Source: Dactylonectria macrodidyma
Taxonomy: Eukaryota > Ascomycota > Sordariomycetes > Hypocreales > Nectriaceae
Direction: 5' to 3'
Assembly: GCA_020744425.1 (NCBI GenBank)
Contig: JAGMUV010000017.1
Coordinates: 248,001-312,000, forward strand
DNA length: 64,000 bases
In this document: positions 1-64,000 of the stretch, piece by piece
Position numbering within the stretch: position 1 is the first letter of the stretch
Layout of the letters: the number at the start of each line of letters is the position of its first letter
Program-made: the position numbers and the translations under genes
The notes under the pieces: model-generated
Told to the model about the DNA's origin: nothing
The model's database searches: none
Seen by the model: the letters and a program-made list of their open reading frames with translations, nothing else

Positions 1-387
1 TCGTATTCATAAACTACTCCGTAGAGGTCGGATGGGCAATACGGTAGCATGGGTACCCTTTTCCGTCTATCAATATCCGTTACTTTTGCCTTTATTAATA
101 CCCTCCTAACTCGTTCAGCTTGCAGCATTAAGTCGACACTTCCGACATCCAGGGTTTTCAGTATTGGCATCGACCTTCAATTTCACGTCGATCATATAGT
201 CGAGATCGCCAAGTCCTTGGGATAAAATGCATCAGGACAGAGCAGCAGTGTGAGATACGACAATCACGCAGTGGGATGTGACCTAGTTGCCAGGCTATTT
301 TGCCCGGGTTTTGGAACGCGGACGCTCGTGTGACAATTCCAATCCCGGCCGTGCATTGCTCAACATTTCCTCCGTACTAATAGTGGC
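1..387. other. intergenic, no gene seen
   Basis: No reading frame of convincing length or recognisable similarity. It lies downstream of the minus-strand gene that ends at 388. Confidence 0.5.
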
Positions 388-1152
388 TTAATTCCAGGAA
401 CCATAGTTCTCATCCCTGATCTCGCACATGCTCCGTATCTCTTCTTCACTTCCAAAAAGAAGGCTCACGAAAACACGATGAAGGCCAGTCGAATCTGGTT
501 CAGAATGCACGGGTGAATCATGTTGGCCCCAGCTGAACCGAATAATTTGCCCGAGCTCGACCGCATCCTCCGGATACTCTGCTAGTTTCTTCGCAAGCCC
601 AGGATCAGGGCCATTCTGGTCCCAAGGCTCCCCAGTCTCCGACAGCGTCTCCAATACTGCGTTAACAGCCGGGTTTGTTGCCATAACCCTAGTCGATGGG
701 CCGAGAATTGTAAAGGCGTATTTAGAATGCGGCAGCTTAGGCTCAGAGCAAGCGCAGTCAAACATGCGACCGTCCGTATGCCATCGCGGCACAACCCATG
801 AATCTGTTGGTAGTGTCATGCGAATGCACAGCCAGCAGGAGTGTGCTTTTTGAACTTTGGAGTTCGTGGTTGCGACTCCACCTGTGTAATCCTCCCAGGC
901 CAGAGCTAAGAATCTGTGCAAGGCTTGTGTCAGAAGCTCTTCGTTCGCGTCCGAGTTTGAGCTAATGAGGCTGGCGGCCTGCGTGGCAAGCAGGTGAGCC
1001 TCAAAAGGGCCGTAAAACCCGCCGTCACGATTTTTGTCGATGGATGACACAATTCCAGGCTGTAAAGGCTCGTGCGGGAAGATTGCCAATGGTGCTGGTC
1101 GAGTCGCAGATGCTCGTTCAGATTCACCAAGAATCACTCGCTCATGACCCAT
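388..1152 (-). CDS. uncharacterised fungal protein, possible cupin/2OG-like fold
   Basis: An uninterrupted frame of 254 residues from the Met at 1152 (MGHERVIL). The frame is open upstream to 1296, but those extra 48 residues are low in complexity, so I prefer the inner start. The centre has a WHTDG motif (H-x-D) and, about 100 residues later, SPVHSEPDSTGLHRVF, with further His residues. This spacing resembles the H-x-D...H iron triad of jelly-roll oxygenases, but no family could be assigned. The conserved-looking stretches around PHSKYAFTILGPSTRV and GQIIRFSWG suggest a real protein. There is no signal peptide or membrane segment. The neighbour is a starch-active LPMO; no functional link is evident. 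Confidence 0.6.
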   Translation of the reverse strand: MGHERVILGESERASATRPAPLAIFPHEPLQPGIVSSIDKNRDGGFYGPFEAHLLATQAASLISSNSDANEELLTQALHRFLALAWEDYTGGVATTNSKVQKAHSCWLCIRMTLPTDSWVVPRWHTDGRMFDCACSEPKLPHSKYAFTILGPSTRVMATNPAVNAVLETLSETGEPWDQNGPDPGLAKKLAEYPEDAVELGQIIRFSWGQHDSPVHSEPDSTGLHRVFVSLLFGSEEEIRSMCEIRDENYGSWN

Positions 1153-1753
1153 AGTTACTGAGCAGTAGAAGCAGAGGAGAGGGCGGCTTCGTGATTTCTG
1201 TACGGGCCTAGATGACTGAGTGTTCTGCTCACAGAGTCTGCTCACAGAGTGCGTGAGAACGAAAATTGCGACGGTGCCTTCAGAAAAGAAAGGCACGAGA
1301 AGCTAAGAGGGCAGCCGCCGGCTGAGTCACACCCCGGATAGATACCCCACAATCGTCACTCCACTTAATCACTTGATCCAACACTTGATAAGAGACTATT
1401 ATTGGGCATGCTTTCAGCGCTAATTCTCATTTGACCGCTGCTGCAGATTTACTTGCTTAGACTTACACAATACAATTTTAAGCTTCCTAGCTCGAAGGAA
1501 ACAGAAAGGCTTGATCTTTCGCAACTATGGAAGCCATGGGTGTTAAAATGCTTCGTTTGTGAAGAAAACTGGTTTTTTTACTTGACTTCGTAGCAGCAGC
1601 AACGCACCCTCGATAGAGCGGACAGTCCTATACTAGTACAGTACAGCTTCTGGCAAAAAGGTTGCTAGCCTCCTAGAAGACTAAATATTTAACCTCAACA
1701 TTCTTCAAATACAGACTTGCAGCAGTGTTCATTCTCTCCCTCATCTCCATCCC
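1153..1753. other. intergenic, shared flank
   Basis: Contains the 5' flank of the minus-strand gene ending at 388 and the 3' flank of the LPMO gene. The stretch 1380-1720 is AT-rich and has no gene. Confidence 0.5.
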
Positions 1754-2942
1754 TTAACGCCAACTGCTACCTAGCGCAATGGTCTTCTGACAACTGGTGG
1801 GAACAGTGTACGAACGGTTAGGATCGCTCTCCCAACTAACCACTCCGTTCGATTTAACGTTCACAAACTTGTACTGAAACGTAGTTCCAGCAGGCAAGGA
1901 TACTGTATACGTCCACAAGGGGTTCGCCGTGGTGTACTGAGCAGCAGACAAGGCCGGAGCAGACGAAGTATCCCAGTTGCCGAGTTGGGAGATAGAGCCA
2001 ACGATTTTGATTGTGTCACCGTAAGCGGTAGTGACGAGCTCATTAAAGGTCACGGCCACGCTGGTCGCCGTAGCACATGAAGCGGTCGCCGAGGTCGAAG
2101 TCGTTGTTGTTGTCGGGTTTCCGCCAGACCCTCCCGTGATAGCAATATCGGCGCAGGTAAGATAGATTTGGCCAGTCTGAAAGGAGTTCCATCTGAGCGA
2201 GAGCAGCGTGTGATTGGAGACATACTGGGGAATCTTGATCTTCTTGCTGACTGTGTATCCGCCGGCGATGGTTGTGGCGCAAGATCCCAGAGCGGCGCCG
2301 TCGACACCTTGACACGCTCGCCTGCTGTCAGCCTGGAAGGCATTGCAGGTGAACCAGTCGTTGCGCCAACATGCTTGGCCCTGCTGACAATCAGGGTTAT
2401 AGCCACATGTCTGCCCTGTTACGTCGGTGCAGGGCAGGGTGCCTTGCTGGAAGCAAAGCTCAGCCTCTTCCTTCTCCGCGTCTGTTGGAAGATAGCTTGG
2501 GTCGATGAATTTGTCGACAATCGATTGATCTTGGCAGATGCGGTAACTGAACATGCCGCCATGATCACCGTTATTGTCAACACACCATTGGACATCAACT
2601 ACGTCACCGCGAGCGTATGTCGCAACAACTGAATTGCCCCAATTGGTGCTCGGCTGGTTATAGTCGACCGACACCCTTGCATTGTATCCGCAAGGGCCGC
2701 TCCGTCCCACAGTCGCCGCAGTCAGATCAGGCCATGCGCTGACGGGTTCGCGAATGGTACACTCGGGACAAGTGTCAATTCCAGCCTAAAATAGAGGTTA
2801 GCCTCTTTCCATTATCTAAAATGTATGTGATTTGACTGACCTCAAAGCCCAAACGAGTTCGGCTCTTAGGAATGGTCAGGTAACCATGGCCAAGGACCGT
2901 TGAGGCAAGACTCAAAAAGCTGAAAACAGTGGTAGATCTCAT
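1754..2942 (-). CDS. AA13 starch-active lytic polysaccharide monooxygenase with CBM20
   Basis: Two exons, 2942-2841 and 2785-1754, joined across a 55-bp gt..ag intron in phase 0, give 377 residues. Residues 1-18 are a signal peptide. Cleavage exposes His19, which starts the mature sequence [14 protein letters not shown], the classic AA13 N-terminus. The second copper-brace His is His109 in [10 protein letters not shown] (91 in mature numbering), and the axial Tyr lies in [12 protein letters not shown]. The catalytic domain is rich in paired Cys. A short Thr/Ser linker at about 250-270 leads to a C-terminal CBM20 starch-binding domain with its [10 protein letters not shown] motif. The enzyme oxidatively cleaves retrograded starch outside the cell, using copper and an electron donor. 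The family assignment is very secure. Confidence 0.95.
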
Positions 2943-3812
2943 GATGACTTCTCGTCAGTCAAAACAGAAGAGAAGAATGGCTCAGTTGTGTGAAGTGATC
3001 GGAGACGGGTTGATGAACTGATAGAGAGCTCACTGTGAAAGTTCATGTCCGATGACTATTTGTACTTCTCCAGCAACACTGAGATTGAGTGTTGCCGAGT
3101 GATTGCCGGCATATGAAATTTCGAAATGCTTGTCGTTGATATCATTACATGCATAGTTGATCCTTGGCAAGCCGAAGAACGCCCAGCCGATGTCTTCAAA
3201 CGGCCCGTCTCACAATGGCTTTAGTCCAGGTCTAACTCACTCTGGAAATCCAAGGCAGGCTGAATGCACTCCATCGTAGGCGAGGTGTGCAAGTGACATG
3301 TGAACCTAGACAAGGGTCGGCCCCACAACCTTTAATGGGACATCAACAGCGCAACGCGGGGAAAACGTGGCTAGCTCTGATTCTCAATGGCGGGGACGAT
3401 ATGCTTCAGTCGGTCCGAAGATTGGGAATTCAGCCAGCCTCTAGACTGAAAAGCTGAATGGAAAGCTTGAGGACGTCGCGGGTTGATCAATTTTTGCATT
3501 AATGGCCCCAAGTCCCGAGAGATGCTGAGAATTGAGCCACTTGGCCCATACGTAAGGAGCATCTTGATAGCAAACAGCGTCCACCAGATGGCATGCGCCG
3601 TCTTGTGAGCTATGTTAGGAAGCCGATATAACATCCGTCCTTGCCAAAGGCAAAGAACACATAGATCGAATTCCGACACGATACACTTTTGGAATTAAGG
3701 CGTTCAAGACACGAGCCTATCCCTAATTACTACTAACAGCTACTAAGAGTCGTTGTGTTGGAGCCTCTGAAACCCCTGTCATGCTTACCCCGGACGTGAT
3801 GGGGGCGGAGGT

Positions 3813-3846
3813 ACTCCGACGTTGCGGAAACTCCGACGTTGCAGAA
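3813..3846. repeat. 17-bp tandem duplication
   Basis: Two adjacent copies of actccgacgttgc(g/a)gaa, 3813-3829 and 3830-3846, with one mismatch. Each contains CGACGTTG. No function is evident. Confidence 0.8.
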
Positions 3847-6009
3847 ATTAAGCTTGTGATGCACTTGGTTCATTTATCACACATCTGACCGAGTCACCCC
3901 GATTGGTCAACCTTGCCACCATGTCAAAGGGCTCAATCCGCCCTATGGTGACGCACCAGAACAGGAAACTTGGTTTGGGTTCCAAACAAAGCTGCTCAAA
4001 CATGTCGCCCTTCAATTTTTAACTGATCTTACCTCTTACACTTCACTGTCAATGTCCTAACCACCTCTAGTTTCTATAATATGGGTGTTTCGGAGATCCT
4101 TTCTCTCAACTCAACGGATGTGAGTTGTATCCTTTAAAGAGAGTTCTGTGTCTCACAGTACCTAGAGTAAAGACCAACTACTAGCCGTTCAAGCATTTTT
4201 TACAAGGCCTGTTGCAACGGTCAAGAATCCGACGTCGAATTGGAAGAGCTTTCACAATCATTCTACATCGGGGACGGAGCATCTGCCTCCGTAGTCATTT
4301 GAGAATGGCCATTTGACCAACTTTACACGGAGCTAGGCTCTGCCACATGTAATAATGCCGATGGTGGATCAAAACTCCTTTTTTAAAAAAAAATGCCCGA
4401 GATACTACCTAGTGTGACGAGTATTATGCGCGTAGCTTGTGAGCACCCACCAGAAACCTAGATCGCGGCGTTTGACATGGACGTTTCCCATCACAAGCCT
4501 CAGACAGCCAGTTGCTCACCAACAATGTGGGCGACTCCGCTCCAGACTTCAGTCTTGTTTTTATTTTGCTAATTCGAGCGCACAATGCCACCACGGGGAC
4601 TGCATCGCAGCCACAAATGTAGCATGTCAGTGGTTAGTAATGCAGAACAGTTGGCAATACTGGCCGAGAGCTTCGAGTGCTAAAGCGATTATGCGTCTAT
4701 TTTGCAATACACATACTTGCTTACTTGGAATGGCCATGCCCCTACCTAAAGAAACAGCTTTGGACCTCATGATAATCACTTTGAGGTCATCTGGACCTTG
4801 GTTTACCATAGCCACGCCAGCATACGCCGCTCTGCGTCGCTGGCCGCCATTAAGAATGAAACTGTTCATCCTCGAGCTTGTTTCGAACAGTCACAGCCTA
4901 AATAAGAGTGCTTTCCGTCGCATAGTCCATCAAAACGGACATAATCACCATTATGTAAAGAATGCAGCTGAGTTTACTATGCCTGAAAAGGTTCTACTGC
5001 CTCCTTGATGATCTTCAGATCTACATGATGTAATTGAATGGCATGAAGGGCGGGCGACTGTCGGTGGGCGTCATGATACCGGATACCCGTTTGACTGCTT
5101 GTAGTGTGCGCTCTCTTGAGCAACTGGCAATAAAAACGCGCGCGTTATGGATGAACAGTGGTACGCAACCTCAAAGCCGACGCTTAGGTTTCGGAAGTCT
5201 CGCCATGTCTCATCGACTTCATATTCTGAGCCAGATTAATTTTGTTCAATTTAATTGGAGTGAGACTCGGTTCAAGTCACGATTAAATTAATGTAGTCTC
5301 AAATTCATTATGTGACTTTGTAGTGAGTTCGGGAAACGGAAATGCCAACAGTTCAATTTTGGGTTCCATTGGCGCTGATGTAATGGAAATGAGGCGTTGT
5401 CTAGGTCACAGGCCTAGAGTTGGGACTCTGATGTTTGATGATAGGCTATGTTCGGGTACACCTTTAGATTTGACGAGGTGGCTATCGGAACTACTAACTC
5501 ACTCAGTTAGCACAACTTTGGCGGAGATGAACTCGACAAGGGTCCTACCAAAGAATACAATGATTCGATCTGGGCGCTGATTAACATATCATGATAAGAG
5601 TGAAGAAACCAGCGAGTCTGGTATGCAGTGTGACAAGACCCGGGGTTGTGTGCTACGTCCGAGTCAAGCGATTTGCCGCGCATGATGCAGCCACCCGAAG
5701 AACGCCAATTGGCGAATGCAAGATCTATTGCTGGGATGCCCCACACCCCCATTTTTGCCATTCGGTATTATGTGTTCCAGCTAAGTGACAGCAGCATGTC
5801 ACACCTTCGCGCATAGCGATGTTACATTGCATACAGTGTTGTTCGTATACAGCAAGCCGATTGAGCATCAAACCATCCATTGCAAATTGAGTAGTTACTT
5901 AAGCTCGAAGATGATAGAAAGCTTGATAGGAGAACAGCATAAGAGTTTTATGTTTTCGTTGCTAATATTAGAAGTGCTTCCACCAATCAAATGCATGTGT
6001 AAGCTCGCT

Positions 6010-6219
6010 CCGCGGACCGAAACAACAGAATGTAAGCATTGAGCTGGGGTCAAATGGTGGCCCCTGGATGCCTAGATCATGTATTGCTCAAAATCTCGCT
6101 CTGATGTCATCTCCGCGGACCAAGACATTGGCATGTCAGCGCTGATGCAACTTCGACGCGCTTAAACCCGAATGGGTCAGATGGAGCTCAAAATGTTGAC
6201 TTTCATGTCATCTCCGCGG
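6010..6219. promoter_or_regulatory. three CCGCGG blocks at about 100-bp spacing
   Basis: CCGCGG occurs at 6010-6015, 6113-6118 and 6214-6219. The second and third sit in a longer shared context: gctcaaaat, then about 20 bases, then tgtcatctccgcgg. CCG/CGG arranged back to back (everted, no spacer) is a possible zinc-cluster factor site. The blocks lie 215-424 bp upstream of the VOC gene start. Binding is inferred only. Confidence 0.5.
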
Positions 6220-6433
6220 GGCTGTGTGAGGACTCGCTCGTCCTGGAAGCTATCTTATGCAAATCAATTCACACGTAGATGGCAAATTCCTATCATGTGG
6301 CAGCATCGTTCACGAACTGAAAAAGCATAAAAGGAAAGATGACCGCCAGATTTTGGAGTAGGGCATCAATCGAAAGCTAGCTCATCAAAAGAGACACTTC
6401 AATCATTCTTAAGCCCTGTGATAAGCGGTCAGC

Positions 6434-6955
6434 ATGAAGTTTCAGCTCCTCTGTACTTTCTTATCGGTCATTGTGGCTACCGCCATTGCGAGCCCTACTC
6501 GAGATTGTTCTCTCCCCTCTTCGACAAATAACCCTTCTATCGTCCCGTCCAAGCTCCGTTTCGGACATATCGGCCTATCCGTTGCCAACATAACCCTCGA
6601 AACGCAGTGGTATCGAAAAGTTCTGGGCTTCAAGCATATCGAGACGGAAATCCTCGGCAGCAACTTGACGATGCAATTCGTCATGCTTAAGAATGACGCC
6701 GACGTCCGTGTCGAGTTCCGACAACAGCTTCACTCAATCTCAGACGGAAGAACCCCGGCCAACGTCACAGAATTGGGAAATGTTCGCGGTCTATTCAACT
6801 GGTCTCTCCAGGTCGACGATGTCGATGCAATTTACAGGGACTTGGTTGCTGCTGGTGTCGACATTTTCCAGGAGCCGGTCGATGTTCCAGATGGTGTTCG
6901 ATTTTGCATGATTCGCGATCCAGAAGGCAACATCATCGAGCTCCTCCAGCATTGA
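6434..6955 (+). CDS. secreted VOC / glyoxalase-fold protein
   Basis: 173 residues, intronless. Residues 1-20 form a signal peptide (hydrophobic core LLCTFLSVIVATAIA, then SPT). The rest is one VOC module of paired beta-alpha-beta-beta-beta units. It begins RFGHIGLSV with His45, has Glu94 in VRVEFRQ, and ends RDPEGNIIELLQ with Glu169. These are positions that bind metal in VOC enzymes such as glyoxalase I, fosfomycin-resistance proteins and extradiol dioxygenases. Substrate unknown. Most VOC proteins are cytosolic, so the export signal is unusual. Possible N-glycosylation sites (NIT, NLT, NVT, NWS) fit secretion. It precedes the aminotransferase gene in the same direction and could belong to the polyketide locus, but this is inference. 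Confidence 0.85.
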   Translation: MKFQLLCTFLSVIVATAIASPTRDCSLPSSTNNPSIVPSKLRFGHIGLSVANITLETQWYRKVLGFKHIETEILGSNLTMQFVMLKNDADVRVEFRQQLHSISDGRTPANVTELGNVRGLFNWSLQVDDVDAIYRDLVAAGVDIFQEPVDVPDGVRFCMIRDPEGNIIELLQH

Positions 6956-7995
6956 GACACTGAGTCGGCGGGGCTTATTCTAGGAGTGAAGCAGTGAAGG
7001 GGCACTACAGTGACTGAACGCCGATATGTTAGTGCGATCAAGTTGGGCCGGGACAAGACAAGGTCAAGACAACGCAAAGCGACGCAGTTGGATAGTTTTA
7101 GAGTTTTACAGAGAGTCGATAGATTTGCCTTTCTTTATTAGGCTTTCATATGCTATGCAAATGCCATGACCGTTCTTGAGATTTATGCCCGCAACCGGTA
7201 GCCGCTGCTTGTCGATGAAGCCTACCATGTAGAATCTTCGTCTTGTCACTCTAAAATTTCGGCGGAATGATGGTGACAAATATTAAGCGATTGCAGAGCG
7301 AAGCCCAACGAGACCATTGACGGCGTTGCTTCAATGAGGTACTTTGAATCGTCGATGCCGTCGAGGAAGGGATTATCTGACTGCACAATTAGTATTGAAG
7401 GTACAAGGGCTTTTGGTAGCATTTAAAGAGGGCTCAAATGAGGCAGAAAAAAATCTAATCGTAAGAGTAAAACTAAATTTAGAATGAGTTTTGACTTCCG
7501 AATGATGGATAAGTCTTTGCATTTTCCTAGCCTTCAGTCGAAGCAAAGAATACTCATAACTCTACAACTCTAACAGTGCCGAGTAGACCGCTTTTAGCCG
7601 AAGCCGAAGGTTGCCGGTTCCTGAATTCACGGAATAGACGCCGCTTCATCGACTCCACCAACTTTTTTAAGCATCAGCCCATCAGCTAGCAAGGGTAAAG
7701 TGCCGATAGCGGAGCATCATTGGGAAATTTTCGAAATTGATTCCACTCGCAGTTTGTTGACGCAACACGTTGCATAAACCTTCGTTCTCAAGTCCGCATT
7801 GTGTCAGGCTACCAGTGTTATTCGAGACCGTTCGGCTTCAACCTTATTGCCGACTATAGGACACGGTTGAATAATCTTTGTGTCGACACTAACAATTGAC
7901 ACACAACGCCGTCGTCAATCCTAACCCACCGCTCCTCCTACCATTTTCCTTGTTGAAAATTTTGCACTCCATCATCTCGATACCAGCTACTCAAT
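6956..7995. other. intergenic, aminotransferase promoter
   Basis: No gene. The last 150 bp before the ATG at 7996 are pyrimidine-rich (ctcctaccattttcc), typical of fungal core promoters. No strong regulatory repeat was seen. Confidence 0.5.
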
Positions 7996-9375
7996 ATGGG
8001 CTCTATTCCGACTGGGCTCTTTTCTTCGCTGCCCGAGGTTGAAAAGGATGAGGTTTTCGCCTTGATTGGACAATTTCGAGCCGATACGCATCCAGATCGA
8101 GTAAATCTTGGTGCAGGTGTCTACTTCTCTGACGAAGGCAAATCTTGGCCTCTTGAAGTGGTTGGAAAGATTGAGAAGCGCATGCACGAAGAGCAGGATA
8201 TCACCCGCCACGATTATATACCCATTGAGGGTGACGACCGGTTTCTAAGTGTTGCTAGAGAGTTGGTCTTTTCGCCTACGTTTCCCACTCAGCTCGGGGA
8301 GCAACAATCGGGTGACCGAATCGTTTCTGTACAAACGGTTTCGGGTACAGGTGCCAACCACGTCGGTGCTCGATTTCTCGCCGAGCATCTGCGGCCTCGG
8401 TGTGTATGGGTTTCAGATCCTACTTGGGCCAATCATCATGTCATCTGGGAGTCTGTCGGCGTTCCTCCGCGTACATATCCATACTACAACAAATCCGACT
8501 GCACTCTCAATTTTTCCGCCATGATAGACACTCTGGAGAGGGAGTCCCAACCCGGAGATGTCATCTTATTACACGCTTGTGCACACAACCCAACAGGCTT
8601 GGACCCAACTCGAGAACAATGGATTGCCATAGCAGATCTCTGTTCCCGGAAACAACTCTTCCCCTTCCTCGACAATGCTTACCAGGGTTTCGCATCAGGA
8701 GATCCAGTGCAAGATTCATGGGCAATCCGTTACTTCCATCAATACCAGCCACCTATGGAGATGTGCGTGGCTCAATCGTTCTCCAAGAGTTTCGGCCTCT
8801 ACGGACAACGGGCTGGAGCCTTTCACCTTGTCTTAAATGACTCCTCAAAAACTACCAAGGCCAATGTTCTAGGAAATTTGGCTCAGCTCATTCGCAGTGA
8901 ATACTCGGTAGCACCGAGATACGGGTCTACCATCGTCAGAACCATTCTCGAGAGTGAATCCCTATCAAATGAGTGGTCAGCCGAATTGCAGTTGATGAGT
9001 AGTCGCATACGATCAATGAGACTCGCTCTCTATGAAGAACTATGCCGTCTTCGTACTCCGGGCTCATGGACACATATAACTGAGCAGGTGAGGTCTTGTC
9101 ATCATCCCTTCTAATGCATCCACGCTAAGTTTATGAATAGATTGGTATGTTCTCGTATACGGGCCTTACGGCGGCTGAGGTGGAAGTCCTTCGGAAGCAA
9201 TACCATGTCTACTTGCTGGCTTCTGGACGGGCATCAGTTGCAGGATGTAAGTCACCAAAAAAAACCAGATTCTGAGAAGAAGAGGTGCTAATGTTTACAA
9301 GTGAACTCTAAGAACGTTAAATACGTGGCTGCTGCAATCCACGCTGTGCGAACCAGGTCGCAAGCAGGTCGATAG
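7996..9375 (+). CDS. aspartate/aromatic-type PLP aminotransferase (class I)
   Basis: Three exons, 7996-9087, 9141-9246 and 9302-9375, give 423 residues, the usual length for eukaryotic aspartate aminotransferases. Landmarks: [13 protein letters not shown] near the N-terminus, Asn198 in [24 protein letters not shown], the PLP-binding Lys264 in [14 protein letters not shown], and the carboxylate-binding Arg394 in [11 protein letters not shown]. All catalytic residues expected for fold-type I, subgroup I are present. It transfers an amino group from an amino acid to an oxo acid, and in some pathways to an aldehyde. There is no targeting peptide, so it is probably cytosolic. It is tail-to-tail with the PKS gene 1.1 kb away. 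Because the PKS ends in a reductase that should release an aldehyde, this enzyme is a candidate for amination of the product. It could equally be an unrelated housekeeping paralogue. Confidence 0.93.
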
Positions 9376-10501
9376 AAAAACGAGACTTGGCTTTCTAAAC
9401 AGGATGGGGTAGAAGAGAGCCTGGCTATGAAAAGCGCACCCTGAACTCTCAAACGTCCGGTTTCGCGCATTAGAACGCAAGCAATTACATTTACGGCAGT
9501 TTTCACCACGGAATTTGTTAAACATGGGAAGTTATAGGTTTAAAGCGTACCTTTCAATCGCCTGCAATGTATTTTCTCGATGAGAACGGCCGAAACCCAA
9601 CACAGATTAGGAACTAGGTAGCTTCTAAGAAAGGTTCACGCAGCTAAGTTTTCGATTGAAATGCGTTTTTTTTAGCGTGTCAAGACAAGATGTTCTCGGA
9701 TAACGCATGTCGGGTACTTGGCCGAATTCGACGAAGTATAGGATAGGTGAAGGGGGGAGAAGTCGAATTTCTGAGGGTTGCCAAACCCTCCACCTTCAAC
9801 TTAGTCAGCGCCTTAAGGAGAAATGTGTGGACAGATAAGCTTATCAAGGTACTATCTACGTTATCAAGACACTATCTACTATCTGCCTTATCGATAAGTG
9901 TGCAATAGTGTGAGATCGTGAAAGAGACAAGAACATCTTTCAAGTACGTGGTTGAGTCTTGAAATGCATTGGGCACTTGTCAGTCTTTTTAATTAGTTGT
10001 GAACGTGCATGGTATTTGCGCATCTGAAACGCTAAGCAAAGCGAATGTGTTGGTTTTACGGGTAATTCCTTCGAAGAGCTGGATAGAAAGATGAAGACGC
10101 AATTAGGGAAAAGTCCGGCGGCACCTCAATGATACACCTCAAAATACTGATTTATATTGACATCAGAGGGTGACCTATAGCTAGAGGACCCTAAACTAAG
10201 TGTATATGGTAACAATGTGTCTCTGGGTGTAAATGTTGGGTTAGGTCGTTGAGACCTCCCTTTTTTTTTTTCATGAACCTATCGCCTAGAACTATTTGCT
10301 AATGAAATCTAATGCGTCTTCAAGGTAGAATAGGAAAATGCAAAAATGCAAAAGTACAAAAGGATAATTAAGGAAAAGAGAAAATTAAAACAATGGAGCG
10401 ATTTCAATCTGTGGTGCTCCAGTTATTGTTAAAGGAAATTGTTCATTAGTTTGGCCCTCCTGCCTCTTCTCGCCTCAAATGAGACCGGATACATCGCTTC
10501 C
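9376..10501. other. intergenic between convergent genes
   Basis: This stretch lies between the 3' ends of the aminotransferase and the PKS. It has no protein gene. It contains a dense GATA-site cluster at 9833-9897 (separate entry) and AT-rich 3' flanks. Confidence 0.5.
9833..9897. promoter_or_regulatory. GATA-factor site cluster with 19-bp duplication
   Basis: Within 65 bp there are GATAAG/CTTATC/GTTATC cores at 9834, 9840, 9860, 9888 and 9893, plus three CTATC. The unit ttatcaag(g/a)(t/c)actatctac occurs twice, at 9841-9859 and 9861-9879. WGATAR is the binding core of AreA-type nitrogen regulators. Its position between two convergent 3' ends is odd for a promoter element. Confidence 0.5.
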
Positions 10502-13500
10502 TTACTTCCACAGGACAGGGGCAAGGATCGGTTTTCCTGATCGGTAAGATTCTCGGAGGAAAAACTCAACCATGACATCGAGTCCCAGCTCAGATGCCTC
10601 GTCCAACCACTTCTCGACACCCCAGTGCTTGAGGGGCATTCCGAGCTTCTTTGTGTAGTAGTCGTGTAGCTCGTTGGGCTTGACCTTGACCTCTTGACAG
10701 TAGTTGATGATGTGCAAGGGGTTCTCGGGTACTCCAGGCTTGACATTAGTGGCCTGAATGGCAGAAGCAACCATGCCCTCGGCGACCTCGTCGACCTCGA
10801 TGATGTCCAAGTCTCCATCGACAACGGTGTCGTCCATTTGTGGCACGGCCTGCATGGCTTTGCAGTACTTGTTCAGGACGGTGACCAGATCAGTCTCGGG
10901 AGCGCCTTCACCAACAATATTGACGGCACGGTGAATGTAGCAGGGCAAGCCGTGGCGAGCGGCGACACCCTCGAGAAACATCTCACCAGCCCACTTGGAA
11001 GAGGCATAACCACGAACACCATCAGGTGGCGGTGTGATGTGCGAAGCCGATGTCTCGTGCAGGCCCTTAACCTTGTCGGGCGAGAACAGGGCGACGGCGG
11101 CCGTGGACACAAAGGTTACGGGAACACGACGTTGCAAAGCCATCTCGACCAAGATGCGGAGAGAGACGACATTGGTCTGGCGCAGGGCAGGGTAAGACTT
11201 GAGGAAAGACACGTCGGCTCCGTTATGGATGATGGCGTCGGCCGTGCGAGCAAGCATGGCGAACTCGGCTTCAGAGAGACCCAGGCGCTCATCTGTGAGA
11301 TTGCCTGAGAACTCGACAATCTTGGGGTCGTCAATGCCGACGTGGCGAGGCTGGCCGTTGCTGTCCGGACGGATGGCGATGCAGTTGACCGTCTTGACGC
11401 GAGGATCGGCGAGGAGACCCCGGAGGACGTGTTTGCCGAGGAAGCCCGTGGTACCGGTGATGACAACAGTGAGACCATCCTTCTTGACGCTGGTGAGGCC
11501 ATTGATAAGGCTGTTGGCACTTCGGTTGACCTCTTCGTTGATGAGAGTTGACACCCTGGTGACAAGGCCGTTGGTGTCTCCACTGACGACTCCATCGAGG
11601 GACCCTTCATGCTCACTGGTATATCCGCTATCAATCTCGCTGACGCTCTTCTTGCCATGATAGACTGGTAGTCCTTCGAGAAGAGACTCAATCTCCTTCT
11701 CCCAGTCGATGGCTGAGTTAGCCAGCACGGCAGCGACCTCTCCAGGAGCCTGGGCTTTGTCTTCTTCAGCCGCACCGGCGAGGCGAGCCAAGACTCCCTT
11801 GCCGATGTCGCTGAGGGTGGCATCGCTGAGGATCTTGAGGACAGGCACGTCGACACCGATCTCCTTCATGAACCACGAGCGCACCTGAACAGCCACGAGC
11901 GAGTCGATTCCCAGGTTCATCAGCGGCGCCTGTCGGTCGATCTTGTCGCCGTCCATGTGCAGAAGCCGACCGAGAAGACCCACAGCACCGGTCTCGAGCA
12001 AGTCGAGCGCTTCAGACTCGTCCTGGGCGGCGCTGATCTGCTCCTTTAGGGAACCACCAGCTTGCTTACCGCCGCTTGAGCTCTCAGTCGCCTCATCGAT
12101 GAAGAAATGAGAGAAGCGCGGATTACGCTGCCACACGGTACCATCAGGAGTGAGGCGGGCGAATCCAGTGCCGATCTCCACATCAGCATCAGAGCCGGGT
12201 CGGCCTGCATGAACGGCCTCGGCGAACATGGCGCGGAAGTCGCCTTCAGAGACGGTCATGTTACGGAACTTGTTCAGCAGCAGGTCGTACTGTTCGGTCG
12301 AGCGCATGACATATCCAATGCCGAGGAGCATGGCAATGTGGATGACGGAGCCGGCAACTCCGCGGCGGCGACGTTGATGAGCAAGAGTTGTCATGAACTG
12401 GTTCGCTGCGTTGTAGTTGGCCTGACCGCTGTTACCCATGATGCTGGCAACGGAAGAGAACAGGACGAAGAACTCGAGGTCGTCTGAGTGGAAGACCTCG
12501 TCCAAGTATCGGCTGCCCAGTACCTTGGGGTTTGCCGTGGTCTGGAAGTCTTCCCAGCTCATGTTCTCGAAGAGCTTGTCGCGGAGGACCATGGCTCCGT
12601 TGGCAACACCACCGATGGGGGGCATGGTGGCCTTCATCTCGGCAGCGAGCTTGATCAAGCTGTCTTTATTGGTGATGTCCAGGGGAACGGCCCTGAGGCT
12701 TGCTCCCTGGCGGTGAAGATGTCGAACGACAAGAGGATCAATCTTGGGGTTTCGGCTGGTGACGACAATGTGGCGGGCTCCATTCTGGACCATGAACTCG
12801 CAGAGCGACATGCCGACATCTCCAGTGAGACCAACCAGAAGGTACGTCTTGTTGGCGGAGAACATGTCAGTGGTGTTGATGGGATTGACTCTCAAGGTGA
12901 CCTCGTTGGCGGCAGACCAGTCAATGATAGTCGCTGGGCTAAGAGTATCATCCAGAACGGAAGACACCTTGTCAATGGGAAGCACGTTGATGTCGCCGGC
13001 CGCAACAGAGGGGCGGCTCTTCAACAACAGGCTGCGAAGGGTAGTCTCGTTCATTGCCAGACGTAGAGCCGTCTTCCCGTTAGCATGAGTGAACAGGTCC
13101 TGGACTGTAGCAGAAGGTTGGACGGAGGATCGAATCAGCTTATCCAATGACTGGTTGACAGGCTGCTGCAGGTCAACGAATCCGTCAACGTGCAGTGGCT
13201 TGAGAGCGACCAAGTCGGGTGCGGCGATGAGGGGATGGACGAACTGCACCTCCAGGATCTCTCCAGCCTCAGACGAAGCCGAAGAGGAGGATGCAGCTGA
13301 CGCCGCTGATGATGAAGTAGCGGAGCCAGAAGTAGAAGACGTGAAGAAGAGTTGGACGTTGGCTTCCTTGGCTGCCTCCGAAACGAGCTGCGCAAGGCCA
13401 TCCTCTGCCTGGTGGAGCCACAACATGCCTCCATCTTGCACGCCCGAGACCAAGCTCGACGCAAGTGCGCTTTCCACCAGCTGGCTGAGTTGCTCCACAT

Positions 13501-16500
13501 CGCTCTGGTGGTTGGCATCGAGAATGAGGATTTGACTGGCAGGGAGGTCAAGTTGCGAGCCGTTGGTCGTAGACAAAGCCAAAACCTTTTGCCCTGAGAC
13601 CAAGGAACCGATGGCGAGGTAGTAGGTCTTTCCGTCTGAGGTGTGGACTGGATAAGCAGAAGAGGCCGTGACGCGAACATGAACTCTTCCAGAAGCTACC
13701 GCGGTTGTTGCTGCGTCACCAAGCACAAGTGAGCCGTCTTCGGTCTCAGTGACCTCTACCGGAGTATCGGCGAGAGTCACTGTTCGAGGAATGATGCGCT
13801 TGTCCGAGTTATGGCGGTCGTTGAGCTCGCTGTTGGGGAGCACTCTTGGAATGTACACCTGGCCGTCTCTAAAAACCAGCTCGTGCTCCAAGCTCCACAG
13901 CACATCCTCAAAGTTGTCTGATCCAAGGCACAGCAGGCGAGCAAGTGCCTCAGCAAAGACTTGGGCGCCCGGAATCTCTCCAGACTCAGTGTCGAGGAAC
14001 TGAAGTTTCAAGTCGGGTGTCTCCTGTAGAATGGACCGTCCCAGACCCACCATCATGTTCTCATATGGCTCATCGGTCTTGGAGCCTTTAGTTGCCCACA
14101 GCAAGTAGCCAGCATTCTCAAGGAGCCTGTGGATGCCTGCAAAAGTCTCCTCTGTCATGTCCTGGAAGATGGGAGAGGTTAGGTCCGAGAAGACAATGAC
14201 GGCGGCACCCTTGGGAACCGAAGCTTTGTCAAGGCTCTGGACGATGGTGACCTTGTCGGCGAAGGACTTGAGGAGCTCAGTCGAGTTGCTGATGAGACTT
14301 GCGACCACGGGGTCAGAGTCGGCACCGACCAGGAGTAGGTCAGCAACTCGAGGAATAGTCTCGGGCTTGACAGAGGCAGCAAGAGGTCCCCTGAGCGCGG
14401 TGATGCGGTCGTCGACGGCCTGAGTGAGCATGACGTTAGAAGAGATCACGTCCACACCCGAGAAGCCGGCAGTTCGGAGCATCGAGTCCCAATCCAAAGT
14501 CTCCTCGTCTTCATCAGACAGCAGGAGATAACCACCGGCTTTGAGCAGATCACGGCACGTCTGTAGAGCCTCTTCGACCGCGCCAGTGCGACTCGCCTTG
14601 CGCAGGTTCAGCGCAAAAACGAGGTCAGACGATGCTGCTTTGAAAGCCTGCTCCTTGAGATCCATGCCGACATCGAGAGTCTTGAATGTCATCTTCTCCC
14701 AGTAGGACTGATCCCGGAAGGCCTCCTTGGCAGACTCGACGGCCTCTTCTGAGGCATCAGTATATGTGTAGGAGCGGAACTGGTGAGAGAGAGCCTCTAC
14801 CACTGTGCTGGTAGCGACATCGTCGACAGCACTGCCAACTTGGACAATGTTAGCAGCGGGATATCGGAAGGTGATTTGGCTTGCAATGGCAGCGAGAACA
14901 GCCTCAGAGGAAGAAGAGGCATTGTTCTGAAGCTCAAGGCCAGATGTCACGTCCTTCCTCCACACGTTTTGCGCGTACAGCTTCACATCGTTGGCTGGAG
15001 AAGGCGCTGTGAAAGAAGAGCAATGGACAGCGCCGACTTGGATCTCGGCATGGCCATCGGCAGCGCAAAAGACTCCAATGTCACCACGGATGGTTTTGGC
15101 GTCGGCTTGTGTAAGATTGCAGTCGGCCACGAGCAAGTGCTCAGGATCGGCTGCGTGGGGACAAGACATCATGTTGACACGGATATGTCCAATGCTGGTG
15201 GGCAGATAAGGACACCAGAGACGTCCATCACCAGGGGACGAAAACGCGGCGAACAAGGCGTGGAAAGTAGCGTCCAGAGTGGCTGGATGCACGCGGAGTC
15301 TCTTGTTGCTGTGGCGCTTGACGGTGACGGTGGCAGCATCGAGGCGGCGCTTGACTGACTCGACAACAAAGTCGCCTGTGTAGTCGAGGCCAATCTCACG
15401 GGTGGCCATGTAGAGATGCTTGGTGGCGAGTTCGTTCATGGTTTGAACGGGCTCGACGCGGCTGGGAAGAGCATCGGCAATCTGCTCGCCGAGCTCAAGA
15501 ACCAGACGACCACTAAAGTTGTTGCTCTCTGAGACGTCCTGACCGGTAGAGGCATCAACATCGCCACTGTAGCACGAGTACTCGGCCGAGATTTGGTTTG
15601 CCTTGCGCTCAGTAATGCGGATGATGAAGACAACCTCCATGCCGGAAGAGTCCTCGTCGAGCGTAATAGCCTTGTTGATCCTCAAGTCCTTGAGCTCGAC
15701 CATCTGAACGGATCGATCAGTGAGACGAAGCCCTGCCTCAATAGCCATGGCTACGTAGCCAGCAGCTGGGAAAAGCAGCTGGCCCTGGAAGACGTGGCCA
15801 CGGAGCCATTCCATCTCATCGACTCTCATGATCTGGCGCCAACGAACCTCCTGGTTGTTCTGGCCGTTGACCACAGCGCTGCCTAGGAGCTCATGGATGG
15901 GATTCTCACGAGTACGGTAGGCCTTGGACAGCCGGGACTCCTTGAAGAGGATCTTGTCATGATCCCAGCAGTAAGTGGGAAGGTCCTTAATCAGGTTCGG
16001 CTGGCTTGCCCCAGCGCCGAGCCAAGCCTCACGGAGGCCGGCCAAGTTGACGATGGTCGAACTCGACGAGAATTGTTCCCAGATGAAGCCAAGAGCGTCA
16101 CAGAACTGAACGGCGTCGTTTTGGCCGCGCTTCAGCACACCGATGTATGGGAAGTCGGCATCAGAGGCAACCTTGAGCGACTCTGTGGCTGGGCCTTTGA
16201 GCGCTGGGTGAGGGCCGACTTCTAGAACCATATCGTACGGCTCGGACTCCAGTTTGACAGCCATCTGGAGGGCCTGAGAGAATCTCACAGCACCGCACAT
16301 ATTGTCGGCCCAGTACTGGCCTTGGAGATCCTTGGCATCAAAGCTGCCTGTAGCGTCGAAGCCGTGGACGCTAGAGTACCAAGTGCAGTCGGAAGATCGC
16401 TTTTCAATGACCTGGACGCCGCAACGAGCGAGAGCGTCGAGATAGGCTCCTGCACAGAGCTTCATGTGGTGGGAGTGGTAGGCAATTTCCACCTTCAAGA

Positions 16501-18848
16501 CTCTGGCAAAAGTCTTCTTCTCATCGAGCATCGCCTTTGCCTGGTCCACAGCAGCACCGTCTCCAGACAGAGTGATGCTAGAGCTTCCGTTGCATGCGGC
16601 GACCGCAATCTTGCCGGCGAACTCGTCTCGGTTGCAGAAGTCGGTAGCCTCTTCAAGCGTCATGCCGACAGCCATCATCTTGCCAACCTTGCCATCAGGT
16701 CCTCTGGCCAGAGGAGCAACGACACCTCGGTAGTAGGCGATGCGGACAGCGTCCTGGGCCGAGAGGTAACCTGCGGCATAGGCTGCTCCAATCTCTCCAG
16801 ATGAGTGGCCGACGACACCTTTGAACTGGATACCGGCTGCATGGAGCACGTTGACAAGGCCGACTTGAAGAGCGGCACACACGGGCTGAGATACGGCAGC
16901 CTTGTGAACCTCGGAGGTAGCAGCCGGCGCTTGGAGCTGCTCGGCCAGGGTCCAAGTGGGAGGGTCTGGCAAGGTCCTGAGGGACTCATCGAGCTCGTCA
17001 ATAGTCTTGCGGAAGAGCTGAGATTGCTCGTACATCTTCACACCCATGGTCGGCCACTGAGCACCCTGTCCAGTGAAGACGCCCAGGATGCGAGGGAGGG
17101 CACCATCCTTGAGAACGGTAGCTCGCGTGCCGAATTCAGCATCTTCAGCAGCGGCCTCGAGCTTTTCCACAAGCTGTTCCTTGTCGACGGCCGAGAAGCT
17201 CGCCTTGAAGCCGAGATCACCTCGTCGAGAGAGCGTGTAAGCAAGATCCTCGAGGCTCCACTCACTCTTCTCCTTGAGTTCCTCAGCGAGGGTCTTGACC
17301 GCACCCTGCAGCGCCTTCTGCGTGTAAGCCGAGACCTGGAAGGGCCCAACGTGGCTGGAGGTTGCTGTCTGTGACTCGACAATCTCAGCGGGCTCGTAGC
17401 TCTCGAGAATTGCGTGGGCGTTGGTACCCCCGAAACCGAAGCTATTGACCGAGACACGCATGGGGACGCCGGCAGGTCTCGCAGGCCATGGTGTTGGCTC
17501 CGTGGGAACTCGCAGATGATCGTAAAAGGGCTTGACGGTGGGGTTGAGGTTGTCAAAGTGCAGATTGGGTGGGATGATTCCATGCTGCATTGCCAGGGAT
17601 GCCTTGAGAACACCGGCGATACCAGCAGTGCCTTCAGTGTGGCCGATGATAGTCTTGATAGAGCCCACGTGAAGCTTCTCTCCATACGGGTTTTGGTTGC
17701 CTGGAAAGAAGACACTCTGCACAGTGGAGGCTTCTAGGGGGTCTCCCGCGGGAGTGCCGGTGCCGTGAGCCTCGAAGTACTGTGGACGATCTTCAGGCTT
17801 GCTGAGATCGAGACCAGATCTGGCATAGGTAGCCTGGATCAGAGCTGTCTGGGCAACAGGGTTGGGCATGGTGATTCCCTTGGTGCGGCCGTCTTGGTTT
17901 ACGCCCGTGCCGCGGATGATGCATTCGATGTGATCGTTGTCCGCAATGGCTTGGCTGAGAGTCTTGAGGATCACCGAGGCGAAACCCTCACCACGGGCGT
18001 AGCCGTCGACGTCCTTGTCCCACATGCGAGAGCGGCCGTTAGGGGAGAGCATGTGCAACTATACAGAGATGAGTATGTAATCGACAGGACTATGTGATGC
18101 TAGTAGAAGCAGACTTACCTTGGATTCGAAGATGTACATGGTAGGACCAAGGATCAGGTTGACTCCAGCGGCAACGGCCATGGAAGCCTCTCCGTTTCGC
18201 AGCGTCTGCACAGCCGAATGCAGAGCAACCAGACTCGAAGAACAAGCCGTGTCGACAGTCCAGGCCGGACCTTTCCAGTCGAAGAAGTAGGCGACTCGGT
18301 TGGAAACAATCGAGATGGCGGTTCCGGTCGACGAGTAGATCGGAGCGCTGTCCATGTCACGCGCCAGCACGTCATAGTAGTCATTGTTCATGAGACCGAC
18401 AAAGACAGCCGTCTGCGAGCCCTTGAGCTGCTGAATGGTGTAGCCGGCACGCTCAACTCCTTCGTAGACGGTCTCGAGAAGAATTCGCTGCTGAGGATCC
18501 ATAGACTCAGCCTCCTTGGGTGTGGTGTTGAAGAAGCTATGATCAAAGAGACGGGGGTCCTCTTCGGTCAGGTACGAGTGCTTCACATTGGTGCTCTGCT
18601 CTCGTCAGTAATTGGCCTATTTCCATATAGCTCCCATGTCGATCTTAACGACTTACACCGTGGAACTCTCCATTCTCGTTGAAGAAACCATTCGGGTTGA
18701 AGCGGCTGCTTGGGATCTCCTGCTTCAGATCGACAGGGTCGTGAAGCAGGGACCAAAGCTTGGACGGAGAGCTGGCACCTCCTGGGAACCTGCAGCTGCT
18801 GCCCACAATGGCGATGGGCTCGTTCATGTTGGATGCGGTCGAAGCCAT
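10502..18848 (-). CDS. highly reducing polyketide synthase with C-terminal thioester reductase (KS-AT-DH-remnant MT-KR-ACP-R)
   Basis: Three exons, 18848-18657, 18595-18119 and 18058-10502, with introns of 61 and 60 bp, give 2741 residues. KS, about 1-440: Cys182 in [31 protein letters not shown] near 642. [18 protein letters not shown] near 976 and HPATLDATF near 1152. Next comes a shortened methyltransferase-like region, about 1270-1410, in which the SAM glycine motif is replaced by VQVGSAVDD, so it is probably inactive. There is no ER domain. A structural KR half has a Ser/Ala-rich insertion. KR: GLTGDVG near 1966 and the active Tyr in [10 protein letters not shown] near 2107. [13 protein letters not shown] near 2276. 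Thioester reductase: TGTTGFLG near 2426 and YASSK near 2576. The layout matches the PKS half of fungal PKS-NRPS hybrids joined directly to the reductase, as in betaenone-type synthases. Expected release product: a polyketide aldehyde, or an alcohol if reduced further. Such PKSs usually need a trans-acting ER; the one in this locus is a pseudogene. Confidence 0.96.
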
Positions 18849-20229
18849 TGTCGCGGCTTTTTTGGTGTTCAACGAAACGGTGAGGTTGAGTTGAATATTA
18901 GAACCTTTTTGAGGACAGTCGAGTGGGATGATGGAAGGTGAATGACTGTTATCACTAGAGCTGTGTTCAAACGGTTGGTCTAATGAAGCCGGGTGTCTGT
19001 CTAAGTCTGGTTTCGAGTCGTTCATCGCGGGTTCAGAAAGCCTATATACCTTCAAGCGTCCATGGATATCGGGGCTCATCACGCGGATCCCGATAGCATA
19101 CCTTTCTCATTGCGGAAGTCCAATAGCTATCCCGGCATGTTGTGAACGGTTTCTTACCCGACATGTTGCAGTCAACGCCCGATGAGATGCTGCTGTCAAC
19201 ACCGGTGGATTTCCGTTGTGATGTCGGAGTTACAATCAGCCCCACCGGGAAACTGGCCGAGACCGATCCGTTCATCGGCGACCGACTGGCTGGGGCTGAT
19301 CGAGCCCGTATCAGCCGTCACGCTTAGAAACGACGCCAACCTGCATTTGGAACGCACGGGGAAGGCCGATAGCTGATATTGAACGGACCGGCATCCTAGC
19401 ATTGGCTTGACGGATTTAACTCATACCACGGATAGGGCTTGCACCGCTGTTCGCCGCCTTAGGCGATGGTACGAGTATCTGACACATCGACATGATACTA
19501 TCACGCCATAGAGAACTTATGAACGAAATTGTCTAGTCATCTAGGACTTCGTGATGTAGATAGATGCTTACTGCGTGATAGGAAATACGATGGCATACGA
19601 TCTGCCGAAGGCATCATCAACACAACAACCGTTGAGGACATGAAATTCCAAAGGGAAAACAATCCGCATCACTTCATTCTAACACGCTTAGATTCCTGAG
19701 TTTGTTGTTTTCTGCATCGTGTTGAAGTAACTATCATAGACTCTACATTTGGTGTTTTCAAGTTTTGGCTTGAATCCGCACTGATACACGAGAAGCCTTC
19801 ACGACATCTTGACATATTAGAATCCACACCAACTCATGAATCATTCTGTAGCTATCTAGTTGTTTATAGGTGACTTTGAGCTTTTTTTCTGAAGTCTCAT
19901 TGTCTGTCAGTAAAGTGTTCCAAATTTGATCCCTATTTCCCATGACTGACTCTCAGACGCAAATGGCAACTCTCAACAACTTCTATTATGATCTAGGACG
20001 GCTTCGTTGACTGAATAGTAGAGAAAAAGTACCTCTTAACGCATTTCGCAACGAGGTAAAGAAAATAACCACAGATCTATCGATATTAAGGCGCTGACAC
20101 TTCCTCTTATGTGGTCAACGAACGAACCCTAGCTCAAGAACGACGCTTGCAATGGGGCTAAACCCAGAAAATTTGATGATGATGAAATGAGTGACAAGTT
20201 GTTGGAGAGTTGTGTTTTAGAGATGAGAG
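18849..20229. other. PKS promoter and flank
   Basis: 1.4 kb without a gene between the PKS start and the exporter stop. It contains TCGGCGACCGA at 19275-19285, which fits the TCG-N5-CGA/G consensus of AflR-type factors, and CGG-N7-CCG at 19203-19215, an inverted zinc-cluster half-site pair. Single sites this short are expected by chance, so support is weak. Confidence 0.4.
19275..19285. promoter_or_regulatory. possible AflR-type site
   Basis: TCG-GCGAC-CGA lies about 430 bp upstream of the PKS start. The locus encodes an AflR-like regulator at 26287-28345. The match is to the known aflatoxin-regulator consensus; occupancy is inferred. Confidence 0.3.
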
Positions 20230-22102
20230 TTAGTGACTCGCGAGAGCCGCCAAATCGATCTGTCCCCACGGCATAAGCAACGAGCAAATGACAGTAACCG
20301 CGCCAGCGGCGATGACGGTGCCAAAGATCCTCTGGATAGTAGACGCAACCGCGTGGACAGCAATTTGAATGACTTCAGGGTTAGCTGAAGCAAAGATGGG
20401 AGATAAGGTGCCCGCAAGACCAGATCGGATGTAGTCGTCGGGGAAGCCGTAACCCTCGTAACCATCCTTCAGCGAGTTGAAACCCAGGTTCTGGAACAAG
20501 CAACCGGAGATGGCCAAGGCGATTGCAACGGTGCCGATCTGCGCGACGTTGATGAATCCGATCGAGTTTGGGCGGTCCTTGGCTATCACCATCGTTGCCG
20601 CAGCCGTGTAAGCAGTCTGGAACATGAGGCCCAAACCCGCGCCCATGAGAACTTCGTAACCGTAAATCTTGGACGCAGCCGTGTTCTCGTCGATTGTGAA
20701 GAGTGCGGCACCTCCCGCAGTGCTAAGAATGCCGCCAGCAATGTAGAAAATATTGTAACGTCGAAGAACGGGCAAGAGTCCTCCAGCCAGCATAACGAAG
20801 AAGATGAAGACAACGATGTACGGCAAAAGACGAATCGCTGCCTTTAGAGCTCCATCACCCTGTGTGAACTGGAAGAACAACGGCACGTAATACAACACCA
20901 CGGCGTTGCTGAAGGATGCCGTCGCGGTGACAATGTACAACAAGATCAGCAGCGGCTTCCGGAGGAAGTGAACTGGGAAGATTCGCAAGTCGGTCGTGGT
21001 AAAGAGACACATGCCCTGCTGGACGATAAATCCAATCAGAGACAAGCCCCAAACGACCCAAAGCGCAATCGAGGTACCAGATCCCCACGGATACCTCGAA
21101 CCGCTAAAGGATACAACAATCATGAAGATGGTGAAGACAGCGGCGTTGAGCACTGCGCCGACCCAGTCGACTTGGCGAAGTTTCTCGAAGAAGCGGAGGT
21201 CCTTGCGAGGATCGAAACCTGGGAACATGAAGACGTAGACGGGAGACAGAAGACCAGCAAGCGGGAGGTTGATGTAGAAGGACTGACAAACGGCGTTAGT
21301 TCATGGGTTGGAAAATCGTGACTTCATCAAGTACTTACCCATCGCCAAGATGCACTGCTGTCGGAGAAAGCTCCGCCAACAACCGGTCCAAGAATGGCTC
21401 CAACTCCCCAGGACAGGCCAATGAGGGCATTGTACAGGGAAGCCTCCTTGTCAGTTGCGAAGACAGCAACATATGTCAGACTCCTGAATATGTATCAGCC
21501 TCTCTGTTTCTCTGAAATCATTCCACAGCAGTACATACCCAAGGTACATGCCAGCGCCACCAACGCCAGCAATGACTCGGCCAATGATCAGTGAGGCGGA
21601 AGTGGGTGCAGCACCACACAAGGCGCTTCCAACCTCAAAGATGACGATGGACGAGAGAATCAAAGGCTTGATGTCGAACAGTCCATAGAGGCGGCCGAGC
21701 AGGAGGATGACGGCAACTGAAGCCATCGGGAAACCGAGACCGATCCATGACAGGTTCTCAATGTCCCCCAAATCCTCGTAGATTGGCCCCTGGACGTCTG
21801 CAGCAATAGTCGTATCAAGGCCTGTACCCCGTTAGTCGACGGAAGTGTGTCTGGGCGATGTGTTGACGCTTACCGTACAGGAGGGCGCCCAAAAAGAGGC
21901 CAACGAGTACCGAGATCCATCGGAGAGTCGAAATGCCATCTCTTGGATGTGGTTGAGAAGTTTGACACGCCTCTGGATCAGAGGGATCCAAGGTGTTGGT
22001 GGCGGATGTGGATGTTCGGTCCTCGTCTGGGCCAGAACTGGACTGCTCAGGCGCCTTCTCCAGAGGCAGCATGTCGGAGCTGTTCTTTTCGGTGGCTGAC
22101 AT
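20230..22102 (-). CDS. MFS multidrug-type exporter (14-TM, DHA2 family)
   Basis: Four exons, 22102-21874, 21821-21539, 21483-21339 and 21282-20230, all with canonical short introns, give 569 residues. I start at MSATEKNSSD because the extra upstream frame (from 22186) is unlike MFS N-termini. A polar acidic N-terminal tail of about 60 residues precedes about 14 hydrophobic segments. Landmarks: GLDTTIAADVQGPI in TM1, GRLYGLFDIK in the TM2-3 loop, LIIGRVIAGVGGAGMYLG (motif-C-like glycine run) and ASWRWSFYINLP before TM6. DHA2 proteins export drugs and secondary metabolites by proton antiport across the plasma membrane. Its place next to the PKS, in the same orientation, suggests product efflux or self-protection. 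Its promoter carries three copies of an 11-bp motif. Confidence 0.93.
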
Positions 22103-22209
22103 ATTGAAGCCTAGTGCTAGTGGAAGACTAAGTACTGGTAGAATAGCGAAGAAGATCGAGATGCACGCCCAAAGAATGGCCAGCAAGTCCGTGCTAGTAT
22201 ATAGTTGAA

Positions 22210-22304
22210 TTGACGCCAGGATTCACCCAAAGCAAGGAAGAATTGATGATCGACTTGACGCCAGGAACAAAATCACCGAGCCCGGCAGCTGACCCTGGCG
22301 TCAA
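22210..22304. promoter_or_regulatory. three copies of TTGACGCCAGG
   Basis: Exact 11-bp copies at 22210-22220 and 22255-22265 (direct, 45 bp apart) and inverted at 22294-22304. They lie 108-202 bp upstream of the exporter start. The core TGACGCC resembles a bZIP half-site. Repeated exact copies this close to a start suggest a regulatory element. Confidence 0.65.
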
Positions 22305-25300
22305 GTCAACCATTAATATCGTCTCAGGTCGGGCAATTAACTAAGTCATTAAACATGTTCGTCCGTTTCCCCCCAGTCGGGGAGTTCCGAGCAGGGCGAC
22401 CGGCAAGTTAAAGTAGACTAAGCGAGTCCGAATCCGCGACACCGCGTCACCGACTCAGGGCAAGGCTCAGGTTCCGTGATAAGCGAAACGCCATCTACAG
22501 GCCAAGACGAGATCGCTCTATCAAAGGGCTGAGTTCCATCATCCTCGACCCTCCTCGACCCTCCCGGACCCTCTTTGCAGCTTGGAGCTCTCAGAATCCG
22601 AGATTAAGCGAGTCCGATGGCATTCTGTCCATCTCCACGTGGCTTGGACCCATGGTCGGGCATCTTACGTATTGCAGGGGCTGACACGCTGCACGATGGG
22701 TTCAGTCGGAATGAATTTGGACCGTGGCCTTTGGAATCATGGTAAAATCGCCAACTCGGCACATTTAGAGCATCATTTGAAGACGGCAAGTCCGACAACA
22801 GCACATGAACTTTTTTTTCTCGATTTAATCTCTCTGTAGCTTAGTACATTTGTGTTTCTCAGAAAATCATTCCAACCGAGCGACTCCAACACGGGAAAAA
22901 TTCCCCGCAAAATCGATGGACAAGACCAAAACAGGCTAGCATCATCAACTTGGTCATCTTCTTGGCAGAAACACTGTAGCTACCCTGTTGATCATGGAAC
23001 AAAAGCGTCTCTTTTCGAGTAGATCTGGTCACTGTGGACATGGACATATCGGGACCTGGTGCCTGGGGCCTGGTATCTACCGGCTATGCAGATGGCTCTG
23101 GAAAGGCCCAATGTTTCACAACAGATGACCAGCTCAAAGAGGGAGGTCGGATAAGACGGCATTGTGTCGGTATGATCTGAGTGCAATCTGGAATGCACCA
23201 ATACGCGCCGCCTTGTACCGAGATACTGCGCAGAAGCGTGTCGTCAGAATTGCTGACAGTGGCCTTATGCTGGGAAGAGACTAGACCCAAGACGGCGTCT
23301 GGCAAGGGACCAACAAGGTGTCGATTCGACTTGCCTGCATAAATGCTGGAACTAACGTAGTAGAGCCGGACGCCACGCCGTAGAGCCGGAAGCGTCCCCA
23401 TCCTTATTCGACCGCCAGTGCATGAAGTCCCTAGTTCGACTAGTTTAAACCCCTTGTTCGACTCTCGGGGAAGCACGTCGTGTGCGGCCCGGCCCTCAAG
23501 TGTGCACCCACCACGCATGGCGATAACTACCCCAACCGTTTTCGTGCTCGTCGTCTTGCCGAAGCCCTCATCAACCCATAATGGGCTCGGAAGGATCTCT
23601 AGCGAAAGCGAATTTGAAAACACAAACACATCTCGCATGGGACCTTTTTGGCCTTGCTTTCTAAACGGCTGCCTAAATCACCAAAAGGGGACGCCGGCCT
23701 TGCATGGCGACAGCCGAGGGCGTCGCAGCTGTGGTTGTTCGGTTTCGCGGCCCTGATGCCATAAGACCAACCTCGTCAAAGTGGCGGCTAATGGCGACAG
23801 CCACCAAGTGAGACCCTGACAGGCGATTTGCCAAGCCATCTAGATGCCGCGCTTACTACAGAAGGTAGGACTTGTGGAGCATCATCGCCAGGGATTTGTC
23901 ATTTCTAGAGTCGAGGATCTACCATTTCCTCCGTAGCCGTGCGGGTACCTGTGTACGGGGGACCAAGGGACTTTACTCTAGTCACCACCACGAGGCTTAG
24001 TGGCTCGGAGAATATCCGACACGAGCCTGTCGGAGGCGGATCCGGACAATTTTAGTAAAGGCAGTGCTCGTAAGGCTTACTTACATATGTATGCAAACCA
24101 TCCGGGAACCTAAAAAAAAGCCTTTTGTCCATGGTGCTGTGATAATGTTCTCGCCCTTGGCGCAATCTGACAGCGTGTTTCGGCGTCGGTCTTTCTCGGT
24201 ATCGGTGTGTCTCACTGCCGGCGTGTCTGAAGGTCAGGCGCCTGTCAGCCTGTCAGAGAGCGCGGCATGTCTCCGTATAGGCGCATCTCGGTGTCTGTAG
24301 TCGGGTGTGGTTGACTGGCTAGCAACCCTTGTCGTGCATTCACCCACACGGCAAGGGGTTTGTTATCAAAACGGATGGTCCGGCCTCGACCGTGGAGAAG
24401 CATGTTCAGTAGAATGGCAAGGGTACGATGAAGGGTGGAATCGAATCGACAGCGTGGGGTGGATGTACGTGCGCCACTTTGGCCAGGGTTCAGGAAAAGA
24501 AAGATTGTTGGTTCACTAATCAATACTCCGGCAACAAACTATGTACTTTTTCAGTTAGTTGACGAACCAATAGGTTCTTGTCGTCAGCTTTCTTACTTCC
24601 CAAACTATTAGCCGTAGCTGAGAAGATATACTGACTTATTTACACTCTCAAGTGTGCTATAACTCGCTCTCGAAGCCTTTCTCGATCCTACAAACTGATA
24701 ACCCACTCGAGTGCTAAGAAACCTGTTTTGTGCCATCGTTTCAACCCCGACATCTGCTCCGGCCGGTACACCTGGCGCTTAATTGGACTTGCATTATTGC
24801 ACTGCTCCACTTTACCACGCAAATGAACAGTTTTACGTAGTACGTGACGCTATTCGAAGCTGCAATCCGCCTGCAACCCGGATTGCTCACACTCCACCAT
24901 GACCCCACGTAGGAGACGTTCTCCCATAATTGTCTGATGGGGCCAGCCGATAGATGTGGGCTGATGCTGGCCCATTGCAGACGCCATACACACAGCATGT
25001 ACGGGCATATCGGGTTCTATTGGCTAAATCCTTCACCTATGCTGGGACGCCGAACATAGCCGGAATCCCAATGCAACCCCCCTCAGGGTTATCAATCGAA
25101 CGCGGATGGGCCCACCCAATCCAATGCAACTCTGCGGAAACACTTTGGCCGCCCTTACCCTCTGTCGCGATATCTACATAGTACACGTGCTAGGGCGGTA
25201 ATAGGACGAGGAACGAAATTTTCAGACATAATGTCGGCTCGCTCAGCCGAGTTGTCGCAAGATGTCAGTGAGTGGAGTGTAGCTCACAGGACAGGCGAAG

Positions 25301-25497
25301 CTCAACGTGTCTCGGTGCTGCATTTGAATGGCCCTCGGCCAAACATTGCTATGTTGTTTCTCGGCCAAGCCGATTGGGAGACCAAATACCCGACATGGAG
25401 TCCTGAGAGAATATGTGAGAGGGTTTTTGCTGGACTTTTTGGTCGGTGGCTTTTTACTATGGGTATTCGTGCTTACCAACACGAGTTCCGCCGTGCT

Positions 25498-25543
25498 GAC
25501 ACGGCGAGAGGCGTCCAACAGACACGGCGAGAGGCGTCCAACA
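25498..25543. repeat. perfect 23-bp tandem duplication
   Basis: The unit starts gacacggcgagaggcg and ends tccaaca. It occurs at 25498-25520 and 25521-25543 without mismatch, followed by a partial third copy. It lies in an unassigned region. Confidence 0.85.
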
Positions 25544-26286
25544 GACACGAAGTTCTCTCGTACGGACAAAAGAACCGTGGCGTATCGCATTGTAGCAGCC
25601 ATGTATCGGGAATCAAAATCTGGGGCAGCGACCGGCAGAGTGGCAGTACATGGTCGACTCCAGAGAGTGGCTCCGCAGGGTAAGCATGACAACAGTACTA
25701 GAAACTAGTACAAGGCTGATGCAAGCCATAAACAGTGATCATACAGTGATCAATGCCCAATTCCAGGCGGATCTGTTCTTGGCCGATGTTCCCTAGACGG
25801 TGGCACGGTACTTTACCCGCCCTAATTCGGCTCGACGGACCATCCAAGACGGGATGGGCTGCCACAAGACCAGCCCGAGACCAAGCCGCATCTGTGATGG
25901 TTGCAATACCCTGATATATCCCCTGTCGGATTCCATGCCGGCCTCCACATCCCTGGCCCGGCACCCCCGCTGGCCTCGTACCACAGGCCATCGACTCCCC
26001 TGTAAGCCTCACGCCATCCTGCCCATGAGGAGCGTAGGCCCTGCCTCCACCGCCGTAGGCGTGCTTGAGGCGTGTATACAGGCTTATCATCCTTAGCATA
26101 CACGTGTGTCAGTTTACGGCAGGAGGGTGTCTTTGGGGGCCAAGGGGGACCTTGATACACTGGCCGATAGCCAGAGGCATTCGGCAATAAATGAACTCTA
26201 TGAGAATGCTGCTCGCGACCGTTCAGTTGGAAGCGGTTGCTATTTGGTAGCTTAACTGTACCTTGATAATACATGCGCCCGCCGAT

Positions 26287-28345
26287 ATGGAGAGTCCCCA
26301 TACAAGAACAATGTCTGCACCAACTGGGACCATCCCCCGAAGCAACTCGGGCGTCACACAAGGCCGGCGTCAGGCCTGTGACCGATGTTCTGAGCAAAAA
26401 GTCCGATGCATCCGCAGCGCTCCCACCAACGATGATGGTGGCGATGGAGAGGCGGTGGAGTTGGCACGATGCTTCCGTTGCAGGAAAGCTCGGGCCCAGT
26501 GCGTATACAGCTGTAAGGCATTCCGAGTTCCAGATCTGTGGTGTTGAGGGCCCAATTTATGCGTGTTTTCGCGCGGCAATTGGGATGCTCTAGCCGTCTT
26601 GTGGCCGTTGCTAGAGATACTCGAGATCGTGAAAGGCTAACGCATTGTTTCGGTCGCGTCGTTTAGTCTACCAGAGAGCCGGCAGACCGTCGAAGCGGTC
26701 CAACACGTCGTCGGAGCTCCAGTCGGATGGCCACAGCAAGAGGCCGACGAGAACTTCAACTCCAACGCCAACATCAACATCGACATCTACGCCAATCAGC
26801 AAAGTGGCCGCCTTGTCGTCCATCGAGGTGGCGTCGATCTCGACAATGACGATGTGCCAAGAGACAGAAGCTCACAAGAGACCCACACTCGAGATCCAGA
26901 TCAACCAGATGGTGGCCGATGCAGCTCCCGTTGAGCTGGGTCCGATGCAGAACCATCCCGTAGCCGCGGCCCCCAACGACCCGGAGCAAGACACCAGAAA
27001 CGAAACGACGTACCAGCAATGCATGGCCGAGTTTAGCCTCAACGATCTCGATATCTGGTCCGGTATGCCTACCCTCTCCACCGGGTCCATCTCCCCACAG
27101 GTCGAGATGGAGCCGACGCAGTATCCCATGCCGTCTGGTGTGACGGGCGGGTATGCCATGACCCCAGAGGCAACGGACCATCACGATGATGGCGGCCATA
27201 GGGCTGAAACAACAGCCAACACCCTGCCTAGCTCGACTGCCTCGGCCCTGTCCAGCATGGCGGCCACTGCAGCGACACATGTGACGCTATCGCCAAACAC
27301 CCCAGACTCGACCGAAGCTTATATCGAGCAACTTGCGGAGCTCAACCTGGCCATCTTCCGCTCGACCCGCTCCATGTGTGCCTCTTCGGGCGCCAACACG
27401 CCCGTCTCGATGGCATGGCCCTTCTCAGGCGAGATCTTCGAGGCCACGAGCTCGCTGATCCGGCTGATCGACGCCTTTTCACAGGCCCACGCAGCCGCCG
27501 ATACTACCGTGACATATACCCATATACAACACGACCCCATGGTGCTGGATGCCGAGACGTCGCTGCATAGGGAAACGTCGCCCGACCATCTAAACACCGA
27601 CTTTGGCCGTGTAACCTCCGCATCATCCACTCTAAAGTCCGTTTCGGCCCAAAACCCCGATCCAGGGGTCGCATTACTGATCTTGGCCGCCCACCAACGG
27701 CTTTCAAGCGCGTTTGAAAACATGTGCGCCTGTATCCATCGCTATTTGCAGGGAACCCAGGAGGGGTCAACCCTGCCCTTCGAGTTCGGTGCCCATCAGC
27801 AGTCTTCCGGTTGTCTCTGCGGCGCTCAACAGCACACCTTCAGCGGCCTCAACGGTGCTGGTGCTGGTGGAATGTTCATGCAGCCGTGGGCATCGACCTG
27901 TGCTGGCAGTACGGCCTCGCTGAATCCCTTTAGTAGTCAGGGCTTTGCGCCCTCGTCGACGGCTCAGTTCTTCGTGATCATCGAGCTCATTACCTACTAT
28001 CTCAACCGTCTGGACCGCGCCTTGGGTCCCGCCGTGACAGGGGAACCGGAACAAGGACCGGACTTCCAGGCCTTCTTGGTGCAGCCTGTCGACGTGTCTG
28101 ACATGTCCTCGAGCTCATCGGACGAATCGTGGCCCGACATCTACAACCTCGGACTCGGTGAAACGGGCCCCGCCTCCAGTCGGACCCAAAGCAGCAAGAC
28201 CAGTGAGAGGGAGTCTGGCAGCACCGGTAGCAGTAGCGCCAGAGCCTTGATGAGGCTTGGCCACGAAATGCATGAGCGTCATCAGACGCTGAGGCAACAC
28301 ATAAGGGAGATTAAGAGGGTGATCCGAGCATCCAACGACAGCTGA
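26287..28345 (+). CDS. AflR-like Zn2Cys6 transcription factor
   Basis: Two exons, 26287-26512 and 26667-28345, with a 154-bp intron after the zinc cluster, give 634 residues. The start is MESPHTRTMSAPTG. The zinc cluster uses Cys31, Cys34, Cys41, Cys62, Cys65 and Cys72 (QACDRCSEQKVRC ... RCFRCRKARAQCVYS), followed by a basic stretch QRAGRPSKRS. The gap of 20 residues between the third and fourth Cys is longer than the usual 5-12 and is acidic/Gly-rich. A long Ser/Thr/Pro-rich middle leads to a helical C-terminal half with LLILAAHQRLSSAFENMCACIHRYLQ, resembling the AflR C-terminal domain. Such proteins are nuclear activators of neighbouring secondary-metabolite genes, so it is the likely pathway-specific regulator of the PKS locus. 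Confidence 0.9.
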
Positions 28346-28695
28346 GGGGGGATGTCATGCCATTTTATACGTTACGAGTGCTATGTTTTGTTGTTTTAGA
28401 CGATTTGAGAAAGACCGGCGGCTTTTACAGTACCGACGCTCATGAGTAGACTGAATCCATGGCGACGCAGCTCGGTTGATTGCACTGCATTAGATATTTG
28501 ATTCACGACGCCAAATGTGCACCCATCCCACTCGCTTAACTGGTGCTTTACGCTGTCTCTCGTGCACATTTCATGTTTCTGATTTTTTCAAACCAAGATA
28601 GGGTGATGATCCGAATTCTGGTGTTTTCAAGCACCTGCTCTCTGCCCCGAAAGTGACTCACTTCATGCCCGCACGCTCCGTGCTCTCTACAGATC
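28346..28695. other. intergenic between regulator and trans-ER pseudogene
   Basis: 350 bp. This is the 3' flank of two convergent genes; nothing else was seen. Confidence 0.5.
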
Positions 28696-29826
28696 TCATC
28701 CTTTGGATCCTACAGTCAATTTCTTTCCCGAGACCGTTCTGGTTTTCAGTCGCTCTATTCCCTTCAAATGGCCCCAAAATCATGGCCTACAACTTCTGTC
28801 GGATGTGGTCTGACTTTCCCGTGGTCAAGCAATGGCTAGATAGCAGCAAGGCGCCTCACCACCATCTGATATTTCTCGCGATTTGCAACTCAATATTAAT
28901 CGCCAAGAAGTTTGATTTCATTCTCAAAAGCTTCCAGGGCCAAAAAAAATCCACCGAGATGTCATCCCGCGTCTTCCACTCCGCCTCGAAATCTTCCAAA
29001 AACACCAAGTGTCCTCCTGAAGGTCCCATAGCAGCTTCACAGCAGGCGATTGAGGCCTCGTCAGGAATGCACGCCAGCGCGAAACTGATTTTCCATTTTG
29101 TGTGCTTTTTGATATCTTCAGCCATTTTTGCATTCCTGTGGTCAAAAACAGCGCTGGCACCATAAGATTCAACCATGTCAAAGTTATGTGGCGAACAAAC
29201 CACTATGGGATCAAATCCAGTGCTGTTTCATATATTGCCAATCAGCCACTTCACGACAATGTTGAATATACGATACAACTCACAGTTTGAGAAGTTGAAT
29301 GGCTATTGTCCCAAATGCTGCGCTGTCACCGTAGGTCAGCACGGGAGCTTCGGCTCCCGAGCTTGGAGAAGCCGACAGCGCGATATCCAAATCAACGCCA
29401 TAAGAATTCAACACCGTGCACGCAGTTGCCAGCCCTGTCCCAATCGATGTAGCCTGGGCTAGTGGAAGGCCGATGGGTAATTTGAGCACCAAGTCAACCG
29501 GTGCCATTACATACTCGGTAAAGCTGCCACTGTCGAGATCAGCTGGATTGTTGCCATGCTCGCCTCCACAAACAATGTCACCAGCTCGCAAATCAAGCCG
29601 AACCCGAGCAGCTTCGTCTTCTATGAGAATAACCTCGCCTACATAGTCGATGCCAACTATAGCTCCGGAGACAAGAAAGGCAGAGCACGTCTTAAAGTCC
29701 GTCGGGTTCAGGGCGATGGCCATGGTCTTGACCAAAATATTACCCGACATGAATGTTGGAACTTGTGCATCTTACATAATGATACACTCTCCGTCGGCGT
29801 TTTGAATAACTGCCTCTAGGAGGCTG
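28696..29826 (-). pseudogene. LovC-type trans-acting enoyl reductase, degraded
   Basis: Similarity runs along the whole family length. N-terminal block (VIQNADGE, ILVKTMAIALNPTDFK, IVGIDYVGEV, GDIVCGGEHGNNPADLDSG, GSFTEYVMAP, LVLKLP). A 61-bp intron at 29223-29283 with correct splice sites. A central block (FDPIVVCSPHNFDMVESYGA, SGGHLVFLE). A C-terminal block (PLLDHGKVRPHPTEVV, GIERLKTRTVSGKKL). Breaks: in-frame TAA at 29772-29774 and no start codon before it; a frame change at the T8 tract 28942-28949; then TAA 28896-28898, TGA 28890-28892, TAG 28836-28838; and another frame change near 28775. Most of the stops could come from CAA, CAG or CGA by C-to-T change. The family supplies the missing ER activity to fungal PKSs that lack one, such as the PKS at 10502-18848. 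Function is lost here. Confidence 0.9.
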
Positions 29827-30727
29827 AAATATCGGCGGGTGATAATTGTGGCATAGTGTAACGGGTCCGTTAAGCGATGTGGTAAGCTCGCCGTTGGACT
29901 CGGATCAAGCAAATGGTCGAGTTGAGAAAAATTAGGCAACACTAGCAAATGTTTCAAGAGATGATCGGAGTCGGAGATATGCACAACATGAACAGATTCG
30001 GACTGTGAGTGCCGGGTGGACCGAGTTTCGGAATGCATCATTTACTATGACATGCGATGCTGTTGTTCAGTAATCATCTCCAAGCGGCTAGATCTGCGCC
30101 GATTTTGGCATTTGACCAGGATTACAAAAAGTCCGGTCAGATATCAATCGCGAAGGACGCGGATGCGAATTGCGAGTGCGATCTTTATGCGAGTGCGATC
30201 TTTTGTGCGAGTGCGATCTCTACCTACCTTGTTATGCGAGTGTGCTGAGCTGCAGCTTAGCGAATGCGAAGTCGTACGATTTGTGCATGCTTGAAACAGT
30301 GGGGCCGACCGCAATCAGATGTGGGTATAGGGTAGCCTTACGTTCAGATTGTTTGACAATACGACAATTACTTGTGAGCAGTTTCAGTCTTTGGGGCCAT
30401 CCCTCTATCAGCTGAGTGGAAGACCAGTATGAGTATACTATTCTGCATCACAAAGCGTTCGCGAGGTAAAAATTGAGAAACATCCTCAAATGTTATGTGA
30501 AGTGATTCATCTCCGTGCGCTATATCAGAACCCCATGCGCAAATTGGAAAAAAAGACCAAGAAATCCTTGATAAAGCTGTGGTCAAGTTGAACTTGACAA
30601 TGATCACCTCATGATTTACAATTAAATCATTCCTTAGTTGTGAGAAATGATTCACATACGACTGCTCTCTGAAGTTAGGCAGCCCAGCCGTCCTAAAGAC
30701 ATCTTGTCTCAATTGGACCCGAAACTG
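29827..30727. other. flank of trans-ER pseudogene
   Basis: 900 bp between two minus-strand genes, probably the old promoter of the reductase. Contains the GCGAGTGCGATCT repeats at 30172-30245. The frame 29772-30041 is the read-through of the reductase N-terminus into its leader. Confidence 0.5.
30172..30245. repeat. GCGAGTGCGATCT short repeats
   Basis: Copies start at 30172, 30189 and 30207 (gcgagtgcgatct, spacing 17 and 18) with a weaker fourth at 30236 (gcgagtgtg). They lie about 350 bp upstream of the reductase pseudogene. Possibly a regulatory array or simple slippage. Confidence 0.75.
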
Positions 30728-32233
30728 CTACACAAGTGTTGGATAACCCTTGAAGAAGATGTTCTGGCTGTCATACTTCATCTTTAATGCCCTCAGTCTC
30801 TCCGTCGCCTCCTTCCCATAAAACAGCTCCGCGTCGCACTCCTCGGGAGGCGAAAAGTTCATGTATGCACTCTCAAGCGCCAACCCTCGATCCTTAATGG
30901 CCGCAGCCATGTTGTTCGAATATGTCCTGGCTGCGTCCATCTCTGGGTTCCCTGGCCCGTATGGGTGAGGTGGTGCCGCACCAATACCGAAAACTATGTG
31001 TGGCCTGCGGTTTGGAAAGCAAGATCCGGGTTCTGGCTTGATTGCTGCGCCATGAGCATTGTGGGAGATAATGTGGCTCGGGCCAATAGGTCCTTGGATC
31101 TCTTGGAAGATCTTCACAAGGTCAGGGGTTATGCTCTTGACCGTGCGAGTTCGAAAGTGATATGGAAGTATAACCGCTGTGACAGGATCGAGCGAGGATG
31201 CGAAACCATACGGGGTTGCTGGGAGAAGTGTCAGCCGACTTACAGTCCAAAGGAAATCTCCACAGTCATGGAAACATACTCTCATCAACAGTGTTCAACA
31301 ATACGTCTCCGATAGTTTGGAACTTCTCGAGGTGAGTCTTTGCCTTGCTGAGATCACCATTATCCTGCACCCAGGTATACAACATCAGAATGCTATGTCC
31401 AAGGCCTGGGACATAGCCACATAGAAAGTCCCCTGAGAACTCATCAGGAAATTTCTCTGAGATGAGTTCTTGGAACTTGGCAAAGACATTCGTAGCGTCC
31501 GCAAGAGAATAGCCCAGGTATCCACCAAGCATTGAGGGACAGGGATAGACCTTGATTGTCAATTCGATCACCGCCCCGAAGTTGCCGTTTCCAGCACCGC
31601 GAAGTGCCCACAAAAGCTCCGGGTCGGTATTTGTGTCGACGACTTTACCAGTAGCAGTAACAACTCGAGCGGCAAGGATCTGGTCACATCCCAGTCCATA
31701 CTTTCCTTGCAGCACGCCGTAACCACCACCAAGAGCCCATCCGGCATACGCAACACCAGTGAAAAACCTGTCGGAGTGGCTAGGTCTAGCGTTTCGAGTT
31801 GCTTGATGAGAGCACCTCCCGTGATGCCACCTCCGATCCGAGCGAAAGTCTGATCGCTGGCAACTCCAACATGATTTAAGGCTCGAAGGTCAACAACAAC
31901 ACCATCCTCGACAAGACTGCGACCCCACATGTCATGGCCGCCTCCTCGGATCACGAGAGGGATGCGTGGCGAGTGGCCAGAGCAATATGAGACAACAAAG
32001 CTGACTTCAACCTCATTCCGAGGACGCACAATTGCAAGTGGCCGTGTGACGACAGTGCTGTTGCAAGTTTGGCGGACTTCTTTGAAGCTGGGTGTAGAAC
32101 GCGTGAAGATGAACAGAGATGGATGCTCATCAAGCAAGGAAACGAGGGTGGGAGCATCTGCTTCGACCGTTTCGCGAGAGGCTCCCTCGAGACCATCGAG
32201 AAAGGATGGTGGGTACGGCTGAGCCATTTTCAT
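30728..32233 (-). pseudogene. BBE-like FAD-linked oxidase with one apparent frameshift
   Basis: The start is MKMAQPYPP (alternative Met at 32227). The first part has the FAD/PCMH-type domain with VIRGGGHDMWGRS; His100 is the usual covalent FAD attachment site. At the A5 run 31762-31766 (T5 on the coding strand) the frame ends its match at TPTGF and resumes in the next frame at FTGVAYAGWALGGGYG. There are no splice signals between, so one base is missing or this is a sequence error. After that the gene is clean: a 61-bp intron (31219-31279, gtatgt..cccag) and the C-terminal YMNFSPPEE, LKMKYDSQNIF, typical of the berberine-bridge family. There is no signal peptide. In fungal clusters such enzymes oxidise pathway intermediates; solanapyrone synthase is an example. 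It is in the same orientation as the trans-ER pseudogene. If the frameshift is real the enzyme is dead. Confidence 0.85.
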
Positions 32234-34244
32234 GAAATTATGTTGCCGTTGGTTCTGACTCTGTTGCGCTTATTTGTGTCAATCATCATCTTCACTGGCA
32301 GTTGCGTGGTTAAATATCCGGATGCTTTCTCGCCAAACGCGGAGATTAGCGGTGATTAGGCGAACCCACAGACCTAGATTTCTACCTAGGCTTCTACCTA
32401 AATATGACCCTTGTGCTTTTATGCGGATAGTGATTGGATCGTTAAGGGAGGAACTCGACTCAACTACTATGTAGGTCTTAGTACACAATGTCTTCTCTAG
32501 TCTCCCAATCTAATCAACTGACCCAGTCTGTCTGTCAAGTCCGAACGTTCATCGTCATATTAGATCACTAGAATGAGTACGACCACGTCAGCTTACTTCC
32601 GGCCTAGAATATTACCTTCAGAATACTATGTCCGGTTAGGCCGATGAATGAGTGGCAAAAAGTCATACAAAAGGACAATGTCGTCTGACGTGCGTGAAGT
32701 TCTCTGACATCAGCCTTTACTTGCCACTGCTCTCTAATATACATACCAATGTTATAACATCACGAACCTTCACAGTACGGACGATATGTGGCGCTTTTCG
32801 CGACAGTGTTGAGGTTTGTTTGACGATTTGAGGCACATTGCGTAAGTGCGGCTGAGACGTTCTGCCTTCAGTAATCGGTACGACACGTGCTCATTCACTA
32901 GCGGGAAATTACCCTGAGGTATATGAGAAGCTGAGGTGTGCCCGCCGGTTGTCAAATAGTAAGATGCAGCCCAATAATTTTACAGTCATGAGGACATTGC
33001 TTAAGGCTGATTGTTTACTGCTCTAGTCTGACTCGTCCCAAAGTCGAAGCGATGTCTTTAGATTTTTGTACATCTATCATGTGACCTGATTTCTGTAGGC
33101 CGAACAGGATTATAGACAATGAAATTGCAAACAGACTAACGCCCGACGACTGAAGTAAAGACAGCTTGGTCTATAGTCTGTGCTACTATGGCAAGACCCT
33201 AACTCACAGGACAAGTTGTGGGTTCATGCGGTTAGTAGAATAGCGGCCTACGTCTCCATACCAAGCGACCGCCTTAGTAAGGACATAGTGTACAGTGACA
33301 ACTAGTATACTCTCCATGTCCACAGCCCAGGCACTGTGATAACTATGATAGGAAGCTATTTCGCGCCTTGCAACTTCAGCGTCATCTGACCCATTAGCAG
33401 CCAGGAAAGGTAGTCTATTGTTAGACCGTACTGAGTAGCTTAAGCCGCGGAAGCTATGGTCGTCGTTTGAGACGGCTCGGCAGCCTCGCTGTTGTCCTGA
33501 CGCCAAAAGCAGAAGCTGCGTTGCTCCCGGACAACCATTTCCGATGGCTCGTCTGGCAACTTCTCAATGACCTTTAGCAACTTGTAGACGGTCCGTATGA
33601 GCTCTTGGCCCGACATGGAGATGCATCGGTCGATACTTGGTCAGCAATGGATATATCGACTCGTAGTTGAAAGTGATGCGAAAGTATGGGATGGCATGTA
33701 GCTTCTACAGACGGTATGCACTCGGCCATGAACTTGCTCACGTACTTCTTGCCTAACTAAACAAGATTACTAAATAGGGTTTCACGGATAATGCCCTTGG
33801 TTCACCTTCCTTCTCTACTTCACGTTAGGAGCAGTCCAGTTAGCGCATAGTATATAACTTAGCCTTTAAATATTAGCATACTTCCCGGGGGGGGGGGTAA
33901 CATGGTGTTAGTTTACGTGGATTATTTGCGTCCTAAAATAACCATTGGACCCTTCTTTGCCATGTCGTCAGGGAACCGAAAGCAGCCACTGTCGCGTCGT
34001 GGCCGGGACCAGATTTTCATCGTTTTAAGGTGGCCAGAGGAAAGGCTGGACCTCGTACTCCGTACTTCGCTTCTACTCCACTTATGATCGGTACACCACT
34101 ACGGTTGGATGGATTTTATTTCACCGGGAGGGAAGTTCCTATAGATTAATATAATACTAATTCTTTTATATTTCCACTTAAACATTTATGGGTGTATACA
34201 GTTGGTAGGTTTTGTTGTCAAAAGCTGACGTGGGGCGAGCCTGC
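32234..34244. other. 2-kb intergenic region with decayed coding traces
   Basis: Mostly AT-rich, with an 11-G run at 33887-33897. On the minus strand between about 33760 and 33430, codon-like stretches change frame (GKKYVSKFMAECIPS, IPYFRITFNYESIYPLLTKY, then MSGQELIRTVYKLLKVIEKL). These look like remains of a gene I cannot identify. Confidence 0.4.
33430..33760 (-). pseudogene. possible decayed gene fragment, family unknown
   Basis: Three protein-like stretches in successive frames with GC-ended codons (aag tac gtg agc aag ttc atg gcc gag tgc). The last is an open 58-codon frame starting at an ATG near 33616 and ending at a TAA near 33440. Either a frameshifted remnant or a gene with an intron I cannot place (a gtagaag...ttgctgac signal lies between). 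No family recognised. Confidence 0.3.
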
Positions 34245-35969
34245 TTAAACGGTGTCGGGCTGATCCTCCGGAAAGTCGATGTCATCTGATTCTGGAAACG
34301 CAGGGTCCGCGTGGTCCAAGAGGGCTTGCACAGCGAAGATGGGGTCAGAGTGAGGGGGAGGGGGAGGGGGGTAGTTCTGGCGGGCCTCCTGCGGCACTTG
34401 AAGGCCGCCGAGGATCGCAGCCTCATCAACGGCCGCCTCCACGAGGTGATCCTGCGGGTTTCTCACGGTGGGAATGGCCTGGTGGCCAATGTTTGGGGGC
34501 TGTATCCCTTGAAGAGCCAGCGGCCGGCCCACGGTGGTGGGGGGAACGCGCCGCCTAAAGGACTGGGGCGCAGCGGACATGGCATTGGTATAGATGCCTG
34601 CAATGTCGCTCGCGAATGACGTCGTGGTGCCCTCATCCAGCTGAATATCGTAAAGTGGGAGCAGGGCGGGCAGCATCAGCAACAACGCGGCCATACCGCG
34701 GTGAGCGAAGAGCCTCGCAGGCTCGGCGATGCCGTGCTCAACAAGCGGCGAGGCGGGCGGCTCGTGGCCGGGGAAGATCTGCTCCCACATCCGATACCAC
34801 CGCTGCCAATCACTGAGCCCGCGCGGTGTTGGCTCCAGGCAATCGGCCTCGCCCGGGAGAAGACCGTCGAGGAGAGGGCTCTCAGCGAGGTGGTGTTGCG
34901 GCCCCGTCGTACCCCGGCACTCATCACCGTTGACGTGGGCTTCCCACGGCTCGCTAGACTCCCAGATGGTCAAGCACTGGTCGCAATAGTAGAAACCTTC
35001 GAGAACATGGCATCGAAGGATGTGCTGCTTGACGTCCGAGTACCGCTTCAACTTGTACTTCTCCAAGCAGCGGTAGTGCCGCACAGGGTCAAGCTTGTAG
35101 AATGGGCAGGCGAAGAAGCGACCCGACGGACACTCTTCCTCGCCATCGTGGTGGGGCTGGTTGTCATGGTCCTTGTGTGTTTCCTCGTCGCTCTCGCCAG
35201 AGCCATCATTGTTCTTGTTATTTTTGCCCGACCGCTTTCTCTTCTTCGTCGGCCTTTCTTTTCCCTTGCCCTTCCGCTTCTCCTTCGCCTTTCCGCTTGG
35301 CTGCTGATGAACAGGGCCGGCCGGGCAGCAGGTGGGCGCTAGCCAGTTTCGCGTCCAGTAAAAGATGTCGACGACGGTGTCCCAGACGTCACCGAGCTTC
35401 GCCATCAAGAGAAGAAGCAAGTAGTAAAAATAGGCGAGGATGCAATCAGGTTGCGCCGAGACATGGCGCTGCAGCGAATGCTTCGCAATGGATCCGCAGG
35501 AGTTCGGAGGCTTTCCGGGTCGATCTGCTTCTAGGGATCCTTCGCCATCTCCAGTGCATAAGTGGCAAGCTTCCTCGTTGTTCGTGGCGCCCAGGAAATA
35601 GGGCATCGAAAGAAAAACCGGGAACGCCTCTTCCTGTCCACTCCCTCTCCTAGCGATCGGGAAAGACGAAGCTCGATGTTGTTTTGCCTTTGCAATTCGT
35701 TTCTGCTCTCTCTTAAGCCGGCGGCGGACCGTCCGGCTTTGCGTCGGGTCCCCCTCGGCGGCGAGTTTACTGAAGCCGAGTAGGCGCTGGGTGCGGGACA
35801 GGAACACCACGCAGTCGTGGGCGGTAGGAATGATATGGGCGAGAAGCGAAACACCGACGAATAGGAGGATGGTTGTGAGCAACATGATCAACATTCTGGC
35901 CAAAAAATTGTCGATGAGGAATTGCGTCGATAAGAGTCCAGGTAACGCGCACCGGTTGTCGTTTAGCAA
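34245..35969 (-). CDS. zinc-finger-like protein, paralogue A
   Basis: An intronless frame of 574 residues. Residues 25-45 are hydrophobic (LIMLLTTILLFVGVSLLA) and about 180-192 again (AYFYYLLLLL), so either the protein is membrane-anchored or the true start is a later Met such as MAKLGDVWDTV. A strongly basic Lys-rich stretch with PTKKRKRSGK is a likely nuclear signal. It is followed by an acidic stretch and the zinc-binding region at about 290-357: FACPFYKLDP, YRCLEKYKLKR, DVKQHILRCH, YYCDQC, then His and Cys. Next is the conserved WQRWYRMWEQIFP block. The C-terminus is Pro-rich, with PPPPPP. It shares this core with the genes at 38185-39801 and 41155-42441. Role unknown; DNA or RNA binding is plausible. 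Confidence 0.7.
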   Translation of the reverse strand: MLNDNRCALPGLLSTQFLIDNFLARMLIMLLTTILLFVGVSLLAHIIPTAHDCVVFLSRTQRLLGFSKLAAEGDPTQSRTVRRRLKREQKRIAKAKQHRASSFPIARRGSGQEEAFPVFLSMPYFLGATNNEEACHLCTGDGEGSLEADRPGKPPNSCGSIAKHSLQRHVSAQPDCILAYFYYLLLLLMAKLGDVWDTVVDIFYWTRNWLAPTCCPAGPVHQQPSGKAKEKRKGKGKERPTKKRKRSGKNNKNNDGSGESDEETHKDHDNQPHHDGEEECPSGRFFACPFYKLDPVRHYRCLEKYKLKRYSDVKQHILRCHVLEGFYYCDQCLTIWESSEPWEAHVNGDECRGTTGPQHHLAESPLLDGLLPGEADCLEPTPRGLSDWQRWYRMWEQIFPGHEPPASPLVEHGIAEPARLFAHRGMAALLLMLPALLPLYDIQLDEGTTTSFASDIAGIYTNAMSAAPQSFRRRVPPTTVGRPLALQGIQPPNIGHQAIPTVRNPQDHLVEAAVDEAAILGGLQVPQEARQNYPPPPPPHSDPIFAVQALLDHADPAFPESDDIDFPEDQPDTV

Positions 35970-36095
35970 AAAGGTTGGTTGGGCCGTTGGTTTTGATGCT
36001 GGTTGGTAGTATGTTCCAGCGTCTCACAGGCTTAGGAGGCATCCAGCACTATCGGGTTGCGCAAGTGCACCAGAGACTCAGCCGGCACAAAGGCG

Positions 36096-36113
36096 TCGTC
36101 ACAATTGCGACGA
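36096..36113. promoter_or_regulatory. 18-bp CAATTG palindrome upstream of gene A
   Basis: TCGTC-A-CAATTG-C-GACGA is an 18-bp inverted repeat with a single mismatched pair. It contains CGCAATTGTG on the minus strand. It lies about 130 bp upstream of paralogue A. The same 10-mer recurs upstream of paralogues B and C. Confidence 0.65.
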
Positions 36114-36705
36114 AACTTCACCCCTCCCCTAGTCGTAACTGTAAAAGCATTTGCCTCTCCGGGCCTGTGACCCTTATCCGAGTGGGTGAGGCGAACTGGC
36201 GAGGTGGTCAGCCTACATGAAGTCACTTCCAGGGGTTGTGACCAATGACAAAAATTCGACAAGACAGTACATACTGGGCTGTAAAGAAATGGGAAATTGT
36301 CTCACGAGTTCCTCAAGTGGCAAGAACCTTGAAAATAACATCTTAATAGCCCAGGTTGGATTTGGGCGCGTAAACGGGGACGAAAGATAGCAACAAACCA
36401 GTGGGTCCAATACCCAAGACAGCCTGATCAGAGTCAATGGGAAGCCATCTCAGCACAGGTTTCAGGTGTAGTTGCCTTGCAGTCTCAGGCAGCCTACAAG
36501 GCGGTTTTCATTCCTCGACCGCAGACAGCCTCGTTGATCCGGAAGAAAAGGTGATGCTCACTCGAGAACCAAGCCTTTGTTTACATGCACGCATTGTTTT
36601 ATGCAGGCTCGAGTCGACAAACTCGGTGGATCGAGAAGCCTCGCGGGCTTTCCACGGCCAACGTCGTATAGGCGCAGCTGATGGAGTTCCAGGGGCATCT
36701 TACGG

Positions 36706-36715
36706 CGCAATTGTG
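36706..36715 (+). promoter_or_regulatory. CGCAATTGTG site
   Basis: An exact copy of the shared motif with partly symmetric flanks (ACG...CGT). A weaker relative, AGCAATTGTG, follows at 36766-36775. Upstream of paralogue A, about 740 bp from its start. Confidence 0.5.
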
Positions 36716-36934
36716 TCGTCGGGGGGAGTCAACCAGGAAGCCCGCGACGAGATGCGGATGCTCTGAGCAATTGTGATGGCGAGTTTGACACGTTTGTGAG
36801 AAGATGGCATCAGATTGAAGTTAAGAAATAAATTCGATGCATTAGATGGGTCATGAACTTCAATTGTTTAACCCTCTAGCAAAACACAACCCAACCAACC
36901 ACCCGAAATTCCACGCATCCTCACTGGAGCAATC

Positions 36935-37077
36935 ATGTCCACGACTACTCAGACCACGTAAGTTGTGCACGCATCTTTACTCTAGTATTTTGCTAATAAA
37001 TTTCTCTGGCTCTCAAGTTCAGCGCAGAGCCAGCGGTCTCTAAGAGAAGACCGTCTCCAGGACTGGTGGTCAGATGA
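36935..37077 (+). CDS. tiny two-exon frame or 5' remnant of a gene
   Basis: ATG at 36935 opens MSTTTQT. A 65-bp intron (36958-37022) has a good gtaagt donor, a tgctaat branch site and a ttcag acceptor. The second exon then reads AEPAVSKRRPSPGLVVR and stops at 37075-37077, 25 residues in all. The near-perfect intron in a typical first-intron position suggests the 5' end of a once longer gene, or a real micropeptide or upstream leader. No family recognised. Confidence 0.3.
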
Positions 37078-37717
37078 TGGCCTTGCGCTCCAAGGCAGAC
37101 TTATAGTTGGGGGGTGGAACAGCACGGCGCAGTGCTACGCAGCCGCAGTAACAGAGCCCAAGACAGAACGGAAACGAAGTGGGAAGAAAATGCACAAGAA
37201 GCGTTAGATGATACACTTTACACTTAATACCTATTCCACCTGTGCGACTACTTCGAGTTCCTTGCCTCATCATCATTCGGGCATTAATTGACAATGATGT
37301 CTTGTTTAAATGCTATGCCAACCGGTAATAATTGTCGAGTGGTGACCTGGTCATACGGTGAGAGCATTTTGGGGCAGCTTGTTTCCCCTAAATTTGGCTC
37401 TGGAGACGGATGACTTGTCCAGCTACAGGGCTGCGGTTTGGGGTACAGAGGGGGGCTCTTGCAGGATTTTGGAACCGCATCGTACCTAGCACTCCGTAAA
37501 GCCACCAGCGTATTACAAGGGAAAGGGGCTGGTTTGGTCATCTGTAGTGGCAGGTGGGCGGACGAGGTATCTTCCCATATAAATCAGTATGCCAAGTTAC
37601 TTGTTGGAGTATTCGGACAGCATGTCGCCCCAGCTGCACATTTGTGATATGTCTAGGCGACTGATACAGCCACGCCCCTCCACGATCTCTCGGCGGCCTC
37701 ACGGCCAACTCTTTCGA

Positions 37718-37727
37718 CACAATTGTG
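37718..37727. promoter_or_regulatory. CACAATTGTG perfect palindrome upstream of gene B
   Basis: A 10-bp perfect palindrome 458 bp upstream of the ATG of paralogue B. Confidence 0.55.
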
Positions 37728-38184
37728 CCAGCGTGCTCCTCCCCTTTCCACGTCATTCCTCAGGGATGCGATGAGGCTCTGCCCAGAATCCAGCTGGCGG
37801 TCGGTTCGCCTTGTTTCCTCCAAGCCGCTGGTTGCCTTTTTCGTTGCCTCTCTATGTCCAACGCCGGGCCGCCCAACTGCTGTCGTCTTTTTGCACGAAC
37901 TCGCCACTCTTGTCCCCTGACGCTGGGAATCTGAACCGCTTCTGTCTGCTAGTACGAAGCTGATATCTCTTTGGAGATTCACACTGTCGACTGTGCGATT
38001 AAGCACTACAAGCCAATTGCTGTACCATCAGGGCGAGCGAGGGGTGTCCATAACGCGCGAGTCGCCTTCGCTCTACAATATATCATTGATCTATTTTACT
38101 TGAAGCAAGGGGATCACATTTGTCGAGCAGCTTCGCATCCTGATCACGGTTCATCATCGCTAACAGCAAAATAGCAACGCAGCC

Positions 38185-39801
38185 ATGCTGGCATGCCGAA
38201 TCGAGCGCCAAGTCCACGCACCGACCGACCCATATGAGCTCTGGGATTCAAATCGAGATGACGAGACAAACCTTCTAAACAATACCAAGAGCTTCAGTGA
38301 GTACCCGCACACTCGGGCAAATACCATGACCTCACAAGCGCACCCAGCACTGCCATCGTCGCAGACATTGAACATCATCTCATCCCAAAACGTCTCCTCC
38401 GTGTGGCCTACCACCCATACTCTGGGTAGTCCATCCGAAATCATCAGTACTTGGTTCACCAGGGTCAGGCAGGCCAGTTCTACGCTGGCATACATTTTAA
38501 CAAATGCTATTCTCCAACATGACACATCTTCGTCGGTCCTGGCGCCCATGCACGACCTTGTACTGACAGCCTCCTGTTCAAGGTCAAGTTTGGATGACAC
38601 CAAGATGCGCCATCTGCAACAAAGGTCGCCTAGATCAACCCAAAAGCCCTCATCTAGGGCTACAGCCGTCCCAAAGCGTGAAGGCAAAAAGGTTGACACC
38701 GACATACAACCGCAGCGCAAACGGAGCCGTGGAAATGCCAACCATCGCGGTTTCGACGATGACAAAGACGACAGCTCGGATGACGACAAGAGCCATACTC
38801 ATACCGGTATACAGCGCGAAGGAAAGACCAAGGCGGAAGCCTCAGCATTTGCATGTCCCTTTTTCAGGATGTTTCCGATTCGCCACATGGATTGCGTAAA
38901 CCGCAAGTTGACGCGGATTCGAGATGTCAAGCAGCATATCCAACGGCGACACTCGCAGGAGCAAGTTGACTTCTATTGCCCGACGTGCTACGAAATCTTC
39001 CCTTCAGCTATCCCGCGCGACGTTCACGTCAGATCTCGTGGCTGCGATGCCCCGGCATATCCTGGGGGTGACAACTCCGAAGGTGCTTCGCTGGAGGCGC
39101 AACATCTCCTGAAGTCTCGTGTCGACAGGACGTTGACGCAGGTCGACCAATGGTTCGCAATCTGGGACATTCTGTTCAAAGATAAATCCCGGCCAGCCAA
39201 TCCATATCTCGGTACGGTGATGGAGGAAACCATGAGGATGATTCGAGTTTTCTCGAGGCAGGAGGCTCCTCAACTTGTCCCCGCTGTTCTCGAGAGTAAT
39301 AAAATGCCAGGCAGGGAGGATGGGAATCTCGTGCCTCTTCTTCTGGACCTGCTTGAAAAAGTTCAGGACCGCTTCGAGCAGCGGACTCGCGAGTCAAGCA
39401 CTGCTAACAGCCCAGAAAACTTTTCTAGCAGCGGCCAAAACTCGACTCCAGCTCACTACGAACTACCGCCTTTCTCGGGGACTCTAATCTCTTCCCCTTT
39501 GCCATTAAGAGATTTTCAGCCTTGTCGTTTTCAGCCTAGGACATTACCATCCCCTATCCAGTATGGGAATGGGACATTGACGGTCCCGGAGCCGTGGCAC
39601 GCAATGAACACCGAAATTGTCTCGACAACTGATGTTTCACTCTGGGATGACGAACAGACACTGCCATTCATAGACTTGACTGCAACCCATGGTTTCGTTC
39701 AGGAATATCCCGAAGATATGGTAGGGGATTTGTGCTTCCAGGTGGAAGGGGCTGGTCCCGAGTGGTTCCCCGAACCAGTGGATCAGCCTACTTGTCAATA
39801 A
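38185..39801 (+). CDS. zinc-finger-like protein, paralogue B
   Basis: An intronless frame of 538 residues starting MLACRIERQVH. The N-terminal 170 residues are Ser/Thr-rich and probably disordered. A basic stretch (PQRKRSRGN) then an acidic run (DDDKDDSSDDDK) precede the zinc-binding region at about 223-285: FACPFFRMFP, DCVNRKLTRIRDVKQHIQRRH, FYCPTC, then a C-terminal His and Cys. The conserved block DQWFAIWDILF follows about 45 residues later, with NPYLGTVMEE. The C-terminal 150 residues are Pro/Ser-rich and acidic, like an activation region. The same core and domain order occur in paralogues A and C, with low identity elsewhere. A CACAATTGTG site lies upstream. Function unknown; a nuclear regulator is the simplest guess. 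Confidence 0.75.
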   Translation: MLACRIERQVHAPTDPYELWDSNRDDETNLLNNTKSFSEYPHTRANTMTSQAHPALPSSQTLNIISSQNVSSVWPTTHTLGSPSEIISTWFTRVRQASSTLAYILTNAILQHDTSSSVLAPMHDLVLTASCSRSSLDDTKMRHLQQRSPRSTQKPSSRATAVPKREGKKVDTDIQPQRKRSRGNANHRGFDDDKDDSSDDDKSHTHTGIQREGKTKAEASAFACPFFRMFPIRHMDCVNRKLTRIRDVKQHIQRRHSQEQVDFYCPTCYEIFPSAIPRDVHVRSRGCDAPAYPGGDNSEGASLEAQHLLKSRVDRTLTQVDQWFAIWDILFKDKSRPANPYLGTVMEETMRMIRVFSRQEAPQLVPAVLESNKMPGREDGNLVPLLLDLLEKVQDRFEQRTRESSTANSPENFSSSGQNSTPAHYELPPFSGTLISSPLPLRDFQPCRFQPRTLPSPIQYGNGTLTVPEPWHAMNTEIVSTTDVSLWDDEQTLPFIDLTATHGFVQEYPEDMVGDLCFQVEGAGPEWFPEPVDQPTCQ

Positions 39802-40643
39802 TTTCACCAACAGACCACGAGGTACTTAGCATGTCTGTTGTTCCGTATGCTTCAGCTGATTCTTCCCCATTCCTAGATTGAAGATTTCATTGCTTATAGA
39901 AATACAAATATGTCATTAGTTTAGATGTTCTTTGCCAAGTTCTTGATTTTAATCTCAAAGGAAAATGAGTTGATACAGTGGCACAAAGATTTAAGCCCAT
40001 ACAAGGCGGAATGGTGTTGATACTAACCTGACTACTTTTACGCTTTGCAATAGATGCGTAGCTGCCACGGTAATTACAAGACAAAGCCAACCCCTGCCTT
40101 ATACCAGTATTTGCTGAAGCAAAGAACTCATATGCAATTATCTATTTCCGCCGAACGTAACCTGGGTCAAATTTGCCGCGCATAGTGTATGTGTAGCACA
40201 AGATTCTGCCACACTGCGCTTAACATGGCTAACGAGCTGGGAAACCTCGCGGCCATCAATCTGCTTCGGCCAATATTAGTTTGCGTTCATCAGCTGGCAG
40301 CTAGCTAGAATTATTGTACTTTTATTATTTCATGACATGCGGGCAATCAACTGGGCTCATCAAATAAGATCATAGCCGAAAGAAAATACGCACATTCATT
40401 TCTTTACTTCGAATTAGTAGCAGATATTAATAAAATGTATTCATTATAGTCATGTGGATTGGGCTTTTGTTGCACTGTGAGTCCTATCTCTAGGATGCCC
40501 GAGGGGGTCTAGAGACCGGATTCCCAGCAGGAGCCACAGAGGGCTGGATCTAGGGCTTCCTTTTTCGAACCTTCAGCTCCGTGACTGTCCGGAACCGCAC
40601 CTCCGTCAAGGATCGGAGGGGTCCAGAGGTCGCCGTAGACCGC

Positions 40644-40645
<2 letters not shown>

Positions 40646-40675
<30 letters not shown>
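40646..40675. repeat. CAT trinucleotide microsatellite
   Basis: About nine consecutive CAT units ending in CAC. Not in a coding frame that I can support. Confidence 0.9.
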
Positions 40676-40700
40676 CTTAGATCCTCGTTCTATCGTATAG

Positions 40701-40743
40701 ATGTAACAACCTTTTTTCGTCGTTTTATTCAAGATTGTTACAT
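40701..40743. repeat. short inverted repeat, possible element end
   Basis: atgtaacaa (40701-40709) and ttgttacat (40735-40743) form a 9-bp inverted repeat around a T-rich loop. TG...CA ends are seen in LTRs, but no second copy or target duplication is visible. Confidence 0.35.
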
Positions 40744-41154
40744 AGATCAAAGGGGTACAGCAATTACAAACAATAAGGGCACACACTAACATCACACTTA
40801 ATACAAAGAAATATAGTCATCAACACAATAGTATTTGCTGCGCATGTATCGTTGTTATCGGTCCTCAATGAATGCAATATCACAGCATCAGTGCTCATTC
40901 TTGAGAAAATTCAACTACGCACCGCAACGAGACCAAATATTACGAGATGAGGCAGAACACGTAGTTTTGATTTATATGATCTCCCATGTCCACCGACAAT
41001 CTCGAACTTCACTACATGTTTCTCCCACTACATAATTCGCTACTCCTTGCAATCCCCTCAGTTTCCCCAATCCCCACGACACTTACACAATTCCATCGTC
41101 CACGCTGCTCCAGGCTCTCCGTCTTCCCATCTCAACGACATTCTTCAACAGCCC

Positions 41155-42441
41155 CTATGCATTCTCAAACGCCATGCTCAATAAGTCTTGCAACATTAGT
41201 CTATGAATTGCGGCCTCCGCACTGCTCTCACCCCCCTGCTTCCGACGAACCAGGCTGTGCCGAGCCAAGTACTGCTCAATGTAATCCCTGCCGTGGAGAC
41301 CCCAATGGTCTCGTACCATAGTTACCATCAACTCGACGCCATCTTCAAGGTACGGCGAGCGACAGAGTTCGGTTTTGGGGAAGACAGTAGCCCAGACGCG
41401 CTGCCACCGCTTCGTCACGCCGAGGTGCAATTTGTCCCCCCTCAGCAGCTGGGCCTTTTGATATGCACTGACCCCATCGATGACCTTCGGACTGCGAAGC
41501 TCGCACGTCCTCGCCCGGGCGTGGTTGTCTCGGTCCACGGCTCTATCGAATGTCTGGCGACACATCGGGCAATATGGTGGCTGCGTATGATGTTTTCGGA
41601 TGTGGTGAATCACATCTTCGACTGACTGAAGGTCGTGCTGCAACAGGCATTTCTGGTACCTTGTTGGGTTTGAGACGTAGAAGGGACAGGCCAGGTGGAA
41701 GTATCCATCGACGCGGGAGACGACGACGAGTTCAGGGTCGTCTTGGTCCTCCTCCTCAAGATATCCTGATTGAGACTTCCAGTCGGTTGTTCTGGCGCGC
41801 TTGCGAGGCGGTGGTCTGTTGTCTGGCGGTGCATCGTATCTCGCCGAGGCCAATCGGGCCTGAATCTTGTCGTACAAAGACTCCCGCATACCTGCTCGCA
41901 TGCTTTGAAAGTCGTGATCCGTATCTGAATTGCACTCTCCAACTATTACATCATCGCACAGCGACCTGTCGTCTTTATTGAAGATATCCTCTTCGGAATC
42001 ACCATCACTGCTTGAGGAACCGTCGTCCAGTTCACTTTCAGACGAAGACACCCCATCATCTTCGCCGTCCAAGATCTCAACGGGGAAAGTTGTTCCACGA
42101 CGCTGGTGGCTTTTGACACCCGTTATAGGCTTCCCAGACCTGCTCCGTTTGGTTCCCCAAGGACGCGTTAGGTAGTCGTACGGCTCGAACAGGTAGAATG
42201 GACAATACTCTACAGCTGCGTCGTCGGTCTCGTCGGACTGGGATTGGCTTGCTGATACGGCGTGCCCCTCTCTAGGTCGGTATGGTATAGTGCTGATTGA
42301 ACCGTCTTTAGATATGGCTTGTCGTGCCTCTGCATCTGCAAGCCAGGTGTGTGATAGTATGGCGTAGGAAGGGAGTTCCGTATCAGGACAATCAACCACT
42401 TGACCTGTATTGACATGAGGAAGTTTCATTTTTAAATCCAA
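41155..42441 (-). CDS. zinc-finger-like protein, paralogue C, with truncated HET start
   Basis: 428 residues, intronless. The start is MDLKMKLPHVN; Met5 is also possible. Residues 5-45 (MKLPHVNTGQVV ... LPSYAILSHTWLADAEA) match the first block of HET domains, in which a short leader is followed by YAILSHTW, but the rest of the HET domain is absent. An orphan CPFY motif follows at about 80 (EYCPFYLFEPYDYL), then a Ser/Asp-rich acidic stretch, basic PPPRKRARTTDWK, and the full zinc-binding region at about 250-312: LACPFYVSNP, QKCLLQHDL, VIHHIRKHH, YCPMC, His, Cys. The conserved TKRWQRVWATVFP and SPYLEDGVE block follows. It looks like a fusion of a HET fragment with the A/B-type core. HET proteins act in heterokaryon incompatibility, so a role in recognition or cell death is possible but unproven. 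Confidence 0.72.
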   Translation of the reverse strand: MDLKMKLPHVNTGQVVDCPDTELPSYAILSHTWLADAEARQAISKDGSISTIPYRPREGHAVSASQSQSDETDDAAVEYCPFYLFEPYDYLTRPWGTKRSRSGKPITGVKSHQRRGTTFPVEILDGEDDGVSSSESELDDGSSSSDGDSEEDIFNKDDRSLCDDVIVGECNSDTDHDFQSMRAGMRESLYDKIQARLASARYDAPPDNRPPPRKRARTTDWKSQSGYLEEEDQDDPELVVVSRVDGYFHLACPFYVSNPTRYQKCLLQHDLQSVEDVIHHIRKHHTQPPYCPMCRQTFDRAVDRDNHARARTCELRSPKVIDGVSAYQKAQLLRGDKLHLGVTKRWQRVWATVFPKTELCRSPYLEDGVELMVTMVRDHWGLHGRDYIEQYLARHSLVRRKQGGESSAEAAIHRLMLQDLLSMAFENA

Positions 42442-42633
42442 AAGGATTCGGAGCTCAAGTGCCCTGCATTGGTCTCGTCGATAAGGCGTACTATTGTCCG
42501 GAGAAGTCGTTCTTATATAATCTAACAGATTGACCTCAAGATCGATTGGCGCCTAGGATGACACTGTGCCCACAAATATCACCTGACGCTAAGCAGGGGT
42601 GGATCTGTGTCAACGTCGGTGTGATGACTGAAT

Positions 42634-42647
42634 CGCACAACTGTGCG
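42634..42647. promoter_or_regulatory. CGCACA-AC-TGTGCG inverted repeat
   Basis: A 14-bp inverted repeat with two central bases (AC). It is a variant of the CACAATTGTG family (CACAACTGTG). About 190 bp upstream of paralogue C. Confidence 0.45.
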
Positions 42648-42698
42648 CTTCAGCCGTAGGCACGTCTGATGTTCGCGCTACTCCGATGCGTCTTCGCA

Positions 42699-42708
42699 CA
42701 CAATTGTG
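42699..42708. promoter_or_regulatory. CACAATTGTG perfect palindrome upstream of gene C
   Basis: Identical to the site upstream of gene B, 258 bp upstream of the paralogue C start. Another relative, CGCAATTGTG, is at 42917-42926. Confidence 0.6.
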
Positions 42709-42916
42709 ACGATTGTAACGTGGCGCATATTCAGCTCGTACATCGCCAGGTAAGCGATGCTCTAATACCATTGAAACGGGGCGGTTGCGAGGCTGCAAAT
42801 CACCGCCGCGACCATGTTCGCAATAAATGGTTCTCCATTTATTTATGAACTTTTGGCTTCTTATCTTTTTTCACTGGGCTGCCTGCGGCGGCGGTATTAG
42901 TGAAGAAGTGCTGCCG

Positions 42917-42926
42917 CGCAATTGTG
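42917..42926 (+). promoter_or_regulatory. CGCAATTGTG site
   Basis: An exact copy of the 10-mer found at 36706, with flanks GCCG...CTGCG. About 475 bp upstream of paralogue C. Confidence 0.5.
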
Positions 42927-43254
42927 CTGCGAACCCAAACGTGTGTCGTTCAAGGCGCAGCTCCCCTCAATGGAGTCACACGACAAGGGTCACCCGTTGG
43001 GAAGGGCACGAGCAAATGTGCTGAGCTGCTGCAATTTGCTACAAGTAGGCCATTCCATGCCGTCGACCCGCAGTAGCCCGTCTTACATCCGTTGCCATAC
43101 GCAACACATCCGTAACTACAGTCCTCACATTTGTTACGAAGTCACACAAGTAGGGTGGCTTCTGGTTGGCCTCTTCCCTTCAAGGCACTTGCGACCCACG
43201 TCTGTCCATTGATTGTCTGCCTGGCAAAGGTTTGTCTCTCCCAGGGTTGAAAGC

Positions 43255-43470
43255 CACTACTAAATCTACATTTATTTAAAAAAAAAATTTAGCCAACTCA
43301 AGTTAGTAGGTAAATGTAATAAATGCCTATTCTAGTAAGCTCTTTATTAACCTAGTAACAAGTAGCTATATTAATAAGATATAAATAACTTTAATCCTTT
43401 CTTCTAATATTTCTTACTTTAGCTAATAATTATAAATATTTATATATCTTAGCTTAGTTTATAAGGTGTA
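43255..43470. repeat. AT-rich, probably RIP-mutated island
   Basis: A sudden run of roughly 200 bp that is mostly A and T, rich in TA steps (ctagtaa, ttagctaa, tatatat) and without coding frames. The borders are sharp. This resembles a fragment of a transposable element mutated by RIP, but no element could be identified. Confidence 0.5.
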
Positions 43471-43626
43471 CGTCTCGATCGAAGGTGGTGCCTCAGATAC
43501 TGGCAACGCAAGGAAGCGCTGCTTTATCTTCTGTTTATCCTGTCTATTGACCTGTCTCTTAACCAAATCGCCTTAGGCGTAAAGAGAGCGAACTAATTCC
43601 CAAATTTGTACACATATGAAGAAAGC

Positions 43627-46118
43627 CTAGCCCTCATTCTTGCAATTCGTGCAATAGTCCATTACGACCTTACAGCTGTTGGATAGATAGATGTGTCCAC
43701 ACATCCAAATGTTATCGTTGCTTTTAGCACTCTCACGACTATTTTTCAAGGTTAGAACATATTCCATCAGGAGAAGGGGGGGAGGGGTTGTAACGTACGC
43801 TTCCTTGATGAGCTTGCCGCTCATGCCAATGCCGTAATCATCACAGCTAAACTTGGCAATGCAAGCAGCCTGGCCAAGGGAGGCGACCATCAGGATGCCC
43901 TTGTTGGATCGACTGTACCGAGTAGCGTAGTCGGTGTAGATTGTAGCGTCGTCGAATTCGTTGATGGCTCGGTCGCAAGCCTCGCCGAGACCCGTCTTGG
44001 AAAGGCCATCGCTGGTGCCGCACTGGCCGGAGCCGTCGTTGTCCACAGCAGTCTGAGTCGGCACCGGTGTCGACACGGTTGAGGGCTCGCCAAGGCCAAC
44101 GGACTGAGTAACTTGGATGGTATAAACAGCGTAGTACTCAAGTGAGTACGAGGACCAAACAAGGACGGTGCCGCTGATGGTCTGGGTAAGAGGTTCGTTG
44201 ATCGGCGCGTCAGTGATAGCAGGTGCCACTGTGGTCGGGCTGATAGATTCCGGATACTCGGTGTAGGCAGCACACTGTCCATCGATCAGGGTAGCTGTAG
44301 CAACGTAGTGAACGTCGTTAACGTAGGTCTCGCACTGGCAGTAAGCCGAGGTGACACGAGGTCCTCCAAAGACGTGACAGGGGTAGTACGTGCGTGTTGG
44401 CTCAGCTGAGGTAATAAGATCAGAGGTAGTGACTGCCGTAGATCCAGATGTGACTGTGTCGGATGAAGCTCTAGTCGTCGTGATAAACGTGCTTGGTGTA
44501 GCGACTGGAGTCAAAGACTCGGCCTCTGACGTAGTCGTGGTCTCCTCCTGCGTGCTAGTTGACTCTCCCTGTGTAGTAGTGTCTTGCTGCGGAGTCTCAG
44601 TAGCACTGGACTGTCCCGGGGTTTCAGTGCTCGACTCTTCGGTGCTAATCGAAGTAGTTGCTGGCTGGCTAGGGGTCTCAGTGCCTGGTGTGGTTGTGGC
44701 CTCGGTATCAGAGTCTTCCAGCAGGGCGTCGAGATCTTCGTTCAGGGCAGCCAACACAGTCTCGTCAATGTCACCATCCTCAGGGATGATATCATCACCA
44801 GCGTCGGTTGTAACGCCGCCGACCCAGAGCAGGTCTGGGAAAAGGGTGGTCGTTGCAGTAGCCTGCGTTCCTGTGGCACAGCTAACGACGGTAGGACAGT
44901 CTCCAAACTCAGTCCTGTTAATTTCGTTAGTATTCTCTTTAGGCATCATATATGGCCTCTTAAAGGAAATGCTTACATGATCTCAGTTCCTCCTTCGGTG
45001 TAGTATGAAATGGTGCGGGTGCAATCGGGAATCGATGTAGCAGTGCATTGTTCTGTCTCTGTGGTAGACTCAGCGGTTGACTCAGCGGTAGAGTCCGCAG
45101 TTGTTTGATCATTGTTGCTTTGATTATCCTCATTGTTGTTTGGGTCAGGGTTCGAAGTGGGAGCAGGAGGAGTGCTTCCACCGCCGCCGCCGCCACCACC
45201 ACCGCCGCCACCAATCAACTTCCAGAACCAACCGAAGGGGAAAATAACGACGAGACCGCCATTGTCGTCATCCGTGATGGTTGTAGTGCCAGTGTAAGAA
45301 GTGTAGTCTGGGTTCTGCTCAGGGGCATAAGTTGCGACGGCACCATCGGTACCAGTGACAAGCTCAGCTCCCTCAACTGTGGTAGTTGGGCCACTGTTGT
45401 CTGTTGTTGATGGGATCGTGGAGGTTTGACCAGGGTTCTGGGTAGTCGAAGTCTGATCCTCAACCTGAGTGGACGTCTCCGAGTTGCCAGGGGTCTCCAC
45501 AGGAATAATAGTCGTTTCCGTGGTCCCCGGAGTCTCCACCGGGATAATAGTCGTCTCAGTTGAGCTGGGAGGCACCTCAGTCTCGGCGTCAGTGCTTCCT
45601 GGAGTCTCTTGTTGTGCAGGAACAGAGGATGTTGTCTCGGTTGTTTCTACCAAGGTCTCTGAGGTCCCCGGAGTGTCCACAGGTGCGGGAACTGATGTGG
45701 TTGAAACGACCTCAGTTGTGGTTCCAGCCACGCTGGTCTCACCAGCACCTGGAGTCTCTTCCGGTGTGCCGTTGACAGGAGCAGTGTCCAGTGTTTCAAT
45801 AACCTCGGCCGCTGTGCTTGAAGAGGGTGTCACCACAGGCAAGGGGACTGAGAAGCTTGATGTAGTCAAGACATCGGGCACACCGGGAGTCTCTGATTGT
45901 ACTTCTGAGACCACTTCTGAGTAGACAGTGGTGTCAGACGTTTGTATCGTGGCGGAATCTGTGAAGCCAGGTGTGGTCCCAGGCGTGGTTCCAGGTGTCT
46001 CAGGAAACTCATCAATTCGCTTCCACCACATGGCTTCTCTGGGCCGGACTTGAGCGGCTCCAGAGAGCGGTGCTGCAACGCACAGCGCTAAAGCGCTAAC
46101 TTTCCACGGCGCTGGCAT
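43627..46118 (-). CDS. secreted mucin-like Ser/Thr-rich protein with ETPG repeats
   Basis: Three exons, 46118-44977, 44914-43799 and 43738-43627, give 789 residues. Residues 1-22 are a signal peptide (MPAPWKVSALALCVAAPLSG). Residues 35-270 are a Thr/Ser/Pro-rich stretch with many ETPG[TSN] repeats, including two almost exact TETTIIPVETPG units. Next are FPFGWFWKLI, a run of 12 Gly, and a Cys-containing region. A second Thr-rich repeat zone lies around 400-510. The C-terminal 250 residues are folded-looking, with about 15 Cys and the end CTNCKNEG. The last intron is 60 bp, a multiple of three without stops, so it could be retained; I treat it as an intron because it has a gtacgt donor, a ttctaac branch site and a tag end. 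Likely heavily O-glycosylated cell-wall or surface protein. No enzyme motif seen. Confidence 0.8.
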
Positions 46119-46878
46119 GTCGACAGACAGACAGGCAGAAGGTAATGAGAGAGTGAAAAACTAAAAGAAAGACAGACCGACAAGGCAATTCGATACACGG
46201 AATGAGCGTAGAATGGGCAGAAAAGAATGAATCAAGTGGCTTATGAAGAGACACGCACAATAGGCGCCGGATAGTAGGAGGCTGACCAGAGCTTTGATTA
46301 GGGAACAGGGTGAAACCCGAAGGATTGCAATCAATGCCCGATCTGGTAATTAGCGGCGCTAAACAAGACGCTTCCATCTTGGCCGATCCTTCGTCCCCAA
46401 TTAAATCCCACAAACCCACTGAAACGATATCACGGCCCTTTATTAAAACCGAAGCACCGTGGTATCCGGCAGGGCTGTGCCGTCTGATGAACGGACATCT
46501 CAATTTTAGGCCATCCTTCACCCCCCAAAGATACTGTGAAACCCACTAAAACGCATCATGATATTCCTGCAACGAACCAACACATCACTAAATCCCACAG
46601 GGCTGTGCTGACCCGCTCATCACAACAGCGGTAATTTCAGGGGGATTCCAAGATGTCAGAGCGACCCAAGCGCCTAATTTTCCCCACCCATAGTAGCCTT
46701 ACACAGTCATATGCGACGCTCGGCCGGCTCTATCTCTCTCTGGGTTGTACGAGACATAAACATCCCTTCATTCTTTTCCCACTTCATCTTGACTGCTGGT
46801 AGGATCTCACCTGGTCTTGACCTTCATTCGTTCTTTTTTTTTTTCCTTCCACAGTCTTGTTGTCTTTCAGTCTGCATC
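46119..46878. other. divergent promoter region
   Basis: 760 bp between the mucin-like gene and the metallopeptidase, transcribed in opposite directions. A long pyrimidine tract (46832-46853) and tttcag just before the peptidase ATG are typical of fungal leaders. cagggctgtgc occurs twice (46470 and 46599). Confidence 0.5.
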
Positions 46879-48316
46879 ATGGTCCACCTCCGACACGTCT
46901 GGCTGATGGCCGGACTCATGCCCAGCTTCAGCGCGGCGGTCACAGCCAATCTAAATATTTGGGATGTTGACCCAAGTTGCGATGCATACGGCTCATACCT
47001 ACAAGACTGCTTCAATGAGGCGCTATCAATGGCAATCGCAGCGCGCGACAGCCTCAACCTCGCCATGCTCAAGCGACCCGAGAAGGCGGAATATCCCGCT
47101 GAAGCCAAAAACTGGAACCGCATTGCGTTTGCCATGGAGGCTGCACTGGGGTTCCTGCCCAGTAAGAGCAGGGAGGAGTCGCAGAGCGATGCCCAGAGCG
47201 GACAGTATTGGACAGATGCCCTGAGTAAGTAACTCTCCCGGGCCCAGCCCATAGCCCATACCAGTATCCTGTTTTGATTGAGGCTTACATCATTGCCTCT
47301 AGCCATCTACAGCAAAGTAGCAGATGCGCTTCAAGCCGACGTAAACGACCCCGCCAAAGGCTTCTCACACTTGGCGGCTCGTGACGGTGCCAAGCCCAAG
47401 ATCATCTGTGGAGAGGAGGATGGTGTCGCCTTCACATGGTTGAACCCATCCGACACCATCCCTGGAAAGACAACCAAGGTGGAAGACAACAAGAACTTCA
47501 AGCAACTGATCGACTTTGAAGCCATGGAGGGAGCCTGGTACAACGACGATCGCTGGTTCTTCAAAGATGAGGTCAAGAAGACGCCAGTCCTCTGCATGGA
47601 GCCAGGACTACGGGCTGCTGTCTACTTCAGCTATGACCTGGTTCACTTCTGCCCCAAGATGTTTGACGATGACAGACGGGCTCTGCCAACCCCAACGGAT
47701 CTCAAGAACGGCGCCGCTAAGCTAGGCGATGACATTGACGTCCTCGCCAGACACATGTCATTCGTTCTGCTGCACGAGATGACGCATTGGTTCGGTGGTC
47801 TCAACAAAAACGCCGACGGCAGTTGGAATTTTCGCTCAGCAAGTGAGTTGACCTCATGGTGCCCTCCTGCCGCCGCTATTTACTAACCTGGCCTAGTTAT
47901 CGATGATATCACGGCAGTCAATTCTGTGGGAGAACTACAGTCCCAAGGCGGAAAGCGTGTCAAGTCATGTAAGTCCCAAATCTCTTGCAAGCATGGGTGG
48001 CGATCTATCCATGTCTGTACCATGTCATCCATCGTAACTAGAGACGTCAAAGTCACTAACATGGCATCCTTTCAGATGGAAAAAAATATGTTTGGAACCT
48101 AGCAATGAAGCAGACCAGGCACAACAGGGCCAATGCGGCCAACTTTGGACCGGCCAAGGCCCTCAAGAATGCCGACAGCTTGGCTTATTTTGCTTTCATG
48201 GCGTAAGATCTCCCTCCCACTTGTTGCGTCAATAATCGCCACTAACAAAACATTTCTATAGATATGTTGACAACTTCGACTTTGCTCGCAAGGGCTATGC
48301 AAGCGCCATTCCGTGA
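46879..48316 (+). CDS. secreted HExxH zinc metallopeptidase (M35/lysine-specific-like)
   Basis: Five exons, 46879-47224, 47303-47842, 47897-47968, 48076-48202 and 48262-48316, give 379 residues. All introns are gt..ag and keep the frame. Residues 1-20 are a signal peptide. The zinc site is LLHEMTHWFGG at about 255-265, where Glu is the catalytic base and the two His bind zinc. The third ligand is probably an Asp in the following IIDDITAV. The Cys-containing part before the site (VLCMEPGLRAAVYF, HFCPKMF) resembles deuterolysin-type and lysine-specific endopeptidase-like fungal proteins. Predicted extracellular protease for nutrition or host interaction. The neighbour is the divergent mucin-like protein. 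Confidence 0.88.
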
Positions 48317-48547
48317 TAGTGAATAGATTTTCAGGGCTAGATTAATTTCGGTTTATTACTTTGGGTGGCACCCGTCAGTTGGAATAGAGAGCCCAAGGGC
48401 GGTATACTGAGGTTTGAAGAGAACCTCTTTGGTTAAAGGCTTCATGCCTGGGTGTACAAATTCGGCTACATAATCAAAACCAATCATTATTCATGAAATG
48501 AGCCCATAAGATCGCTCTCGTACTTCCTTGCGCAATCTACTTGGTAA

Positions 48548-49975
48548 CTAAAAGAAAATCAACATGTGCGGGTCATCCTCCTCGAGCAGGCAACTAGGTC
48601 TAGTTAGGGGCGTTTGGGGATCAGGCCTACTCGATCCCTCTAGAATCCAGTATCCAGGAACTTGAGATGCGGCGTGAGTCAGATGGTATGGAGGATGCGG
48701 GTAACTGTTGACGAATGGAATGCGTATGATGCTCGTTTCACCATCAATGTTTCGCCAGACCTGACGATATGAGTCCGTCAAGTGACTCCAACCATTACCT
48801 AGAGACTCAGACGCCACTTCACCATATACGAAATCGAAGAACCATTCCGGGATTGCAAAGGCACGCTCTTTGAGGGTAGGCATGCGCTTAATGAACCGGT
48901 CAAGCTGCTTCTCAACTATCCTTACGTATTTCCTTTCCAGGTGGGTGGCGAACCAGGTCTCGGGTGGTTCCTCGAGTGATAGGTAGAGACGACGGAGCGC
49001 AGGGAATTCTGATGACAGAAGCTGCAAGACTATCTTCAGATGGTCTTCGTCAAGCTCGGTCACAGTGCGTTCATTACGGACCCGGCGTGTCTTGAGGGGC
49101 CAACTAATCTCGAGGGACGATATTACTGCAAGTTGCTTTGGCAATAGTAGTTGTGGGAGATTCATAATCATGATCTCGTTCCTCGTGGTGAGAGTATTTG
49201 TCGAGTATAGCAGGTTGATGGACTCAGCGTAGCTATCAAGTCAGATTGTTAGATGTACACTATCAAGCGCGTAGAGGTGGTTTGCGTACTTTTGGCGACA
49301 AGATAATAGCCAACCCATGATCCCAATGTGACATGCAGACGGCGCATCGGCGTCTCTCCATTCGAGACAATGCTCTGCAAGGCCGAGACGGCAAAAGTCA
49401 CCCCAGGGACCCACGAGGCCGCGTCTAGTCATTGGACCAACTGCGTCGGGCGCGAGTCGATGGCAAATGGAACTCCACCATCGCCAGGCCTTAGGTTGAT
49501 TTGTATCGAGATTGTGCTTTTCTCCATCGCGATGTTCCCTTGACCTCTCGTTATCGATGCCACAGTGACGGGCAGGAATGAGCTCATAGGGTGCATCTGG
49601 ATGGGTGTAAGAGAGGTCCAGGTGAAGACGGAGGCTTCCGAAAGCTAGCCGAATGATGTCTCTCCTGATATTGGGCGGAAGCCTGAAGTAGGCCGAAGAT
49701 TCTTGGAAAAGGGCTTGCGGGCCTTCCTTCGAGTCAGAGTCGGTGTCGGCATCGGCATCTCGGAAGCCGGGTGGGGTCAGAGCACGGGGCCGAGGATCGG
49801 GAAGCCGGGGCAGTTGCCGGATTAGCGCCTCTCGCTTCTCGTCCTGTTCTCCGGGGCTTGGTTCCACTGGTGCTTCCACTGATTCTGCCACTGATGCTGC
49901 GCTGCTAGGGGGCGAATAACGAGGCGATGGCGGACTGTAACTGTCGCCAGGATGCTCGTCGACATGATCCATCAT
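48548..49975 (-). CDS. DUF7730-like protein
   Basis: Two exons, 49975-49290 and 49232-48548, with a 57-bp intron, give 456 residues. The N-terminal 80 residues are Pro/Ser/Glu-rich. Then come FRLPPNIRRDIIRLAFGSLRLHLDLSY, WWSSICHRLAPD, CHIGIMGWLLSCRQNYAES, INLLYSTNTL and ISSLEISWP, the order seen in the large fungal DUF7730 family that begins with an F-box-like LP-x-E/N-IR motif. The cytosolic role is unknown; some relatives are thought to work like F-box adaptors. No signal peptide. Splicing is supported because it restores the family-conserved CRQ-YAES junction. Confidence 0.8.
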
Positions 49976-52717
49976 GTTTGTTGTGATGAAGGAAGGCGAG
50001 ATTGGATGTGACAGGACGTAAGATAGGAGGGATGAGAAGGATCAATGGACGACTAAATGACTCGTAGGACAGATTACTTTCGCGATTCCTGCGAATGGAC
50101 CGTGGGATTCGCTTGTAGGGTTGGTGATGGGGCCGGGAAAGTGCGATCTGTTTCAGAAGACGACATTGGTACCTTAATTATTAGGCCTAAGAGCGATCAG
50201 CGCAGCCTTACCGCACCTTAGACACCTTAGACAGGGGCAGTAGCCGCCAAGGCATTAATTCCGGGCCACCCGAGTCTTAGCCGCGAGATAGCGGGACAAC
50301 GCTAAGCCCAACTCGACTCGGCCCGACCATCCCCCGGCAAAGCTTGGGTCAAATGTGGAGAAGGATGTCAGCCTTCAGAAACGGATCACGGAGTAACTCG
50401 CGGAAGGATGCAAGCCGTGTTTACATGTAACCTGATCCTCGTCCTTCATTCCCTGGTTCTCGTTCCTTCGTCCGATCGTTCCTTGATTCCGTTATTCCTT
50501 CAATCCTTTGTTCAATACGAAGTACTCCACGCAAGTTGTAAGCTCTTGCCGCGGCGATCCTTTCACCATATCCTTGATTTTTCGCTCGTGGCGCAGTTTT
50601 CGCAGATTGGCCAGTCTGATAGCCAAAGTCAAGTAGAATACAACGTCACGAAAGATAGATTGGTATCCACATGTCAAATTACACCCTTTATTTCCTTGTT
50701 TGACTTTTCGTTCTATCCTATTGTCCGTAAAGTGATGACGTCAATTCATGTGCATCTCATCAATGTCCGTAAGGTCTCATCTCAGCTACTGAAATCCTTT
50801 GTCGAGATAAGTTACTTCTAATAAAAGTGATTTGTGCAGCTATTGTCAGTAACTCAATCAAATGGAATGATGGAACAAACGACCAAATGCGTTTTCAGAG
50901 AATACTGTTGCTGCTAGCAAGTCACATCGCAATGCGAAACATGTCGCGATACAAGACATTGCATTCCTAACAAGCCGGCCCTAGCAACCGAATGACGAGG
51001 GGAATGAGGTCGCTAGGGGGGCCGTTGGGAAGACACACACGATATTTAAGGGCAGGAACCCTCCTACATCCTCCGACCGTTCTGTACGCTTTCCAAGACT
51101 TTTGTATCTTATACCCAACGTGTTTTAACGAGTGACATAACGAGTTGTGTGATCCCTGCAAAAAATACCGTACTGTTACTTAACGAAGACAAATGCATCA
51201 TAACCAAACTGATGATGAATTCAAATCTGGCCCTAACGGTCTAGGGTAGGGGGCTCAGTGGGATTCGGGTGTCGGACCTGAGTTTCCCCACATCCCTCTT
51301 TTGCCTGATTTATAAGGCAACAACTAGCGCAACCGATCCTTCGCGAATCCCTGCATAAATCATGCATAATAATCCTTATGCTTCATGCCACCCTCCCAAC
51401 GCTCAAAATTGGCGGACAAGTATCATGGCTATGGCAGCTACATTAGTAGCAAGAAGCTTCTTCACCAATAATGTATGTAGGCCAAGGCTTTGACTAAACA
51501 AATGGAAGGAAAGAGGCAGCGTGTTTTACCCAACCCGTCAAGAAGATGGACCGAAACCATTCGCCATGTTCAATGGATGCAATTTTGCCAGTGTGCTTTG
51601 ATTGAGATTCGGCATGGCGAGACCGTTGATTTCACTTATGGATTATTTATTTATAGCAATGACGCTACTGGGCATGTCCGAGCGAGGTAGAATGGCGTCG
51701 GCGCTAGGGGAGCGCCTCTTTCTGCAATGACTACAACAGGTCACAACTGCAATACCCGATGAATTAGAATTGTCTACACTTTATATTTCTATAATACATT
51801 GTAAGTGCCTATTGTTGAGATATTCGTGTTTTGAGCGAAGGTTTTGCTTGTCTTAACGAAGACAAACGGGTAGCATCAAGTCACCATCGCCATTTACTAG
51901 TCTGACATATTGGGTCTTCTCAATCAGCCTTGTTACAATGCTAGGAAATGTTCTCAGATAAAGCAGCCTCAATTGGCGGCAAGGGCGGCATGACTTTAGA
52001 GAGAAATAGTCATGAAGTCTCCCTCAACGAGCGAATGGTCAAGACCTGTTGCGAAACAATACAACAACAAGTTTACGGCCACAAGCAAGTCAGAACAACT
52101 CAGCCATCCGGCCTTTCCAGGTGTTCAACTTGTTATTTAAAATATCGATAAGGTTTCAAGAATCCCAAGACGAGGGCTAATTTCCAGACCTGCGGTATCC
52201 CTGGCAGGTTTCCGCCTTATCCCCTAGAGGGTCAGCAAATCCTTTGTGGCTACCGAATTCGCTCCCTTACACTTGATCCAATGATGCTATGGACCGAAAT
52301 TTCTCACTTGTTCACTTGAATAATGATGCAACTTCTAGAAGACAGCTTCGCTGAAGCGGAATTCAATTGGGCAGCCACATGATACCGCCATGTGAACACT
52401 TTGGTGATCAATTGAGTGTCTCATAAAAAGCATTAGGGCGTGGTGTCAAAATGTGAAATGTTGCACATTGTCAGTCACGTAGTATTGGCTGAAGTGAATA
52501 ACGGGCTAGAATACAGAATCATAATGCATTTATCGTCTTCTATCCTTCATCTATGGACACATTCCACCTATATTGAACACAGCTTGCTGAACGACAGTTG
52601 AAAATAGCCTGGCCTAGTTCTGTCACAACTTCCAATGATCATGTGTTGGGCTACTGCGGTCCGCTGAGAATTATGGAGTCAGTAAATTAGTCACAAGTAC
52701 TGTCATTCCAGTGCACA
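49976..52717. other. 2.7-kb intergenic region
   Basis: A TCCTT/TTCGT-rich stretch at 50435-50515 is low complexity. The open frames at 50408-50821 (+), 51490-51690 (+) and 51948-52151 (+) show no domain or codon signal, so I do not call them genes. Confidence 0.5.
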
Positions 52718-53899
52718 TTACCTGATGCTATTCCACTTCATGTATGCGCCATTCATAAAGATGTATGAAGAACTAGCCGAACTAGTATATAGAAGCGAGC
52801 CTGAGCAAGGGCTGTCAAAGCAACTGGTGGTGATTGTATCAACCAAAACACAACCTCCGGACAAGTAAGCACTGCCAGCACAGCCGGCCTTTGCAGCGCA
52901 AGCATCACAGCAGGCACGGGCGCTCGTCGTGGTGATTGAGCTCACGCCATATGAGAAGCTGGGGAAGCCATTGATGAAATAGCCTGCGTTGGAGATGCTA
53001 TCGGCGTAGTTCCTTTCGTTTTCGCACATGCCGTACACAGTTGGCCCAGGTACGGAAGCTGTGTTGGTCGTCGTTGACGTTACGGTGAGAGTTGTGCTGG
53101 GGGTGGAGGTCGCCTCGATTGTGGACGTAGTCGTAGATGTAGTGACAACTGTTACATCGGGCGGGATAACCGTGGTGGTGCTCTGGATCGTCGCTGTTTT
53201 GGTGGTGGTTTTGATCACGGGAGCGGCAGTAGTGGTTTTGGCGGGCTTTGTCTTGGTGACAACGATGGTCTTGGGGACGAAAATGACGACGACGCAGTTC
53301 ACCTTGTTGGGATAGCGCTTGACAGGCTTGGATGGGCAAATGCCAGAGCCTTTCTTTGCACGGGCAAGTAGCGAACCCGAGCGGGCGTGATGCTCACTGA
53401 TTTCCTCGGCCTCAGCATCGCGCTTAAGAGGCTGGGTGGACGAAGAACCCGAGCTACCTCTTAGTGTAGCACCAGAAAGTGTGTCTTGAATTGGCTCGAA
53501 AGATACTGGCGCTTGGATTGTCGACGTTGACGTGACGGTAGTGTCAACAGTCGAGGTGATGGTTTCGCGGAAGGTAGTCGTAGCAAGGGTGGTGGTGGCA
53601 GTTTCATACTCGGTATCCACTACTTCGACCGTGTCCACCCCCGGATCCGCTGTGGTACTGACAGTGATGATGACAGTTGAGCTTGCAGTCCTGGTAATGG
53701 GCTGTGGGGTGCGGGTGACAGTCGACTGTACATATTTGGTGCTGCGAATGGTGAAGGTCCTTTTCTTTGTGGAGGAAACAGTGGGGACTGGTTTGATCGA
53801 CTTTGTGCCAAGGACCGTCTGGCAGGACTTGGTTGTGTAAGGCTTGCTAGCAGCGGCGAAGCCCACAGTGGATGCAAGGATGAAGAGCTTGAGATTCAT
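52718..53899 (-). CDS. secreted Thr-rich protein with Cys-rich (PAN/Apple-like) tail
   Basis: An intronless frame of 393 residues. Residues 1-17 are a signal peptide (MNLKLFILASTVGFAAA). Residues 20-130 are a Thr/Val-rich beta-like repeat zone. A dibasic KR site in QPLKRDAEAEE near 160 and a second KR near 195 suggest Kex2 processing. A second Thr-rich zone spans about 205-285. The C-terminal 110 residues hold about 10 Cys (GMCENERNYADSI, ARACCDACAAKAGCAGSAYL, CVLVDT, SCFDSPCSG), similar to the PAN/Apple-type binding modules of fungal surface proteins. Probably a cell-wall or secreted adhesive protein. No enzyme motif. Confidence 0.8.
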   Translation of the reverse strand: MNLKLFILASTVGFAAASKPYTTKSCQTVLGTKSIKPVPTVSSTKKRTFTIRSTKYVQSTVTRTPQPITRTASSTVIITVSTTADPGVDTVEVVDTEYETATTTLATTTFRETITSTVDTTVTSTSTIQAPVSFEPIQDTLSGATLRGSSGSSSTQPLKRDAEAEEISEHHARSGSLLARAKKGSGICPSKPVKRYPNKVNCVVVIFVPKTIVVTKTKPAKTTTAAPVIKTTTKTATIQSTTTVIPPDVTVVTTSTTTSTIEATSTPSTTLTVTSTTTNTASVPGPTVYGMCENERNYADSISNAGYFINGFPSFSYGVSSITTTSARACCDACAAKAGCAGSAYLSGGCVLVDTITTSCFDSPCSGSLLYTSSASSSYIFMNGAYMKWNSIR

Positions 53900-55689
53900 G
53901 GTGATCTAACCGCAACTCGCCGAGGATAGAAATGGATTGAAGAGAGGTGGAAAATGCTGAGGGATGGAAGGCTCTGACAGCAGAAAGAATAGGAGGGTCG
54001 AGCTGGGCTTTGTATACAACATTTTGATGACTTTCAATAATTTCTCAGTTGATGCTATATCGTTTCTTAATCAATAGTCTTTTGGGGCTGAACTCGACAG
54101 CTGACGGAGTTATTGGAATGCCCGCTTTTTCCTGCCAAGCATCGCAACTCAACCAGTGCCTTGGGCTGTCTTGAGAACCCCCTTGCTGCAGTAACCCCAA
54201 AGGGTTTTATGCCCTGTCACGGCGATGCCAGCGGTGTGGTAGAGGTCTATTCGACGCAGATCTAGGCCTCCTTGGCAGCAAGATCTTAGACGAGCTGTGC
54301 CGCCAAGTCGATCAAGGCGACGCTGATGTGTCATCCAGTACGGAGTGATTTTACCACGGCGGTTGGGCATCCGGCCAGCCACAGCCGAGCCTTCACACAT
54401 GCCAAGTGGTTTTTGTGTTCCCTGCTCGCTTGGGTCGTATCCAAACCCCGGTGTTCCCCATTCGGTTGCATTCGACCTGAGCTAGCATTGTCGCTTAAGC
54501 CAGCTCAGCTCTGTTGGTGCAGGTTGCATTCTCAAAATGGAGATGTAACCAGGATCATATGCGGATCTTGGCCGGCTGACAACCTCTTTCCCAACTGTTG
54601 CCCCGCTGTCCAGCAGGCATCTGCATTTGGTCATACGAGACACCTTTACGGGGTTTAACAGTGTTACTGCGCCAGCGACATGCATCTCAATAGTGTTGGA
54701 ATTTTCATTGGACTTTTTTTCTTTGCAGTTGGGAGACTCGGAAGTCGCTCTAGCTCCCCGTTAAGGGAGTCGATGCTCCCCTCCCAACGATTTCGGGTTT
54801 ATTGCGATGGTAGTGTATTGGGTGCACGACGGCCTGAATCTACAACTCACGACTTGGCCAAGACAAGTCGCTAAGAACTCGGATAGGTCTTGGGCTAAGT
54901 GGTTGATACTTGGACAAGTTTTTGAGACAGTGGCAGCGAAATCACGGAAACGCAAACGCATCTGGTCGGGGAGTCGGATCCGACGTGCGGCTGGAGTGTT
55001 GGACGCGTAAACGACCAAGACAAGCTATTGTCAGGTCAAGACCCCTGACATGAATTAGTCTGGGGTTGCGTTGGCCGGCATTGCCGGAGGCTAGTCTCGA
55101 GTTGGCCAATACGTGGTGATCCATGACATTGTTTTTGATCCATACTTCTCCACCGTGGCGATCAAGGTCTGGATCACGGGGAAAAACGGAGGCAAATGAG
55201 CTGAGTCTGAAACGAGGCAACCCTAAGCTCGTAAGATCACGACGCGGACTTAAAATCAAGCAAGGCTGTCTACATGGAGTCTGACTGTCACTTGAAACCA
55301 GCGGAGACGGTCTGGTGCTATGTTGAGTATTGTTTGACCCGGATGTGTGCAGTGAGGAGAAGGCATTTCATATTGGCGGTATTTGCATCGAGATTGAAGA
55401 TCTCAGCACTGAACATGAGACAGGGGATTGCTGAATGTGTACTTCAATTATCAACGCCCATAGCCTACTTAACATGGATGGAACTATGATGTCAAATCGG
55501 TGGACGCCAATGTGATCGTCATGCACGTCACGAGAGAAAGAGGTCTCGTCACCAGATGAACGTAATCTCACTCCAAGAATGAAGAACCAAATGTGGTCGT
55601 CGATGCAAGCCAGGTGAATGAATCGAATTTTGAACTATCTGGTTATGCCACCAACTAAGACTAGCCGAAAATATAGAAAAGCAATAAGT
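53900..55689. other. 1.8-kb intergenic region
   Basis: No gene recognised. The frames at 54326-54658 and 54942-55259 lack domains and proper context. Confidence 0.5.
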
Positions 55690-57186
55690 TCAACATCGAC
55701 GACGCGAAATACTCATGAACAAGTCGCCCTGGTTCGAGTTGAAACGCTCTTCGGTTTGCAACTGAAACCCTTCCTCCATATGAGCGTCAAAGAATTTGAC
55801 CAGAGTGGCAACAATCACCAACTGCTCAAAGTATGCAATGTTGCGGCCAATGCATGCTCTAGGGCCCGTGCTAAACGGCAGATGAGTCTTCATCATACGT
55901 TCTTTTTCCTCCCGGTCTTCTGTCATCCACCGGTTAGGATTGTACTGTGATGCGTTGCTAAAGGCTTTCTCGTCCCTGAGAAGCGAGTACGTGGGTACCG
56001 AGACAGTCACACCTCCAGCAACGAACTTGCCCGCGATGACTCTTCCTCCGTCTGGCACAATCCGAGGAAGACCCATGGAACTTGGTGGCCGGACTCGCAA
56101 AGCCTCCTCGATACAGGCTCGAAGAAATGGCAAATTTGACGCAGCCTCATACGTAGGGACCTGATCACCAGGGAAGGCGTCATCGATTTCTTGGCGGAGT
56201 TTCTTCAAACACTCGGGATGCGTGAAGAGTAGGTAGATAATGCTAGTCAGAGCTGCAGCGGTAGTCTCTGTTCCTGCATTCATCAAGGCCGAGCATTCAG
56301 CAGCAATCCGTCCGATGTGCAGATTCAGGTCTTGACCTTTGCTGTCTTGGAGCAGCTTCTGGAACAGGTCATCTGATGGCGTGTCCTTTGCCATTCGCTC
56401 CTTGATATTGTGATGGAGAATATTTTCCCAGTCGACACCCGACTTCTTATAAGGGTGGTGTCTAAACAAGGGTCGCGATACGGGGAGTAAGCTCGGCATC
56501 ATTCCAAGCACGGTATTGACGATGGTTACATCCAAGAGCGAGTCGATAAAAGGAGCCCGATAGAGGCGCCCATCTTTCGATTCGGCCACAAGAAGATCAT
56601 CGCCTCGCTCGAGGCAGCCAAGACTTGTACTGAAGAGCAGCTGGCCGAAGAGGTCGATGGTGAAGTAGTTCAACAACCGCCGCATGTTGGGCTTGGTACC
56701 AGCAGCAATGTGCCCATCTAGCTGAACTATCATTGAATGAATGGTATCCTGGAGAATAGGCTCCAAAACAGTGACAGTTTTGGCTGCGAAGGCGTGTGCA
56801 AGCATCTTGCGCTTTGCCTGATGCTCGGTCTTGTCCCGGGTGTCTGCCAGATTTCTGTGAGCGCCAGCCCCGGCGTCGTACCAGCCCTCCTTGAGCATGT
56901 TGGCGCCATGTCCATAAATCTCATAGGGAGCTCGCGTATCGAGGATCGAGACGTGGTTCGGTGCAATGCGCACGTGGGTTCCGAAGCGCTCGTGGGCCTG
57001 GTGCACTGCGGCATAGTGATTCCAGTTGAGGTTGTGCCAGATGCGCCAAAGAGGAGTAAAGGCAGCTATCGAGGGAGAAGGGAAACTGCGGAGGCCGTTT
57101 TGATTCCATATATATCTGACGGCGGGATAGACGACTAATCCCAGCGCCGCAAGGAGCAACAAGTATGGGACAATGATGAGAAGCAT
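55690..57186 (-). CDS. cytochrome P450 monooxygenase
   Basis: 498 residues from the Met at 57186 (MLLIIVPYLLLL), which puts the membrane anchor at the very N-terminus; 16 more residues are open upstream. Intronless. The I-helix is MNAGTETTAAAL, the K-helix is EEALRVRPP (E-x-x-R), the PERF-like region is QYNPNRW, and the heme loop is PFSTGPRACIGRN, whose Cys is the iron ligand. Length and motifs are complete. It resembles fungal clan members related to benzoate 4-monooxygenase and trichothecene or toxin-pathway P450s. Substrate unknown. It shares a divergent promoter with the regulator at 58048, so the two may be co-regulated. Confidence 0.95.
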   Translation of the reverse strand: MLLIIVPYLLLLAALGLVVYPAVRYIWNQNGLRSFPSPSIAAFTPLWRIWHNLNWNHYAAVHQAHERFGTHVRIAPNHVSILDTRAPYEIYGHGANMLKEGWYDAGAGAHRNLADTRDKTEHQAKRKMLAHAFAAKTVTVLEPILQDTIHSMIVQLDGHIAAGTKPNMRRLLNYFTIDLFGQLLFSTSLGCLERGDDLLVAESKDGRLYRAPFIDSLLDVTIVNTVLGMMPSLLPVSRPLFRHHPYKKSGVDWENILHHNIKERMAKDTPSDDLFQKLLQDSKGQDLNLHIGRIAAECSALMNAGTETTAAALTSIIYLLFTHPECLKKLRQEIDDAFPGDQVPTYEAASNLPFLRACIEEALRVRPPSSMGLPRIVPDGGRVIAGKFVAGGVTVSVPTYSLLRDEKAFSNASQYNPNRWMTEDREEKERMMKTHLPFSTGPRACIGRNIAYFEQLVIVATLVKFFDAHMEEGFQLQTEERFNSNQGDLFMSISRRRC

Positions 57187-58047
57187 ATTTGCGTGAATGC
57201 GTGAATGCCGTATGAAGACAACTGTGAGGACCACTGAGGGGAATGTCTCAAGATGGTCCTCTGTTGCATGTTCAAGAGATTCATTATATATTTTCTGTCC
57301 ATAATCCCTTGGCTACCCCGGAATTGCCTTTCCCGCCACGAGTCCAACACTTTGGTGACAGTACGGGGAATTGACGAATGTGGCAATTGTCAAAACCGTG
57401 TACTACAATCCGTCATCGTGGAAAGTGTTAGTAGCTCAGATCTAGGACTTGTCTCTACCTCGCTCTTCCCATAGAGAAAGCAGTATTCCGATGTGTTGTC
57501 GGCATGCACCTGATCAGGCAACCCGCCAAGGTTGTGGCGGAGGTTGCAAATGGGGAAACTCACCTTCGTCTAGCGATTACCAAATACGGCATTTCTCCGC
57601 CTGGCCCTCATTGTCTCTATTATGGATAGCTCGTGGCTAGTGACGTGTGGCATCGGTCACACAAGAACTAACTCGGACTCCCCTACTTTAAAGACAACCC
57701 GTTGGAAAGTCTGGGCTATTGGCTTGCCCTTCATTGGTCGGCAAACAAGAACCGGGCGCTGCAAGGTGGGAGAGGGGAAGCTTGTGCTTGGTCCTTTACC
57801 CCCCTTTTTCTTGGCCTCTTCCTAGCGTCATGATACTTATCTCGTGGCGTATCCTATGCTTGGAATAGTGGGTGGTGGCGATTGAGAAACTTAGGCAAAA
57901 GCATCGTCCATCCCCGCAAGCACACGAGAACCCCGCATTGTGGAGGTGCCAGTATTTTTGCCAGCTCAATTAACTCGAGATTTTTCCTGCGCCTCTACTT
58001 TGCATTTCCCGTGCACTAGACTCCATATCAAATTTCCAAGAGTTACC
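57187..58047. other. divergent promoter of P450 and regulator
   Basis: 860 bp, no gene. It may serve both the P450 (-) and the regulator (+). No repeated motif noticed. Confidence 0.5.
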
Positions 58048-60129
58048 ATGAACTTCAGGTTCATCACTCAGCGCGTGGATACCAGGAAACATGAACGAGG
58101 TCGTTCGCGGAACGCCTGTGACGTATGCCGTCATAAAAAGGTCAGTCCGATGCCATTGCAGTGAGATTACTTTGTGGAATTAAAATGTACCAACTTTTCA
58201 TTTGCAGAAACGATGTGATCACAACCGACCATTTGCGGTTGAGAAGAATCGCCGCCCTCAAAGATCATTCACCACCGGCGCCTTAACGCCCACTTCTTGC
58301 GGAGAATCCGATGCTACTTCAACGAGAAGTACTAGGATAAGAAACGTTGAAGGGTTTTGGCAACAACAGGAGCAATGCTCAGAAGACCAGCAACAAGAGA
58401 GCCCGTCACATCAGCGCCATCAAGTCCTCCCGACCCATGCGCGACCTGCCACTTTTCGTTTTATCGGTGACTTGAATCCAGAGGCTAGGCTGCTTGACGA
58501 AGCAACATCGCCTGAAGACCGAGAAGAAATGGCGTCTGGTGAGTGCGGAGTCTGGATACAGCCACGCTCGACCCAACATGACGATGTTGATGCAGCGAGT
58601 GATTCCTCGCCCAAGCATTCTCACTGCAGATTAGAGTGCCAGGCTCCACAGGGTTCAGATCTTGTCTCGTATGATATCATCAAAACCCTGTCGGACCTGT
58701 ACTTCAACAACATCAATCCTATTATTCCATTGCTCGGCGAGGAGGAATTTCGTGGGAATTTATCACAAAGTAGTGCTACTACATCCTTAGTGCATGCCGT
58801 TTGCCTTGTTGCTGCTAAGGGCAATGAGGCGAAAAGTCACCTCAAACTCCTGCAATCCGGGGACAAGTTGCTATCTGTTCGGCATTTCTGCACCAAGCTC
58901 CATTCCTCAATTATGAAAGAACTTGCTTGGCGTGCACCGATACCGAAGATGACGCTCATCCGCATTTTGGGCCTACTATCTCTTCATCACGAAGGTAGCG
59001 ACGGGGCTGAGCAAGCCTCCAGTTGTCTGTCTCAAGCTGTCCACTACGCGCAAACATTAGGCTTGCAGCTTCAACTGCCGCGACGCAAAGACAACAGTGC
59101 TGCCATGAAGAGGGTGTTCTGGTGCCTTTGGACTCTGGACAGACTCAATGCAGCAATTCATTCGAGGCCCTGTTGCATGGCAGATATCGACATCGCAGTG
59201 GACTACCTGACGCCTGAAGAGTCTGGCTCGAAAGCCTTTGATGTGTGGTTAAAAATCGCCAAGTTGCTCAACCAAGTGATTAGCCTTTACCGCCCAAGGA
59301 GTGGTGGTCCCTTCCCTGAACTAGATGCAGGATTTCCAGGGTTTGAGGGAATCATGGATGAGATGCAAGCCTGGCAGCTCTCACATTCGACTGTTGGTAT
59401 GTGCGCCTCTTTCACCAGATATGCACCGTGATTCGGTTACTCTGCTCCAAATTCTCTGCTGACTCGAGACATGATTTAGCTACCTTGCACATATTCTATC
59501 TTGCAACGGCCATCCTTGCGCACCGACTCAAGACGATTACTGCCCTACCATCGCCCACCCAAGCCAGACTACGACAGCAACTCTCAGCAATCCAGATACT
59601 AAGAAATATGCAAGACCAAGAACGACTTAACGCCTTGCATCCCATACCGATTGTAGTATACGCACCGTCGCTAGCTTTATCAGTATTCTACCAGCATCTA
59701 CGGTTCAGCCGTCTGCGGAGCGATCAAGAAGATGCTCGGCGCGACTTTGACGGCGCCTGTGGAATCCTACAGGAGCTACGCAAGAACTGGGAGGCAGCAG
59801 ATCCAATGGCTTCTCTGGCGCAGAGGATTTCAACAGCTCTCGCTACACTACCTAGCCTAGAGGTGCTTTGCCTACACAGATCGGATGTGATGATGGCGAG
59901 GGAGGAGGGAGGAAATGACGCGCAAAGATGCCAAGCTGAAGAAGGGGATGATGAGAGTTCGACACTGGATACCTCTTTCGATCACCTTCACGATCCGTTG
60001 CGATTTCTGCCAGAAGCGGAGACAATCGAATTGTTCGACGGCATGAATGATGTTTCTTGGATGTATCTTGATGTAGACAACCCTGTTAGTTTCGAAAGCT
60101 TCCCTTTGATAGATTACCAGAGTTTGTAA
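58048..60129 (+). CDS. Zn2Cys6-family transcription factor with incomplete zinc cluster
   Basis: Three exons, 58048-58140, 58208-59396 and 59480-60129, give 643 residues. The second acceptor is gatttag at 59479; the upstream ag options break the frame. The DNA-binding region reads NACDVCRHKKKRCDHNRP with Cys24, Cys27 and Cys34, but the expected second trio of Cys is missing and is replaced by FAVEKNRRPQRS. The middle part is a fungal-specific transcription factor domain (YDIIKTLSDLYFNNINPIIPLL ... VHYAQTLGLQLQLPRR ... KRVFWCLWTLDRLNAAIHSRPC), followed by the ATLHIFYLATAILAHR helix. Relatives activate nearby metabolic genes. With half a zinc cluster, DNA binding may be lost or altered. Confidence 0.85.
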
Positions 60130-61152
60130 AATAACACCAGATTTAATTACGAAGTCCTTTTTTTCTTGAACTGCACACCCGCGAGGACTCAGACTTCCAT
60201 AATGGCCTAGCCTTCTAGAGAGTCCCAGCTGATCCCATTCATCTTTCCACCATCTCGTTTTAGTGTCAACACTGTGCACACACGGCCGTTACTCAACACC
60301 ACCAATTTTGCCTGCCCAACCCACTCCCGAGCTCGGAATACTAGGGTCAAACCCGAGCTCGGAAAACCAGGGACTAGACTATCACAGCCCAGACTCTAGA
60401 TACAGCACCTTAATCTGCGGGGTACATGACAAGCCACCAGATTCCTCTCGGTTACCCCGACTGAATGCTTTGAAGTGCGCTATGACGTAGAGAGGCTAAC
60501 GGATCACAGGCGACTAATACTGGATTCGTGATTGGAGCTCACGTTGCCCGTGTTGAGCCAAGAGTACAAACCTGCTGCGTCCAAATTTACGAATAGTGAG
60601 AAGATATTGACACTTCCTGTGCTTTGGCAATATTGAAGGTGGCTATTAAGAAGACCGACATAGCTTCCTTCAGCTCGTTGAATAGAGGAGAACTGGATGA
60701 TGTCTCGGATGGCCTGGACGCAACCCCAGCAACCCCACGACTGACTCCAGGCCATCTTAATCATGATACGCAAAGCAAGCCACTCGATCTAGCCCCGGAT
60801 GCGGGGAACTGGGGTACTAGGGTGAAGGGCGGAGGAAGAGTACACGCTTGATGTAGCCAACTAAGATGCGTACCATGCAAGAGTAGATGGCGTCGGTCGC
60901 CCCTGAATATGGAGTAGGTCGAGCGATTTCGTCTTTTGCACCGACCATCCCGGTGTACAATACGGCGCCGCTGTTAGTCTTGCCCATCCCAAAACTTCTA
61001 TAAGAAAGACGTCCCTTCCACGTACAGGTTGACTTACAAGCCATCTCTATCCTCCTTGTTTCAGCCCGAAGACCAACACAACACAAGCACCATACAAACC
61101 ACCGCAAGGCACGGCCGTGTCGGTACCCATATCACCATCAACCTCGTACATC
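60130..61152. other. intergenic, transporter promoter
   Basis: 1 kb, no gene. Includes two CCGAGCTCGG palindromes at 60327-60336 and 60353-60362. Confidence 0.5.
60327..60362. promoter_or_regulatory. two CCGAGCTCGG palindromes, 26 bp apart
   Basis: A 10-bp perfect palindrome repeated within cccgagctcggaa. CCG and CGG back to back with four bases between (everted) is a possible zinc-cluster site. It lies 790 bp upstream of the broken transporter and 200 bp past the regulator. Confidence 0.45.
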
Positions 61153-62556
61153 ATGGACTCTGAGAAGAGGGATACCTCCATTGGGGATCCAAAGACCTCG
61201 GCTGTTCCTCAGACGGCTCAAATTGGGGAGCAGGTTGAAGCCCCGGTCACCTGGAAGGCGTACCTGCTCTGTAGCTTTGCCTCCTTTGGAGGTATCTTCT
61301 TCGGGTATGACTCTGGCTACATCAACGGAGTCAGTAGCGCCAAGATCTTCATCGAGGCCGTCGAGGGCGCTGGTACGACGGAGCTTTCGTACTCGAACAG
61401 CTCTCTCATCACTATCGGTTTACTCTTCGCATCAGTCGTCGTCTACGGCACCGAAAGCCGAACAGATACGAGTTCATACCGAATCCCTATCGCGATTCAG
61501 TTCCCGTGGGCTGTGATTCTAAGGGGTGGTATTCTGTTCTTGCCTGGCTCTCCTCGATATTTTGTCAAGAAGGGAAACCTTCCGGCGGCCACAGCATCGT
61601 TATCTCACCTCCGCGGTCAACCTGAAGACTCTGCGTTTGTCCAGAGCGAACTAGCCGAGATTGTTGCCAACGAAGAATACGAACGCGCCTTAATCCCTTC
61701 ATCCTCGTGGGTAGGAAGCTGGGCCAACTGTTTCAAGGGCAGCCTCCGAAAGCCCAACTCAAATCTGCGTCGCACCGTACTCGGCACTGGCCTACACATG
61801 ATGCAGCAGTGGACTGGCGTCAACTTCATCTTTTACTACTCGACACCCTTTCTCAAGTCAACCGCGGCTATTAGCAACAGCTTTCTTATTTCCCTCGTTT
61901 TCACACTTGTCAATGTTTTCTCAACACCTATGTCATTCTGAACCGTCGAGAGATTTGGCCGACGTACGATCCTCATAGTTGGCGCTGCTGGAATGTCCAT
62001 CTGTCAATTTCTTGTTGCTATCATTGGCGTTACAATCGGATTCAACCACACGCACCCAAACCCGGCCAACCCGAGTACCGACCTGGCGAACAATATCGCG
62101 GCTGTGAACGCCCAAATTGCGTTTATCGCCATCTTCATTTTTTGGTTTGCATCAACTTGGGGACCCGCTTCTTGGGTCGTTGTCGGCGAGGTCTTTCCTC
62201 TTCCAATCCGCTCTCGGGGAGTTGCGCTCTCTACTGCTTCCAACTGGCTTTGGAACGCCATCATTGCCCTCATAACACCTTATATGGTCCATGAAGATAA
62301 GGGAAATATGAAGTCGTCCGTCTTTTTTGTGTGGGGGACACTTTGTGCCACTGCGACAGTGTTTGCATACTTGCTTGTCCCAGAGACAAAGGGACTGACT
62401 CTCGAACAAGTGGACAAGATGATGGAGGAAAACACTCCCCGTACCTCGGCGAAATGGAAACCGACAACGACATTTGCTAGCGGTGCCAATACCAAGGATC
62501 GCTCCCCCGACGATGGCGTTGTCGCAGAAATCGAGTACGGCGATTCTGACGTGTGA
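61153..62556 (+). pseudogene. MFS sugar transporter, broken
   Basis: The frame opens further upstream (61117), but MDSEKRDTSIGD at 61153 is the likely start. The N-terminus is typical: VTWKAYLLCSFASFGGIFFGYDSGYINGV (TM1). After NSSLIT the sequence jumps straight to IGLLFASVVVYG, so roughly 90 residues (TM2-4, including the usual GRR motif loop) are missing in frame. The second half is good: LPGSPRYFVKKG, MMQQWTGVNFIFYYSTPF, then an in-frame TGA at 61939-61941 where the family has Trp (PMSF-W-TVERFGRR), and then GPASWVVVGEVFPLPIRSRGV and VPETKGLTLEQVDKMM. The protein cannot be made whole. It lies near a P450 and two regulators. Confidence 0.88.
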
Positions 62557-62928
62557 AGAGTCGGGTCTCTCTACCTGCTGGGCTTTGTCTGATGAGGAGG
62601 GGCGTAGGTTATTTGTTACCATTTCTCCCTGGACGCTCTTTCCTCTTGACTCTGAAAGGGTAGACTGCATATCTCGTTCCAGCGGTTACGCAGTTCAACC
62701 GAGGTAGATCAGAAACACATGTCACGCTTAGTTACATATTAAAGTAGGAGGTCTTGGAGAATCAATCACTAATGCCTTTCTTTAAGTTCTGTGACTTGCA
62801 TGAGAAGCAACGTGAACTGGGTAGAGAACGGACGTAGACGGGAATTTTCGAGACAAGCCAGCCGAGTCCTCCATCTAACAGTTGACTCCCCAGAAACGCG
62901 CCGACGAGTCCAAAAATATATATATAAG
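62557..62928. other. short intergenic region
   Basis: 370 bp between the 3' ends of the transporter pseudogene and the regulator fragment. Nothing recognised. Confidence 0.5.
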
Positions 62929-64000
62929 TTATCCGGGCTCCATACCAACCCACCCTGTTAATGAAAAGTCGGCATTCGCTACATCCAGCTGGTTTGCACA
63001 CTCTAACGTGTATTCATCCCAGAATAGCTGGTACCCAAGCTCATCGGAGACGTCTGGCAAAACAGCTAAAAATTCTTGTGGAAGTAATGGATCGCCACTA
63101 TCAACACGCGTCGTAATTTGTCCCACTGCTGGGTTGACATAGTCATCAGACAATTCGTTGCTACTGCGGCCGGATTGCGTTTGTAGAATATCGCCATCGT
63201 AGCTTGGGAGTGTCGGTCTAAGGATCTGTTCTAAGTAGGAACTGCTTGACTGTCGGCATGCGTGGCTGAGGTTGTCTTGGTACGAGTCGATGGCTTCGGA
63301 AAAAAGGGAGAGAATCTCGAAATAGCGCTCGGCTTGAGGGCTCAGTCTTGATAGGATCTTCAGCACCTCCCGTGATGAGACAAAGGCGATGCGCGCGTCG
63401 GAAGACAAAGCCGCAGACTGGTCAAGGAGGGAGAGGCCAAGCACTAAGCCAGCCGCGAAGATCCATGCCCTAAAAGCACATTAGCATCTGTGTCATATTG
63501 TATTTATGCACTGCAAATGACAAGGGACGGAGGAGGAGGGAGAAGGGAGAAAGAGAGGAACCTACTGCAGGATGCACATGTTTCCAAGCAAGAGATCCGA
63601 GCTAGCGGCGAGGTGGCACATTTGCACCATTAACTTCGCCGCGTCGACACACACGTGCGAAAGCTCTAGTACTTTCTGATCCTGGTTCTTCACGAGGCTG
63701 GACGTGTCTTCCTCTGGGTTCCTCGAACTTGTTTTCTGTCGTTGCAACGAGGCTGTGACATTAGACACGAGGAATTGCCTCGTCACCAGCAGCACGCCGA
63801 AATAGTAGGTGCATGCGACGTGAATATTGCCGATGGTGACTTCCCGGTGTCCAGGGCCTTGGACGGCACCATGTTCCTTTTGGATCCCTTGTCGCAGCTC
63901 TTCAGGAAGAGCCCGGGCCCAGTCGCGTAGACTCTGGAGAAAGGCCTCTGTAGTTTCCACGCCGAAGGTGTTTTCCTTGGTTAGCTTCAGGGAGATGGCC
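62929..64000 (-). CDS. fungal transcription factor, C-terminal part (cut by window end)
   Basis: Two visible exons, 64000-63566 and 63469-62929, joined across a 96-bp intron with gtaggt..ttttag. The coding frame is open at the window edge, so the 5' part with any zinc cluster lies outside. The visible part (about 325 residues) is helical, with SLRDWARALPEEL, IHVACTYYFGVLLVTRQFLV, AAKLMVQMCHLAASS and AWIFAAGLVLGLSLL, resembling the fungal-specific transcription factor domain after its first half. An acidic tail ends at GWVGMEPG. It may regulate the P450 or transporter next to it. Family assignment is moderate because the DNA-binding end is not seen. Confidence 0.7.

Follow-up and report, generated by a model that had tools for sequence, protein, structure and literature searches.

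What does a short palindromic word do when it is repeated among neighbouring genes of one family? The question is raised by CRCAATTGTG in the window, the whole 64,000-nucleotide stretch of Dactylonectria macrodidyma DNA that was analysed. A preliminary description had placed all its sites in the upstream regions of three zinc-finger paralogues, A, B and C, and had proposed a common regulator, perhaps one of the zinc-finger proteins acting on its own family. A and B are divergent and C lies beyond B (Table 1). Between A and B there is a further predicted gene, D, which had been overlooked in the first reading of the sequence; Pfam and PDB sequence searches with its protein gave no match.

Table 1. 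Genes of the module and motif sites, in positions of the window (distances are to the start codon, ATG)
Feature	Position	Strand	Remarks
Gene A, zinc-finger paralogue P0108, 549 aa	34245-35894	-	hydrophobic N-terminus
18-bp element TCGTCACAATTGCGACGA	36096-36113		8/9 symmetric base pairs match
CGCAATTGTG site	36100-36109	-	core of TCGTCACAATTGCGACGA; centre ~211 bp upstream of A
CGCAATTGTG site	36706-36715	+	start 229 bp, centre ~225 bp upstream of D
Variant AGCAATTGTG	36766-36775	+	one mismatch; read from sequence
Gene D, predicted small protein, 70 aa, basic tail	36935-37207	+	two exons; between A and B
D exons	36935-36957 and 37018-37207	+	phase-2 intron; splice sites read by eye
Relaxed site CACATTTGTG (form CACANNTGTG)	37637-37646	.	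~544 bp upstream of B
Perfect palindrome CACAATTGTG	37718-37727	both	~463 bp upstream of B; downstream of D
Gene B, zinc-finger paralogue, database model P0003, 521 aa	38185-39801	+	short stretch differs from open frame
Gene C, zinc-finger paralogue P0042, 424 aa	41155-42429	-	relatives fused to HET domain
Relaxed site CACAACTGTG	42636-42645	.	~212 bp upstream of C
Perfect palindrome CACAATTGTG	42699-42708	both	~275 bp upstream of C
CGCAATTGTG site	42917-42926	+	~493 bp upstream of C

CRCAATTGTG is found at five distinct places within 6.83 kb (seven match rows) and is absent from the rest of the window. All five had been listed in the preliminary description, four with exact coordinates and the first (36100-36109) with an offset of 2; the variants it gave at 36766 and 42634 are AGCAATTGTG, at 36766, and CACAACTGTG, at 42636, and its 18-bp inverted repeat at 36096 is present as TCGTCACAATTGCGACGA. 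Its estimate that the motif is far above chance also stands up: in 100 dinucleotide shuffles the number of rows averaged 0.39 and peaked at 3, and none reached the 7 observed. The 77.28-Mb genome contains 147 CRCAATTGTG sites (100 CGCAATTGTG and 47 CACAATTGTG places), and the window holds their densest group, the next densest being two sites per 7 kb. Five of the 147 fall within the 0.009% of the genome that is the cluster, where 0.013 are expected in 6.83 kb (P 3e-12, or ~3e-8 once all windows are taken into account; 1e-4 with a fivefold higher local background). The motif is not equally frequent near unrelated genes by this genome scan. Counting against a restricted role are the approximately 140 other sites genome-wide, since the 22 such loci (21 places) inspected by eye have unrelated genes.

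Cluster-specific regulators of fungal gene clusters, such as AflR, bind palindromic sites in the promoters of their own cluster. The present arrangement has the same appearance: one symmetric site precedes several neighbouring genes, including those for candidate DNA-binding proteins, and is scarce elsewhere, as expected of a cluster-specific operator. However, this module has no biosynthetic genes and consists of three candidate regulators of a single family plus a tiny gene, and its zinc finger does not belong to the Zn2Cys6 type, A, B and C being candidate regulators only.

Site centres are approximately 200-275 bp before the starts of A, D and C. B is an exception, its sites being outside this range, and this counts against an operator function. 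Of the proposal that all sites lead into A, B and C, what survives is the placement for A and C (~210 bp) and, at 463-544 bp, for B; the site at 36706 precedes D and is not close to A or B. With sites at these distances before A, D and C, and farther away for B, the four neighbouring genes would therefore be tied into one regulatory unit. We consider it somewhat more probable than otherwise that the sites are putative operators of a dimeric DNA-binding protein co-regulating A-D-B-C, most likely one that the module itself encodes (A, B or C). Such a protein would recognise a pair of CACA half-sites in inverted orientation with two bases between them (CACA-N2-TGTG, in this module mostly CRCA-AT-TGYG). 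Its binding to the sites as a dimer, and its origin from A, B or C, are presumed, and if the regulator is module-encoded the module would be self-regulating. A common regulator, as proposed earlier, is the best reading because the sites exist, far outnumber chance expectation, lie upstream and have the symmetry that a dimer site should show.

A second locus came from a protein search that was blind to the motif. D has just two matches in the genome, itself and an orphan D at C1:6885125 (55% identity over 33 aa, E 1.8e-5). The orphan has CACAATTGTG at -219 (centre 215 bp upstream of its ATG) and at +631, and CACAGATGTG at -699. The P value for at least two sites within 1 kb either side is 7e-6, and for a site falling inside a 60-bp window placed at this distance 1e-4. 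The motif accompanies the small gene D too and not only zinc-finger genes, since family searches found no domain of A, B or C within these 3 kb. Control of the orphan would accordingly require a regulator acting in trans, which counts against the operator reading. The DNA similarity between the window and C1 is limited to 26 bp within the coding core of D and two chance-like matches (E 0.81), with no alignable promoter DNA outside that core between C1 and C9, the contig of the window. In a cluster on C45, CACAATTGCG is 207 bp upstream of a D-like small frame, for which sequence support as a D is absent (leave-one-out rank 22, E 11). The presence of D alone on C1, and the existence of several module copies, would suit palindromes that served a mobile element or recombinase as recognition or target sites when it moved the cluster. 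This is exceedingly unlikely, as the sites are at a fixed distance upstream of start codons, not at cluster borders, and no longer repeat is shared around them.

For the zinc-finger family at large, 28 paralogues were compared, each locus being the domain plus 1.5 kb either side (L051 and L052, short copies that contain a stop, and partial matches at C9:859640, C1:7075133, C6:581104, C34:3769800 and C1:6532010 were left out). CRCAATTGYG is in the loci of three, A, B and C, and in those of none of the other 25, so the enrichment predicted upstream of other family members is not seen at this reach and the family-wide part of the proposed regulation is not supported. With the reach widened to 4 kb there are three more CRCAATTGTG sites, at C45, C17 and C11 (0.40 expected, P 0.008). 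The relaxed form CACANNTGTG occurs 12 times in the 41.7 kb upstream of the 28 paralogues, and neither in 53.3 kb of paralogue domains and downstream DNA nor in the remaining 53.5 kb of the window. Among the other family members its enrichment is clear only for a triplet on C17, with six in 4.5 kb of upstream DNA versus 0.055 expected, a count inflated by short imperfect direct repeats 17 bp apart within which some C17 sites lie. For the remaining 22 paralogues enrichment is not clear (two upstream versus 0.40 expected, P 0.06, the P values for CACANNTGTG being partly post hoc because it was picked after inspecting k-mers), and the 21 of 28 upstream stretches that are without it count against the operator reading. 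In a scan of inverted 4-mer dyads, blind to the word but run after CACANNTGTG was chosen, CACA-N2-TGTG tops the list for C9 (P 3e-7, the best among 30 shuffles reaching 1.9e-5) and again for C17 (P 1.3e-9, versus 4e-6 for the best among 30 shuffles).

By their tree the zinc-finger genes are old paralogues, and the C17 triplet is paralogous to those of the window. The word could consequently be a functionless leftover of promoter DNA duplication, or chance in AT-centred promoter sequence, with the C17 repeats raising the count there. Very little probability attaches to this, however: neither C9 and C17 promoters, nor C9 promoters among themselves, have alignable DNA beyond the sites (best E ~0.15), the C1 promoter is likewise unalignable, and density and position are far from random. 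The motif does recur before homologous genes at independent loci, those of the C1 orphan D and the C17 triplet, to which C45 could be added only by accepting its D-like frame. The sites, their clustering, their position, and this recurrence in the absence of alignable promoter DNA are calculated, and suggest that the motif is a private switch for this gene group.

A private switch has to be weighed against a general host factor, encoded outside the cluster, for which the module would be merely one target. The Ndt80/VIB-1-type consensus is gNCRCAAAW and bHLH proteins bind the CANNTG E-box; GNCRCAA is present in 7 of 16 C9 half-sites and CANNTG in every site. The 147 genomic sites (194 match rows versus 73 for the reversed pattern) would fit such a factor, as would the finding of CRCAATTGTG with CACAGATGTG within 3 kb at least six times versus 1.14 expected, among the 100 of 105 CACAGATGTG matches listed, outside the module as well. 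However, the central bases are AT and not the AA of the Ndt80 site, and the C17 and C1 half-sites deviate from GNCRCAA (the C17 comparison being of nine sites picked by eye, three of them CACNNNNGTG variants, with CRCAATGGYG ones left out). Five sites at a single locus, with no other locus having more than two, is also unlike a general regulon. HET-domain vegetative-incompatibility genes have VIB-1, of Ndt80 type, as regulator; points in common with them are the partial resemblance of the half-sites to the Ndt80 word and the HET domain of relatives of C. One of these, P0085, has a PF06985 match (27.8 bits), and approximately 27 residues of the C N-terminus align to it (E 0.002). C itself has no PF06985 match over the cut-off, and the motif shows no enrichment near HET genes in general (with 150 of 286 HET candidates scored, 2 of the 147 sites lie no more than 3 kb from a HET match, versus 1.7 expected), in contrast to what a VIB-1 regulon would give. 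A general factor is rather unlikely, though it deserves more weight than the other alternatives.

For regulation from within the module, the proteins themselves matter. A, B and C, as read from sequence, have the spacing C-x12-C-x14-H-x4-H followed by a C-x2-C..H..C unit. Like other C2H2 proteins of Nectriaceae and relatives, they and their database relatives are labelled C2H2-type domain-containing, but they differ in this spacing and extra unit, and the finger has no Pfam match over the cut-off, which, with the unusual spacing, counts against the operator reading; a Pfam search with A gave no family above cut-off. An AlphaFold model had no significant PDB match, and a second comparison covered hardly more than the helical part, so that structure lends no support to binding of the site by a cluster-encoded protein. 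The hydrophobic N-terminus of A is odd for a nuclear regulator and counts against self-regulation. By protein search, Cylindrodendrum hubeiense has C (g3309), A (g3310) and B (g3312), all sharing the longest contig 179941; this conserved gene content speaks for the module. Self-regulation would explain why paralogous type-1 clusters have a common core with differing spacer bases and flanks.

An extended form of the self-regulating module is speculative, and we think it improbable. A-D-B-C would be self-contained and duplicate as a unit, its zinc-finger proteins, one HET-derived, controlling the tiny basic D through a private palindrome with copy-specific flanks. It might serve in allorecognition, or in a toxin-and-guard-like manner, each copy having its own lock (the operator) and key (the finger), with the stray C1 D under the same lock.

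If module operators are the right reading, a large, unstudied fungal zinc-finger family would have a testable regulatory code, with a word, a distance, three candidate binders and, as targets, the four module genes and the orphan D. Attention would also be drawn to the small gene D, of a type lost to size filters, and to a protein of HET origin that may have taken on a new role. The two paralogous clusters, alike in the core but not in spacers and flanks, would offer a natural experiment on the joint divergence of regulator and operator.

The five exact CRCAATTGTG palindromes claimed in the preliminary description are all present in the window (36100, 36706, 37718, 42699 and 42917); the first had been placed two bases off and the other positions were borne out. 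A scan of the whole window revealed no sixth, and the number of match rows there is 7 against a mean of 0.39 in shuffles. The genome (77.3 Mb in 77 contigs, numbered C1, C2 and so on, with the window in C9) has 147 sites, the window's five included: CGCAATTGTG is found at 100 places against 37 for its reversed word, and CACAATTGTG at 47 against 18. Compared with expectation from the dinucleotide content of the window, the motif is not over-represented genome-wide (194 rows seen, about 470 scaled from 0.39 per 64 kb). At genome density, five sites in 6.83 kb have a P of 3e-12, or about 3e-8 with all windows allowed for, and the next densest groups are of two sites per 7 kb (C1:6884906, C3:885174 and C8:813399). 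The majority of the 147 sites are outside the module formed by the zinc-finger paralogue genes A, B and C and the small gene D, and no role is known for them.

Features of the window in and around the module
Feature	Position	Location	Detail
Gene D	ATG 36935, stop ends 37207	between A and B	23-base exon 1, then intron
CAT trinucleotide repeat	40645-40677	between B and C	
AT-rich tract	43250-43460	upstream of C	
17-bp inverted repeat	43421-43454	inside the AT-rich tract upstream of C	

Counted from site centre to ATG, a site is 211 bases before A, 225 before D and 212 before C, which has others at 275 and 493. Those of B are farther away, at 463 and 544. A search of the genome with the second exon of D found two places only, D itself and C1:6885214-6885312 (E 1.8e-5, 55% identity across 33 residues). 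On C1 the copy likewise has a 23-base first exon, with the intron phase of D, and is flanked by both C1 CACAATTGTG sites, one of the densest pairs; one site centre is 215 before its ATG and the other site is downstream. Apart from 26 bp inside the D coding core and two matches at E 0.81, C9 and C1 show no DNA similarity here, so the equidistant site was not simply inherited with flanking sequence that can still be aligned.

The plan of D, whose splice sites were read by eye and whose predicted product has 70 residues with a basic tail, matches that of a small two-exon frame in the C45 cluster. CRCAATTGTG at C45:2688746 precedes this frame, its centre 203 before the ATG. A leave-one-out profile misses the frame (E 11, rank 22), so its assignment as D comes from position and gene plan. 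The same profile recovers a D copy on C17 (E 0.003; C17:826900-827160, minus strand, between the C17 B and A), which looks degraded, having a short frame and no clear splice donor. Several near-motif words persist upstream of it: CGCAATGGCG, one base off CRCAATTGTG, is 252 before the ATG and three more such words are at −300, −322 and −388. C17 A has sites about 238 and 255 before an ATG read by eye.

When the domains of A, B and C were searched against the genome, the numbers of matches were 28, 32 and 35 respectively, and 28 paralogues with a full domain were retained. With a locus taken as the domain plus 1.5 kb either side, CRCAATTGYG is in those of A, B and C but in 0 of the 25 others, so the proposal of a regulator common to the whole zinc-finger family is not supported. 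In the tree, B's group has support of 96/98, C groups with C17:850499 (97/96), and A with C9:860528 and C17:828913 (94/92), the latter a long branch of unsure placement. The C9 and C17 clusters thus hold one paralogue of each kind, the C2 and C45 clusters carry a different set, and C7 has two. Three long C-type paralogues on different contigs (C8:668717, C45:2697079 and C35:336984) are nearly identical in sequence, which suggests recent duplication. A 15-bp tandem repeat, TGCTGGGAAGGGTGC, is before or inside a C7 paralogue (upstream of 1239870).

A relaxed motif derived from k-mer counts, CACANNTGTG, occurs 12 times in the 41.7 kb that precede the 28 domains, spread over 7 loci and absent upstream of the other 21. 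The domains of these paralogues together with the DNA downstream of them (53.3 kb) have none, nor does the remaining 53.5 kb of the window; genome-wide there are 943 places against 606 for the reversed control. The three C17 genes have 6 upstream against 0.055 expected, and the 22 paralogues outside C9 and C17 have 2 against 0.40 (P 0.06). A scan of nine cluster sets covered every inverted dyad of 3-mers, 4-mers or 5-mers with a spacer of 0–12. CACA-N2-TGTG was the top 4-mer dyad in C9 and in C17, beating 30 of 30 shuffles in each, and first in none of the other sets; among 5-mers, the top C17 dyad did not exceed its shuffles. No alignment was found between C9 and C17 promoters. C9 half-sites prefer C at position −8 and AA beside the centre; those of C17 have pyrimidines ahead of CACA and a free centre.

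Further loci where CRCAATTGTG occurs together with CACAGATGTG, among the matches listed, are on C5, C8, C13 and C16, with no convincing D at any of them. One C8 locus (812401-820400) has six CACANNTGTG within 6.2 kb, a weak D-like frame (C8:816148, minus strand, E 0.55) and no clear large gene. Two ACGC-N4-GCGT palindromes, spaced exactly 125 bp, are at C2:47753/47878 and likewise at C45:2689570/2689695, each pair between A and B of a type-2 zinc-finger cluster, and no alignable DNA surrounds them. This word, which is not rare genome-wide, is possibly a second private operator.

In database searches, B was matched best by a protein of Dactylonectria macrodidyma (97% identity, full query length). 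Cylindrodendrum hubeiense has as its closest relatives of C (g3309, 59% over 92%), A (g3310, 50% over 95%) and B (g3312, 57% over 71%) three proteins with longest contig 179,941 in each case, and by locus tags g3311 is the sole gene between those of A and B, the position of D in the window. No Pfam family is above cut-off for A, B or C, and the AlphaFold model of B, confident at the zinc finger and following helices only, has no significant PDB fold match. Name or domain content marks two relatives of C, P0062 and P0085, as HET-type proteins (P0085: PF06985, 27.8 bits). The C protein, P0042, keeps 27 residues of the P0085-type N-terminal start (E 0.002) and its Cylindrodendrum relative the middle part. 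From these remnants C is taken to be a zinc-finger protein of HET-fusion origin, most of the HET part being lost in the present gene model.

Of 21 other CRCAATTGTG places, three, all on C1, adjoin incompatibility- or NLR-looking genes (L013 by a HET match, L008 and L010 as judged by eye). It is possible that a protein encoded outside the module, such as an Ndt80/VIB-1 or bHLH factor, binds the sites; the test of proximity to HET genes, with 150 of 286 HET candidates scored, counts against a VIB-1 regulon. The original observation stands, and is stronger than had been claimed on position, D, C1 and C17, and weaker on scope, not being family-wide. Its symmetric core, fixed distance, presence at four genes and independent recurrence point to the palindrome as a putative operator for a dimer. 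Counting against this are the position of most of the 147 sites outside the module, the 21 of 28 paralogues without even the relaxed motif upstream, the greater distance of the sites of B, and the co-occurrences on C5, C8, C13 and C16. As occurrence of the site is mostly restricted to their own modules and D, we infer that the A, B and C proteins are candidates to bind it.
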